From Dacryopinax spathularia (lineage: Eukaryota; Basidiomycota; Dacrymycetes; Dacrymycetales; Dacrymycetaceae): DNA of 64,000 nt. Numbering within the stretch: position 1 is the stretch's first letter; each line of letters opens with the position of its first letter. Shown piece by piece: positions 1 through 64,000 of this stretch. The notes under the pieces were generated by a model. It worked only from the letters and a program-made list of their open reading frames with translations, was not told the origin of the DNA and did not search any database. The position numbers were made by a program, and so were the translations under genes. The DNA lies in assembly GCA_037974965.1 (NCBI GenBank), contig JBBPFI010000001.1, forward strand, positions 992,001 to 1,056,000, given 5' to 3'.

Positions 1-1675
1 ATTCCCCAAGCATCGTAAGTCTCTTGACACCGTGCAGGTGGAGTTCCAAAAACAGGTGCGCATATAGCTAGCTCGAATCACCGCAAATTACCCACACGGC
101 GCACAGTGCCGCATCCTCATCCGCGAGCGCAAGTCTGCACTAGATCAAGTCGACACTCTGCGTCTCGAGGTACGCATATATGCCGTGTTGACGAGCGGGT
201 AGGCCGAAGGTCTTACCCGCACGCTGTACCCAAAGGTCCATAACCTTACTTCGGAAAAGTCACATCTCGAGCTTCGCGTCTCAGACTTACGACGGAAGTT
301 ACAGGCAGCTAATGATGAAATTCTCGACTTGAAAGACGAGGCCTGGAAGCGCGAGCGGAGCATGCGTCTAGTTGAATCATCGGTACGCGTGCAGCTTTAC
401 TCTTCTCGTCGCTGACACGCAAACCAAAACTGGTGCCCAGCTTGCTACTGCTCATGACACTCTTCGTCGCGGTCTCACGCGTCGTTCGCGCGCCATTTCA
501 CCGATTTCTCCGCCCATGCTCTCTCCTCGTAGTCCTTTGCTTCAGCCTCATGACCTTCCTACTCCGCCAACAAGCGTGGATCGTGGCACCGCTTGGACGC
601 GTGACGCTATGGCTCTTCCTACCTTGTCGGCTGAACGCTCTACTGCTGCCACGCCCATCCTTATTCCCTCATTCGGCCTCGCTGCTTCTCAGCTTGATAC
701 TATGTCTGATCCGTTCTCGAGCGATCGGATTGTGTCTACGACTCCTCTTAATAGTCCACCGCACGCATCTGGGCGCCTGAAACACTTGACGAGTCTGTTC
801 TCAGCTCCTGCTTCTCGTCCACAATCTCCGATGTCTCCACGTATCGTTCGCACCCCACCTGCTTCTATGCGCTGTTCATCCCCCATGTCTACCGGGATGT
901 CTGATGGAGATGCAAGCTCCCTTCACCCTGAGACGCCTGCAGGGTTGTTTCCTACTGCGGAGAGGATACCCGTTACGCGCCTTTCAAGGCCTCAAAGCAC
1001 CCCATTTGGCTTGCTTGCCGTGCCTGACCTCCGCGAGCAGGCCGTTACCACTCCCACGCCCCAGAGTACCCGTCGAATCCGGAGGACGGGATCGTTGCAA
1101 GTTGAAGACCGCGGGCGCAGGAACCAATACACCAGGACGCATGTCAGGCCGCGAAACTCCATCGACGCTGTTATACCTCGTGGAACCGATTATAGCATGG
1201 TTCCGATCGAGCGCTTCAAACCTTCTCGGTTCTCCACCACGCCACCTGGCTCACCCTCTGGCCCAATCGCTTTGACATCGAAATCTTCTTCCATTCCGGA
1301 AGTCAATCCTCTAGGCTCCATTGCTGTTACAAGTCTCTCCACTGCCAACGGCTCGGGTTCCAGTCTATTCTCTCATGACAAGTTGACGCGATACAAACAG
1401 TTCTACGAGGACGTCACTCAGGTGCTTGGACCCATCGCGCTACAGCGCTTTAATGCCGGTAAGCTCAGATCAACGTCTTGATGCCGTTGCTGATACAGAC
1501 GGTGGTAGCGATACATGCTTACTCAAGTGATAATATGCCCCTGTCTGGTCCAGCAGGTATACTGGCCCACGGCAAGGCTTTGATTGAAGGGGAACTAGGG
1601 AAGAACACATACTCTGCGCGACTAATTGCGGAATTTGAGCATGTGGTCAGAGAAGATTCGGCAGCCACAACATGA
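1..1675 (+). CDS. Coiled-coil, Ser/Pro-rich protein (3' part)
   Basis: This is the C-terminal part of a gene that begins before the window. I do not recognise the family. Short exons near 37-54, 112-168, 235-382 and 419-1457 read as charged helical segments (for example LDQVDTLRLE, then LRRKLQAANDEILDLKDE), so a coiled coil is likely. A Ser/Thr/Pro-rich region of about 300 residues with many SP/TP sites follows. The last block (KQFYEDVTQVLGP, then HGKALIEGELGKNTYS) looks conserved and is joined by an intron at about 1458-1555. The stop is the TGA at 1673-1675. Introns have GTACGC- or GTGCGC-type donors. The domain layout suggests a scaffold or cytoskeletal protein regulated by phosphorylation, but that is inference. 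The exon borders before 240 are the least certain. Confidence 0.6.
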
Positions 1676-2108
1676 GGAAGAGATTGAAGGGGGTTTGAAG
1701 CCGAGGTTGACAAAATAGACACGGAAGTCTTTCAATACAAGTATCAGTTGACCGGTCCGAGGGCCGGATGATAAGATAAGATCCCCCACCAGGTGGCTGT
1801 TCGCCGGCCCTGACCTTCGCGAACCCCCGCGAACAGCCGACTCCCCTCGTCCCCACTTCACATCGCCAGCACGATCAAAGCCATCGCAAGGCAGCTGCCA
1901 CTCCGTTAGGGGCACCATCCAACATACATCTAAGTTTGGAGAGGGGAAGACTCATAACCGAGGTGCCGCATGAGCAGGAAGCTTCGAGCTCCATAGGCGC
2001 GCCAAGGTGGGCAAGGTGGGAAGGAGCTCTTGGTAGGCGGATACATACAATACACGAAGGTGCGCCTTGCAGCTCTTGGAGCTAGTTCCGCTCTTTCTCG
2101 TCGCTGAC
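1676..2108. other. Intergenic, unknown gene to ferric reductase
   Basis: This stretch of 433 bases separates two plus-strand genes. I see no coding frame with a credible start and no repeat. It should hold the 3' UTR of the upstream gene and the promoter of the ferric reductase. No clear TATA box was found. Confidence 0.5.
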
Positions 2109-4189
2109 ATGGACGCCAGTACGCTCTTCATGCAAAGCGCCGAAGGACGGAGGGTCTCGCCGGTCAGAGACCAGACCGTTCTCACTCGGCTTCATCGTCT
2201 CTGGCAGAAGAACTTCTACCCCATAATCCTTTGGGTCATCGTTCTCGGCATCATCCTCATCGTTACCCTCCTGTACTGGCAAAAGCGATTAAGGCGGAAG
2301 AGGTTGGCGGTACGACATGACAAGGCAAGCGAGGAAGAAGACGAGCCCTTGAACGGGGATGCACACCCTTCAAAGAGGCTGTCTGCACTCCACCGAGCTG
2401 CGAACTCCTGGACCAGCGAATCCAGGATAGTCCTCTTCCGATGGACACTGCCTATGGGATGGAACTACCGTATGACGGTTGCCGAACTCGTGTTTTGTGG
2501 CGGATACCTTGCTCTGCTGCTCCTGCTCGGACTGGTCGACAGCAATGGACTCCAATACCGCGCTTACGCGAACCGATGTGGACACCTCGCGACATCCCAG
2601 ATACCGCTCATTATTGGGTTAGCGGGGAAGAACAACGTTATATCATGTAAGCATTCATTCCAACGGGCGTATATGTACTGACAGTCTGCAACCAGATCTG
2701 ACCGGCATCGGCTCGGAGAAGCTGAATGTCCTCCATCGTGCATCGGGTCGGGCGACGTTGATCTTGTCTATCCTGCATGCACACGGGCGATGGCAGATTG
2801 GGTGCGATCCTCCCCCCTGTCAGTCTCCGCTCATAGCTGATAGCTTTCTAGCCTTCAGGGCAAGAATGCGATAAATACGCCGAGGATCATGTTAGCGATT
2901 TACCTTATTCGGTTGGCGTGGACTGACTATGTTGTGCAGATGGGGCTTGGTAGCACTATCGGCTTTTACTCTGCTCACTCTACTGTCCTTCCGCCCATTG
3001 CGGAACAAGGCATACGAACTATTCGTAGCGAGCCACATCGCACTAGTGTTGTAAGCGCACCACTGCCTTATGCTCGCTGGTCATTGACCTCCCGCCGCAG
3101 CATATATGTCCTTGCTGTCAGCTATCACCGCTCAAAATCCTATCCCTACGTCATGATCGGCTGGATGCTCTGGGCACTTGACAGAGTCGCCCGATGGCTA
3201 CGCGTATTCCTGCTCAACCGATTCTGGCTGAACTTCAATCCATTCTGGAGGAACCCCGCATCGACTGCGACTATCGAGGTCCTGTCGCCGGATACGATGC
3301 GGATCAGTCTTCAACGGAAAATGACGTGGAAGGCCGGACAACATGCATATTTGATCATGCCGACTATCTCGTACTTCCTCTGGGAGGCGCATCCATTCAC
3401 GATCGCTAGCGTGCCCGCAACCGACGGAAGAAAGGAGAACGAGCTGCTGTTCCTTGTCAGGGCGCGGGACGGGTTCACCAAACGCTTGTTGTCACACGTA
3501 GTGAAGGAGGGAAAGAGGAAGTCCATTGTGGAGTGCGCAGTCGAAGGACCGTACGGATGTCCACCGTCACTCGCCCACTTCTCTACTGCCATCTTGATTT
3601 CTGGCGGTAGCGGCGTCTCATACACGCTGCCGCAATTCGTTGGCATCATACAGTACGTGTCATCTCTCCCATTCTGCCCCAAGCTTGATTTAACGACGAA
3701 CAGCGATGTCCGCAAGGGCCGGTCAGCGATCAGATCCATCTCCTTCATCTGGGTAATCCGCGAAAGCGATCACCTCTCCTGGATCAGCTCGACACTGGCG
3801 TCCGTCCTCGCCTCAGCACCAGACTACCTGAACATATCCATGCGCATATACATCACACGGGAAGCAGGGGAGGTTCATGCTGCGGAAGGGACGCATACAG
3901 CTTCTGTGCCCGAGTTTCCCGTGATGACGATCTCTCCCGGGCGGCCGGACTTGCGCGCGTTGTTGGTTGAGGAGATAGAGAAGGCTGAGGGGGAGGTATC
4001 GGTCGATGGTGCGTCCGCCTTGTCCCTGGCCACACGTCGATAATCTGACAACGTGCTGCAGTATGCGGACCGTCAAGCATGATCCAAACTGTCCGCTCCA
4101 TCCTCTCCGAGGACGCGGTCGCGGGCCCAGCCGCAATCCGGAGAGGCTGCCCGCCAGTAGAGCTGCATGTAGAAACGTTCGGATGGTAG
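2109..4189 (+). CDS. FRE-type ferric/cupric reductase (NADPH oxidase family)
   Basis: This is a plasma-membrane metalloreductase that moves electrons from NADPH through FAD and two hemes to extracellular Fe(III) or Cu(II). I resolve seven exons (introns 2647-2695, 2802-2851, 2891-2939, 3051-3100, 3653-3703, 4009-4061), giving about 592 aa. The first membrane helix is near residues 38-58. The ferric-reductase transmembrane core has the usual GHLA, LNVLHR and HAHGRW signatures that carry heme histidines. The FAD site is HPFTIASV. The NADPH site includes GGSGVSYTLP and a late CGPSSM. The protein ends in the family's typical HVETFGW. The ATG at 2109 is chosen because the open frame upstream has only a TTG. 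No metal-transport partner gene lies next to it. Substrate choice (Fe, Cu or siderophore) cannot be read from sequence. Confidence 0.93.
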
Positions 4190-4402
4190 TGTTTCCTTTC
4201 CTAGCACTCTGTGTATCCCTTGGCGCACTGTACGACTATGCATGACCAAATCATTATCTTCTTCATTCAAGTCTTCCTCTCCTCGTCCTCGTTGTCATTA
4301 TGTACCACTATACAGATTTCGTCTTCGTTCCTGTCTCTCTCTGTCTCCACCGCCTCTCCTACGTCGTGATCCTCCGATATGCTCTGACATGAACCACTCC
4401 CT

Positions 4403-5563
4403 TCAACCCTCTCTTGGCCTGCCTACCAACACCGCTCCATTCTCCTCCTCCTCGTCCGCCGTCCAGCTCTCGACCATACTAGGCGTATTCGACCCCGTCG
4501 AGCTCGCCGGAGCGCTCACAATTGGCTCCGGTTGTTTCTCCGGTACACTCTGCGCACTCGTTGTCGTTGTCGTCGTCCTCGAAGTCGAAGTCGAAGTCCC
4601 AGGCGGCTGAGCAACCTCCTTAACCTCCTTCAACACCGACCCGGGCAACGAATGCCCCTTCTCCGGCTCGAGCTCCGTCTCGGCCTCCGTCGGCTCGGCA
4701 GGAGCGGTATTCGTCGGTGACTGTGAGATCTCGCGCAGCGCAGCCGTCATCAGTTCCTGCGCTCTGCTCGTCAGGGCGGGTACGTCCTCCATCGTCATCG
4801 ACGACGTATCGATCGGCGGCAAGACTACGCGCTCGCTCAGTTAATACCCCAGACACGAGCATCAGCGATACTAAAGAAGCGCACCTTTTATCCGCAAGTC
4901 TCCGCCCCTGAAGACGCCTTTATGATACAGCCTCCAGTAGTTCTCACATACCACGGGGACGATCGGGAACCCTCCCTCGACGGCGACGTGAAACGCGCCC
5001 CTTTTGAACTGCCGGAGCGTGTTCTCCTCCTTGAGCGTCCTAGTCCCCTCGGGGAAGATCCACAGGTTCATGTCCTTCCTCCTCATTTCCCTCCCGGCTG
5101 CGCTGAGGCTAGCGATTGCGGAAGCGGGGTCTTTGCGGTCGATGAAGAGCGCGTGAGAGAGGGACATGTATTGCCCCAGGAGCGGCATCCAGCGAAGGGA
5201 CTTTTTGGCGAGGATGACGCTTCGTTTGGGGAAGATGCGGCCGAGGTAGAGGATATCGACCATACTCTGGTGGTTCCCTATCAATACCGCCGGATGGGTC
5301 TCCTTCAAGTACTCTTCTCCTTCGACCTTGAACCTAATCCCCAGGAGCGGGGAGGTGAAATAGTAAAACGAGCGAGCGGTGAGGTAGTTGATGTTCGGTC
5401 CTTGGCCGAGGGGGGACATGATGATTGACAATATGAGCCCCCAGACGGACATGAGCCCCAGCGAGGAGAGGTAGATGAAGGCATTGACGTAGGGCTCGAG
5501 GGTCGGGATCCGGCGGAGGACGAGCGGGAGAGGGAGGAGGGGGAGGATCCAGGAGAGGAGCAT
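4403..5563 (-). CDS. SLC1: 1-acyl-sn-glycerol-3-phosphate acyltransferase
   Basis: The enzyme acylates lysophosphatidic acid to phosphatidic acid in the ER or lipid-droplet membrane, a step of glycerolipid synthesis. There are two exons (4885-5563 and 4403-4824; intron 4825-4884), about 366 aa. Two hydrophobic N-terminal segments come first. The PlsC motifs follow: NHQSMVD (the H-x4-D catalytic pair) near residue 96 and FPEGTR near residue 171. A variable, acidic and Thr-rich tail of about 110 residues after the core is longer than in yeast Slc1. The gene converges on the ferric reductase with a 213-bp gap. SLC1 is the closest named relative; other AGPAT paralogues share these motifs. Confidence 0.92.
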
Positions 5564-7027
5564 CGTTGGGGTCGGGACTGGGGTTGAGGGATTACGGTTC
5601 CAGCGCGTGAAAGTAGAGGTATACAGATGAGCTCCAACTATAAGATATCGTCTATGTTGACTCAGTCAACCTCGTCGCTGTCGCTGTCGCTGTCGACCTC
5701 CCGGATGTAGTCGTCGTCGTGGTCGTCGTCGCCGACCTTGCTGTTGAGGGGTGTGGTCGACTCCTATGGTAAACGGTGGGGAAAGCGGTCATCGCCGTTG
5801 GAGGCGCGCGCCCATTGCGCCCGTTGGGACCGTTCCAATGGGCGGGTGGCTGTGTTTTCCATCAACCCCCTCTGGAATGCACACGCTCCTGAGCTCTTAG
5901 GGGGCGACGTGGCGATTTATCTCCTTCTCGTGAGCAAAGGACCAGGAGATCTGCGCCGATCATGGAGAAGGACGAGAGGACAATCTCGTTAGGATCTTCT
6001 GGCGACTTGTGCTTAACCATAAAGAGACGTGTCAAGCTTCCAATAATGACGAGCGAAGTCTGCTATCAAGGGACCGCAAGTCCAGCAACTTTGTCCTGAC
6101 GTGCCTCAGCCTGGTCAACCGGCTCGTCGTCCGGCCCTCCTCTCCGGATTTAGGCCTGGCTCAACTTGACAATCCACAACCACTGAGTTTATGCGATCCC
6201 TTGGCTGGCAAGCATTTCACAGCCGTAACCCATCCGGATGGGGAGCGCAAGAACGGGCTCGCTGGCCCTAGCGTCGAAAAATCACGCAATCATCGACCAA
6301 TGATCGACGACCGTGCCCTGACAACACCAACTAACAACGAATGGGATGACGCATCCCGTCGTCCCACCCTCTCGTGCTCAAACATACCGACAATGGCTAT
6401 CATAGCCCGACAATAACCCACCCAACCCCAGGCACACCTGGCGGTGACGACGACCAGCGAAGGCGAAGGCGACATCATGGTGGTGGCTTACCTAATCCCC
6501 TTGTCTCACCATACGCGGAAGTAATCCTGTGGCTCTTCGATCGAAAGTTTTAAGGGCCAACCCAACCAATTCGCTTACGGCCCTCCGTCGAGGGCTGATC
6601 ACGCAATTCTCGAGGCTGATGTCGTTTCTCCGACTCACTGCGCTCTCTCTGCCTATGCGTATGGGTGGTTCAAGGCTGGATATGCAGTTCTGCCTGTTGC
6701 GGGCGGGCTGCTGTAATCCGATGCATCATCACCCGTTTTTGCCGATCGGAGCGAACGGCTTGTGGTGGGGGTTGGAGTTTGGCGGAGCGCCCGGCTGGGA
6801 GGGGGCCCAGAGCTGACTGTACATACTCTGGCAATAACGCAATCCTGCAACTACTACCGGCTGGAGACTGAGTGGGAGTAACAAAACTGAGCACTTGCTG
6901 GCTGGAGGGGTAGACGTCACTTGCTCTGTTCCTCTCCCTCGACTGTCATCGTCTCCCCTGCTGTTTGCTCTGCTACAGTCTATAGACCCTGCACTAGACT
7001 TCGACTAGACTAACAACGACTTCCAAA
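5564..7027. other. Long intergenic region with possible hidden exon
   Basis: Nearly 1.5 kb lies between the start of the acyltransferase gene and MET16. It contains a perfect 15-nt odd palindrome at 5656-5670 with a Gcn4/AP-1-type TGACTCA core, and a trinucleotide-rich stretch at 5671-5735 that may be coding on the minus strand (separate entry). The longer plus-strand frames here begin at non-ATG codons and lack conserved-looking sequence, so I treat them as noise. Confidence 0.4.
5662..5763 (-). CDS. Possible terminal exon with acidic tail
   Basis: On the minus strand a 33-codon open frame begins right after a good 3' splice site (pyrimidine-rich run then CATAG at 5764-5768). It encodes KVGDDDHDDDYIREV followed by alternating Asp/Ser and then a TGA. 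This resembles a casein-kinase-2-type acidic C-terminus of a nuclear protein. Upstream exons are not convincing. A weak candidate begins at an ATG near 5963 and would need an unusually long intron. The run may equally be a chance product of a GTC/GAC microsatellite. No function is assigned. Confidence 0.2.
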   Translation of the reverse strand, partial: ESTTPLNSKVGDDDHDDDYIREVDSDSDSDEVD

Positions 7028-8009
7028 ATGCCGTCCACTACCTGGCCAACACCATTCACGACCATCCCCTCCGTCCCAGAACTAGAAGACATCAACGCCT
7101 ACCTCTCCGCGCTCACCCCGCAAGAAATCCTCCTCTGGGGCCTTCGCCATCTCCCAAACCTGTACCAATCCACCGCGTTCGGCCTCACAGGGCTCTGCAC
7201 AACGCACATGCTCTCCACTTTCCCCGCTTCTGCCTTCCCGGACCCGGCCCATCCGCAGATCCCGATGATATTCGTCGATACGCTCTATCATTTCCGGGAG
7301 ACTCTGGACCTGAAGGACGAAGTGTCGAAGAAGTATGGTGTGCCTGTTATAGTCGCCAAACCCGAGGGGTGCGAGACTGCCGCGGACTTCGAAGCGAAAT
7401 ACGGCGAGCGGCTGTGGGAGACCGATGAGCCGACATACGATTTCCTGGTCAAGGTCGAGCCCGCCCGGAAAATGTACGAGAAGCTCGGCGTGCGCTCCCT
7501 CCTTACTGGTCGCCGGAGGTCGCAGGGCGCGTCGAGGGCCAAGTTGAACCCGCTCGAGATTGACGAAACGGGCATGTTCAAGCTCAACCCGCTGTTCAAT
7601 TGGTCTCTCCAGCAAGTGCAGGAGTATCTGGACGAGAACGCCGTGCCGAGGAACAAGCTGCTCGCGCAGGGGTACAAGAGCGTCGGGGACTGGCACTCGA
7701 CCACCAAGTCGAAAGAGGGAGAGGGGGAGAGAGAGGGCAGGTGGCGCGGACGGGCGGATAAGACAGAGTGTGGGCTGCACGAGGACTACTTTAAGCTGAA
7801 GCTGGCGGCGAAGAAGCTCAAGGTGCGTCTTCTTACTGTTGCCTTATATGGCAATTACTCGGATCGGATCGGAGGCTAACACCTTGTTTGTTATTCAGCG
7901 CGAGGAAGAGCTTAGAAGGAGGGACGAAGCACAGGACAAGAAACTGCAAGAGAGCTTTGCTTCGTTAGACGTTTCGGACAACAAGACTACAGTTCAGACG
8001 CCGGCGTAG
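7028..8009 (+). CDS. MET16: Phosphoadenylyl-sulfate (PAPS) reductase
   Basis: The enzyme reduces PAPS to sulfite with thioredoxin in sulfate assimilation, in the cytosol. There are two exons (7028-7822 and 7899-8009; intron 7823-7898), about 301 aa. The N-terminal nucleotide-binding fold includes the FVDTLYHF block, and the substrate loop is TGRRRSQGASR. The catalytic cysteine lies in the ECGLHEDYF motif near residue 250. A charged helical tail (EEELRRRDEAQ) follows the intron. An internal stretch rich in Glu, Gly and Arg just before the cysteine motif is a lineage-specific insert. The start is the first ATG of the frame, in a pyrimidine-rich context typical of highly expressed fungal genes. 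Confidence 0.95.
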
Positions 8010-8112
8010 ACGGTGCTGGGAGAACATGTAATACAGGATATACAGGATTTTGATGATGATGATATCAATGAGACGGGTTGACTGGTATCCTCTGCCCGAC
8101 CTTCCGTACGGG

Positions 8113-8847
8113 CTATGACATAACAGCCGCCCACGGCCCCTCCAAGCCCAACATCCCCGGCGTCCCTAACCACGCCTGTCCATACGCATACCCTCCATTC
8201 CCTCTCGCTCCTCGCGCGTTGGAGGAAGGCTCGGACAGGCGCAGTCGTTCCGTGCATATGTATGCAACAAAGATCTTGTCCAAGCAGGGGAGGGCGTCGA
8301 TCGAGAGGTGAAAGGTTGTGGGTTGTGGGCGGCGAAAGAGACCGCCCGGGGTTCGTGTGTCGTTGCCTAGTATGGTGCCGCTTGAGTCCGTCAACTAGCC
8401 CAGATATGAGATCAGATCCTCTAAATGATGGAGGGGAGGGCATACGATCATCCGGTCCTTCGTAAACGACATAAACAGCATCTCCCCCTCCGTCTCAAAC
8501 CTCCGCTGCCCCGCCGTACCCCTAGTTACCAACCTCAACCAATCCCCCACCCCCACCTCCCGTTCCCCAACGAACTGCACTCTAAGCCCCTCCGGATTCT
8601 CTCTCCGCCATGAGAGGCGAGCGACGTCCCTAGTTTGGCCCCGGGTGCTGCATGTTACTTGACATGTCCGGCCTGAGGTGCAGGCTCGGTAGGTTAGGTC
8701 GCTCCCCCGATGAGTGAAGGACATGTTCAGTGGTGAGTTGGGGGAGATGCTGAACTCGAGGAGGCCGAGGTCGATCGTTTCCCCTTCCTCCTCGAGCTCG
8801 GAGAGCTTGTGCTGCGACGTAGGAGGGCTGAGGGAGGGACGGGACAT
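8113..8847 (-). CDS. DUF6593-like small protein, paralogue A
   Basis: This is an unknown basidiomycete protein of 227 aa in two exons (8446-8847 and 8113-8394; intron 8395-8445). A beta-rich core contains LEFSISPNSPLNMSFTHR and later RLSW. The second exon starts with NDTRTPGGLFRRPQPTTF and ends in a Gly/Ala-rich tail. The gene at 10576-11357 is a clear paralogue, also 227 aa, matching in the PQP block, in IFVAY before the tail and in the position of the last intron. The layout (short N-terminus, strand-rich core, aromatic strand before the tail) recalls the fungal DUF6593 family, but that assignment is from memory. A TATA box sits about 95 bases upstream. Function is unknown. Confidence 0.75.
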
Positions 8848-8941
8848 GCTGCTACTGACGATGGTGATGTTGATTATGCGGGGGGATCAGGCAGCAGGGG
8901 GAGAGGCGACAATGACATTACTCGTGCGGGACAATGGCGTC

Positions 8942-8951
8942 TTTATATAAG
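8942..8951 (-). promoter_or_regulatory. TATA box of paralogue A
   Basis: The minus strand reads CTTATATAAA about 95 bases upstream of the ATG at 8847, a good core-promoter element at the usual fungal distance. A similar CTATATAAGG element at 10122-10131 has no assured gene behind it. Confidence 0.5.
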
Positions 8952-9400
8952 GCAGCCTTCCCCCCGTCTCATCATGATCCTTCCATCTGCATGTCGGTCC
9001 AGACCTACTGCAAAACCAATCCGAACTCCGTCTCGTTCGGCAAGCCCTCAGACCGCAGACCGAAGCATATGCATGATAGACGCCAAGTTCCGCCCAAGAG
9101 CTCGGAAAGACCGCAGGAAGGGCGATAGACCATTCGGCTTGGCCTCTTGTTCGCCAAGTCTTCTCAAATCTCCGAAAAACTTCTGTGATGTGCATGTAAG
9201 GGTCGTTTGCGGGTCGGTGGGCGCGTGTGGACCAGTCAGAGAAGCGCTTTTATGCGCCAGGGTCGGGGAGGGTGATTAGATTATCTTCCGATTAGATGCT
9301 GTGCCACTCCGCTTAACTTGGGCTGGAACGGGCGCAGGTCCGTCCGCTCTTGTCGTCTGTCTTTGTTTGACTTGATCTATCGCAGTGCTGGACGAGTAAA

Positions 9401-9856
9401 ATGGCGGAGACTATCTCTGTTGATACGGTCGATGATGACGCACCGACCGACACTGTGGAAGATCTGGCAGCATGCTCAAGGCAAGCGAAACGCGCGGCCC
9501 ACATCCCTTCTACCCAAATTTTCAAGGCGCATAGCCATTTCCAGCCAGAACACAGTGGAGGTCTATCTCCGAACTTCTCAGAACCAGAAGGGTATCGGCA
9601 CTGTCAACCCGTGACCATCCGCGAACAAGTCGGAAGGTGGCTAGTCTGCTGCTCATTGTCCTGTCTTCTTGCTGCGATAGGTCTGTTCCCGCCAGGGACG
9701 GCGGGTCAGACTGTTGGCCAAGGCTGTGGTTCTGGCATAGGACACTTGCTGCGCTGGCTGATGGACTCGTTGTCTTCCGCTTTCTCGGAGCTGGATGTCT
9801 GGACTCAGACTGGAAGCACGGAGGATGCTTGGTCTGACGAGTGGAGACCACGTTGA
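9401..9856 (+). CDS. Hypothetical ORF, 151 aa
   Basis: This is a single open frame from an ATG in a reasonable context (AAAATGGCG). The N-terminal half is acidic and polar. A hydrophobic segment near residues 80-97 (WLVCCSLSCLLAAIGLF) could be one membrane helix. A Ser/Trp-containing acidic tail follows. I recognise no family. It lies between two minus-strand paralogues, and no intron or TATA box supports it, so it could be a chance ORF. Confidence 0.25.
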   Translation: MAETISVDTVDDDAPTDTVEDLAACSRQAKRAAHIPSTQIFKAHSHFQPEHSGGLSPNFSEPEGYRHCQPVTIREQVGRWLVCCSLSCLLAAIGLFPPGTAGQTVGQGCGSGIGHLLRWLMDSLSSAFSELDVWTQTGSTEDAWSDEWRPR

Positions 9857-10575
9857 TCGTGGACTTTATCTTGCTCGTCGCTCGCTTCTCGCTTCGAGCG
9901 TGCGTTACGTATGATCGGGTCGGATAATCCTTTGGCGTCACACGTCGGCGACAATGGCACAGACACTTCTGTCGGAGTATTAAGTCCGTAGGCGCGGGAC
10001 GAAGACGTAATGGGCCGCTTTCAACTTGATCACCCGCCTTGCCTCGAGCCCTGTAGGGTCGCCCCCCCGCCTCTAGTGGAAGAACGAGCTAGAAGCTAAT
10101 CCTGAAAGCTCGTGGCTGGTGCCTATATAAGGCTTGGCTTCCTGCACCCACCTCCTGCCATCTATGAGCCCCCTTCTCGCGGATACCAGACGGAACACGC
10201 CTCATTCCGCACCTCGGAATGTTTCGAGGAAGAAGCGTTGCTCCTCACCGCGAACCGCCACCTCCGATAGACTCGCAATACAGTGGATATCAGATATGGC
10301 GTTATCGGAAGAAGCTGTTCTAACTTTCAGGCTCCTCTGCTGATGGAAAGGGGGGAGGGGAGGAGTGCCATTTCGTCTGCAGGATGCGGGGACGAGGCTT
10401 GGCGGTTCGGCAGGATGAGGGGATATTACTTACGAGCAAGGTCTTGGGGCCAGCGACCTTGCAGGCGCCGTCAGGCCCTGTTCTTCGTGCTCGCATCTTA
10501 AGAAGTATTTCAATTGACTACACTGCATTCCGCTAGACATTCCATCCCCCCAGCACCGCGATCCCCAATGCGACC

Positions 10576-11357
10576 CTACCCAGCCGTCATAACCCACCCA
10601 CCCGCGTTCCCCAGCCCCGCACCCCCCACAGCCGGCTGGGAATAAGCCCTCGACTGCACCCCCGCTGACCTCTCCCGTCTCGCACGCTCCATACACATAT
10701 ACGCAACGAAGATATAGTCCAGGTAGTCCGATAGGGAAGAGAGGACGTCGAATGAGGAGGGTTGCGGGCGGCGGAGGAGGCCGGAGGGCGTGCGGGTGTC
10801 TTGGCCTAGGAGGTTGTCTTCTCGGTCTGTGAGCTGCATCGTGCTCTGTTTAGTTAGGGAAGCAAGACGTTGAGGAGGAAGTGTACCATGAACCGATCAG
10901 CGGCGAAAGAGCCGTGTAGCTCTTTATCCTTCGCCTGAAACTTATGCTCCCTACCGACGCCGATCGTCCCAATCAGCCTATTTTCACAGCAACTTCCAGA
11001 CACTTACAGTCCGAGGTCTTTCACAAACTTTAGAAACTCTTCCAGATGAACCTCCTCACCCCCTTCAAACCTCACCAACATCCTCCCCAACTCAAACCCA
11101 TTCCACGCGATCCTCGCCACTCCTCTCTTCTCCCCTCCTCCCTTCTCGCACGTAATGATCGAGACCCCTTTTGAGGTAGAGCATTTATACACGATGTTGT
11201 CCTCGCCTTGCGCGGACTTTTGCGTCCAAGACATCTCCAGAGGATCACCTGAGGAGACGGAGAAGTGCAGGAAGGCGGGGTTGTCGGATAGAGATGGTGG
11301 GGCTGGAGGAGCGGGAGGCCGATAGGCGCCGGCGCGTCGTTCCCAAATATGAGCCAT
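10576..11357 (-). CDS. DUF6593-like small protein, paralogue B
   Basis: This is the paralogue of the gene at 8113-8847, with the same spliced length of 227 aa. There are three exons (11008-11357, 10887-10950, 10576-10845). The core begins at FLHFSVSSGDPLEMSWTQK. The middle exon encodes EHKFQAKDKELHGSFAADRF, which aligns with the uninterrupted QRRFETEGEMLFMSFTKDRM of paralogue A. The last exon carries GQDTRTPSGLLRRPQPSSF and IFVAYMCMERARR. The second intron is shared with paralogue A. The first, 57-nt intron (10951-11007) is not, so an intron was gained or lost after duplication. The N-terminus before the core is Pro-rich and shorter than in A. Function is unknown. Confidence 0.75.
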
Positions 11358-11944
11358 TCTCTCGCACAGTACTCGTTGATCCTTGATAGCTTGCTAGGTG
11401 GCTTAACGAGGGCTGTTCGCTGTTATTTGCGCTGCTGTTATATGCACCGAGAGGAGGGCGGGGCGGTGCTTCCGCGAAGGGCAGAGCGCAGTCTCTCCAC
11501 GTCCCAGAAGTAGACGCCCGTGACGAGAATCAGCTGCTCACGTGCACCGGGAATGCGCTCAATCACTCCGCAGCCCGTGATGCAGACATCGGCATCGGCA
11601 GAATCAAGAATGCCGACTTGGTCGGATTTACAATCTTATTTGCAGGGTATGATGGAGAGATGGGGTATCATGGTGCATGGTGTAGATTGTGAATTGAGGG
11701 TATTGTAGTAGTACGTTGCTTGTAATGTATGACATGGTGTACATGCGAAACTGGAAAAAGAACAACAGTCCAATCCCGATCCTGATCCTTCTCCTTCCGA
11801 AAATAAAAACAACTCCCCAACTCCCTCTGGCCACTTCGAGCGCTCTCCTCTCGCCCATCCCCTCTCTCGCCCGACTGCTTTCGAGAGGACTCACAGGGAG
11901 TGTGCGAGGAAAGAGATGGTGTGGGATGATGTTAGTTAGGGATG
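11358..11944. other. Intergenic, paralogue B to CDC14
   Basis: This stretch of 587 bases holds the promoter of paralogue B (a weak TATA-like element on the minus strand near 11435) and the 3' UTR of CDC14. I see no gene or repeat. Confidence 0.4.
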
Positions 11945-14089
11945 TCAGACGACACCCCACGCCCCCGCCCGCCTCACGCCCTCAACAAGCTGGTCCACAT
12001 TCCCGAGCCACATGCCCAATCTCTCCTTCTTCTCCTCCGTACTCCTCACCACTCTCTCCTCACCCTCACCCTCACCCGTCCTTTCTCTTCCTCCATCTCC
12101 CAGAACGCTGCTCTGTCCCAGAAGCCTGCTGTCGGACAGGAGTCTGCTCTCTCCCAGGTTGGACGAATCCTGAGGAGCACCACTGTCGTCCATAGGCAAG
12201 TCCAGCCCCAACCCCCTCATTCCAGGGCTGGAATCGCGCGACGAACTCTTGCTCGGCGTCGTGAGCGAAAAACCCGGCACGCTCCTCGTCCTCCCATGTC
12301 CTTTCATCCCCTTCCTCTCAGCACCGCCATCACCAGCAACATCACCAGCAGCACCGCCTTCGCTGTCCCTCTGCACTCTCCTCTGTCCAGCGGCCGAAGA
12401 GCGGTCCTTACTCGGAGTAGTTACCTCCCCTTCCCGTACTTGGAACGGACTCCCCTCCCTCGACAACGAGGTAGAAGGCGTAGCCGTGCCCAATCCAGAT
12501 CCAGATCCAGACCCGGAGCCGGGCCGACGAGGCGTACCCATCCCAATCCCGATCCTAGCGACCTTAACCCGCTTCGGCGTAGAGGGCACAAAAGCCTCTA
12601 ATTGCGCTTCGGCTTCTTGTTTTAGCCTTGCTATTGCCGCTGTGGGCGGGACGCTTTGGCCTCTTTGGTGGTGCTGCTGCTGCAGTTTGATGGGGCTGCC
12701 GGGTTGTCTAGGAAGAGGTGGGCAGGCGGGGAGGGAGGAGGTCGTTTCGAGTGATGTGGTTGATGAGGCGCTGGAGGAACGGGACGATGTGAGGGGCGGG
12801 ACGGCGTGCATGTCTGGAACGGGGGTTTGGGGCCTTGAAGGGCCTGAGGCCGGGGAGCGCGGGGAATGAGGGGTGAGTGGTGAGGCTCGGCGGCTTGGTT
12901 GGGCGGAGGAGGGGGCGAGGAAGGGGGAAGGAGGGGTTTGAGATCTTGCTGGGAGGCCTTCTGCTGGTTGGGTGGGCGAGACGGAGTGCGTGCTTGCGGG
13001 GGACGCGGAGGCAGTGTGTATGCTGCCGGTCGAAGGCGAGTGTTGGCCGGACGGAGCCGGAGTGGTAGAAGGAGCGGTTTCCGGTAAGAGATAGAAATAC
13101 AAAAACTCCAAGCACCGCATCCTCACTTCCCTCGGTACACCCGCCCTCTTCAAAGTACGTACGACACCTTCAAGTCCGCCTGCAGATTCGAACGCCCGAA
13201 GTGCGCGAGGTGAGTCGACTAGGATCGCTAATAGCGTGTCCAGCGCTGCTAGGGCTAGGGAGGAGAGGCCGGCTTGCGCTGATGCTGATGCGGAGGGTGA
13301 AGGAGGAGGGAGAGATGAAGGGGGCTCGAGAGGCGAGAGTGGGACGGGAGAAGGCGCAGTCGCCGGGTTTGGGTAGTTGGAGGAAGGTGTCCGGCTGCCG
13401 ACTCCTGCTGCGCTTGAGGGTGCTAGTGTTGAAGCTGTCGAGATGGTCGATACGGAGCTCGCTCCGAGTGCCGAGCCTGAGCTTGAGCTGGCATGATGCG
13501 GCCTCGACGCCAGAAGTATGTCGAGGAGCAGCTGAAGGGGCACCTTTCGACCGAGGTAGGCCTTACTCGGTTCGTGGAGGAAACAGCATCCCTGTAAGAG
13601 CTGAAGGGCACGGGCTAGGGAAGAGGTGGTACTTGCTGCGTCGGGTTCTGGTGAGCGGTGCGAGCGGTGGGAGGAGCGGGATGGGGTCGGTGGGGTGGAG
13701 AGGGACGGGGTAGTTGAAAGAGAGGGGGAGGAGAGGTTCTCGAGTTGGGGTAGGGTTTGGGTGAGGAACGGTAGGAGTCGGGTTGCAACTATTGCAGTCT
13801 CAGAACCATCATCACGAAGGCAAGAACGGGAGGGACGCACTGTTGGTTTCGAACGCATCCTGCAACCTCCTGAACTCCTCTAACCGCTTTCCGTCCCCAT
13901 TGCCAGGCGCACCATCCAGACAAACCTCAGCGAGAACCCTTTCAAGGGCTGCTAATGCTCTTGACTTGCGCGTCTGCGAACTTCGATACGAGGTGAGCTG
14001 AGCGCAGTATAGTCAGTGAATTACTCTGTTATCATGTACAGGACGGGGTGACATACATCATCGAGCGCATTCAGGATCGTTTGCTCCAT
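11945..14089 (-). CDS. cdc14: Cell division control protein 14 (SIN component)
   Basis: This is homologous to S. pombe Cdc14, the non-catalytic partner of the Sid1 kinase in the septation initiation network; it is not the Cdc14 phosphatase. There are three exons (14057-14089, 13841-13997, 11945-13788), about 677 aa. The family signatures are LQDAFETNIATRLLPFLTQ near residue 60, ILVDSPRALRAFESAGGLE, then MRCLEFLYFYLLPE, and the C-terminal KERLGMWLGNVDQLVEG. Two large Ser/Pro-rich inserts, one of about 100 residues and one of over 300 between LLPE and the C-terminal block, make it more than twice the length of the yeast protein. The inserts hold many SP/TP sites. The gene is divergent from the FAH-fold gene. 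Confidence 0.9.
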
Positions 14090-14805
14090 TTGTCCATTCA
14101 ATCTCTTCTCCCGGACGTGCCGAGCACCAGAGTGAAATAAAGGCGAGACAAGATAATGAATTGATGAATGGAAGATGAACGACTACTGGACGATGGACGA
14201 TAGACGATAGTAAGACGAGTGATGGTCGAATGGATGATATCTCTGTACGCTGAGTGTTGAGTGTGGGGGATGAGATGGTTCAAAGTGATGCACCCCTCCC
14301 TCAAAGCAGCCACCAGGAACGAGCCGTGTTCGCCGTCGCGCAAAAACCGACCCACCACGCGTCTCAGTCCACATCACGTGACTGCCTTCTCTGAGACGAG
14401 GCAAGGCCACCCGATCTGACCCGGCCCCAGAAGGGGAGAAGGAAAGGGAGGGACCCTGAGTTGTGGTCCCGTCCGGTCGGGAAGACATCAGCCCGCTTCT
14501 TACACCGGTTTTGGGTGGACACCGACAAGTGGACAAACTGGCCTCCACCCGCGGCGTTTAACAGTTGGCATCAGACCGGGGAATGCTGGCCGGTGTTGGG
14601 CGGTCAGCACCGGCTGTGCGGGGATGGAGGAAGGATACGGAGAGGGGAGAGGGTATATAGACGTTACTCCACCTGGCTTTGGTCTGCTTGCTTGGCTAGC
14701 CTATCCAGCTCGCCGCCCTCGTACACCGACGTCGTCAACCATTAGCGTCGCCTGACAGCGGCGGACCCTCCATCTCCACCTCCTCCAGCAAGAAACACAG
14801 GCAAG
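14090..14805. promoter_or_regulatory. Bidirectional promoter, cdc14 / FAH-fold gene
   Basis: A 716-bp divergent spacer. It contains the palindromic E-box TCACGTGA at 14374-14381, a candidate bHLH (Cbf1-like) site, and a TATA box at 14654-14660 about 150 bases before the FAH-fold start. No gene is seen inside. Confidence 0.5.
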
Positions 14806-16115
14806 ATGACCACCGTAAGCCCCCATCCACCTACCTCCTCATCGGTGAATAACTGACGTGCAATCGTTGTTTGTGCAACGATAGGCCTGGACCCGCCTCA
14901 TCAGGTTCACAGCCCGTGAGACTGGAGGGAAGAAGATCCACCTCGGCGAGCCCGTCGACCCAGAGCAGGACGGTACGCCTCCCTCTCCTTTTCTGCCTTC
15001 TCTCCCTCGCCGGCGCCACTCCACCGAACGCCCTCGTCCTTGTGCCTTCAAGGATGTGTAGCTGACATCTCCGCGCAGTCGGCTTGGCAGTTGCAGAAGG
15101 CAAACCCGTCCGAGCATACGAGATAATCGGCACCTCCGCCCTCGATTACAGAGCCACCGTCTCCCAGAAAGTCCTCACCGTACTCGTGTTGCTCGCCCCG
15201 CTCGACCCTAAAGAAGTCGGCGTCGCCCGGTTCCTAGGGCTCAACTACTCCGACCACGCCGTACGTCCCCTTCCTCCCACACCACATCCCTCTCGCTCGG
15301 GCAAACGACAGCAGAGAGAAAGTAAAGTGCTGATAAGGACTACAGAAGGAGAACAACCTCGCCCCCCCCAAATTCCCCGTCCTATTCTACAAACCCCCCA
15401 CCTCGCTCTCAAACCCGCTAGACCCCATCCCAATCCCCCGCGCCCTCCAGCCCCCCCAACACCATCTCTCGGACTACGAAGCCGAACTCGTCGTCGTCCT
15501 CGGCCGCCTCGCCCTCAACGTCAGCCCCAGCGAGGCACTCGATTGTGTATTGGGGTATACGGCGGGTAATGATGTGAGCTTTAGGTGGCATCAGGTCCAG
15601 GTGCCGCAGTTTGGGTTCTCGAAGGGGTTTGATGGGAGTGCGCCTTGGGGGCCGGTTTTGGTTAGTGCGAAGGCCTTGCGAGATCCGCAGGGGGTGCCAC
15701 TTAAGACGGTGTTGAATGGGGAGGTGATGCAGGATGGCAACACCCGGTATGCACTTTTCCCTTCTTCCTTCTTTCGTCCTGCTCGGTCCTTCCCTTCCCA
15801 CCTGGGAGGGGGAGGGCGAAGTTGTTTGTGCTGAGAAGGAGCTGAGCTGAGATGAGCCGAGCTGATGTGCGTGTGCGCGGCAGGGATATGATCTTCTCCG
15901 TTGCAGAAGCGATCTCCTTCCTCTCCCAGGGCACAACGCTCTTACCGGGCTCGATACTCTGGACAGGCACACCAGCCGGGTGCGGGTTCGCGCGCAAGCC
16001 GCCTGTGGTGCTGAAGCACGGGGATGACGTGAGGGTTTGGGTGGGAGGGGGGATTGGGACGTTGGTTAATAGTGTCGAGGAGGAGGGGAAGGAACCTCTG
16101 TTGGCTAAGCTGTGA
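14806..16115 (+). CDS. Fumarylacetoacetate hydrolase-fold protein (FAHD type)
   Basis: A member of the FAH superfamily that acts on 2-oxo acids (oxaloacetate decarboxylation or tautomerisation, acylpyruvate hydrolysis). There are five exons (14806-14814, 14885-14972, 15079-15260, 15346-15746, 15884-16115), about 303 aa. The first coding exon is only nine bases (ATG ACC ACC), confirmed by phase. The metal-binding ExE signature is [42 protein letters not shown] and a closing [12 protein letters not shown] are typical family blocks. Length and N-terminus suit FAHD1/FAHD2-like proteins rather than the tyrosine-pathway FAH. No targeting signal is evident. Confidence 0.9.
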
Positions 16116-16285
16116 GCTGGCTCTCTGCGAGGAAGTGTGGGGGGAGGCGGTCAGGCAGGTGGGGCGTGCGGACGTGCATGTGGATATCATTACATTGCAG
16201 AATTCAGGATCACTTCTCTTCTCCCTTTCTCCCTATCATCCTAACCCAAGCCTTCCGGAACGCATACCATTCGCCTAGACGGGCA

Positions 16286-17831
16286 CTAGAAAAGCATCGA
16301 CGCAGCCACCTCCACGTTCCCCCCCGCCACCTCGAGCAGCCTGATCGCTTCTTCTCTCGAGACGCCCATCTCCACCAGAACGTTGATCGATGCCTCTGGG
16401 AAGCTTGACGTCGGTTGTGTTTGCTGCCGAGGCTGCGGGGTGCCGCCTAGTCTTTGACCGCCGCCGACCGTTGGCGTTGCGCGGGCTGAGTTGCTCGCTG
16501 GCGGTGCACCGAGCTTTTGACCCCCACCGGGGAATTGGGGCTTTTGTTGTTGACCCGCGCTGCCGGTCGATGCCCCAGGCTGCCTGGAGCCCGAGGACGG
16601 TCCCGCCCCCTCCTGATCGCCCAACTCCACAGGATCATATGTATTCCTCGCATGTTCCGGCAGCTCGTGTTCCGGCAAGAACGGAACTTCCCTCCCCTGA
16701 ATCCGGAGTACGTTCTTCTCCAGGTCGATTATCGCTTGGTGCGCCTTGAGCATATCCAGTCCGAAAAGCAGGTCCACATCGCGTCCCTCCATGACCGTAA
16801 ACGCGCACGGGAGGTAGAGGTCGGCTACGCGCATAGGGGCGCTGTGTACTCGGCCGAGGATACGCGCTGTGCCGACGCCTTTTGCGATCCCGGACCAGCG
16901 CTTGTCGATCAGACGCATTATTCCGGTCTTTTCGGCCGTTTCGGGGGAGATGATGGTCGATTGGGCGCCGCTGTCGACAAAAGCGAGGACCTTGACGCCA
17001 TTGACTTCCACAGGAATACTGCATAGAGAACATAATTAGCACCTCCTGCCTTGTAGCGCTTGGAAATGAGGAGGGACGCACTAGAGCATAGTAACCCTCC
17101 CGAACGCCTCGGGCGTATACTCATACGCATGCGCCAAGTTCTCAAGCACCGCTTCCTGCCGAATGGCCTCCTCGATCCTCTTCTGCGCCTCGATATCGAA
17201 CGGGTCTGCGTTCAGAGCGGCCATATTCCGCTGGAGCTCCATCTCGGCTTGGCGCTGGCGCTGCATGTGCGTCGAGAGGAGCTGGGCAAAGCGAGCCGTG
17301 TCGCCTTCCTCGGCAGCGCGGGCGAGCTCGGGTTGCGTCTGTCGCTTGGTATTAGCATACATTCTGATTGTTCGATTGGGGGGGGGAGTACGCACCTCAC
17401 GAAGCTGCTCCATCAAGCCCGGGTTGCCCAGCGCCTGCAGCCTCATCATCTCCGCATCTTGCTCCGCCGACCTGCGTACAAATCCGTAAGCACCCATCTC
17501 CCACCCCCCTGATCCAAAGCGCACTCACATGCCTTCCGCCGAAACCCGGCGGCGGATAAGGAGCATCACGTCGTCCGGCAAGCCATAGTCGCTCACCGTC
17601 TTCTTAGGGTCAGTGAGGTCTTTGCCTTCGTACGAGATGTTTTGTTCTGCTGGGGGGATGCCGGACTGTCATTATGATTAGGTTGGTATGAGCATGTGAG
17701 AGGAGGAAGGGGGAATGGAAAGGGGGACGCACGGCGACCTCGAGCAGGGCCATTATGTTCTCCAGCTCCATCTGAGGGTCTATCTCGATCGTGTATGTCT
17801 GACCGAGGTCAGTCGCGAACGTGAGCTGCAT
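16286..17831 (-). CDS. DDI1: DNA damage-inducible protein 1 (ubiquitin shuttle protease)
   Basis: A shuttle factor that brings ubiquitylated proteins to the proteasome and cleaves some of them. There are five exons (17733-17831, 17529-17665, 17396-17471, 17082-17338, 16286-17018), about 433 aa. Domains in order: ubiquitin-like fold (from MQLTFATDLGQTYTIEI, split by intron 1), a helical HDD region, a retropepsin-like dimerising aspartyl protease with the intact catalytic DSGAQST motif and flap, a Pro/Gln/Ser-rich linker, and a C-terminal UBA domain (VLVEMGVSREEAIRLLEVAGG). The protease is a host gene domesticated long ago, not a viral insertion. A longer start 31 codons upstream is possible, but the UBL begins exactly at the chosen Met. 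Confidence 0.95.
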
Positions 17832-18376
17832 TTTCGGTTGTCGACAATGACGAAGCAAGAACGGTATTGAGAGGTATAGATGATGATGATGATGGTGGTC
17901 GGGTGGTAAGTTACGGATGTACAATGTATGCGCTAAGGCGGGATGTGCGAGTGCGAGTGACAGGACTAATGCAGAAAGCGCCGAGCGCTTCGCGATCCGA
18001 ATCCACGATTCCCAAATTCACAGCCTTTCAGGGCGCGCACGCCGGACAACTACCGCACGTACGCCATCGGTGTGATTATCACGAGTCTTATTAGTTATCA
18101 ACTTCTCGCGCGTTCTGGACCAATCAGGCAGGGGTTGCGTACCCCCTTGACCTAAATGGGAAATTGTTGCGAAATGGGTCATATTACGATGCGGAAAGGA
18201 AAGGGCTAGAAAGACAAAGGATGGGGACGCGTAAGAGCGGGGGATTACAAAGATGACAATATTAATGACGCGTCCGGGGTTATCACGGGTTTGTTAGTTC
18301 TAGACCCGGCGATCCGTAAAACGTGATGGGATGATGTTACAGTGGGTGATGGTACATTGGCATGAGGGTCGTGCAG
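17832..18376. other. Intergenic, DDI1 to ATG29
   Basis: This stretch of 545 bases holds the DDI1 promoter on its left and the ATG29 3' UTR on its right, both genes being on the minus strand. It includes a short purine-rich, AT-leaning segment at 18150-18290. I see no gene or repeat. Confidence 0.4.
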
Positions 18377-19646
18377 CTAAAGAATACAGATAAGGTCAGT
18401 AGTGTCTTCCAAGATGGTTACGAGCGAAAACGGTCCTGCACGACGAGTCAGATTATGCTTAGTAAGCGCATCGGAGGGGACATACAATCGGGATGGTGGT
18501 GGCCGGAAACTCGACCCTGCTGCCTCCTCGAGCGCAGAAGTGGAGACATCGCTGATGTCGCTGAAGCTTGACGAGGTGGACGGTGCGGTGCTGTTCGTGT
18601 TTCGGTCACTCGTCGACACCCGAAGCTGCTGTCGTCCTCGCTGGAAAGCAGATGGTGGTGGACTGGGTGAATGCGCTGCTTCTTCCCTTCGTAGTGCTGC
18701 CTGCTGCGGTACGCCGATCGATGCAGGCGAGCTAGGCGATACGGAGGCAGAGGCTTCGTATCGATCTGTATGTACAGAACTCGATGCTTCAGATGGCGGT
18801 TTCTGGCTCGGTCGTGTCCGCCTAGGGGAGGGGGACACGTGCGACCTTGACGGCTGAGCGAACTGCAGCGTCGTCTGGTTCACCAGTCTCTCCAGCTCCC
18901 GGATACGCCGGGAAGCTTCTTCCTTCTCCATCAGTTGCTGGTCTTCTTCCTCTTCTGCTGCGCCTTCCCCATCAGAGGAGGACGACGAGCCGGATTGGAT
19001 AGCCGAGAACGGCCGTCCAGCCGTAGCGGGGTGAAGAGCGCGATGCGTCATCGTCGCAATCGACGAAGAAGACGGTGCCCTAGCATGCAACCCCGACTGA
19101 TAGCCCGATCCAGCAAGGCGTATCGTCCCTGCTTTAGGCGACGAATGTAACGATGATGCTCGTCCTGCTCCTGCTGTCGCAGAGTTCTGGCCAGATAAGC
19201 GCCGGATCATAGCATTGCTCGGTCTGCGCTCTTTTTTGGAGCTTTCGAGGTTGGAAGGGTCGGGCGAGGTGGTCATGGCTTTCATTTGCTGCACGGCTTG
19301 GAGGCCTTCTTCGAATCGCTTGCCAGCTCGGTAAAGGAGATAGGGCAACGGTACTTCCAGATGTTCCGCTAAGGCAGACCCTGTATCCTAATCTCAATTT
19401 ACACCTAGAGGGGACTGGAAGAGGCGCACATTCTATAGAGGATCCCTCCGTATCCCTCGACTTTGCGATCACCTCCCAGAAGAGATGCTCCTTATCCGGC
19501 GTCCAATGTATCTGTTCCTTCGATCAGCCATCTGAAGACAACAGATCGACCTGGAACAGATAACGTACTATTGGAGGGTTAGAGACTGAACCATCTTGCG
19601 GTCTGTTATACGGCAGCCTCACAATAAGCTGCACTGGCTTGGACAT
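18377..19646 (-). CDS. ATG29: Autophagy-related protein 29
   Basis: Atg29 is part of the Atg17-Atg29-Atg31 scaffold that nucleates autophagosome formation. There are three exons (19569-19646, 19430-19511, 18377-19380), about 387 aa. The conserved N-terminus reads VRLPYNRP, then WTPDKEHLFWEVIAKS, then after intron 2 EWSALAEHLEVPLPYLLYRAG, which is the family pattern of a short domain ending in a helix. The rest is a long, disordered Ser/Arg/Pro-rich tail with a short coiled coil (EEASRRIRELERLVNQTT). Atg29 is regulated through phosphorylation of its tail, which fits. The last 25 residues look less natural and may hide a further 3' intron. Confidence 0.88.
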
Positions 19647-19726
19647 CCTCCTCTAACGTCGTTTGCCTAACTGGTTGAGCCAGCCAAAGGTGCGGGTTGT
19701 GACGGCGATGCGACAACGAAAGGCGG
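19647..19726. promoter_or_regulatory. 80-bp head-to-head promoter, ATG29 / SLD3
   Basis: Only about 80 bases separate the predicted start codons of ATG29 (minus) and SLD3 (plus), so the two promoters and 5' UTRs must overlap if both starts are right. The SLD3 start is the less certain of the two. Confidence 0.45.
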
Positions 19727-21361
19727 ATGGTGACGCGCGTGAGGTGGCTGTGCTTTCAAATGCTTGGCACGAGGACCCTTGGACGCGTCGCGTCCGTGCC
19801 TTCCGAGGAGGCGATCATTACAACGCGTCCTTGGTCCGCTGCTAGGACCGTTACTGGGGAGATGGCTTCTGCTACTACATTGATGCCTTCGCTGGATTTG
19901 TCTTGCCCTTTGGCATGGCCTTCGACCTCCGGTACTGTGAACGATTATCCACTTCGGTACGTATATCGCGTCCGGGTAATGTAAAACGAGACTGAATGGA
20001 ATGGTTTCTCAGACAAGGTCCAGAGGAGACACCAGCAGCAATCGTGAGGAGACTATATCTGGAAACTCTCTGGCTGCCGGAGGTATGAAGTCCTCTATGC
20101 GAAATGCCAATTGGATCTGATACGATCGATAGGAACTGATCGCCCTATCATCCCTAGTCCCCACACTCCGTCATCTCCCAGGGCCCATCATCGCACAGCA
20201 CATCCCCTCAATATGTCTCTCCCTAGACGGGATCGAGCAAAAGTACCGGCGATATCTTCCTGATCAGCTTGTGGAAGAGCCACGAGAAGAACTTGCTGAA
20301 GCAAGCGGAATAGAGGCGAGGCACGCGGATACGGAAGTGGAGATGATGCGGTTTGTGTGGAGGTTGAAGCGGTTAAAGAGCGAGGAGAAAGAACAGGCGA
20401 ATGGAGAGGAGGAAGGTGAAGAAGACAACGAGGAGATAGAGAGGAGAGAGTGGTTTGATGATCTCGAGCGGCGAGAGTACGTTCTCCCACTCATTCTCCC
20501 AGACCAGAACCAATGGTCTTCACAGAGTACAAATCCAAGCCCTCCTCCGCCTCCTGCTCATAACCCTCCCTCCCACCGCCAAACCTCCCTCACCAAAGAA
20601 ACGTAAACGTCACGCCCCTCCTCCGGCCTCAAACCCCGAAGAAGAACTCGACGCCCTCACTGACCGGTTATGTATCTGGCACGCCCTCGGTTCCGTGGTC
20701 GAGGACCTGCACCCGGGTATGGAGCCTGAGCGAGGATGGGTCAAGGCGTGGCAGGAAGATCTGCTTAGCCCTCTGTTCGAGGGCACTGCTGCGGCTCCGC
20801 TCGTCCAGGCATTCCGAGAGAAACTCGATCCTACGCTCTCACCTCCCAGTTCTCCAGAACCGTCTCCACCCGGCTCCCCGACTCTCGTCGCCTTCCCCAC
20901 TCTGCCAACCCTTCCCAACGCAGCAGAAAATGCGTCCCGCTCAAGGAGCGCCTCCGTCTCCTCCCTCACCTTCGGAAACCCCGGCTACAGACGCAGCATG
21001 AGCGTCTCCAGTGCCATTTCAGCAGGCGGACAGTCCACCCGGAGCGTAAGTGTGACCAGGACGGGAGTGAACAACAGTAAGAACTGGGCCGGTAAAGAAG
21101 TTAAGATGAGTAAGAGGGCTATTGGGGGTGCGAAGCCTAAACCTAGGCAGGCGAGCTGTAAGTCCCCTCTCCCTGTCATTGTGAGGGGATGCTGATGTGC
21201 GTTTAGTGCCGCCTGCTCCGGCACCTCAACCCGCTCCTAGACCGCTCAAGCGCGCGGAATCACAGATGCTTGTCATGTCCACTCCTGTCAAGAAGCCACC
21301 CGCAAGCAGACCTCCGCCGTCTAGTGCAGACGAGATCATGGAGACTCCACAAAAGGCTTGA
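19727..21361 (+). CDS. SLD3: DNA replication regulator Sld3
   Basis: Sld3 (treslin/TICRR in animals) loads Cdc45 at origins after CDK and DDK phosphorylation. There are five exons (19727-19956, 20013-20082, 20133-20476, 20526-21157, 21207-21361), about 476 aa. The Sld3/treslin domain is recognised by REVQIQALLRLLLITLP followed by a Lys/Arg patch, then ALTDRLCIWHALGSVVEDL and later KNWAGKEVKMSKRAIGG. A helical region around LYLETLWLPEELIALSSLVP precedes it. The C-terminus is Ser/Pro-rich, with TP sites in the SMSVSS repeats and STPVKK, as expected for CDK control. The first 70 residues are poorly conserved-looking, so the start may lie elsewhere. It converges on SSADH with a 108-bp gap. Confidence 0.75.
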
Positions 21362-21469
21362 CGCCTTGACAAGCTTGTAGCACCTGTTGCTGTTGTACCA
21401 CCCCGTGTAGGCAGAATGCAAGATGTATCATACACAATCTTCCCACAGCGACCAGAGTCGTATGCCACA

Positions 21470-23489
21470 TTACAGACCGCCAAAAGCGATAAACTTCTCG
21501 TTCATATACTCGTCAATCCCATGCGGCCCTCCCTCACGCCCCAAGCCAGACTCCTTTATCCCACCGAAGGGGATCACAGCCTGCGAGATCATGCCCGTGT
21601 TCGCACCCACCATGCCTACTTGCAGTGCCTCTGCGACTCTCCACACCCTGCCCACGTCCCGGGAGAAGAAATACCCCGCCAGGCCGACATCCGTGTCGTT
21701 CGCCATCCGGATCACTTCCTCTTCAGACTCGAACTTGATCAGCGCCGCCACAGGCCCAAAGGTCTCCTCGTCCGTAATCTGCGCTTCGGGGATAACGTCC
21801 GCCAAAACAGTAGGCTCGTAGAAGAACCCCGGGAGGCCTTCGGCCCGCTTCCCGCCTACTAGGACGGATGCGCCCTTGGAGACGGCGTCGTCGACGTGTC
21901 GCTGAACTTTCTCGATGGCTTTTTCGTGGATTAGGGGGCCGTGGGTCGTTTCTTTGTCCATGCCGTTGCCGATCTTGAAGGCGTCGACTTTTTGTGCGAG
22001 ACGGGAGGCGAAGTCGGCGTAGACAGACGAGCTATCAACACATTGAACACTCGTGAATCAGCTCAAACGGTGCGGTACGCACTGCACGTATATCCGGTTG
22101 GCGCAGACGCACGTCTGGCCTGTACCGCGGAATTTCGACGCAATAGCGCCCTCCACGGCAGCGTCGATATCTGCATCATCGAAAACAATGAATGGTGCGT
22201 TTCCGCCAGCCTCGAAGGAGACCCTGTAGGGCATTAGTCTAGCTCCAAGAAATGTGCGAGTGGCCGTACTTTTTGAGCGTAGACGCAGCCTGGCTCATCA
22301 GGAGCTTCGCCACCGGTGTTGACCCAGTGAACGAAATCTTCTTCACGATCTTACTTTCGCACATCTCCTTCCCGACCTCCTTGATATGCGTCTCTGTTGG
22401 GACGACATTGATGACGCCGTCTGGGACGCCGGCGCGTTTTGCGAGTTCGACGAGGGCGAGGGTGCTGTAGGGGGTTTCTGAGGGCGGCTTGATGACTGCT
22501 GTGCAGCCGGCCTACCAAATGCTCATTAGTCGTTATTGTTGTGGGAGGAAATGATATATACGTACTGCAAGTGCAGGTGCAAGTTTACGGCCAATCATGG
22601 CCGATGGGAAATTCCATGGTGTTAGAAGGGAGCTAGGCGGTTGTGAGCACACGTGCTTCCAGAGCCGGCGCGACATACCAGACACCAACCGGTTGCTTAA
22701 CCACCACATTCCGTAGATTCATCATAGGCGAAGGGATGGTCACTAGCAAGCAATATGAGTCTGCTAAGAAGTGGAGAGCAAACCTGGCTTACTCCCATAT
22801 GTTCGGATAGCCTCTTCCGCTGTTGACAAAGGTCAGAGAGTTTTGGTGGTGATGCAACGAGAGAACGCACCGAACCATTCCACGAACGAGGCAGAGTAGG
22901 CGTTCTCGCCCTTGGCTTCGGCCAGAGGCTTGCCATTTTCAGCGGTCTGACGAACAGCTCAGTCAGACTCGCGCGTTTGCAGGTAGACTGTGCGCACGAT
23001 GATCATAGCCAGATCCTCCGCATTGTCCTGCATGAGCTTGTACAGCTTCATGAGAATGTCATGTCGGTGCTGGTCTCGACATCAGCCAGGCTCCTTCCCG
23101 TAGGCAATCCGCACACCTTGCCAGTCGTCTTCGACCAGCTCTTGAACGCCTCTCCAGCAACATCAATAGCCTCCTTCGTCTCCTCCAAGCCCATATCAGC
23201 CACACTTCCAATCTCCTCCTTCGTCGCCGGATCTACACATCCATCAGACTCCGTTCCCCTGCCCACATCCTACGAAAGGCTGCGCACTCAAGACCTTAAA
23301 CGTCGCCTTATCCTTTGCGTCAACCCACGTCCCACCGATGAACCCCTGACTCTTCAGCAGGCTCGGGTCTTGGAGGTTGATCTTCGCTGCCGTTGCGTAT
23401 GTCATGACGCTCAACCAGGTCTGCCTGCCCGGCTTGGAGAGAGTCTGTCGCCCCGCAGCAACACGGATGGAAGTAGTGGTACGCAACAT
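21470..23489 (-). CDS. UGA2: Succinate-semialdehyde dehydrogenase, NAD(P)+
   Basis: The enzyme oxidises succinate semialdehyde to succinate, the last step of the GABA shunt. Ten exons splice in phase (outer exons 23288-23489 and 21470-22031), about 522 aa. The first 35 residues are rich in Arg, Thr and Ser with no acidic residue, so mitochondrial import is likely. ALDH landmarks: [15 protein letters not shown], the coenzyme loop FTGSTPVAK, the general base Glu in [13 protein letters not shown] and the nucleophile Cys in GQTCVCANR, then [10 protein letters not shown] and [15 protein letters not shown]. Several exons are very short (27-76 nt), giving an intron density above the window average. 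The name UGA2 follows the yeast gene. Confidence 0.95.
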
Positions 23490-23823
23490 CGTTCTCTGCC
23501 AAGTTTGCGGGGTAAGATGTTGTATACACGCTGGCCGGTCAGCGGGTCGTGACCGGAAGGGGGGGAGGGTTAATGATGGATGGATATCGGCCGGTTCAGC
23601 GTGCCAAGGAGGAATATGGAAGGCGACGTTGCCCCGCGAACCGAGCGGGTGCATATGGGGTTCAGCGGTGACGTACGGAAGGTCACTGTCGGCCCGATCG
23701 GCACTCCCGCCTACCAACGCTTTGCACGTTATCATTGTGTAAAAGGCATGTGTTTGTGTACAACAGAGGTATATTGGGATGTGAAGGTAGTAGATGCTCT
23801 TGTACAGGTAATGTGCAGCAAAA
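23490..23823. other. Intergenic, YIH1 3' end to SSADH
   Basis: A spacer of 334 bases between two minus-strand genes. A long minus-strand frame crosses it and joins the last YIH1 exons to the first SSADH exon, but that is read-through, not a gene. Confidence 0.5.
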
Positions 23824-25301
23824 TCATTTCTTGCCTTTTCGACTCTTTCCTGCGTGATGGTCCTCACCCTCGAGGAAACCGCCCGCCTCCAGAGCGTCGC
23901 GAGCAGCTTGGTTGATATGCTGAAAACGTAGATGAGCAAGCCATAAATGGAAGACGTGGCTAAGGAATACACCTTGAACCGGTCAGCCCCGAGCAGAATG
24001 CCACCGAAATATCGCGTGACGATCACAAGCACATCTACGCAGTATCAATCGCCTGTTCACGCTGATTCTAGTATTCAGCTTACTGTTTACGTCCTAGAAG
24101 ATCGATTGAGCAAGAGAAACACATGAACGTCGTGGGGTAACGTACCAAGATCTGCAACAAATGCGCTATTCGTCCACCGGCAGCAGTCTCACCATCATCG
24201 TCGTTATCTGACCTTCATTTTCAGTCCTCGAATCAAAGATGCCATCGGAGACCTTCTTACCTTGATGAAGAACATTGCCAAGTTGACATCGCCATGCATG
24301 AATAACGGGATGTGCGGCCTAAACCACCTTGTCAGAGCCGTAATAGTGCACCGCTGCCTCGTATCCGTACCCTTGCAATGCGTCGATCCGACATCAGATA
24401 CGCTATTATGGGAGGGACCTAGAAATGGTTTAGGCATAGTCCCTCGGACTGATCTCAAGTGCTCACCTGTGAAGGATGGGTGATCCGGCATGCCCTCCCC
24501 ACAAACACACTCTTCCGATCCACAATCGGCTCCGCAACAACCAGCTCGATCCCCTCGGGCAGCTCAGCCTGCACCTCCGGTTGCCGCGGTATACTAACAG
24601 CAACCGCTTCCTTCGGCTTGGGCGTCGAGCTCCCACTTCCACCAGCAGGGTGTTCCCTCTCCTTCTCATGTTCCCTCGCCAGCTCCATAGCGACCTCCCG
24701 ATCTTTTTCCTCGCCGTACCATTTGCTCACGCGCTCCTTGACGCTCTCGAGGCCGTCGAATACTGCTACTTCTCCTGGGCGGAACTCGACACCATGTGCG
24801 CTGGAGAGGTACGTGCGGAGGACGGCGCCGAATAGGGAGGAAGTGACGGGAAAGGGGCCGATGTATTTGGATAGGAGCTGGAGCTGTGGTGGCGATGAAG
24901 CGGGGTATGATGCTGGTAGGGTGACAAGAATCCGAAGAGAGGTATCGTCATGTGGTGGAGAGAGGCTGCAGCGTATTACATTCAGCCAGGGAAGTTGGTA
25001 GTCTCCGAAAGGTACGCACGTAGTGACGACCTCGTATCGTATTGGTTGTCCAGGAGACCATGGTTTCACAGAGCCATTACCATTACCTTTCCATAATCGA
25101 ATCGCGCTACCGCCATATATGGATTGCAAAGCTAGCTAGCAGACGCATACATGAGGCTTCTGCATATACGGGAGGATGTTTGGGCGCACCCTCCAGTTCA
25201 GCGATCACGTCCGCTCTCTCAGGCTCAGCCGCTGACACCTCGCTGATGAACTCCTGCAACTCAGCCGCATAGTCTCTCTCCTCCTCCTCGCCGTGCTCCA
25301 T
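23824..25301 (-). CDS. YIH1: YIH1/IMPACT, inhibitor of Gcn2 activation
   Basis: Yih1 binds Gcn1 through an RWD domain and restrains Gcn2, so it tunes the amino-acid starvation response. At least seven exons splice in phase. Exon 1 is 25190-25301. Exon 2 opens with the RWD start LQSIYGGSAIRLW, followed by RYEVVTTCVPFGDYQLP and ILVTLPASYPASSPPQLQLL. A charged linker follows. The C-terminal ancient domain (UPF0029) starts at SVFVGRACRITHPSQ and continues RRIARAAHPVIHAWR, VIVTRYFGGILLGADRFK and HINQAARDALEAGGF. The protein ends in a Lys-rich tail with the stop at 23824-23826. A first intron ending at 25132 is preferred because it restores the ELEA-LQSIYG junction. Confidence 0.92.
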
Positions 25302-25497
25302 TGACGGGTTTTACAAGTGGGGAAGTGGAGAAGTGGGAGGGGATTGATGGCTAGCTCATAGGGACGTCGCCCATCAATATCGTCCGGGGAATGTTGCTTC
25401 TGCATAGCCACCATAAAATTGCCTTTGAACCCCAGCAGCCTCCCCGTTTGTTCAGCACGACCATTAACTAGGACCGTCTGCACAATCAACAACAAAA
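25302..25497. promoter_or_regulatory. Divergent promoter, YIH1 / eIF3d
   Basis: About 196 bases separate the start codons of two translation-related genes. No TATA box is evident. Confidence 0.45.
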
Positions 25498-27432
25498 ATG
25501 GTATCAGAGACGCCGTCTTTCGTGCTCCCTGCGATGCAGGATAACCCGGATGGGTCGTGGGGTCCGTCGACGTCGGCAGTTCCGCCACAGTACAAGGAGT
25601 GAGCCCATACATTTCTATCAAACCGCAAGAACATGCTGATGGTGTTAATGTTAGTATCCCTTATGCGCCCTACTCCAAGTCGGACAAGATTGGTCGTTTC
25701 GCCGACTGGAACGACATTGAGGCTCGTGGTCAGAACAGGGATGGAGGTGCTGCTGGTGCTCGTCAGGGAAGGCGCTACAGGGAAGGACCCGCAGCTTACG
25801 GCGCCGGTGGGCCCAGTGCATTCGCCTACGCTCACGCGGAGGACGACGCCTCTTTCTCCCTGGTGGACAATAAGAGCGCTCCTCCCAAGCGCGGCGGCAT
25901 GGGTGGGATGCGCACCGGAGGGCGTGGTGGCCCGCGAGGAGGGATGGGCCAGCGCGGTGGTGCTGCTGGGCGTGGTCAGCCCCGGACGGGAGGGTACACC
26001 GCTGGGCGTGGTGGTGCGAGGGACTATATTGGCCGTGGCGGTATGCGTCTTGGGAGGAGGGGATGGAGGGACTGGGAGAAGCCTGGTCGGTCGAGGGAGA
26101 GCTCCATCCCTATCGGGCCTTCCTGGAACTTACTCGAGGAGATCGACTTCTCCAGGCTGTCTAAGCTTAGGCTGGATGTCGATGATCCTGATACCCTGTA
26201 CGTACCTCACTATATCGCATATGATACAAAGCTGACTTTTGGCAGGGGCACATACGGCAAGCTGCATGCCTATGACCGTGCGTACGACCGTATTACCACC
26301 AAGACGGAGAAGCCACTCCAAATCGGTAACAAGATCCGATACTACTCCACCACCTCGGACGATCCCGTCATCCAGGAGTACGCATCCAAGGACACCGCGA
26401 CGGTCTACGCGACAGACGCGATCATCTCCCTTCTCATGTGTGCCTCTCGCTCCGTCTACCCATGGGACCTGATCGTCAATCGCGAGGGGAACAAGCTCTT
26501 CTTTGACAAGCGCGACGGTGGCGGGTTTGACACTATTAGCGTTAACGAGAATGCTGCCGACCCTCCTGCGGAGAAGGAGAACAAGGACGATATCAACAAC
26601 CCTGCCGACTTGGCGCTTGAGGCGACCTACGTAAATCATAACTTCTCCTTCCAGGTCGTTAAGGAAGACCAGCAGCTCGACTTCGACCACCCGAACCCCT
26701 TCTACGGCCCTGAGGAGACCGACCCACTCGCGAGCTGCGGCTACCGTTATCGCACGTTCGACATGTCCGTCAACGAAGAAGAAGACGTCAAGCTCTGCCT
26801 CCGGACAGAGGTGGACGCTTTCCTCCCCAGCGCCCAGACGGGCAGGAACGACCTGATAAGCATCAAGACGCTTTTCGAGTTCGACTCCCGTGCTCAGGGC
26901 GCGGGCGGCGCGCCGGATTGGAGGACGAAGCTGGACAGCCAGAGGGGTGCGGTTATGGCTACTGAGATGAAGAACAACAGCTTCAAGCTGTCCCGGTGGA
27001 CGGCGCAGGCTATTCTGGCTGGCGCGGAGGCCATGAAGATTGGGTATGCTGTCTTTCGCGTATGTATCGTACTGAATCGTGTCTGACACTGCGCAGTTTC
27101 ATCTCCCGCGCTTCGCCACGCGACAACTCGCGCCATGTCATCCTCGGCACGGCGACGATGCGCCCGACGGACTTTGCAGGCCAGCTGAACATGTCCATGG
27201 CTAACGGCTGGGGTATCGTCCGTACCATCACCGATCTCTGCATGAAGCAGCCCGAGGGGAAGTATATCCTCGTCAGGGATCCTAACAAGGTTCGCATCTT
27301 TCTATGTACGCAGATCTTCAATTCGCTAATGACTCCGCGCAGCCTGTCATCCGCCTGTACGCCGTGCCTGATACGGCTCTCGAGGAGCCCGAGGAGGACA
27401 TCGAGGAAGCTGAGGAGAACGACGAGGAGTAA
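25498..27432 (+). CDS. eIF3d: Eukaryotic translation initiation factor 3 subunit D
   Basis: eIF3d (Moe1 in fission yeast) is a peripheral eIF3 subunit that can bind the mRNA cap for alternative initiation; S. cerevisiae lacks it. There are five exons (25498-25598, 25655-26197, 26246-27043, 27097-27289, 27343-27432), about 574 aa. The N-terminus has PQYKDIPYAPYSKSDKIGR then a Gly/Arg-rich RGG segment (residues 120-175), followed by the cap-binding-like core: SWNLLEEIDFSRLSKLRLD, YDRAYDRITTK, STTSDDPVIQEYA and SRASPRDNSRHVILGT. The C-terminus ends in an acidic tail of about 20 residues. The codon choice is strongly biased to C-ending codons, as expected for a highly expressed gene. Confidence 0.95.
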
Positions 27433-27599
27433 TCTGCTTCCACCGCTCATGTACATAGCCAAAAGGAGCACCTGATCAGTCCTTGCATTCTACGTAATAC
27501 TAGGCTATGTCTGCGTTGATAGCAAGATATCAACCGCGCGTTCCGTCGTGTCGCTGTATCTTTATGAGTTCCCTGCTTGATACTTGGCCAGAAAACTGC

Positions 27600-28674
27600 T
27601 CACCTGCGCTGCAGCGCACTGATGACCTCCTCCCTCCTTACGTTGGGGAACATACTTGATACATGGGCGATCTCCCCCTCTGTCGGCGCTCTTAGACCTA
27701 ATGGTGTGCCTTGACCTCTGAGCTCCTGTACGATGCTGCGCAGGGTTGTGGCCGGTTGGGCGTCGGGCGTGGCCGTCCCTGCTCCAGCTGTGCCATTGTT
27801 CGTTTGCGTGGCTGTCGGCCGGAGTGTGCTTGGAAGTCCCAGACCAGCGGCGACTGATGCAGCTGTAGACATCTGGCGACGTGCTACAGGCACTTCGTCG
27901 CCTATCGAGGCTGTTCTCCTTGGCGGCCGCATCGACCCAAGCAAAGGAAGGATAAACCGCTTGCTCAACCGCACCACAACCGGCGAAAGGCGATACGTCT
28001 TCAGCCCAAGAACGTCCGTCCTATATAGCTGACCCACCAGCAGTCCTATGGTGCAGACTACGGCGCTCCCCGGTGGCTGACCGACAAACAGCTGGAGCGG
28101 GAAGAGGTAGTGGAAGACTTTGTTGGAGAATGTGAGGCCGAAGACTTTGAAGCGGTATATGACGGGGACGATGCGGTAGTACTGGTATAGGATGCTGAAG
28201 ATGAGGGCGTATGGGCCGGAGGGGATGACGTTGAGTCCGAGATTGTGAAATAGAGCCAGTGACAGAAGAGAGAGGACGGTTGAGAGGACCGTAGTCACAA
28301 AAACGAATGACTGCGACAGCATCAGGTCAGCTCTCTAAGGTAGCGCGACGAGGAGAACGGCGCGTACAGCGAACTTCTCACTGCCAAACGACCTCTCTAT
28401 GTTCGCTCCCACAAAGAATAAGGTCGACTCTGCCATGAGCAGGTCACCGGAGTTGGCGAACGCCAATGGGTATATGAGCAACCTCCAGTACTGGTGATCT
28501 CGCCAGAGATGGGGGACGAGCTGGAGGTGCATATAGTACTTGATGTCGAACAGCGCCGCTGCGAGCGACGCTATCCCGCATGTCACCATAAGACCTGTAC
28601 ATTGTTCACATCATGTATTCTTTTCTGATATTGGACTACACACCTTTTGTCACCGGTGCATGGTGGAACGACAT
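27600..28674 (-). CDS. DSC2: Dsc E3 ligase complex subunit 2 (rhomboid-like, UBA/CUE)
   Basis: A rhomboid pseudoprotease of the Golgi/endosomal Dsc ubiquitin-ligase complex, related to UBAC2 and needed for SREBP cleavage in fission yeast. There are three exons (28644-28674, 28368-28594, 27600-28310), about 322 aa. The N-terminus FHHAPVTKGLMVTCGIASL begins the first of about six membrane segments. HLQLVPHLWRDHQYWRLLIY and NIERSFGSEKFA are typical of this rhomboid-like clade, and no serine-protease motif is seen. The C-terminal CUE/UBA-like domain ends FPNVRREEVISALQRR. It converges on eIF3d and diverges from RIX1. Confidence 0.9.
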
Positions 28675-28813
28675 CACCGACAGTCATAACGAGCGTGTGG
28701 CAACCTCTGGTCGGTCTAAACCCTGACCGGCGCCTTAGATTTTGGACATTCCCTTTTGGGCGACATTTTGCTTCTTCTGAACACACTGTCAACCACCGTT
28801 CTGCCACCCCAAA

Positions 28814-31511
28814 CTGGCTTCTCCACACCCCCTCGCTGCACTACTGCAGCACTACATCGCAACAGATGACGCGGCGGTCACATATCTCCCCGGAACGCTC
28901 GGGACGCTGAACCCGCAAGCGTTCCAGCCTTCTTCTCACCTCTCAAAATGGTTGGCTCGTGTCAACTCGATCATAGCTTCCAAGAACCGAGCGGTGAAAT
29001 GGGCGGGCATCTGTTTGGCCGCGAAGACGGCAGAGTGTAGCAAGGATGTGATGGTGGACGCTGCAGCGGGATGGGTGGCCAACGTGTTACCAGTGCTGCA
29101 GGTGCGCTTGTCCCAACCTCAGCATGGAAGCCTCGCTGAACTATTTCTCTTAGAGAGCCGAATCTCCGCCGACTCAGTCAGCTGCGATATCCCTCCTCAA
29201 CCTCGTATTCTCGAGAGCGATCGACATGCCTGAGTTCGTCAGACAAGTCTGCACGCCCAACGTCCCAAAATTCAGCCTTGCCCTCATCTCGCTGAGCGAG
29301 AACGACAAAACTCCTCTCGAACTGAAGGTGCTTTGTCTACGCACCCTCACACACATGCTCTCTCTATACCCGAACGCACATCGCAGTATGCAGAGCTCGC
29401 TCACGAACCTGTGCTTGGGAAACTTGAAGGGTGCCGCGCCAACTCCGACACCAGAGGTTTTACGGCGTGCTGCGGCTGCTTTGTTTGCCATGGTGAGCGT
29501 TACTGGAGGGAAAGTCGCTGCAGCAGATGTCTGGAAGAAGAATATGCTGGGAGCGCTACGCGCTGCGGCGGATAGCGTGCGGCTGCTTAGAGGCACAAGC
29601 AAAGCTCCAGGTCAGTCGTGTTTCTCTCGTCCGTCGTCGTTTTGGCTCAAGCAGACGAACAGCTGCGACATCCTTGCTGGAGCATGTGGAAATCTTGACT
29701 TTCCCTCCTCTACCGGAAGACCCACTGGACTACATCCCAATCGCTCTCGACCGACTGCGCTGCATGGTCGCCCTCATCGAGGCCCTCCTCCGCTACCCCG
29801 CTTCCCGTCCCGTGCCTGTCCCCATTGGCGCTATCATGCAGCTCTGCACGATGATGCTCGAGCTGAAGGAGGATGAAGTGAAGGAGCCGGTTGATTCGGC
29901 GCAGAGGGTAGCGGAGCTTGCTGCTTTGCCGGAGGTGTGGAAGCTGGGAGCCGAGGTACTGAGCCTCACGGGAAGGATGTGAGTTGCTTTTCAGCCCTTG
30001 AAGTATGTTGGCTGACCAGACCCTGCAGAACCCAAATACACCTGTCTCCATATTCGTCCACTTTGCTCACACTTTTCTTGCGGCAGCTGGACCGCACCCA
30101 CAAACTGTAAGCTCATCTGATCTCCCCCGTATCTTTCGCTAAAGGAGCCCCAGCCCATCCTGCATAACCTTCTTGCGCTGCATATATGCACTCTTGGCCT
30201 CCTGCCTCATACCTACAGAAAGGCAGGCAATGGATCTGCTCAATGCGCTGCTGCCAATGCTCGACTTCACGTTACCATCTTCGGATACGGGCGAGAAGGT
30301 GGAAGTGAAGCGGAGCAAGAAGCGAGCTAGGGCTGCGTATGAGGGTGATGAGGTATTCCGCAAGCAAGAGGAGACCATCGATGTCGAGAAGATCGTTCAT
30401 GTGTGCAACGGTATGGGTTATGAACCATCTACGGCCTCTTGGCTCATTATTCTTCTCAGCGGTTGCTTTGATTTTGAAGTGTCCTCGAACGCCGATGTCC
30501 TTCCGCGCTCTCAGCGTCCGGCATCTCGTAAACATCCTGTTACATCTCGATGGCCTTAGGATATCGGAGCATAACAGAGGGGAAGTGTGGAAGGCAGTTT
30601 GGTCTGCTGTCGAGGTAGAATGGTTGGAGCATGGTGGTGTGGGCGGAATCGCTGTCAACCTAGCCACCACGTCTATCAGGACTGAAACGGTAGGAAATTC
30701 CTTTGGACGTTCACGGCCCATGCTAACATATCCAAAGGCGAGGAAAGCATCCCATGATCTAATGGAGCGGCTCGAGCTCCTGCTTCACCCTCGCCTCCCA
30801 CCGCTGTTACGGAACATACCCGTTATGGAAATCCTGGGACTTCAGCTCCTCGAGGCAGGAGAAGAGCGCGACCTAGCCTCCAAGCTAGGTATCGACATGT
30901 CGATCGACCCAACCTCTCCAATCCCCCCTACGATCCGTGCTTCAGGCAAACAACCACCCGACCCCACCGAATCTGGCCCGGTCGTCCTTCCACAACAGAT
31001 GTCGCCGAACGCCTCAGCAGAGCCGGGGCCGAGCCAGCCGCTGTTTATGCAGCATACGGAGATGAGGTCGCCTGCCCAGCCCCGTTCGGTTTCTGCCGCT
31101 CCGACTAGGGCGACTTCGGCCGAGGCGATGGATGTGGATCTTGGAAGGCCGCATTCTGTTGCGCCGCCTGCCTCATATGGTACGGAGCCAACCCCTAGCC
31201 GGCAAATGACCGAAGAGGCCCCAGCTCCTGCTTCTGTCGATGCAACGTCGAATATTCCAAAAGCGCCTGCAAACGTTCCTGTTCCTTCAGCACCTGAAAT
31301 CTCGACCATTCAGGAAGAAGAAGAGGTTACAGTGACGGCCACAACCCTGGACAAAGGGAAACAAAAGGAGACTATCTCCACCACAACGTCTACCTGGACG
31401 ACGACATACTCTATTCCGCAGGATGACGATGATGATGAGCCGATGCCTACTATAAACTTGGAGTCGGATACTACCGAAGACGAAGAGGAGGACGAGGAGG
31501 ATGAGGAGTAG
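28814..31511 (+). CDS. RIX1: Pre-rRNA processing protein Rix1 (PELP1 family)
   Basis: Rix1 works with Ipi1 and Ipi3 in late pre-60S maturation and rDNA replication. Seven exons splice in phase (28814-29101, 29154-29610, 29663-29978, 30029-30106, 30154-30410, 30460-30689, 30738-31511), about 799 aa. The N-terminal helical repeat domain is clear: FQPSSHLSKWLARVNSII, RAVKWAGICLAAKTAE, then FPPLPEDPLDYIPIALDRLR and PVPVPIGAIMQLC. The C-terminus is Pro/Ser-rich and ends in the acidic run usual for the family. The start is a problem: the frame has no ATG between its upstream stop (28778-28780) and the conserved block. I place it at the CTG at 28814 (A at -3, G at +4); a missed 5' exon is the alternative. 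Confidence 0.85.
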
Positions 31512-31846
31512 CTCGTTTTCGCCCGATTCATTCGTACTATTATGCGTAAAACTCTCGTATTCCTCATGTGTGGTTCGTGCATTAATTGGATAATCGCATG
31601 CTGATTGGAGCATTAAAACGCCTCTAGAGTGATCTTGTAAAAGCAGACACCGGGTTTCAATCCGGAGAGTATACGCATCATTACCGGGGAGCCTCCTATC
31701 ATCGTTTGCATCCGGCCGTATGACGACACCCTAACTAGTCCCTTAGGCAGGGGCCCAACAACAGGGGTACATAAGAGCGCAGACGACCATACCCGTAGCG
31801 CATATCGTCCGCCATCGCCTTCAGTTTCTACACCTAGAGTATCACC
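31512..31846. other. Intergenic, RIX1 to small unknown gene
   Basis: A spacer of 335 bases between two plus-strand genes. It holds a short hairpin-like CCGGGTTTCAATCCGG at 31650-31665 that superficially resembles a tRNA T-arm, but no tRNA can be folded around it. Confidence 0.45.
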
Positions 31847-32333
31847 ATGGCCCCATCTGAATTCTTCGTTGTACTCCAGAAGGGTGAGTCGAACCATCAG
31901 TCGGACAGGTGGATGATTCTGAACGCTTCTAGGTATCACCGGCGGCTTCGCCCCTCCCACGCCGTCGGCCGTGCACACCCTGACCGCCTCGTCCGATAAC
32001 CCCACCGTCGTGCTCATCCAGTCCCAAACCCGGGAAGAAGGCACCCCCGAACTCTCTCAGCCCGTCGGACCCAAAGAAGTGCAGAAGTCCGCCGCGGAGG
32101 GGAAGATCGAAGAGCTCGAGTCGATCCTCAAGCAGCTGCCTATGGAGAAGCCCACGGGAAGCGAAGATATCTATGGCTTGGATACGAGCATCTTTTTTGG
32201 GAGCAGCGACTTGGAGTGGAGGAACGGAGGGCCGCAGGGGTGCGGAGGTGGGCATAGCGAGGTCCAGGCGACGGACGAGCAGAAGGAGCTGTTCAAGAAG
32301 GCTGTCAGTATCGTCGAGAGCCTTGTTGTGTGA
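31847..32333 (+). CDS. Small unknown protein, 145 aa
   Basis: There are two exons (31847-31883 and 31933-32333) joined in phase by a 49-nt intron. The start ATG has a strong context (CACCATGG). The product begins APSEFFVVLQKGITGGFAPP, then a mixed central part with a helix (GKIEELESILKQLPME), then a distinctive block LEWRNGGPQGCGGGHSEVQ followed by a terminal helix. The Trp-Asn-Gly-Gly-Pro-x-Gly-Cys pattern looks conserved, but I do not recognise the family and assign no function. The protein is likely soluble. It converges on ELP6 with a 93-bp gap. Confidence 0.75.
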
Positions 32334-32426
32334 TGGAGGACAGAACGCACCTGGATCTGCAATGATGTGATACTAGATCTGCCCCTAGAGGTTGACTGAA
32401 ATGTTGTAACAATACAGCTGTTGTGC

Positions 32427-33311
32427 TCATAACATCCCCCCGCCCGTGCCGCGCTCGATCCAGACTGCCCCGCTTTCGGTCAATCGATATTGCAGAGCGT
32501 GCTCGCGGATCGTCTTGCTTGTCCCAACGTCGGGGAGCGAGAGCGGACCACGCTGCAGGGCGATCTCCCCGGTGACCGCACTGCTTCTTCCGCTTGACAG
32601 AGGCGAGACTTCCAGATGCATTGTGGACGAGCTGAGCAGGAAGTCGACGGTAGATGTATGCGAGGTATCGAGATTCTGGAGGACCACCAAACCGAAGCCA
32701 ACCTACATAATACGGTTAGGATAAGGCATCACTATCATGGGCACACCTCACCTTCTCCTTCAAGGCTAGGATAGCACGCCAGAACCGAGCCCTGCCAACT
32801 TCTGACGGAACGAGCCACTCCAGCATGGAGATCTCATCGAATACCAGCAACTTCGGGCAGTCTGGGGATAGGGCGCGTAGTGCGCCGGTAATGACATCGT
32901 ACAGTGGGCGGAGCGGTACTGGCGAATCCAGATTGATAGGTGGGACGACTAGCGGATCCTGGGTCGGGGAAGACAAAGGTGTTGGGACGCCGAATTGGGA
33001 AAAAGCATCGACAAACACGAAAGACTTGCGGTCGACGTAGTTGCCGAGCGTTACGCCCTGTCCAGCACTATCAGCTTTCCATCCCATAGAGGCCAGGATG
33101 TACATACAAATTTGGATTGGATAGCTTTCCAGTGCTCCGGCGGTTCACGGAACGAGACGAGGACACACGTCGCCTCCGTCTCCTGCAGCGACCCGGCGAG
33201 GACATGATGGAGGATAAATTCGCCCGACGCTTCGATAGTATCATTGACGAGGAGAAAGTTTCCAGGCTCCGAGAGTGAAGATATTGGCAAAGGGTTGGAG
33301 GCGGACGCCAT
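32427..33311 (-). CDS. ELP6: Elongator complex protein 6
   Basis: Elp6 is a RecA-fold subunit of the Elp4-Elp5-Elp6 ring that serves Elongator in wobble-uridine modification of tRNA. There are three exons (33108-33311, 32752-33057, 32427-32702), about 261 aa. The N-terminal GNFLLVNDTIEASGEFILHH is the family signature, followed by CVLVSFREPPEHWKAI, a central FVFVDAFSQFG strand and LLVFDEISMLEWL. The Walker A lysine motif is absent, as usual for Elp6. The C-terminal strands (TVDFLLSSSTMHLEVSPL) match the fold. It diverges from SEC10, and the CACGTG at 33384-33389 lies in the shared promoter. Confidence 0.9.
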
Positions 33312-33557
33312 GCCGTGGACAGAGAGAAAGAGGCAACACGGGCTGCTTCTTTTGGCAACGAAAAGAGAGAGCGTGAATTTCGGCCACGTGAAATGAGAAG
33401 GCGTTCGAGGCTGTCCCTGACGCCGAGCTCGTCGTCACAGCACCGTGTTCCCCGTCCTCCCTAAGCGCCGCGCAAGACACCGAGCACTACCTGAATCGAA
33501 CATCATCTACGAGATCTGCCGTTAGGGGAGGGACTGGAGAACGAATGAGGGCGTGAG

Positions 33558-36500
33558 ATGGACGACAAACGGCCTCATTCCCTCTATGCGACCGACGCGG
33601 CGGTCGACGAGCTGCTCCAGCTCAAGACGTTTGAGGTAGACCCGTCTCAGTTTCAAACTCGTTGTCATCTGACTAGATGTATGCTAGGATCGATTCGATG
33701 TAAAGGAATTCGTGTCATCGCTCAGTGAGCGGTTGATTGCCCAGTCTAAAGAAGATGCTGGACGCAAGTATCTGTCCCATAACACTCTACATATATGCTG
33801 ACTCTTCGCAGCTTTCGATCCCAAGCCCTTCATCCGCACTTTCGAAGGGGCAGTCGATAAGCTCCTAGCCATTCGGCGCGACCTCCAGCAACAAACAGAA
33901 GGCATGAACGCCAGCGTGCGAGAAGCAGAGCGAGACTACTCGCGGCGGATGTCCGAGCTCAATTCGGGGTTCGAGTCGGTGGGAAAGTCGTTCTCGTCTA
34001 TGGAGACGAAGATCGGCGAGGTTGGAAGGACGGCGATTAGGATTGGAGAGCAGCTGGAGTCGATTCATCAGTCGAGACAGAGGGCACAGGCGGCGTATGA
34101 CTTGATTGATTACTACAATCAGTTTGCGAAAGGGGACGTGAGCAAGTTGGAGGCGCTTAGAAAGGAAAGAGGGAGGGAACGAGAAGGCCGAGCGAAGGTG
34201 GCGATCATATGTCGACGACTGAGCACGCTTGCGAAAGAAGTGGACATCCCTGGCGCTGAGAAGGTGTGTATGCCTTGATTTTCCACAAACAGTGATGTTA
34301 ACGATGTTCAGGCGAGAGAGAACATCGAAAGGTATTGCGAGAAGTTTGAAAAGGACGTCCTCCGGCTATTTGACCGATCATACCGGAAGGGTGAACCGAA
34401 AATGATGGCTGTGTGTCCGTTTGGCTGAACGTGTTCCATGTCTGACCGAACATCCAGCACTGTGCACAAATCCTCCTGGACTTCAACGGTGGCAACTCAT
34501 GCATACAAATCTACGTCAACCAGCACGATTTCTTCATCCACGGAGCATCGATCGAGCCGCCAGCTCTGGAGGCAGAAGAAGTGTACGTGCCCGTGTCATT
34601 TTCGTAACCCGGCCCGATTGACGTCGCCGCTAGATGGAGATCCATTTCATCCCCTATGTCGCCACCGCCTCGATCAGAGCCGTCGTTGTCATTATTGCTC
34701 CAGAAAATCAGAGATACGGTCTCGGAGGAAGTACAGATTGTACAAGCTGTCTTCCCGAACCCGATGCAGGTGCTCCAGGTGTTCTTACAGCGCGTCTTCG
34801 CCCAGTTGGTACGTGCCGCCGATAAATGCAATTCGGCTTGATCTGACGCTCTGCCAGATTCAAAGACAACTGGAGACACTCCTCGATCAAGCATCGAACC
34901 TCTCGTCCCTCGCCTTCCTGAGGATGCTCAAACTCTGTCACGCGCAAATCTCGCGCTTGGTAGAAGACCTCAAGGGCTATGACTTCTCATCGCCTTCCTC
35001 GGTTTTGGGTGCACTATCGACAACTGTGGTAGCTTCTGCCCCTGGGAGTCTGGGGACTGTACTGGAGACGGCTATGGAGGAGCTGTTCGTGCCTTATACG
35101 GAGGGGACACGATGGCTGGATAGGGAGTGCCGTAGTCTGGCGGAGCTCTATGCAGGGTTCTTGATCCGCTTCTCGCGGTATCATGTACGTACGAACGTAC
35201 CGTCCAGTGGCCTTGCTGATTCCTCTGCAGGCTCAGACGCATAAGACCGTCAAGACAGACGGCCTCATGAACCGCTTCATGAACCAGATCTCCACCTCCA
35301 CGTCAAGCGTGACTTCCAACGTCGCCAGCGCAGTGCAAGGAAATACCACAACCGCCCAAGCAGCAGCAGCGTTTATGAAAGTGACGGGGCTCGGCACGTC
35401 GGGCGGCAATTCTGCGGATAAGAGGCAGAGCGATGCTGTCATCGAAGATCCTGTGAGGGAGGAAGATGGACGGTTGACTATTGGTGCGGCGGAGACGATG
35501 CTCAAGTGGCATGCTGAGGCTGTTGGGCGTTGTCTGGAGTTATCGCCTAGCGCTGATGTGTGAGTCACAGTCATCCCCGTTAACCTCCCTGGTAGTATCG
35601 CTAACGATTCGGTAGCGGCAAGAATGCCTTCGCCCTCCTGCGCGTCATCTCCGAAACTCTCGGCCGTTCCTACATCGAGACTGCCATCGATAGCGCTATT
35701 TACACCCTGGAATCACGAGATCCCAAGCTCGAACCGGACCTCACACCGCTGCAGGTGGTCAAGACGATTGACTTTGTCTGCCATCTCTGGCAACAATATG
35801 TCAACACTGCGATTTTGCCGTTGGCAGGGTCGAATGTGACGGTTAGGAGGGAGATGGTTGTTTACAACAATAGTGTGATCAATCGAGTGGAGACGGCGGT
35901 CGACAGCCTTGTGCAAAGAGCGATTGATGGTGAAACTCATGCCTGTTCTGCCTAAGTCATGTACTGACACGCGGTTCAGTAACTCTTGCTTGGCTGGCTG
36001 CACAATTGGGCAAGCAAAAGCGGAATGACTTCCGCCCACGAAACGACGACATGACCTTCGCTCGCGCGAGCACTGAGCCCTGTACCCTGTGCTGCGACCT
36101 TCTAGTCAAGCTGAAGGACGTGGCCCGCGAAAGCTTAACAGGAAAGAACCAGGAAGTCTTCTTGACCGAGATCGGCGTCTCATTCCAGAGCATGCTGCTC
36201 GAGCACCTCAAGAAGTTCTCCGTCTCTGCGCTGGGCGGTCTGATGCTCACGAAGGACCTGGCGATGTACCAGGATGCGATGTCGAAGTACAACATTCCCA
36301 TCATCAACGAGCGGTTCGAGTTCATTCGCCAACTGGGAAACTTGTTCGTTGTCCAGCCTGCGACGCTGAAGTCGTACATCGCCGACTCGATCCTCAACCG
36401 AGTCGACCCGATCTTGCTCCGGCCGTACCTGGCACAGAGGAGCGACTGGGCGCAGATCAGTGCCGGATGGGAGGGGATGATGCCGCGCAGTGCTACCTCG

Positions 36501-36710
36501 ACGGAAGACGGAATCCTGAGCACCGCACAAGGGCTGCGTGGGCGTCTGGGTGCAGGGTTAGGGAGCATCATGCAGGAACTGGAGAGCTTTAGGATTTCGA
36601 TGGATGATGAGTATTCCCCTCCGCCACCGATGTCGGCGGATGCCACCCAGCAGGTGCGGACGAGCTACCCTAACCCCGCGCATACTATGTATACCATGAT
36701 GCGGCCATGA
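33558..36710 (+). CDS. SEC10: Exocyst complex component Sec10
   Basis: Sec10 is a subunit of the exocyst, which tethers secretory vesicles at the plasma membrane. Ten exons splice in phase, about 901 aa. Key blocks: FDPKPFIRTFEGAVDKLL, an N-terminal coiled coil (RRMSELNSGFESVGKSFSSM), ENIERYCEKFEKDVLRLFD, LLDFNGGNSCIQIYVNQHDF, IVQAVFPNPMQVLQVFLQRV and C-terminal EVFLTEIGVSFQSMLLEHL. Intron 2 (33764-33811) uses a GC donor (GCAAGT); only this choice gives the conserved AGPFDPKPF join. The intron at 34583-34633 is placed by phase, and residues around it are poorly conserved. The tail is Pro-rich. Confidence 0.93.
33764..33811 (+). other. GC-AG intron in SEC10
   Basis: This 48-nt intron begins GCAAGT and ends TTCGCAG. 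The GT two bases on would give the wrong phase for the FDPKPF block, while the GC donor gives a perfect join. GCAAGT is the best-matching form of the rare GC donor class. Confidence 0.7.
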
Positions 36711-36976
36711 GATACCCTTCCTTCGATGTATACATGTATTCATACTGTAATTTCACGAGAGCCTCCTCCTGCAAGGACGCGATCGCCGGCCTCCCCGGGC
36801 GTTCTTGATAGGGTCCAATCCCCGAAGCCGAATGACGCCGCGCAAATTTTGTTTCCGTGTGGGTGGTTACCGCCTTCGGAGCGTTTGACGGTGCACGCGA
36901 CAAATAGCGACTTTTGACAGTCATCAAAAGTCAGGCGATACCCTCTCCTCATCCCTCGACTACTTCTCGCTGGGTT

Positions 36977-39427
36977 ATGCCAGTTGCTGTTGCTACCAGC
37001 AGCAGTACTAGCAACATCAGCGCCATGATCGATCCTGTACATTCTCATACGCGCGGGCCGATGGCTCGTGCGGCCCATACGCTAGCGCCTCATCCAATGG
37101 AGCCACCGAGGAAGAAACCGCGACGATCAGCAACGGCGCCTGATCTTGCTGGTCTTGGATCTTCACCGAATGGCAAAGAGCCTGGGCTGAAAAGGAATGC
37201 GAGCTATCGGACGCATATGTATTTGACGTTCGTGAAGAACGCGCTTGCTGAGAGGCGGAAGGTGCGCTCTACACTTCAGAAGCGTCTGCTGCTGGCTCAT
37301 CATTGGAGCAGGGCCGAAACGAGCCATATGACGAACTTGTGATGCAGTTCTCCGCTGCCTCGAAGCAAGATTCACCGACATCCCTCGATCAGCTGCGGTC
37401 ATGGCTCGACGCACTTTCGCATGTCGTTTCCCAGCTCGACAAACTGTACGCTTTACTGGTCGATGCGGTGCTCAGCTTACCGTGGAGCACCGCGGATGAT
37501 CAGTTTGTCAAGAGCTATATCGCTTTTGTCGGGCTGCTCGTCAGTGCACGGCCAGAGTACCTGCACAACGTCCTAGAGAGGAATGTGAAGGGCTTCACCT
37601 ATAGTGCGTCTTACCCTCGTCCGGATGTCGTCACTTTCCTGAACATTCGCGGTAGATTCTGGCTTGAAAGCTGTCGAGAACCTATCTACCGATGGCGCCG
37701 CATCACCAATGACACGAGGAACAGTGTACGACCGACAGCATACCCTGACAGCCCATCTACTTTCCTTAATACCGACACTTCCAGCCGCAATCTTCCCCAT
37801 CTTGTCGAAACACTTCCCACATAAGCGCGAACCAAAACATGCCCAAGTCACATATATCCGAAATCTGCTCCGGATCAGCTCGTACTGTCCACAGCTATCT
37901 GGCCGAATACTTGCCCTCGTCATCGAACGGGCGGTTATGATTGATGTTGAGGTGCAAATTGCATATGAGGATCTTGAGGGTGCAGGAGGCGGAGATGCGG
38001 AGGGCGTGTTCGAGCTGGATCCGTTTGACCTTGTTGTCGGCGAGAACGCACCGGAAGAGGAGGAAGCAGATGAGGGCGAGGATGATGAGGAGATCGATTT
38101 GAGCGATATCTCGTCAGAAGGTGGACCGGAGCAAGATCTCGGCAAAGAGCAAGAGACAGCGGAGAGCGTCAAGCATGCGGCCATACATTCGATGGTCACG
38201 AAGCTGGATGCGATCCTCAAGCTACTGTTCCAGTACTTCGAACGAGTACGATACCCTGATCTGTTTGGCTCTCAGGCGGGTTCTGGCCGCTCAACACCGA
38301 CAACACCCGCAACCGAAGCTCCTGCTTTCCTCACCCCTGAAGCACGACAACGACTCCTCCGCGGCCAGTTCCTCCACCTTCTCAGTATCTTCGACCGCAC
38401 AATCCTCCCTACCTTCCGCACACGATATACCCAGTTCCTCCTCTTCTACTTTACATCCCTTGATGCCTCCTTCGCCGACCTCTTCCAAGGCCTGCTCCTT
38501 CAAAAAGCGCTCTTTGAAGCCGATACCACTGCTGTCGTCCGCCTTGCGAGCGTTAGCTACGTAGCTGGCTTCGTCAGCCGAGCGAACTGCGTCAACCGGG
38601 AAAACACACGCAGAGTCGTTAGCCTACTCTGCGAATTCCTGGGCCGAAGGCTCGATATCGAAGATGACGACCCGACAGACAGCAGAGGCGAAGCATTCTA
38701 CGCAATCACCCAAGCTATCATGGTCATCTTCTGCTTCCGCTGGCGCGACCTACAGGAAGGCGGTATCACCGAGGGCGCCTCCGATGCAGAGGACGAGGAA
38801 GTTCCATCGGCAGCTCGTGCGGGGATGTGGATGCCAGAGCTGAGCGTCATGCAGCGCGCCGTCACCTCCCCGCTCAACCCGCTCAAGTACTGCTTCAAGC
38901 ATGTCGTGCACCAGTTCGCGGCCGTGGCGAAACATACTAACTTCCTCTACTGCCACTCGATCATCGAGGCCAACCGAAGGTCAGCGATGCACGGGGACGA
39001 CAGCCCTGTCTCCGCTACCCCTACACGGACAGCTCCGAATCCGCATGCGCTGTCGAGGATCAACATCACCCAAGCCGCGCATCTGGACAGCTTCTTCCCC
39101 TTTGACCCTTATACCCTGCCCGCGACCGAAGGCTATATCGAGGGCCTGTACCGCACCTGGGCGCAGGCAAAGCCAGAGGGCTTCGACGACGAAGAGTCCG
39201 ACTCTGACGACGAAGACGAAGAGGACGAAGAGGAGCCGACGAGCGACCCAGCGGCTAAGTCGCGCCTCTTGGGTGCACTGTCTATGTCGGCGGGCTCGGC
39301 AGTCAGCAGCAGCTGGAAGTCGTCTAGCGCTAGTGAGGCAGAAGAGGCTGCGGAGGACTTGGGACGGTCTTTCGGTGGACTGAGTATTAGCCCTGTTCGG
39401 CAGTTTATGCCGCCACGATCAGAGTGA
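36977..39427 (+). CDS. RRN3: RNA polymerase I-specific initiation factor Rrn3
   Basis: Rrn3 (TIF-IA) bridges Pol I to the rDNA core factor and is the growth-regulated switch of rRNA synthesis. There are three exons (36977-37261, 37312-37603, 37656-39427), about 782 aa. After a basic disordered N-terminus come the HEAT-like helical repeats: YMTHMYLTF-type block near residue 75, NEPYDELV, DQFVKSYIAFVGLLVSARPEYL, then THPHKREP-like FPHKREPKHAQVTYIRNLLR and YTQFLLFYFTSLD. The C-terminal Cys-rich region reads LKYCFKHVVHQFAAVAKHTN and FFPFDPYTLPATEGYIEGLYRTW. An acidic linker near residue 330 and an acidic, Ser-rich tail flank the fold. The stop is 266 bp from the next promoter. Confidence 0.93.
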
Positions 39428-39699
39428 GGGGCTGTTCTTGTTGTATACTTTTCTTCTTTGGTAGATCATTTCTCGACTGTTGTATATTAGCACGTGATTA
39501 CCATCTTCGCAATATTCAAGACTCGCTCGTTCGCCTAATAATCGCGCATGATAAAGCTTGAGAGTTTTAGCGCTGGAGTTCACGCGTCGACGCAATGACA
39601 CTCCTGCCCCAGCGGGCACCCTGCACCCTGCATCGAGTACACCAATCGCGGGCAAAGTCTGGCAAGGAAACAATGGATTACTATCATCACATCATACAC

Positions 39700-40700
39700 T
39701 CAGTCTTCCATGCCCTCATTCAGCGCCTCCTTTGCCTTTGCATCTGCCTCGGCGAACAGGTCCTTCGGCACGGGCGCGTGCAGATAGTTCGACTCCGCAC
39801 CGACCCACGACAGCTCCAGCTCAAACTCCTTGTCTTTCGCATCGTCGTGGACGAGGTATATTCTGCAGCAAGAGTCAGACCCGAAGTAGTTCGAGATGGG
39901 GATGGATACGTACATCCGCGCTGCCTCGAATACCGCTTGCCGCGTGGTCATGTTTGCCAGATCAAGCTTCTCCAACTCGGTCTTCGCTAATTGGCGGCCC
40001 TTGCCAACAGCAGCACCATGGTATCCCTGAACATCGCGTCAGTGTATGTAACTATATACCCGCCGAAATTCACTCACGTAGAATACCCCACTCGGCTCAA
40101 CAACATACAACACAGGCCCGGTCTTGTCCACCGCAGCTAGCAACGCGCTAATGCCAAATGGCCGTACGGAGGAATAGAGGGTGTATGCCTGGACATATAG
40201 ACCCACTCGGTCGGCGAGCGCTTGGAGGGTTGGTGGAGCACGGTACAGGTCGCGGTAGTTCGCTGCTTCGTCTCTTGCCCGGTTGGCAAGGTGGCGACCA
40301 TCAGCGAGAAGCCCGGCCGTCGCCTAGTCATAGGGTGAGAAGGATACCCGGATATTGGTTAGGTCGAAGACATACCATGCCGATGTGACGATCTATTGTC
40401 TGTATGCGACGGTTCGACTCCGGGACAAGCAGCTTCGAATGCACCAGCTTCTCCACAGCTAGTACGACACCATCCTTGCACTTGAGACCAATGACAGTCC
40501 TATTCGCCGTTGAGATGCGTTTCACCACATGCTGCCTTGCGGACATACCCAGAGTTCTCCACCGCCTTCCCAGCATATTCAACCTGGAGAGCGCATAAGC
40601 CATGTTCACCAAGTTGCATTGAATAGCGCACCTGGAAGATCCTCCCATCTGGCGAGTATGTACTGGCAGAAAGATCGTATCCCGTGCCGATGGAGGTCAT
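39700..40700 (-). CDS. PRE10: 20S proteasome subunit alpha-7
   Basis: A non-catalytic outer-ring subunit of the 20S proteasome, homologous to yeast Pre10 and human PSMA3. The start exon (40632-40700) gives the alpha signature [19 protein letters not shown], spliced to [12 protein letters not shown]; exons are short (69 and 35 nt) at this end. Later blocks are [50 protein letters not shown], and [17 protein letters not shown]. The intron at about 39864-39914 has no stop and a length divisible by three, so simple ORF reading keeps it. Removing it restores the family's [20 protein letters not shown]. The C-terminus is acidic. Confidence 0.95.
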
Positions 40701-41074
40701 TTTAGTAGTCTACGGAGGAAGGAACGGGGGGATATGAGGAGAAGAGGTCGATGTATGCGTCTTGTGCACTTGGTAGTTCGCGACGCGCAAGCTACCGTCG
40801 ACTTCAGAGGACGCGCACGCAGCGGAGGCTTTTCGCCAGTTTGGGCATCAACAGCTTCTGACGCTGAAAGGTCGGCGAGTCGGTTGACTCTCTTCTTACT
40901 GTCTTCCTGGGTGGCAGACTGCATTTCACAGCGGTGAAGCTCTATCCTCGAACAATAACATCGCTAGAACTTCAGCAGGGGGCAATGTGGTCTGCTACTG
41001 AGCTGCCAAGACAGCTTCCCCAGCAGCCATTAATGGACCCCTGGGTTACGTAAGCCAAATTTCGATGTGCGACC
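40701..41074. promoter_or_regulatory. Divergent promoter, PRE10 / ADE1
   Basis: A 374-bp spacer. I looked for the proteasome control element GGTGGCAAA used by Rpn4 and found no exact copy. A small minus-strand frame at 40697-40924 is not convincing as a gene. Confidence 0.4.
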
Positions 41075-42220
41075 ATGACCACCATCACCATCACGACAAC
41101 CTCCTTCCCAGACCTTCCCCTCCTGAACAGAGGGAAGGTCCGCGACCTGTATGGCGTACCAGAAGCAGACGACCAGCTTCTTATGGTCGCTACTGACCGG
41201 ATATCTGCGTTTGACGTTGTCTTACCTGCTGTGAGTACGAGTCATACGCGAAAGTGAACGCCGAACTGATAATGGACGTAGGGCATCCCGGGCAAGGGGC
41301 AACTCCTTACCGCGCTCTCGTTGGAGTGGTTTAGGTTGACGAAGGATATCATCCCGAATCATCTTATTACCGCCGATGTCGACGCTATGCCGCCGTCTAT
41401 CCGAAAGCACGCCGATGTCCTACGGGGACGAGCAATGCTGGTTAAGAAGGCGCAGGTCGTACCGATAGAGGCGATCGTGAGAGCGTATCTATCTGGTGAG
41501 CCCGATGTATGCTATGCTGTACTTGTATGTCATTCTTACTATTGCGTTTAGGATCTGCTTGGAAGGAGTATAAGGCCAAAGGCTCGATCCACGGTATTGA
41601 GCTACCCAAGGGAATGGTGGAATCACAGAAGCTCCCGGACGTCCTCTTCACGCCTTCGACAAAGGCCGAAGCAGGAGAGCACGATATGAACATCCACCCC
41701 GACGAAGGTATGCGGTAATGCACACTCCTGTCGTCTCTGATTCTGACGTATTGTCCAAGCTGCCAAACTCATCGGACCCGAGCTGTGCGCTCTCATCTCC
41801 CAGAAGGCGATCGAGATCTTCAACTTCGCCTCCAAGCATGCTGCGGAAAGAGGGCTCATTCTCGCTGATACGAAGTTCGAGTTCGGTCTTCTTCCCGAGA
41901 CGCATGCTGGCCAACCGCTGCATGAGAGGCTGATCCTGGTCGACGAGGTTCTTACACCAGATTCTTCGAGGTTCTGGGAAGCGAAGGAGTACAAGCCTGG
42001 TCTGTCTCCTTCCCCACTATCGTGATACGTTGCTGACTCTTGGATAGGACAAGCGCAGACGTCGTTCGATAAGCAGTACTTGCGCGATTTCCTCCTGAAA
42101 CGGGAGAAGGAAGGCGTGCCTTACAACTCTGCGATCCCGGACGACGTAATCGAGGGCATCAGGGCGAAGTATGCTGAGGCGTTGCAGCGTCTTACTGGCC
42201 CTCCTACCGTGACGGCGTAG
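41075..42220 (+). CDS. ADE1: SAICAR synthetase
   Basis: Phosphoribosylaminoimidazole-succinocarboxamide synthase, purine synthesis, cytosolic. There are five exons (41075-41230, 41282-41495, 41552-41707, 41760-41999, 42048-42220), about 312 aa. The N-terminal nucleotide-binding lobe starts [15 protein letters not shown] and [32 protein letters not shown] is the SAICAR signature. [13 protein letters not shown] and [14 protein letters not shown] carry the conserved catalytic acidic residues. PSFDKQ-type [13 protein letters not shown] closes the fold. The start follows a Thr-rich leader of about ten residues before the conserved part. It is a stand-alone enzyme, not fused to AIR carboxylase as in animals. 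Confidence 0.97.
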
Positions 42221-42540
42221 AGGATCAGAGTCACTATGCTTACACGTGTCGGAATAGCGTATATGTTGCACTGTTTGTAGACAAGGAATTCAAAAATGAT
42301 TTTAGTGGAAAGTAAAGGGAGGTTGTCTGTGGAAAGTGCGATTGCCATCCCTGTACGGCCTCATGCATCCATGCCTATGCGTGAGAACGCCTAAGATACG
42401 GCCATACCGTAGTCTTGAGTAGTTCCTCGAGCAGACAAGAGACGATGAATCTGTTCATTACAGCTCGTCCAGCAAGGTACAAGTATTCGACGCCATAGCT
42501 GGATGCTACCCCTTTTTTTGTCATGCCATACACCCGCTCC
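42221..42540. other. Convergent spacer, ADE1 / MAPEG A
   Basis: A spacer of 320 bases shared by two 3' UTRs. It contains a T7 run near 42514. I see nothing else. Confidence 0.4.
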
Positions 42541-43161
42541 TTACAGGACATCGCGAACCATCTTGACTGAAGTCCAAGTGCCCAGCACGCCGAGTCCTGA
42601 AGGGGGTATTAGATCATGCTAAACCGAGAGATAGCACATATATACGTACCAAGCATGGCGATGCTCGAGAGCCATCCGCCATATGCATTGCGCTTAGACG
42701 GGTCGCCAGTGCTGTACCCGATGGTGTACAGGATACGACCCAGCACCCATGCGCCACAGCCAGCTGCAGCAGCGGTAGGATAGTACAGGCCAGCGAACAG
42801 TGTGCTGGAAACCTTCGTCAGGAATTGGCTCCTACCGCTGAGGCCGATTGGACGTACCTCAGAAGGACTACCGGAATGCTTTCAAGCGTGTTCTGATGCG
42901 CACGCTGGGCGCAGTTGAAGATCATCGCCTCCTTGCTCTTCTCCGCATCTGCTTTCTCGGCGTACAAGTATGGGTACTTGACGCCCGCCTTCTTCCGCTT
43001 CGAGGCGACATTGTTGACTTGGTATCCCAGCAGCCAGAAGGAAGACTGGGCGGCCACTGACATAAGGCGGTCAGCATGCCGCCGCGAAGGTCTTCAGAAG
43101 ACAGTTGCTACTCACAGATTACCCAAGGATAACGCTCCGGAAGGACGAGAGTGAGCGGCAT
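42541..43161 (-). CDS. MAPEG protein, MGST3-like, copy A
   Basis: A microsomal glutathione S-transferase/peroxidase-like membrane protein with four helices, of the MGST3 clade. There are four exons. The first (MPLTLVLPERYPWVI) is followed by AAQSSFWLLGYQVNNVASKR. The signature FNCAQRAHQNTLESIPVVLL is almost identical to the human MGST3 motif. Then come FAGLYYPTAAAAGCGAWVLG, YTIGYSTGDPSKRNA and a final GLGVLGTWTSVKMVRDVL. The third-exon acceptor is placed at the TTCCAG, which gives the join LLSTLFAG. Copy B lies in tandem upstream. Substrate and cellular role are unknown; oxylipin or peroxide metabolism is plausible for the family. Confidence 0.92.
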
Positions 43162-43685
43162 TGTTGTCAGGTTGTTGAGGTCAGACGGTGAGCACGCAAA
43201 GGGATGACAGAATGAGCTAATCCGGGGCCAAGCTCATCTGGGTTGAAATATATGTCCCCCAATCGAACTCCATGGTTCCTGCTAGAAACCGGAGGATGGA
43301 GGAGCAAGGCGGACGTGGCAGCTGCCGAGGCGAGTTTTGTTCCATGGTACGATGAATGACCGGGTAACGAACCCACGAAACGGAAGGCCAGGGTTCATTC
43401 GGTTATTGCCTAAGCCACATTACGTCACCAACCCAATCGAATCGGATGGAATCCGAAGGTCGATTTAGCTTCACAACCTCCTCCAGTGGATGGCGGATCT
43501 GTCGTGTGGACCAGTCACCGTCCTGTCACCAACGAGCAGCGTAGCGGTATCTGGTTGACATGTCTCAACGCTGTTTCAGACGCTATTGTTGCAAGTTCCG
43601 ACTTGGACCGACAATCCGTCGGCCTCTAGGAGAGAAGCTGAAAGCGCATCTATTCACGTCGAATCCTTCAAATCAAGGACACAGT
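43162..43685. other. Spacer between tandem MAPEG genes
   Basis: A spacer of 524 bases. A TATA-like ATATATTT element on the minus strand near 43245 lies about 85 bases before the start of copy A. No other gene is seen. Confidence 0.4.
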
Positions 43686-44360
43686 TTAGACTACTGTAGA
43701 GAACAATGCCCCTTTCGGCATCTCAAGCAGGAGCTTTCCCACCGCGGTAACGGAAGTGAGGATCAGACCTAAGACGTGTCAGCACTGCTGCCTGATTACA
43801 AGATGCGCAGATCTCACCGAACATCGCGATTGTGTGAGTCATCCCGCCGCGCTTGGTAGGATCGCCCTTAGAGTATTTGTATGTGTACAACGCACGTCCG
43901 AAGATCCAGGTAGCGAGAAACCCGCTCGCCACCAGGGGATACTTCAGACCGCCGACGAACGACCTAGACACATCGTGCGATCAGCCATGAACTTCCGCAC
44001 ACGGTAGGCAACATACAGGAGAAGCGCATAAGTGAGATTCTCAAGCGTGTTCTGGTGCGCACGCTGCGCGCAGTTGAACTTGTGAGCGGCTGGGTTCTTC
44101 TCGGCTTCAGCTTTGTCGGCGTACAGCTGAGGATATTTGACCCCGGAGGCGCGACGGTTCGAGCTGACATTCACGTATTGGTACTGCATTGATGTCAATA
44201 ACGGTACACACAAGCAAAAGAAGCTCGCTCACAATGTGGAGAAAGATAGTGCTTGTCGCCGTAGCTATAGCAGTCAGTCAGCTTATTCGCCAAGGAGCGG
44301 GAAAGCAAGGCGAGACATACCGATGACCAATGGGTACTGTTCGGGCAAGGTGATGGACAT
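43686..44360 (-). CDS. MAPEG protein, MGST3-like, copy B
   Basis: This is a tandem paralogue of the gene at 42541-43161. There are five exons. The first is MSITLPEQYPLVI, then TATSTIFLHI, then YQYVNVSSNRRASGVKYPQL with the signature FNCAQRAHQNTLENLTYALL. The remaining helices are SFVGGLKYPLVASGFLATWI and RALYTYKYSKGDPTKRGG, with a last exon LILTSVTAVGKLLLEMPKGA. It carries one more intron than copy A, in the first helix (after FLHI). A TATA box (44433-44442, minus strand) lies about 75 bases upstream of the ATG. Duplication followed by divergence is inferred from the shared order, orientation and motif. Confidence 0.92.
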
Positions 44361-45351
44361 ATCGTTGGTTTTCTTTCCTAGTCAAAGACGAAGGTATAGC
44401 TGAGCTATAGCCCTCCGACTGAATTTATCTGGCCTTATATACGTGTAGCATCGTAGATATTATCAACAGCACCAGTCGAAGGCCAACTTCGGATGTGACT
44501 CGGGGACCATCACTGCCGAGTCCTGTCCGCTCCGCAGAGCAAGGAGACGCGTAAGCAAGCTCCCACGGCGTAATTCATATTTGTCACAAGAGGGAGGTCG
44601 TTAGACAGCTATCAGAGTAATCGTCGTTTTGCAGTGAGAACATCGCCGAGATTGTTGACTTCTACGTCGAGGAACTGTACAGTTGTCGCCGGCGCGTCCC
44701 CGGTTGGGCGACGAAGTGGACGACGCGTGGGCCCATGCGTGGCGTTTTCAAGAAGAAACAGGGTTCGCGGAGCGTTTCCTGGAAACCACGACCACCTTTA
44801 ACTGTGAATCCTGAACTGTGGTTTCTTTGCCTGGGTTAACTATGATTTTATGACTCGTTGCTCTTGCGGACTCTTTGAGGCAGCACCAGACGGCATGGAG
44901 AGTTTTGCTTTTGGACCGCAAGCTACTCGCTAGTTCCATCCGGCACGTGATTGGACTTGATGTTTCTCAAGTTCTATCCGCAGAAGCTGGCGCCAATCAA
45001 TACATCTGAACGGCATGTCCTCTGCCGACGTGCAAATCCGCTTAGGTCTGCAACGGCGTGAAGATCTCGCAACAGCATCGATATCGATGTGGCATGCACA
45101 CTGAATCTGAGTCACTCAGGAGCTCGTCTGGTCTCCTGGCATGATCATGTCTCATTTTGCGTCTATCAGGAGAGGCCATACGGGGATACTACGGCGGCGC
45201 CCTCCGCACCACATACCACACCCCTGTCTTCGCATATAGAGGCGGTCCGCGCCTGCATTTCTGACGTGTCCTTCTTCTTCTGATCTCTCGCAGCCTGCAC
45301 CCCTCCAGACACGTCCACGGTGCTGCCTTTTTCCGATCGGACTCTGTCGCA
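44361..45351. other. Divergent spacer, MAPEG B / J-domain gene
   Basis: Nearly 1 kb with the MAPEG B TATA box at 44433-44442 and a CACGTG core at 44944-44949. ORFs here are short and lack conserved-looking sequence, so I call no gene. Confidence 0.4.
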
Positions 45352-46439
45352 ATGGCAAGTCAAGAATATCCCAGAGCGTGGCGCCAATCGTCCTCTGGCC
45401 AGCCCATTCCTACCAACGTATATCCTCCACGTCAGCCGCCATATCATCCGGGATCTTATGTCCCCTTGCCTGCTCTCTCTCGCGTCAACGGACCTCAGCC
45501 GTCGTATTACGCGTCATCGCCATATCCTCCTTCGCTCCCACATCCGGCTACGTATTTGGCGAGCCCTGCCACCCTCAACCAAGTAGCACCTCAGAATACT
45601 AGGCGCAGCCAGCCATGGTCACCCGGTATGCCTCGGCCGCCAGGCCTGCCATACATCGTAGGCGGATCGACTCTCTCCTCTCAAGGCTACTCGACGGTCG
45701 CCTGCGAGATGGGTCGCGTCTACCGGATGCCTGATGGTCGAGCTGCTTACTACGTCGGAACGGCAGGGCCCAGCGAAGCAGCAGCAGCTCGACGAGCTTA
45801 TCGCGAGAGGCACCCGGGACCACCCCAGCCCACGCCTGATATTGAGCGGACTGACGGAAGGCCACCCCCTTCGACAGGCAGAAACGGCGGGGCATCTTAC
45901 CCTGCTGGCTCTAGTTCCCACCGTGGGCCAGGACTTTCAGGTCAACCACCACCACCTCAAACGACTCCTAGGCCTACTGCACCGAGACTTAGGCTCGATC
46001 TGCTTAGCGAGACTGAACAGGAGGCAGTCATGGAGGACGTTCGCACGATGAAAACTGAGACCTATTATGTCTTTCTAGGCAAGTGCCAACCTTCCTTTGG
46101 TGACTGCCACTCATGTCCACTTAGGGATTCCGACGGTGTTCACTCCAGAAGAGCTCAAGCGGGCCGTCAAGCGGCAAATGTACGTGCGTCACTTTACAGT
46201 CACGCTGATCTCACATCCGCGTAGGTTGAAGCACCATCCTGATAAAGGAGGCCTCAAAGCAAACTTTTATCGTCTTCAGCGGGCATCAAATATTCTTTCT
46301 GACCGCGAGAAGCGTGCTTGGTGAGCTGACCCAATCTTTCTGCCTGTCTGGTTGGCTCAGAATGAACAGGTATGATGCGCTGCTGAGCTATTATAAGTAC
46401 GAGCAGTGGCGACGACAGACGCAGGCGCGATCGCGATGA
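45352..46439 (+). CDS. J-domain (DnaJ) protein with Pro-rich N-terminus
   Basis: There are four exons (45352-46078, 46125-46179, 46225-46320, 46370-46439), 315 aa. The first 225 residues are a low-complexity region rich in Pro, Tyr, Ser and Arg. The J domain is at the C-terminus: ETYYVFLGIPTVFTPEELKR, then LKHHPDKGG with the essential HPD, then FYRLQRASNILSDREKRAWY. It therefore should stimulate an Hsp70. There is no Gly/Phe or Cys-repeat region, so it is class C. No signal or membrane helix is seen. Intron 1 (46079-46124) uses a GC donor, required to keep the J-domain frame. The next gene also ends in an LKHHPDKGG J domain, so a local duplication of the domain is likely. Confidence 0.88.
46079..46124 (+). 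other. GC-AG intron in the J-domain gene
   Basis: This 46-nt intron begins GCAAGT and ends ACTTAG. The alternative GT four bases downstream puts the J domain out of frame. This is the second GCAAGT donor in the window. Confidence 0.7.
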
Positions 46440-47189
46440 GTGACTCGATGGGCTCAGCTGTAAGATCGCGGTATTGTGATACGACATTCCTTGTTACCCA
46501 TAATCATGTATATATCCCCGCGGTTGCCTCTGCCGCAGATACGAATATCAGGCCAGTTCTCCGCAATGACCGTATCATACAGTATAGTTACGAGTACCAC
46601 GTTGGTGCCGGACTGGGATTACAATATCCAGCAAACATCCTTTCTAGCAACCGGGCATTCAGAAAAGACCACGGTACTTTCCTGCCATGCGGGTCGAATT
46701 GTGGTAAGAAAGAAGCAACAGAAAAGCCGCAGAACAAAAGGGGACGCGCGGAGGCAGCGACGCCGGTTCCGACGCGTAACCCGCCATCAGTTGCGCAGCT
46801 GGAGCGCGTAGCGCCCTCGTCCAATCACGTTCTACATGATTTCTCGCAGATTTCTGTCTTTTAGCTGCTATCGCAAATTTTCATAGCCAGCAAGGATGCG
46901 AGGTGAAAATGAGGTGGTCGAGAAATAGAAGGTGAAAGAAACAGATAATATACGAGGGCAATTCCCCTTTTTACCCCGCATAAAGGGAAGTGATCGGAAC
47001 CCGGGGGTATCGGTTGTCGGAAGGTGCTGCGCGGCGCTCCTCAGCCACCAGCGCACCTGCGCAATGTAGTCCTCCTTTGCCGCAACTGCGGGCGTCGCTT
47101 CCCATGGTCCTTATTACTGTGCAATCAGCCTGCTCGGTCGCTCCTTACCGTCTGGTGAGCTTGTCCTACTTAACCAACTGCAGAGAAGG
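46440..47189. other. Intergenic between the two J-domain genes
   Basis: A spacer of 750 bases holding the first gene's 3' UTR and the EH-J gene's promoter. Plus-strand frames at 46406-46864 are open but have no start context or recognisable sequence. A small upstream frame near 46990-47193 overlaps the EH-J start and is probably leader sequence. Confidence 0.4.
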
Positions 47190-49175
47190 ATGAGCCGTAC
47201 TCATACCGTCACAATGTTACCTCAAGTCCCCATGTTCAGCGCTGAGGAACAGGCATTCATCGACAAGATTCTGAAGAGCGTCGATGCTGGTGAAGAGCAG
47301 TTCATCGAGGGGAATGTGGCGAAGAAGATCTTCAAAGCATCTCTGCCGCCAGAAACGCTCGCACAGATATGGCACATTGCGGACAAAGGCGACAAGGGCT
47401 TCTTGACGAAGCTCGACTTGGGCGTCGCACTCCGCCTTATCAGCCATGCGCAATTCGGTGTGCAAGTACACCCGCGCTTCATGCATATACGTGCGTTGCT
47501 CTTCTTCCAGTCTTACTTCGTGTTGCTAAGAATAGTTGCAGCCGTTCCGCCTCCTACCCTCCCGTACTTCGAGCTAAGTCGCAAGCGAGCACATACACCT
47601 AAAGCGCATACGAGGACGAGATCAGCGTCTCCGGCGGCTGGACCAAGCAATCAAGCGCAAATCTCGCGAGAGGAATGTGCGGAGTCAGCGAGGTTGTTTC
47701 TGGATAATAACCCGGTCAATGGGCGAGTCAAGGGTGCGTGCAACTGTTTAGCCCCCATGCATATACGCTTACATTCTCACAGGATCAGTTGTGCGAGAGC
47801 TCTTCATGCACTCTGGTCTATCGACGGAAGTGCTGTACGAGATTTGGGATCTTGTCGACTATGACTATCTCGGCTCTCTCGACCTTACCCAATTCATCCT
47901 CGCCATGCATTTTATCCGGGAGAAGACTCTACGACCCACTTACGCTCTCCCTCGAACAATCCCACCAGCCCTATACAACCTCGCCCTCCCCAGCCGGCCC
48001 ATGCCATCATCCGCTACCAAGCGATGGGCAATATCCGCCGAAGCAAAGCGTCTAGCAGACGAGCAGTTCGACTACTGGGACCCCGTCTGCAGAGGCTACC
48101 TACAACGAGATCTAGTTCTCATCATCCTCATCGGCTATGCGCGGCAGTTCAACCTCCCAGAACCAGAAGCGGTCGCCGTCCAGATCTGGAGCCTGCTCGA
48201 TCCCGAGATACCCGATCAGCTCGATAGGGACGGGTTTGCAGTCGCGCTCAAGATGCTGGACGACACGGCTGATGGCAAGCCGCTCCCTTCGTCCATGCCG
48301 AAAACGTACATCCCACCAAACTGGAGGAGAGAGAGACATCATGGTGCCAAGAGTACGTACTGTTCGCCACTTGTACCAGCACCGCCTGACCTTCGCCGTC
48401 AGATCCTTTCACGCCTGCCATGGAGAAAGAGCGCAAACTACGCCGCATGTCCAACCTGGACGCCGATACCATCCGCGCCCGGAATCAGCGGCTACTCGAT
48501 ATCGAGCGTGCCATCCGAGAGTTCCGAAAGGAGCAAGAGCACGGCGAGCGCATGCGTCAGAAGCTTGCACGTGAAGCGCAGGAAGATGAGCAGCACAGAC
48601 AGGAAGGACTCGCCGAAGAGGCACGTAAGAGGGAGGAAGAAGCTCGCAGGCGGGAAGAGGCCGAGGCTGAGGCTGCGCGTAGGCGACAGGAGGAGCTGGA
48701 CGCTGCGCGAAAAGCGCGGGAGCAGGCTGCGCGTAGGGAGAGGGAGGAGGTGCTGCGCCGTCAGCGGGAAGCTGAGCGTGCGCGTCAGGAGAGAGAGAAG
48801 GCGAGGCAGGAACGGGCGAGGAGGGAGGGACCGAGGAGACGGGATTCTGCGCCTGCGGAGGATGAGGCCACGCGTCGTTCTCGTAGGGAGAGAGAGGAGA
48901 GGGAGGAGCGCGAAGCCGAGGCGCAGCAGAAGGCTCGAGAGGAACGGCGCGCCTATGCAAAGCTGGAACAGAACCGCTGGAAGGACTACTACAAGATCCT
49001 TGGTGTTGGGAAGGAGGCTGACGAGGCGGAGATCAAGCGTGCCCATCGGCGGGAGAGTCTGAAGCATCACCCGGATAAGGGAGGTGACGAGGATACGTTC
49101 TTGCTCATCCAGGAGGCGAGGGAGATTTTGTGCAACGCTAGCCTGAGGCAGCGATATGATTCCCTCCGGGCATGA
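47190..49175 (+). CDS. Three-EH-domain, coiled-coil, J-domain fusion protein
   Basis: There are four exons (47190-47490, 47542-47733, 47783-48352, 48403-49175), 611 aa. Three EH domains: EH1 about residues 15-95 (LAQIWHIADKGDKGFLTKLD), EH2 about 142-228 (LYEIWDLVDYDYLGSLDLTQ), EH3 about 248-335 (AVQIWSLLDPEIPDQLDRDG). An NPF tripeptide at 355-357, the usual EH ligand, is formed across intron 3. Residues 361-540 are a very charged Glu/Arg/Gln coiled coil. Residues 542-611 are a complete J domain (DYYKILGVGKEADEAEIKRA, then HHPDKGGDE) ending at the C-terminus. Coiled coil and J domain are in one uninterrupted exon, and the exon 3-4 join is in phase. The N-terminal layout matches Eps15/Ede1 endocytic scaffolds, whose C-terminus normally carries UBA or UIM motifs instead. 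I infer an endocytic factor that recruits Hsp70. Confidence 0.88.
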
Positions 49176-49325
49176 CCGTTTTGAGCTCTTATGCTGCTAC
49201 TTATCTTTATATCTCTCATGTACTGCATTCCATACCTCTTCATGGGCTCATACCGCAGATTGTAGCAACAGAGCAAAATGTGATGTTATTGCCTCTCGGA
49301 CTCGAACATCAACACGCTATACACC

Positions 49326-51284
49326 TCACCGCCATGTATCGTCAATCGTCGCGCTCCCACTCTCAGGCGCCGTATACTGCCTATTCGGATCGCTCTCCCA
49401 CGTAACCTGGCCATTATAGATCCTAATAAACTTATACTCGAAGCTCACCCCCGCAGGGACACCGACAGTGACCTGCCAATTCGGATAATTCGCCGCGCTG
49501 AGCGGGATAGCGGCAGTCGTGCTCCAGTCCGAGAGCTGCGAGATCGACCCGGTGAGGTAGATGTTCTCGCCGTAGACTGTTGTGGCCGTTTCGACGAATG
49601 TGAGCTGGACGAGGGTGGGTTGGGGGCCGGGTTGACAGGTTCCGGAGGGGACGGTGAGGCCTGAGGCGCCCCAGGATGCGGGGGGGAGGGAGGCGCGGGC
49701 GTCGGCCATGGTAAGGAAGGAGGCGTAGGACCATGTGCTGTGAAAGCATTAGCATGGCTTCTTATGGGTCAATGAGGCAAGACGAGCGAGACTCACAGGT
49801 CCGCCGCACTAGTCGGTACCCCCGTCCCTCTATCAAACTGCTCGCTCAGCCCCCCTCCCTGGGGTACGTACTGCTCCACAACGCCCACAAACCCATCCGC
49901 CATAGCCCTCACCCCGCTCGTAAGCGTCTCGTACGTGCTTGAGCTGCTGCTGTATGTTCCTGGGGTGATGGAGGACAGGAACTGGGCGAAGAAGGGTTGG
50001 GAGAGGGATGTTACGGTGAGGGAGGATTGGGATGTCCAGACTTGGAGGGCGGAGTAGAGCTGTTCTGCGCAGGCGAGCGTGGCGAGGTACCATGGCTATT
50101 ACAGACCTCCATCAGCTCTTGGTCACTGTCGACAGAAGTTGAGAGGCGCACATTACCACCATAGTACACATCCTCCGGGTATCTGCCCACCGCTACCGCT
50201 TGGTCCGCGCCATACTGGCTATTAATCGCATACAGACCCCTGAAGGAGTCCACCACAGCCTTATGGTTCGCCAGCGCCCTATCCGAGCACGGCTGAAAAG
50301 TCGCACTATCGCACCCCGCCTCCGGGTCGAACGCATGTATGCTCGCCAGCACCGTATTGGTATCCAGCCCGGAGCGGGTCGAGGAGGCCAGGTTGATATT
50401 AGCGATCGCGTATGGCGAGCTGGCCGAGCTGTCCCAGAAGGAGGACTGGAGGAAACAGAGTATGTTGCCTGCTTGTTCGGCCCAGAATGAGGCTGTTGAT
50501 GAGGATTCGTAGGAGGACGCGAGAGGGGCTGCTTGACGCAGGGCACGCGCTTGGGAGAGGAGAGTGAAGAAGCTCGACCCGTCCTGTTCTTCCCAGAGGT
50601 CGAAGCCCGTCATATTCCAGTTCTCGGCCACATAGCCCAGATCAAGGGAGATGATCGGCCAGAGCGTATCCTGGACATAGCTCGTATTCCCCTGCCCGAG
50701 CTTATACGACGCATACGTGAGCATCGCAATAGCTCTCAGGGCCGGTCCGTCCCGCTGCGGCCTGCCCCACGCACCCGTGAAGGCCGTCATGTCGGGGTTG
50801 AACTTGGGCTCGCCGAGCCCACCGGTGCTGACGTTCCCGGAGGGGTTGGGCACTTGCTGGATGATCGACATTGAGTGGATCCATTGCTCGATCTCGGTTT
50901 GCAGGGTTGGGTCGCGTCCCTGGGTATAGCGGTCGATGAGGAGTTTGTTCACCTGCCCCGCAAGTCAGTTCTGAGCGCATATATGCGACCTCCCTTTTCG
51001 GAAGGACGGGAGGGCAGGGGGCGTACGAGAGAAGCGTCCCGGATCCAGGTATAGTCGTAGTCCGGGTTGGATGTGCTTGGGCTGGCGATCACCACCCCCG
51101 CCGCGGCACCCTCCGACTTCGACCCGGACGGGCCAATATTAGCTAGTACGCCGGCGAGTGCAATAGGCGACTCGGTCGTGATGAACGTGTCGACATCGGC
51201 GCGTGTACTCAGAGAAGGGAACGACGAAGAGGGAAGCGGGAGCGCAAGAAACGGCAGGAGCGTAAGGAGGCGTGAGACGAGCAT
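49326..51284 (-). CDS. Glucoamylase, GH15 with CBM20
   Basis: A secreted glucan 1,4-alpha-glucosidase that releases glucose from starch ends. There are four exons (51027-51284, 50152-50952, 49797-50095, 49326-49737), 589 aa. Signal peptide: a Leu-rich stretch directly after the chosen Met ([13 protein letters not shown]). A Met 20 codons upstream is possible but fits a signal less well. The GH15 catalytic acid is in [13 protein letters not shown] and the catalytic base in [39 protein letters not shown] and [14 protein letters not shown] are family blocks. The C-terminal CBM20 starch-binding domain begins near [20 protein letters not shown]. The linker between the domains is short and not the long Ser/Thr-rich type of Aspergillus. 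Confidence 0.96.
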
Positions 51285-51696
51285 GGCTGGTATCGCGAGG
51301 AGGGGGAGGGAGCCGACCTCGCTGACGACGGGGAGGTACATCACTCTCGTCGTCCTTTTAGCACGCCAGACCGGCTATAGGAGTCAACGCGGCTTGTGTT
51401 TCTTCTTGCCCACGCGCAGAGATGCGCTGGCTCGGAAACTCGCTCACGAGATGAGGACGAGCACGAGGTACGGTTGGAATGTGACGCAGAGCGCCGAATA
51501 GGATGCGCCCGCAAGGACAACTCGCTAGCTCCGGGTACGGTTGTCAGAAGCGTACGTCTCCAGTTGAGCACGCGGGGTAAAGGCGGGGAAGCGGAGGACC
51601 GCGTGTCTTTGCATGCTGAAGGTCGAGGTCTAATATAAGTAACCGGCGCTGCATACGCTCGAGCGAGAGGAGGGCACGCGACAGGAGAGGAAGAGG
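51285..51696. other. Glucoamylase upstream region
   Basis: A stretch of 412 bases between the glucoamylase start and the transposon. A minus-strand TTATATTA near 51632 could be a distant TATA element. It ends in the left target-site copy GAGGAAGAGG at 51687-51696. Confidence 0.4.
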
Positions 51697-51825
51697 GAGA
51701 TATCGTCTCGGATGACCGCCTGGGATCAAATTTCGTCCCAAATGACCACTGCATCTAGAATGACCAGCGCTCAAGCCGTATGTCCGTGCATACACTGGTT
51801 ATCATGTTCTTAATTTTCGACAATA
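51697..51825 (+). repeat. Left terminal inverted repeat
   Basis: Matches the reverse complement of 53518-53646 at 125 of 129 positions. All four differences are transitions. Confidence 0.9.
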
Positions 51826-53186
51826 CCGTGTTTTGATTTGATAGCAATTATGTCTACCTCTTGTGGCTGCAAACATGATCCACATCACTAAGGCCCCCAT
51901 GTGGCGACATTGGCTCTCTGTTAACCCCAGTCAATGCTTCGCACTGAACGATAGGGAGCAAGATGGCGGAGACCCACTCCTCTGTAGTGGCAACTAAGTG
52001 GACCTCCCGCTGGCATCCCCATCGTGGTGACACGCTGCTCAAGGGCAGCGCCAATCATTGTCCATGTGAGGTTGTTTTGTGAAGACACCCTGGTTTGTCG
52101 TGCATTAGCCGCCCCGTGTATTGCATCACAATGGATGACAATATCGACGGGAAGTATGCCCTTAATCTTCCATGGTGCGCTGGTCTTGGTGGAGCCAAAA
52201 TGTTCTTTGGTGAAGGTTATGCCGCCCGAGCCGAAGGTCGAAGCAGTTGGAACCAGTGAGGGGCGGACCCAGTTCCACCTGGCAGTTGACACATATCTCC
52301 TGATCTGGTTGATGGCTTAACGTCAAAGCCTGATTTTTCTGAAGTCCTCTTCAAAGGCTGCGTTGTCGACCATTCAGTATTGATTGACAGCATTTTGAAC
52401 GTGCTGAGTTTTCTAAACCATGGTGAAGGGTTTTGTGAGCCGTAGTCAGGAGAAAGTCTTGATCACCTTCAGTGCCTCTCTGCTCCAAGGGAACGGAGGA
52501 AGGGCTGGAATACTCTGACATGCCCATGAGCCGGCAGACATCAACTTGGGGGGCTCATATCTAGGCAAGCGCAAAGCATCATTCACAGCTCCATTAGGCT
52601 CTGCCTGGAAAAGATCCCCCTGAATGCATCAGTGCATGGCAGGATAACCTGATATCATTCAGAGCCTTTCATTGGGGATATTATGCATGATTCATGATGC
52701 ACGGTTACAAGGTGCCTCACTAGACTTCAGTCCATTTGTCAGGTGTGCTGAGCTGTTGTCAAATATACTACACCTCACAGGATGAACTTGTGTGCATACA
52801 TATACTGACCCATACCTAGATGCCCTGTGGATGCAACAGCAACACTTGCCACTGACCATGGATACATATTGGTGTAACAACAACGATTGCACTGTACCTT
52901 TCATTGTCCTCAAGCTACAAGATGTGAAAGTCACACTAGGATCATGCTAGAGCCATCACTGCTCATACAGAACAAGTCAAAGAGTACAGCACTATTTGCT
53001 TAGAAAGAATGGCAGTGGGTAATAACGTCCAGTGGGAAATAATATAGGAGTTGGGAGGTCACCATGTTGGGTTGTCCCGTATCATAGCTTTTTGGCTTCC
53101 AAGCATTCGAGCTTCACCTTCCGCATTTCATTCAACAGCACTTGGATGTGTTCTCCAGAACCCATGATACCACAGACAAGTATCCA

Positions 53187-53501
53187 TCAATGGATTGAGT
53201 CGACATTCAGTAGGACCTCAGTGATCATAGTGACAGGCCTTTCAATGTCACCGACCCCCAACTTCTCCGCCCACTCCACCAGAATCCTCTGCATGGTTTC
53301 TGGAGCAATATTCATCACCTCCATGGAGCGCCGCAGCCAGTCTTCATTCACCAGTGTCAGGGGCTCTAAGAGAGAAGACGAACTCATATCCCTCTCAATC
53401 ATATGCGAACCCTCCTGATGAGCCGCCGGAGCTTCAGGCCGGGAAGGGACATCAAGAACCGCCCCAGGAGGACTTGAGCCAGACAGGAAAACGGGTTGCA
53501 A
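53187..53501 (-). CDS. ORF inside the transposon, 104 aa
   Basis: The longest open frame of the element. It starts MQPVFLSGSSPPGAV, then has a helical, coding-looking stretch (NEDWLRRSMEVMNIAPETMQ, then LVEWAEKLGVGD). A further open stretch lies at about 53060-53150 on the same strand (GEHIQVLLNEMRKVKLECLE). I recognise no transposase motif. It may be a captured host exon or a remnant accessory gene. Confidence 0.25.
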   Translation of the reverse strand: MQPVFLSGSSPPGAVLDVPSRPEAPAAHQEGSHMIERDMSSSSLLEPLTLVNEDWLRRSMEVMNIAPETMQRILVEWAEKLGVGDIERPVTMITEVLLNVDSIH

Positions 53502-53517
53502 ATCAAAACAAGGTAAA

Positions 53518-53646
53518 TATTGTCGAAAATCAAGAACACGATAACCAGTGTATGCACAGACATACGGCTTGAGCGCTGGTCATTCTAGATGCAGTGGTCA
53601 TTTGGGACGAAATTTGATCCCAGGCGGTCATCCGAGACAATATCTC
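53518..53646 (-). repeat. Right terminal inverted repeat
   Basis: Counterpart of 51697-51825. It is followed directly by the target-site copy GAGGAAGAGG at 53647-53656. Confidence 0.9.
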
Positions 53647-53849
53647 GAGGAAGAGGGCATGGTCTCACCCGAGCGTCACCTTTTACCGCAAAGTACGCGT
53701 GGGACGCGCCAAATTAGGGGTCGCGCACTGGGCATGATCGGCGGTGATCCACCGTTTCCTGCCTGCTTGATGCAGAACGCGGTCAGGATGTGCATTAGTG
53801 GATTCATTGGATTGTAAGCATGTCAATCAACATATCATCAGTACTACAG

Positions 53850-55466
53850 CTACAGCTTCGCCTTCGGCTCATCCTCCTTCGCCTCCTCCCACCAAATAAC
53901 GCTCACGGTCATATCGTCCCTCTCCCGTCTAGAATACGGCGCCCTTAAGCTAAGCATCCTCCTTACCTTGTCCGGCGTCCCGCCCAGCGCGTTCCGGATC
54001 AGACATACCGCCGGCGTGTCGCGCTCGTCGTATACCCACGCTTTGTCGTCCTTTTCGTCTTGTGGGATATACTTCCCATCTACGCCCGCGCTGCCCATTA
54101 CGGGCCGGACGTCGCTCTGCGGGAAGGTGGTGGGGTGCGTGTGGGCAAGGTGGGTAGACGCGATCGTCACTGCTTCCATGGGGGTCATGGCGTCCCACAG
54201 TCCGTCGGTAGCGAGGATGAGGAACCGAAGATCGGCTGTTGAACGCTTGCCCTTTATCGGAGGGTTGGCACCGGATGGAGGGAGAGACATGCGGAATGGG
54301 CGATGAGTGACGACAGGTTCGGCGGTCACGTAGGGCGGAGAACGGAAGGCAGGCGGGGTAACGAGCACGTCAGGCGGTTGGATCAGTTCGCGGTTGATAC
54401 GTTCTTGTTGCTCTTTTGTCCACTGCGCATCATCAGACAAGTAATGATCAGAGAGAGTAAAGGGACGGACCTTATATCTTGCATCGCCAAACGCCCGACT
54501 AGGCTCTAAACCACCCAGTACTCTCCCGTTTCTCGCCACTGTATCCTCTTCTCCTGGATGCTCCTTCTTAAGCCTCTCGACCTCCTTGATCGCCTTCGCC
54601 GTCTGGTCCTCTGTCAGCACCTCGCACATCCACCTCTTTTGCGCTTCGTCCCAATACCCAGCCACAGCTCGACAATCACCAACAAGCGCGAGATGGACTT
54701 GCTCGTGCTGGGTGTCGAGGACGCTTAGCAATGCGCAGGAGCCGGATAATGCTGGACGAAGGAAAGGAGCGACGATTTCTGGCCGCTTCTCTTTGGGCAA
54801 ATCGAGAAGGCCGAGGACTGCGCCAGTTATCGATCGGTCGAGCGAGGTGTATGCGCGCTTGAGCGCTTGCTCTACTTGTGTAGGGTTGGCCGTGCCATCG
54901 GATCGGAAAGCGGCAGGGAGAAGCGGCGAGATGTTGAGGAAGGAAGACTTGGATTGCACGAGAGGTGAGGGTAGGCCCTTGATCAGAGCGTCCATCTCCA
55001 GCGCGGCGGTAGGAATCAGCGCCTTCTGAAGGAGCTGTGATGTCCATGGACCGGCGTGTCCGTCCATAACGGCGAAGAACAGTATTTCACCCTTCTGCTT
55101 CCCGCTCTTCCCAGCAGCCTCGTCCTTGGAGATCACCATCTCCGCATGGGTGTCTTCGCACGGATCGTTCGACGCAACCTGGGCCACGTTCCATGACCAT
55201 TTCTTGCCCGATGGAAGAACGAGTGACGACGACCGTACGTGCGACGTAAGCAGGTTCTGGACAGCCTGATGCGACAGCAAGGGGAAAGTGCGCAGTTCCT
55301 TCGTATTCCGGTCGATCCGGACCCAAGCGCGGAACATCTCGTCGGACGAGCCCTTCGAGGAGACGGGTCGGTTTATCCAGGTGTAGGCGGTGTAGGCGGC
55401 GTAGCCTGTGCCCGCGACGACTGTGGTCGTGAGTGCGACGGTTTTGAGCAGGCCAGGTTTGCTCAT
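53850..55466 (-). CDS. PTC5: PP2C-type phosphatase, mitochondrial (PTC5/PDP-like)
   Basis: A Mg/Mn-dependent Ser/Thr phosphatase of the pyruvate-dehydrogenase-phosphatase group. About 522 aa after removing one 48-nt intron (54423-54470), which has no stop and preserves frame. The N-terminus has a basic start and one hydrophobic helix (TVALTTTVVAGTGYAAYTAY), fitting a mitochondrial inner-membrane or presequence signal. PP2C motifs: FFAVMDGHAGPWTS, SGSCALLSVLD, LALVGDCRAVAGYWD, LEPSRAFGDARYK, FLILATDGLWDAM and RERDDMTVSVIWW, with the metal-binding aspartates in place. PTC5 is the closest named yeast gene by motif; Ptc7 lacks these inserts. Confidence 0.92.
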   Translation of the reverse strand: MSKPGLLKTVALTTTVVAGTGYAAYTAYTWINRPVSSKGSSDEMFRAWVRIDRNTKELRTFPLLSHQAVQNLLTSHVRSSSLVLPSGKKWSWNVAQVASNDPCEDTHAEMVISKDEAAGKSGKQKGEILFFAVMDGHAGPWTSQLLQKALIPTAALEMDALIKGLPSPLVQSKSSFLNISPLLPAAFRSDGTANPTQVEQALKRAYTSLDRSITGAVLGLLDLPKEKRPEIVAPFLRPALSGSCALLSVLDTQHEQVHLALVGDCRAVAGYWDEAQKRWMCEVLTEDQTAKAIKEVERLKKEHPGEEDTVARNGRVLGGLEPSRAFGDARYKVRPFTLSDHYLSDDAQWTKEQQERINRELIQPPDVLVTPPAFRSPPYVTAEPVVTHRPFRMSLPPSGANPPIKGKRSTADLRFLILATDGLWDAMTPMEAVTIASTHLAHTHPTTFPQSDVRPVMGSAGVDGKYIPQDEKDDKAWVYDERDTPAVCLIRNALGGTPDKVRRMLSLRAPYSRRERDDMTVSVIWWEEAKEDEPKAKL

Positions 55467-56034
55467 GAGTACGAGACGGGGAGGCCGGAGAGACTGTCGA
55501 GCTGATGGCTGGGTATATGCGCTCTAGATTGAGGAACGAAGGTTAACAGTAGCAGGACAGCCAAGGTAGAGTATGATGAGAGTTGGTGTAAAAGATAGAT
55601 GTATGCGCCTGCAATCTGCCGAAAGTGTGGGGACGCGTTCAAATGGCCAGCCGCGTTTCCAGCCCTGGCGAAAGACCTCCCAACTGCGTCACCGCCAAAA
55701 ACGGTCTGGCTCATCGTCCCGCCACTCTGGGAAGTCACCTGCTCAGATCGCATCCCTAAACCAGGGATCGCCGATCGATCACTCGCTCGATCATTCTTCA
55801 CCGACCGGTCGATCATCCCGATCAGCCAAGCGCGGCAACCGGGGTCACGACCACCCGCGACGGACCGGAGTTGTTGCTCTCCGTCCGTCAATCCTCGTTT
55901 CCACTCTATCCTCTCGGGCCCGAAAGCAGGAACGTACTAGCGAGGTATATATACGCTGGAGTGGGATCTGGGGCCCCTCGTTTCTGCACCGATTTGGCTG
56001 TGAGGCATCGTACTCTGGGGATTGTGGATTGGAC
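55467..56034. promoter_or_regulatory. Divergent promoter, PTC5-like / GCDH
   Basis: A 568-bp spacer. TATATATA at 55946-55953 lies about 82 bases upstream of the GCDH ATG. A cluster of GATCGATCG-like repeats at 55766-55822 could bind regulators. No gene is seen. Confidence 0.45.
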
Positions 56035-57457
56035 ATGGCTTTCGTCGCAAGGGCTCTGCGGGGAAGTGCGAGGAGGACGGCATGGACGGGTGTAAGAACA
56101 GCGAGGAGAGGGATGGCTGCTCAGTCCAGTACGTATCTCTCCCAGCTCCCCGTTAATCAATGCTTATGAGGCGCAGAGACCGTCCAGTACAACTGGGAAG
56201 ATCCGCTCAACCTCGACTCCCTGCTAACCGACGAAGAGCAAGCGATCCGGGACATGGCAGGTCACTACTGTCAGGAGAAACTCCAACCCCGAGTCCTCCA
56301 TGCCTACCGTACCGAAGAGTTCGAGCCCGCCATCCTCAAAGAAATGGGCGAGCTCGGTCTCCTAGGCCCCACAATCCAAGGCTACGGCTGCGCGGGCGTC
56401 TCTTCCGTCGCCTACGGCCTGATCGCGCGCGAAGTCGAGCGTGTCGATTCTGGCTATCGGAGTACGATGTCCGTCCAGAGCAGTTTGACCATGCATCCGA
56501 TCTACGAATTCGGCACCGAAGAGCAGAAGGAGAAGTACTTGCCTGGTCTTGCTGCTGGGGAGCTTATTGGCTGCTTTGGGTTGACGGAGCCGAATCATGG
56601 CTCTGACCCGGCGAGCATGGACACTACTGCGAGCGAGGCGCCTGACGGAGGGTATATAATCCATGGTGCTAAGACGTGGATCTCGAATGCGCCGTATGCG
56701 GATGTCTTTATTGTCTGGGCGAAATGTAAGTGGGACGGCAAGATCCGGGGATTCGTCTTGGAGAAGGTGAGTAATATGTCCTGCAGTGTTTCGTCCCATG
56801 CTCAATCGGCATGTAGGGGATGGAAGGACTTTCTGCACCGGCGATCAAGAACAAGCTCATGCTTCGGGCTTCGATCACCGGCTCGATCTTTATGGAGAAC
56901 GTGCAAGTTCCCAAGACTGCCCTTCTCCCCAAGGTTGAAGGTCTCAAGGGACCCTTCAGCTGCCTCAACAGTGCCCGATACGGTATCTCCTGGGGCGTCA
57001 TGGGCGCCCTAGAAGACTGTCTCGCCCGTGCCCGAGCCTACGCACTCGAGCGACATCAATTCAACAAGCCTCTCGCTGCTTTCCAGCTGGTGCAGAAGAA
57101 GCTCGCTGACGCGCATACGGAGGCTACGCTTGGTCTGCTGGGGAGTCTGCAGGTGGGGAGGCTGAAGGACGCGGGCACTTGGTGTCCCGAGATGGTCAGC
57201 TTGGTCAAGCGGAATAACTGTGGGAAGGCGTTGGAGCACAGCAGGAGGTTGATGGAGATCTTTGGCGGGAACTCTGTTAGCGATGAGTGCGTCCTTTTCT
57301 TTGCAGTTGATGGGTGGATGATTCTGAGTGATGATGCAGGTACCATGTTGGCCGACACGTCGCCAATTTGCACGTTGCGAACACGTATGAAGGCACACAC
57401 GACATACATGCGCTCATCCTCGGCAAGGCGATCACTGGTGTCCAGGCCTTCGCATAG
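56035..57457 (+). CDS. Glutaryl-CoA dehydrogenase
   Basis: A mitochondrial FAD acyl-CoA dehydrogenase that oxidatively decarboxylates glutaryl-CoA to crotonyl-CoA in lysine and tryptophan breakdown. There are four exons (56035-56128, 56177-56766, 56817-57286, 57340-57457), 423 aa. The Arg/Ala-rich N-terminus ([20 protein letters not shown]) is an import presequence. Family blocks: [40 protein letters not shown], the FAD-binding [50 protein letters not shown], and [18 protein letters not shown], which holds the catalytic Glu. Other acyl-CoA dehydrogenases lack this exact combination. Confidence 0.95.
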
Positions 57458-57800
57458 GTCCTGGAACCATAGGAAGGGCGTTGTATATGTAGTTGGATAT
57501 TTGCATTAATGGGATTAAGTATGCTATAAGCTTATACAGACTTGCGTAAGATCTCTGTAGCGGAAGGCTGGGTGGTTGTTCCTTGAAATCGGAATCCGTT
57601 CCTGAGAAGCGGCTTTTAGGGGATCGGGATTTGATGAAAGGGGATGACGTTGTGCCGAGCCCGCGGCTATCTGTCCCCTACTCCTCGATCGACCGGCACG
57701 ACACCTAATCCCCTCACATTTGTACACTAATACTCACTCTTCCTTCTGTTACTCGGTTCTCATCACCTTCTGCAAGTAATAACTGCTTCAAAGACTGCTG
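57458..57800. other. Intergenic, GCDH to F-box gene
   Basis: A 343-bp spacer between two plus-strand genes with pyrimidine-rich leader sequence near 57730-57780. Nothing else is seen. Confidence 0.4.
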
Positions 57801-59577
57801 ATGACCTCCAATGGACATTTGCTATCTCCATTCGACCTCCTCCCCGTCGAGCTGTTCGCCTCCATCCTCTCCGAGCTCGACCTCGCCAGCCTCATTCGCG
57901 CCTCAACAGTCTCCTCCCTCTTCCGATCCGTGATCGCCTCACCCCTGCTAAACCCCTGGCGTCAACCAATCCGGCGCATCCTCCTCTCTTCTTATTCTTC
58001 GGAGGAACCATACCCTCCCGAACTCGCCACGCTTGGGGCGAGGTTCATTGTTCCGAGGCAGAACTGGATCGAGATCCTTGCTCTTGCGAGACTGGAATGG
58101 ATCTTGCTGTCTGCGACTATACCCGCTCTGAGTGAGGCGATGTGGGAGGAGGCGTTTAATAGGCGGTGGTTGCCGGGGATGAGGAAGCTGAAGCGGGATG
58201 GGACGTGGCAGCAGGCTTATAGGAGGTGCGCCGAGCAATGACTCGGTTCTGGCTTTGGCCTGACCTTCTGATAGAACGGCCATGCGGCTATGGCATCGAC
58301 TTAATACGAGCTGTACAGCCGATGAGTCCTGGTGTCGCTACGTCCTGCTCAATCGGAATGGTGAGCCAACGCCTGCTGTGTATGGGTTGTTGCAGCAAAC
58401 GCTGAGGTGCATATGTGCAGGAAGTGCCAACATCTGCGAAGCCTACGCAAGAACCTTCAACCCCCTCGCAGTCTTCGACGAGTTTAAAATGCAAGCCAAC
58501 CTCATGCACCTCGACACGCAAGTCCGGCTCGTCGTCCAGTTCCTCGACATTCGCATAATCGCTTTGGGGGTGCTACATCATTCCAGCTCGTTGTTCGTGA
58601 ATAACAACGCGAGGCAGCTGCTGCATCCTCCGGGGGTGCAGTCCTGGATGGAGGATACGGACACTGTGTCGGATACGACTGAGCCGTCTGATACGCTGTT
58701 GCCTATCTCTTCGCCGTTGTCAGCTCCGCCGAACGCGTTTGCACCTCATAGTCTGCCGAACCCGTATACCCCGATATTGTTGGCCAATGTTGGCGTACCC
58801 CTGGCTCGAGCAAGGTCAAACGATTCTGCCGAATCGCGAGGAAGTGGCATGCGGGCCAGACTATCGCGGACGATGTCAAATGACTCTACCACCCGGCCAG
58901 CAGGGAACGGCATCTTACATCGATTGAGCATTTCGCTCGGTGACCGGATCTTTGGCGCGGCAGTGAATGAAGCTGGACCTAACTCGCCGGCTACGCCTGG
59001 GCAGCCGCTGGACAGGTCTGCCTCACACCAGCCACAGCATACGCCAACACCAGCCATAGCCCCGCACACGAACGGGCACACGATACCAGCCTCACCTTCA
59101 TCCGCCGCTCCCCTGCCGCCCAACAGCTCGTCGACACAAGCTCGGATAATCGACGACATGCGTATCTCGCCTTCCCTTTACCGACCCACAGGCGAATTAC
59201 TCTACCCACCGCTCAAATACCCAACTCCTGTCCCAGCGCACCGGAATTACCCAAACTACACCCCCGGCGGAGGCGACAACCGGTGGAGGAGCAAAGGCAC
59301 ACTTTCCGAGCTTGACGAAGGCGGCAAGCTCTGGGCAGGGCCGATGATGTGCGTTCCCAACACTTCAAGATCATATCTCCGCATATATGCTAATATCTAA
59401 CAAAGGATCATCGCCCAATTGGTAAACCCGGACAACAACCGTGTTGGCGAGGACCTGGATCTGATCGGGCAGAGCAAATGGGCTGCATTTACGATCCAGG
59501 ATTTGTTCGCTATTGCGCCGTGGATGGAGGAGAGGGTTACGAAGGTTGTTGAGGGGATGGGGTTGGGTGTTTTCTGA
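57801..59577 (+). CDS. F-box domain protein
   Basis: Likely substrate adaptor of an SCF ubiquitin ligase. Four exons, 536 aa: 57801-58225, 58275-58360, 58421-59348, 59406-59577. The second intron (58361-58420) is stop-free and frame-preserving. The N-terminal F-box reads SPFDLLPVELFASILSELDL then LIRASTVSSLFRSVI. A conserved-looking segment NPWRQPIRRILLSS and a Trp-rich middle (MRLWHRLNTSCTADESW) follow. A long disordered Ser/Pro-rich part comes next, and a C-terminal block (ELDEGGKLWAGPMMII, then LVNPDNNRVGEDLDLIGQSK) looks conserved. No WD40 or leucine-rich repeat is seen, so the substrate-binding part is unknown. Confidence 0.85.
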
Positions 59578-60821
59578 GCAAATTACGGGATGACTCTGCA
59601 AAGCTGCATGTTGTACCATTTTTATTGATATTAGCTGCATATTTACCGTTATCATCATATTTGTGACATTCTGGTAAAGGTGGTCCGTGCGCGGCAAAGG
59701 CGAACGCACGTTACATGACGGACGGCGAGTACTTCTGACTTCGCGGTTCCCGCCTCCTCCGTAAGGAGTCAGTCAAAGCGGTATGGCCTGCAAGTGCGGA
59801 AAAGGTCATCAGTTGCGGTCCGCCCGTTAGTCCAAATTAGACTCACTGTGCGCGACCCCTATCATAGCCCACTCTAGAGCACCCATCCCGTCTCCGACCT
59901 CTGCGGAACTCTTTCAGACTTCCGCAAGGAAGGAGTCCACACGTTCATAGTGGTTCATCGACCGTTGTAACTCCATTTCCTATTGCAGCGGTGAAAGGGC
60001 TGTCGAATCCCGTAGGTCCTGTTCAGAGCTTCAGCAAACGAAAGAGTTCTTGAACGCGCAAGCTCACTTTTCACCGATCACCCTGCTCATCAACGTCCAT
60101 CACGTTTTCTACAACCGATCTCCCGCCCCTGCCAGTTTGTGGATGTCGTGCGGCTTCCGTGCTCCACGTCAGGCTTCCAGAAGGCTGAGACACCCAAGTC
60201 TCCATGAGGACATATCAGACCGCTGGGAATTTTCCTCCGTCTCAATGTCGCGCGCAAATGTAACGGCAACGGCTGTACCGCATTTAGGAGACTTGCCGCC
60301 TCGTGTCAGATATCACAGCATGGCAATGCCGCGTTGCCTGAAGTATTGACGCATTGGGAACAGGGGTAGAGATTAGGATATTGACCACCAGAATTGTGGT
60401 GGTTCGCGGCCTGCGTTTGGGAGGGTAACGCAGCAAGTTACGGATCCGTGGTCGCCCGCGGATGTCGTTCTTGTACCCTCGCCGCGTCCGCCGCGTCGTG
60501 TGGCGCAGCGGGCTCCGAATTTACTTCACCCGAGACTCCGCAAAGGAAAGGGGGAAGGGGAGTCGCGATTGGCCTTAAAGGACCGGTATGGACAAAGCGA
60601 TGGACTGATAATGACAATAGGTTGACGTCGTAAATAGTTAGTTAGGGGTAGATCGGTAGCTAATGATCACAAAGAGGCGGAATTAGAGGACTCCGTGCAG
60701 CGTGAATTCGTCGAGCTTCTGTTGAATCGGACAAAGCCGCTGATCGGGACTAAATCTGGCGGTCGTCTTAGCTTCCACGGCTCGCATTCTCTCGCCTCAT
60801 CCCATTCTAAGTACGACAGCC
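59578..60821. other. Intergenic, F-box gene to KDM5
   Basis: A spacer of 1.24 kb. Scattered short frames (for example 60050-60349) have no conserved look and no intron structure. A purine-rich stretch lies at 60540-60560. It should hold the KDM5 promoter and a long leader. I see no repeat or RNA gene. Confidence 0.45.
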
Positions 60822-63800
60822 ATGAGCGTCGTACCAACTCCCCCACCCGCCGATGGGCCCCCATCAACACCGGAACCCTCATCCACTCTACTTTCCGTAT
60901 CTGCTCGACCTATGAAGCCAGCGGTCGTCTCCAGCTTGGAGATTAACGTGGAACATTACGGAGCATTCCCTCGTAAACAGCACCCGCCGGACCCACCTTC
61001 TGCAACTCAAGTATCCCAAGATCCCGCTCCTCTCCCAACTCGCGGTCGCCCTTCTCGCAAGGCAAAGCTGGATGCACTTATGGCCATGCAAGCCAGATCG
61101 GAGTCGCCAGAGGAGATCGTCCAGCAAGCGCCGGCGAGGGGGATGGTCTCCGTAAATGGCCCCAGCGTGGCATTTTCAAAGCGTCCCAAGTCGATCCAGG
61201 CTCCAAAGCTCAACATGAACACCATCAAACAAGCCGACACCCCAAAGCCCAAGTCTAATGGATCGGGTGGGATTTTTGGTCTCGAGGAGTGTCCTACTTT
61301 TCGACCATCGGAGGCGGAGTTTAGGGATCCCATGCGATACATAAGTTCGATCGCCGCCATCGGAAAGGAGTACGGCATCTGCAAGATCATCCCACCAGAG
61401 AACTGGCATATGCCATTCGTTATCGATACCGAGGTATGCATTATTGACTAGCATATATCGACAAGTTCGGACTAATTATGTTAACTAGAACTTTCGTTTC
61501 ATGACTCGTCTGCAGCGCTTGAACTCAGTCGAAGCGACTGCGCGAGATCGAATCAATTTCATGATCAAATTGAATCAATTCCACAAGCAGCAAGGAGACG
61601 CTCGGGTAACCGTACCGACAATATCGCATCGACCTTTGGATCTTTTCGAGTTCCGCAAGGAGGTTCATTCCAGAGGAGGCTTTGACGCTGTAAGTTCATG
61701 CGAATCCATCGATCGGGGGACGAACAGTAGCTTATTGGGTGGATAGGTGATCAGGGATCGTGCCTGGGCCGATATAGCGAGAAAAATGGGATATGGCCAG
61801 GGAGGAGTCTTATCGACCCAGCTTAAGCAGGCGTATCAACGCATCATCCTTCCCTACGACAAGTTCGAAGAGCATGTTCGCAACTCCCCCACGCAATCTC
61901 CCTTAACACCCAGAAAGAAGCGAGGTTCGCAATTCGAAACTCCGACAAGCTCTACGGGCCGCATGGGCCACGTCCCTCGGATGTCTTCCTCCAAAGCGAG
62001 CAGCCATCCAAAGCGATCGACTTCCGGGAGCTTCACGCCTCCTGTTCCGCAGGCCGGATTTTCAAGCCCGCTTTCTGAACCGCCAGAGGACTATGAGTCA
62101 GAAGAAGCAGATCGATCGGGTGATGATAGCAAGATCAAGAAGACCGCAGGCGATGACGACGATGTCGAGATGAATGGTAACTGGCAGCTCTTGAATAGTG
62201 TTTCGAGATTCTAACTCGATTTAGACCTTATGCCGCCCTTCGCTGACCGTGTAGGCGGAGAGAAAGAAGAAACGCCGGATCCTCCACCAGTGCCACTTAA
62301 GCCGGGCGATGTAGGTTCGAGAATTCAGGCCGATGGCTCTGTCTGACGTTGGTGAACTAGGCTTGCGAAATCTGCAGAGTGGATGATGATAACACGAAGA
62401 TGTTGTTATGTGACGGCTGTGATGCTGGTGCGTGGAGGACACTCCCCGTCTTGTGCCAGTCTTACCATTCGCCAGCATTCCACATGTATTGCCTGGATCC
62501 GCCTCTCACCTATATACCAAAGTCTCAATGGTTCTGCCATTCCTGCTTGTTTGGTACCGGCGGTGACTACGGTTTCGACGAGGGGCAGGAACATAGTCTG
62601 GAGAGCTTCCATATGCGGGATGTCGAGTTCAGCAAGAAGTGGTTCGATGCTCATCCGCCCGCTGCGCGGGACCAGGAGAATAGAGAGGAAGGAAGCCGTC
62701 TGATCGGCCATGGGCCCGAACAGGTATCCGAGTCCGCCGTGGAGCGAGAGTTTTGGAGGCTTGTCGAGTCTCGAACGGAAACTGTGGAGGTTGAGTATGG
62801 TGCCGATGTGCACTCGACCGTGCATGGCAGGTACGTGCCATTCGCTCAAAAGTCGGCCGGCCCTTTAACCCGTATCAGCGCGTCGCCCACGGTGGAAACT
62901 CATCCGCTAAATCCCTACTCTCGAGATGGATGGAACCTGAACAACCTTCCAATTCTTCCTGACTCATTACTGAGATACATTAAATCCGATATCTCGGGCA
63001 TGACTGTTCCTTGGATATACGTCGGAATGCTCTTCTCTACGTTCTGCTGGCACAACGAGGTATATTCTCACCCTAAAAATTGGACCTTTTGGCTGACGCG
63101 AGCTCGTGCCAGGACCATTACACGTATAGCGTCAATTTCAGTAAGTCCATACTGATGTGGACGTGTGCCGAAGGAGCCTGACCACTCTTCCAGTGCACTG
63201 GGGCGAAACGAAAACTTGGTACGGTATTCCGAGTGATCACGCGGACAAGTTCGAGGCGGCGATCCGGAATGCCGCTCCAGACCTGTTTGACACCCAGCCG
63301 GATCTCCTTTTCCACCTGGTGACTATGATCAGCCCTGAACGCCTGAAGAAAGCGGGCGTGCGTGTGTCCCAGTGCCACCAACGGGCCGGGGAGTTCGTCA
63401 TTACCTTTCCTCAAGCGTACCATTCAGGCTTCAATCACGGGGTACGTCCATTCTTGGAGGAACCTCGGTGACGCTAACTCTGCTGGACTAGTTCAATCTT
63501 AATGAAGCTGTTAATTTTGCGCTCCCGGACTGGCTTCCGCTCGATTTGGCTGCAGTGCGCAGATACCAAAACTATGCCAAGCCTCCAGTTTTCTCTCACG
63601 ACGAGCTGCTCATGACCATTACGCAACATTTCTTGAACGTTAAGTCGGCCATATGGTGCGGTTTGTTCGAACGTACTGGATCATAGGCTAATCGCGAGCT
63701 GGCGTGCAGGTTGGAAATTCCCATCAAGGAGATGTACATTCGGGAAATGGGGTTACGACGGAAGCTGAGATCTGAACACCCCGACATCGATCAAGTGGTG

Positions 63801-64000
63801 GATTCTAAGGACCGTCCGGAAGAAGAATATCAGTGTCATCACTGTCATGCGTTCTGCTTCTTGGCGCAGGTAACTTGCTCGTGCACGTCCAAGGTCGCTT
63901 GTCTCGATCATTCCGATCAAGTCTGCGACTGCGATCCCGGGAAGAAGAGCCTGCGCATGAGATTCTCGGATGAAGAGCTTGCGACCATTATGAACAAGAT
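60822..64000 (+). CDS. KDM5-type histone H3K4 demethylase (5' part)
   Basis: A JARID1/KDM5 Fe(II)/2-oxoglutarate demethylase; eleven exons are visible and the gene runs past the window end. Domains in order: JmjN (CPTFRPSEAEFRDPMRYISS), ARID (RINFMIKLNQFHKQQGD, then WADIARKMGYG), PHD finger (CEICRVDDDNTKMLLCDGCD, spliced to FHMYCLDPPLTYIPKSQWFC), JmjC and a C5HC2 zinc finger (CHHCHAFCFLAQVTCSC). Iron ligands are the His and Glu of CWHNE and the His of AYHSGFNHG; the 2OG-binding HWGETKTWYG is intact. Several introns fall inside these motifs (for example 63060-63112 splits WHNE from DHYTYSVNF) and were placed by phase. All catalytic residues seen are present, so it should be active. Confidence 0.95.

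Follow-up and report, generated by a model that had tools for sequence, protein, structure and literature searches.

The closest described counterparts of the gene analyzed here fall into two groups, endocytic scaffolds and J proteins. The first includes Ede1, EdeA and Eps15, which carry three N-terminal EH domains and a helical region further on, members of this family ending in a UBA in fungi and in a UIM in animals. According to the available passages of one report, Ent1/2 and Yap1801/2 are among the adaptors with which the EH repeats of yeast Ede1 interact, and Ede1 condensation needs a proline/glutamine-rich region in addition to a coiled coil (PMC9064294). Among the J proteins, auxilin brings Hsc70 to clathrin coats and has a J domain that a long loop extends to ~100 residues, compared with ~70, as described in excerpts of PMC4436892. 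Auxilin, GAK and Swa2 share with the protein discussed below the presence of an HPD J domain and an endocytic targeting module on one chain, and class C J proteins (DNAJC) share with it a J domain unaccompanied by other DnaJ-family Pfam domains, their non-J regions being used for targeting. RME-8/DNAJC13 provides a further parallel as a membrane-traffic J protein that is not auxilin; it is endosomal, acts on clathrin and retromer and, to our knowledge, is very large and lacks EH domains. In our judgement, the uncoating of clathrin is better explained than the disassembly of the scaffolds that form early in endocytosis, Ede1/Eps15 networks among them. No description of EH and J domains in one protein was found in the literature searched, whose coverage was partial. 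In the retrieved portions of papers naming both domains, the two are mentioned apart, mostly in reference titles, and the intersectin EH domains and auxilin/DNAJC6 belong to separate proteins in the accessible part of PMC8967901.

Both sets of features are encoded at 47190-49175 on the forward strand of the 64-kb window (the whole stretch of DNA that was analyzed). A profile search of the spliced product returned Pfam EH at 5.3e-28, with two stretches passing, and Pfam DnaJ at 2.5e-17, both above their cut-offs, bearing out the proposal of an earlier note on this DNA that the two domains would be found together in one product. The reading preferred here, which is held with moderate confidence, is that of one intact gene coding for a class C J protein, in which an array of three Ede1/Eps15-type EH domains would provide targeting, a stiff and charged single alpha-helix (SAH) would act as a spacer, and a DnaJ-type J domain would recruit Hsp70. 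This reading is built on the observed domain content and J-domain type, the open frame, the splice signals and the chemistry of the helix, and the mechanism is what we infer from them. Outside cellular eukaryotes, a search of viral contigs with the 611-aa form of the protein gave one pattern match and no relative, and a search of bacterial and archaeal genome contigs with the EH part gave 99 pattern matches and no relative.

The count of three EH domains made in the earlier note holds for two of them by the profile and for the third by pairwise comparison. EH1 (47235-47456, +) matches Pfam EH at 1.6e-9 (38.0 bits, for a cut-off of 22 bits) and two Eps15 EH chains in phmmer (1.5e-6 and 2.4e-6). 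EH2 (47661-47979, +), which is split by intron 2, scores 8.7e-14 (51.7 bits) and finds its best phmmer match in the first EH domain of intersectin-1 (2e-10). EH3 (48022-48327, +) alone falls below the Pfam cut-off (17.7 bits), though phmmer matches it to the second EH domains of Eps15 (2.3e-9) and intersectin-1 (8.6e-9), and these matches extend over almost all of it, the proline-rich tail at its C terminus included. Additionally, the seven best Foldseek matches of an AlphaFold2 model of exon 3 are EH chains (probability 0.97-1.00), at E values of 0.014 or worse and with a mean pLDDT of 58. AlphaFold2 was given single sequences and modeled the EH3 exon and the J part with low confidence; all Foldseek matches stayed above an E value of 0.001. 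On the combined sequence and model comparisons, we regard EH3 as a genuine EH domain that has diverged. At position -4 relative to the conserved Trp, Leu is found in EH1 and EH2 and Ala in EH3; this position and the Trp itself are NPF-pocket residues of EH domains. A pattern search of residues 1-340 found no canonical 12-residue EF calcium loop in the three EH domains, and calcium binding by them may be weak or lost. Position 12 of the second EF loops of EH1, EH2 and EH3 (47427-48232 region, exons 1 and 3) is occupied by Asp, Gln and Gly, respectively.

The J domain (48981-49166, +) has the HPD motif that had been read in it (49068-49076) and, taken alone, matches Pfam DnaJ at 7.3e-19, covering the 63-position model from end to end over 59 residues. 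Its best phmmer match in the PDB is 1bqz DNAJ, which we take to be the E. coli protein (1.2e-11; 29 of 61 residues identical), human Hsp40 and DNAJA1 being other near relatives of solved structure by sequence, and the 59 PDB sequences with E ≤ 0.001 include none named auxilin. Likewise, the best Foldseek match of the low-confidence J model is the Sis1 J domain (probability 1.00, E 0.013), and auxilin received a probability of 0.06 (E 7.8) from the same model. Judged by sequence and predicted fold, the domain is DnaJ/Sis1-like and not auxilin-like. A Pfam scan at E ≤ 0.1 found no zinc-finger or C-terminal DnaJ family, and the NCBIfam models that responded to the protein were of the bacterial DnaJ type and far under their cut-offs. 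Having an HPD J domain without further DnaJ-family domains, the protein would belong to class C, where it differs in having EH domains as the targeting module.

By analogy, the protein could work like auxilin in principle, a targeting module being coupled to a J domain, but it is not placed in the auxilin family. Whereas auxilin has the loop-extended kind of J domain, the one found here is short and of the DnaJ/Sis1 kind; in addition, Pfam gave no further domain such as PTEN or TPR, nor could an established clathrin-binding module be recognized. A pattern search of the protein for DPF/DPW-type, DLL, FxDxF, WxxF and PWxxW motifs found no match. The only clathrin-box-like motif is LLDIE, which is treated as a candidate, such matches being present in 35% of 3,000 shuffled proteins.

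The 190-residue linker between the NPF motif that follows EH3 (see below) and the J domain had been described as a long charged coiled coil, a description that the sequence pattern did not confirm. Its hydrophobic a/d pattern (1.68) is no better than that of 300 shuffles (1.78 ± 0.17), and its 116-residue charged core consists to 72% of E, R, K, D and Q and contains 4% hydrophobics. Basic-to-acidic i+4 pairs in the core number 20, a count reached by none of 2,000 shuffles (11.7 ± 2.3), and like-charge i+4 pairs are depleted (9 vs 23.3 ± 3.6 in shuffles). Acidic-to-basic i+4 pairs (15 vs 11.7, reached by 11% of shuffles) and i+3 pairs of both kinds (13 and 15 vs 11.8) show no clear excess, so the case for a single alpha-helix is made by the other measures. 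For the segment 48420-49172, AlphaFold2 predicts a continuous helix of 122 residues (48462-48827, +; residues 15-136 of the segment), which would be ~18 nm long at 0.15 nm per residue and has pLDDT blocks of 92-98 over residues 21-130. This is followed by a break (GPRRRDSAPAED; 48828-48863, +) and by a second charged helix of 46 residues and ~7 nm (48864-49001, +; residues 149-194) that runs into the J domain.

By its composition and predicted fold, the linker looks like a SAH rod and not like a classic coiled coil, and the predicted helix fits the single alpha-helices described in available passages of PMC5812594 and PMC4571873. Like the SAH domains of, e.g., INCENP and myosin 10, it is charge-rich, has few hydrophobics and is predicted to form a long continuous helix; it differs from them in that only one of the four charge-pair spacings is clearly in excess. 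The naming problem has a precedent in the INCENP 'coil', which, according to excerpts of PMC4571873, was first called a coiled coil and later reassigned as a single alpha-helix. Compared with solved structures, the linker gave one weak match, to ATP synthase subunit b (0.0035), which was taken as a compositional resemblance.

These properties bear on the best-surviving alternative, which is that the protein is an Ede1/Eps15 scaffold with a secondary J domain, self-associating via its helix or via EH-NPF contacts, organizing endocytic sites and using Hsp70 to tune its own assembly. The three N-terminal EH domains have the Ede1/Eps15 layout, and at the start of the linker an amphipathic segment (~48486-48575) has hydrophobic residues at five of eight a/d positions in a 28-residue window and, judged from this pattern, could form a short coil or dimerise. 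Furthermore, the joining of exons 3 and 4 produces an NPF motif soon after EH3 (NPFTP; 48352 joined to 48403-48410, the joined codon being that of Asn), which could permit EH-NPF self-association; NPF is present in 1.9% of 3,000 shuffled proteins, a figure that applies to a single motif picked after looking. The motif is an EH ligand motif lying inside the same protein as the EH domains. Against a scaffold stands the main charged region, which is SAH-like and not heptad-like, and a sequence-pattern search revealed no oligomerising coiled coil of the Ede1 type. Apart from EH and DnaJ, Pfam at E ≤ 0.1 returned two EF-hand families, both below threshold, so that neither UBA nor UIM was found, and a UIM-like pattern had no match. 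The product is also short, at ~600 aa vs the 1,258 given for Aspergillus fumigatus EdeA in the available part of PMC11237632, and no counterpart was evident of the proline/glutamine-rich region that Ede1 condensation needs according to the same passages of PMC9064294. For its tail, this protein has a SAH-like rod and a J domain, and its likeness to Ede1/Eps15 is confined to the N-terminal half. Taken together, the scaffold alternative is given a rather low probability, and the evidence speaks more for a targeted Hsp70 co-chaperone than for a scaffold that carries a J domain as well.

As a targeted co-chaperone, the protein would most likely act in the following way. EH1 and EH2 would bind NPF motifs of endocytic adaptors, and the charged rod, with helices of ~18 nm and ~7 nm on either side of the break, would keep the J domain away from the EH-NPF site and set the distance to Hsp70. 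The J domain would then place Hsp70-ATP on a segment that the bound assembly exposes, and the assembly would in turn be remodeled or dismantled. NPF binding, location at endocytic sites, the identity of the Hsp70 partner and that of the substrate, which may be an adaptor network, clathrin or an Ede1-like condensate, are presumed in this scheme. The earlier note had proposed that coat-scaffold binding and Hsp70-driven disassembly could be coupled in one chain. The part that stands is the EH array with its own Hsp70 recruiter; the words 'coat scaffold' are harder to maintain for a protein in which no Ede1-type coiled coil, UBA or auxilin-type J domain was found and whose LLDIE motif is of a kind common in shuffled sequences.

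A more specific version of the co-chaperone reading can be put forward tentatively. The protein could be a dedicated Hsp70 recruiter of a non-auxilin kind, one whose EH domains read networks of NPF adaptors and which dissolves early scaffolds, i.e., adaptor or Ede1-type condensates, instead of or besides clathrin lattices, the rod serving as a ruler or spring between the adaptor layer and the chaperone. A natural EH-J fusion would be genetic evidence for Hsp70 acting on EH/NPF networks, would offer a single protein in which an HPD mutation could probe this action, and would show that a J protein has acquired a target by taking over a module that reads adaptors.

Alternatively, the same architecture could belong to a co-chaperone of endosomes or actin patches, located like RME-8 or like Pan1/End3, whose role would be to remodel NPF adaptors and would be unrelated to clathrin uncoating. 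Intersectin, REPS1 and EHD proteins have EH domains as well, the best match of EH2 is an intersectin domain (see above), no convincing clathrin-binding motif is present and the J domain is non-auxilin, all of which would suit such a location. However, three N-terminal EH domains are the number of Ede1/Eps15, whereas Pan1 and intersectin have two each, and this alternative is considered unlikely.

All readings of the protein as one chain depend on the gene model. The earlier note had described a spliced frame of 611 aa; it is indeed open and encodes both EH and DnaJ domains when translated with introns at 47460-47510, 47734-47782 and 48353-48402, the coordinates of the first two having been inferred from the stated protein length. 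Its first intron is uncertain. Five choices were tried (47458-47541, 47458-47535, 47460-47510, 47466-47510 and none), and all keep the frame, giving proteins of 600, 602, 611, 613 and 628 (unspliced) aa; other acceptors also keep a frame. The intron 1 donor of the 611-aa model, GTGCAA, is poor, having no G at position 5. As a matter of judgement, an 84-nt intron at 47458-47541 (+; GTGTGC...TTGCAG), giving 600 aa, is favored because this stretch scores as non-coding (-0.01 in frame) and has a CTAAG branch-like site. The choice alters only the linker between EH1 and EH2 and leaves the domain content unaffected.

In the favored model, all on the forward strand, exon 1 runs from the ATG at 47190 to 47457 (to 47459 in the 611-aa model), exon 2 (47542-47733) holds the EH1-EH2 linker and the start of EH2 in a frame without a stop, and intron 2 (47734-47782; 49 nt, GTGCGT...CACAG) separates the two parts of EH2, which are in frame once it is spliced out. 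Exon 3 (47783-48352) carries the rest of EH2 and the whole of EH3. The 50-nt intron 3 (48353-48402) joins the EH exons to exon 4 (48403-49175), which has no internal stop and encodes NPFTP, a short amphipathic stretch, the charged helix, the J domain and the terminal stop. The charged helix and the J domain are therefore on one exon, to which the EH3 exon is joined in frame, as had been claimed. Coding scores, trained on eight Pfam-matched ORFs that themselves score +0.03 to +0.27, place exons 1, 3 and 4 (+0.33, +0.20 and +0.11) within or above the training range, the charged part of exon 4 scoring +0.07 and the J part +0.22. Exon 2 scores weakly (+0.02; synonymous part -0.03). Synonymous-codon scores are small throughout the gene, and in the charged part a wrong frame is slightly ahead (+0.06 vs +0.03).

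Of the three introns, only intron 3 follows a strict consensus, with a strong GTACGT donor, a CTGAC branch-like site and a CAG acceptor. When the gene was simulated 500 times with an order-1 Markov model, at least one such intron arose in 8.4% of the runs. The strict consensus suits this genome, since the window contains 14 and 21 strict-consensus introns on its two strands, compared with a mean of 4.15 in 20 simulations. The sequence fits badly with two transcripts, one ending before 48353 and one starting after 48403, given a canonical junction intron and an EH frame that stays open up to 49060. A single fused product with both EH and J domains is very probable; the fusion is well supported by the sequence, the spliced product being a prediction. 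The converse, that the model fuses an EH gene with a helix-J gene or with an overlapping transcript starting at the ATG of 48420 or 48447, has little probability, for although these in-frame ATGs lie near the start of exon 4 (whose frame opens at 48390), the helix and J domain are complete within that exon and a J-only isoform could arise from an internal promoter, the EH and J parts have no intergenic space between them, a frame-keeping strict-consensus intron falls exactly at their junction, and retention of this intron would add ~236 out-of-frame residues to the EH frame before its first stop at 49060-49062, out of frame with the J domain.

Immediately upstream on the same strand lies a gene for a second J-domain protein (45352-46439, +; 315 aa in one splice model), with a proline/serine-rich N terminus and, at the C terminus, an HPD-containing J domain; one intron (46079-46124) may be of the GC-AG type. 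The two J domains are identical at 27 of 60 residues (45%). Origin of the EH-linked J domain as a copy of its tandem neighbor was considered and rejected: since 1bqz DNAJ is no less close (29 of 61), no special kinship is seen and a duplication is not claimed. Judging by its short introns and by the genes named by Pfam among the 20 window ORFs scanned, which include RRN3, eIF3d, glycoside hydrolase 15, a PP2C phosphatase and an acyl-CoA dehydrogenase, the window is a piece of a fungal chromosome, which gives the impression of a basidiomycete. Elsewhere in it, an ORF at 16289-17035 (-) has an aspartyl protease domain (2e-42) and a UBA-like match just below its cut-off, a layout that we take to be that of the Ddi1 family, and a 644-aa open frame at 11948-13879 (-) matches a CDC14 SIN component at 1.6e-26.
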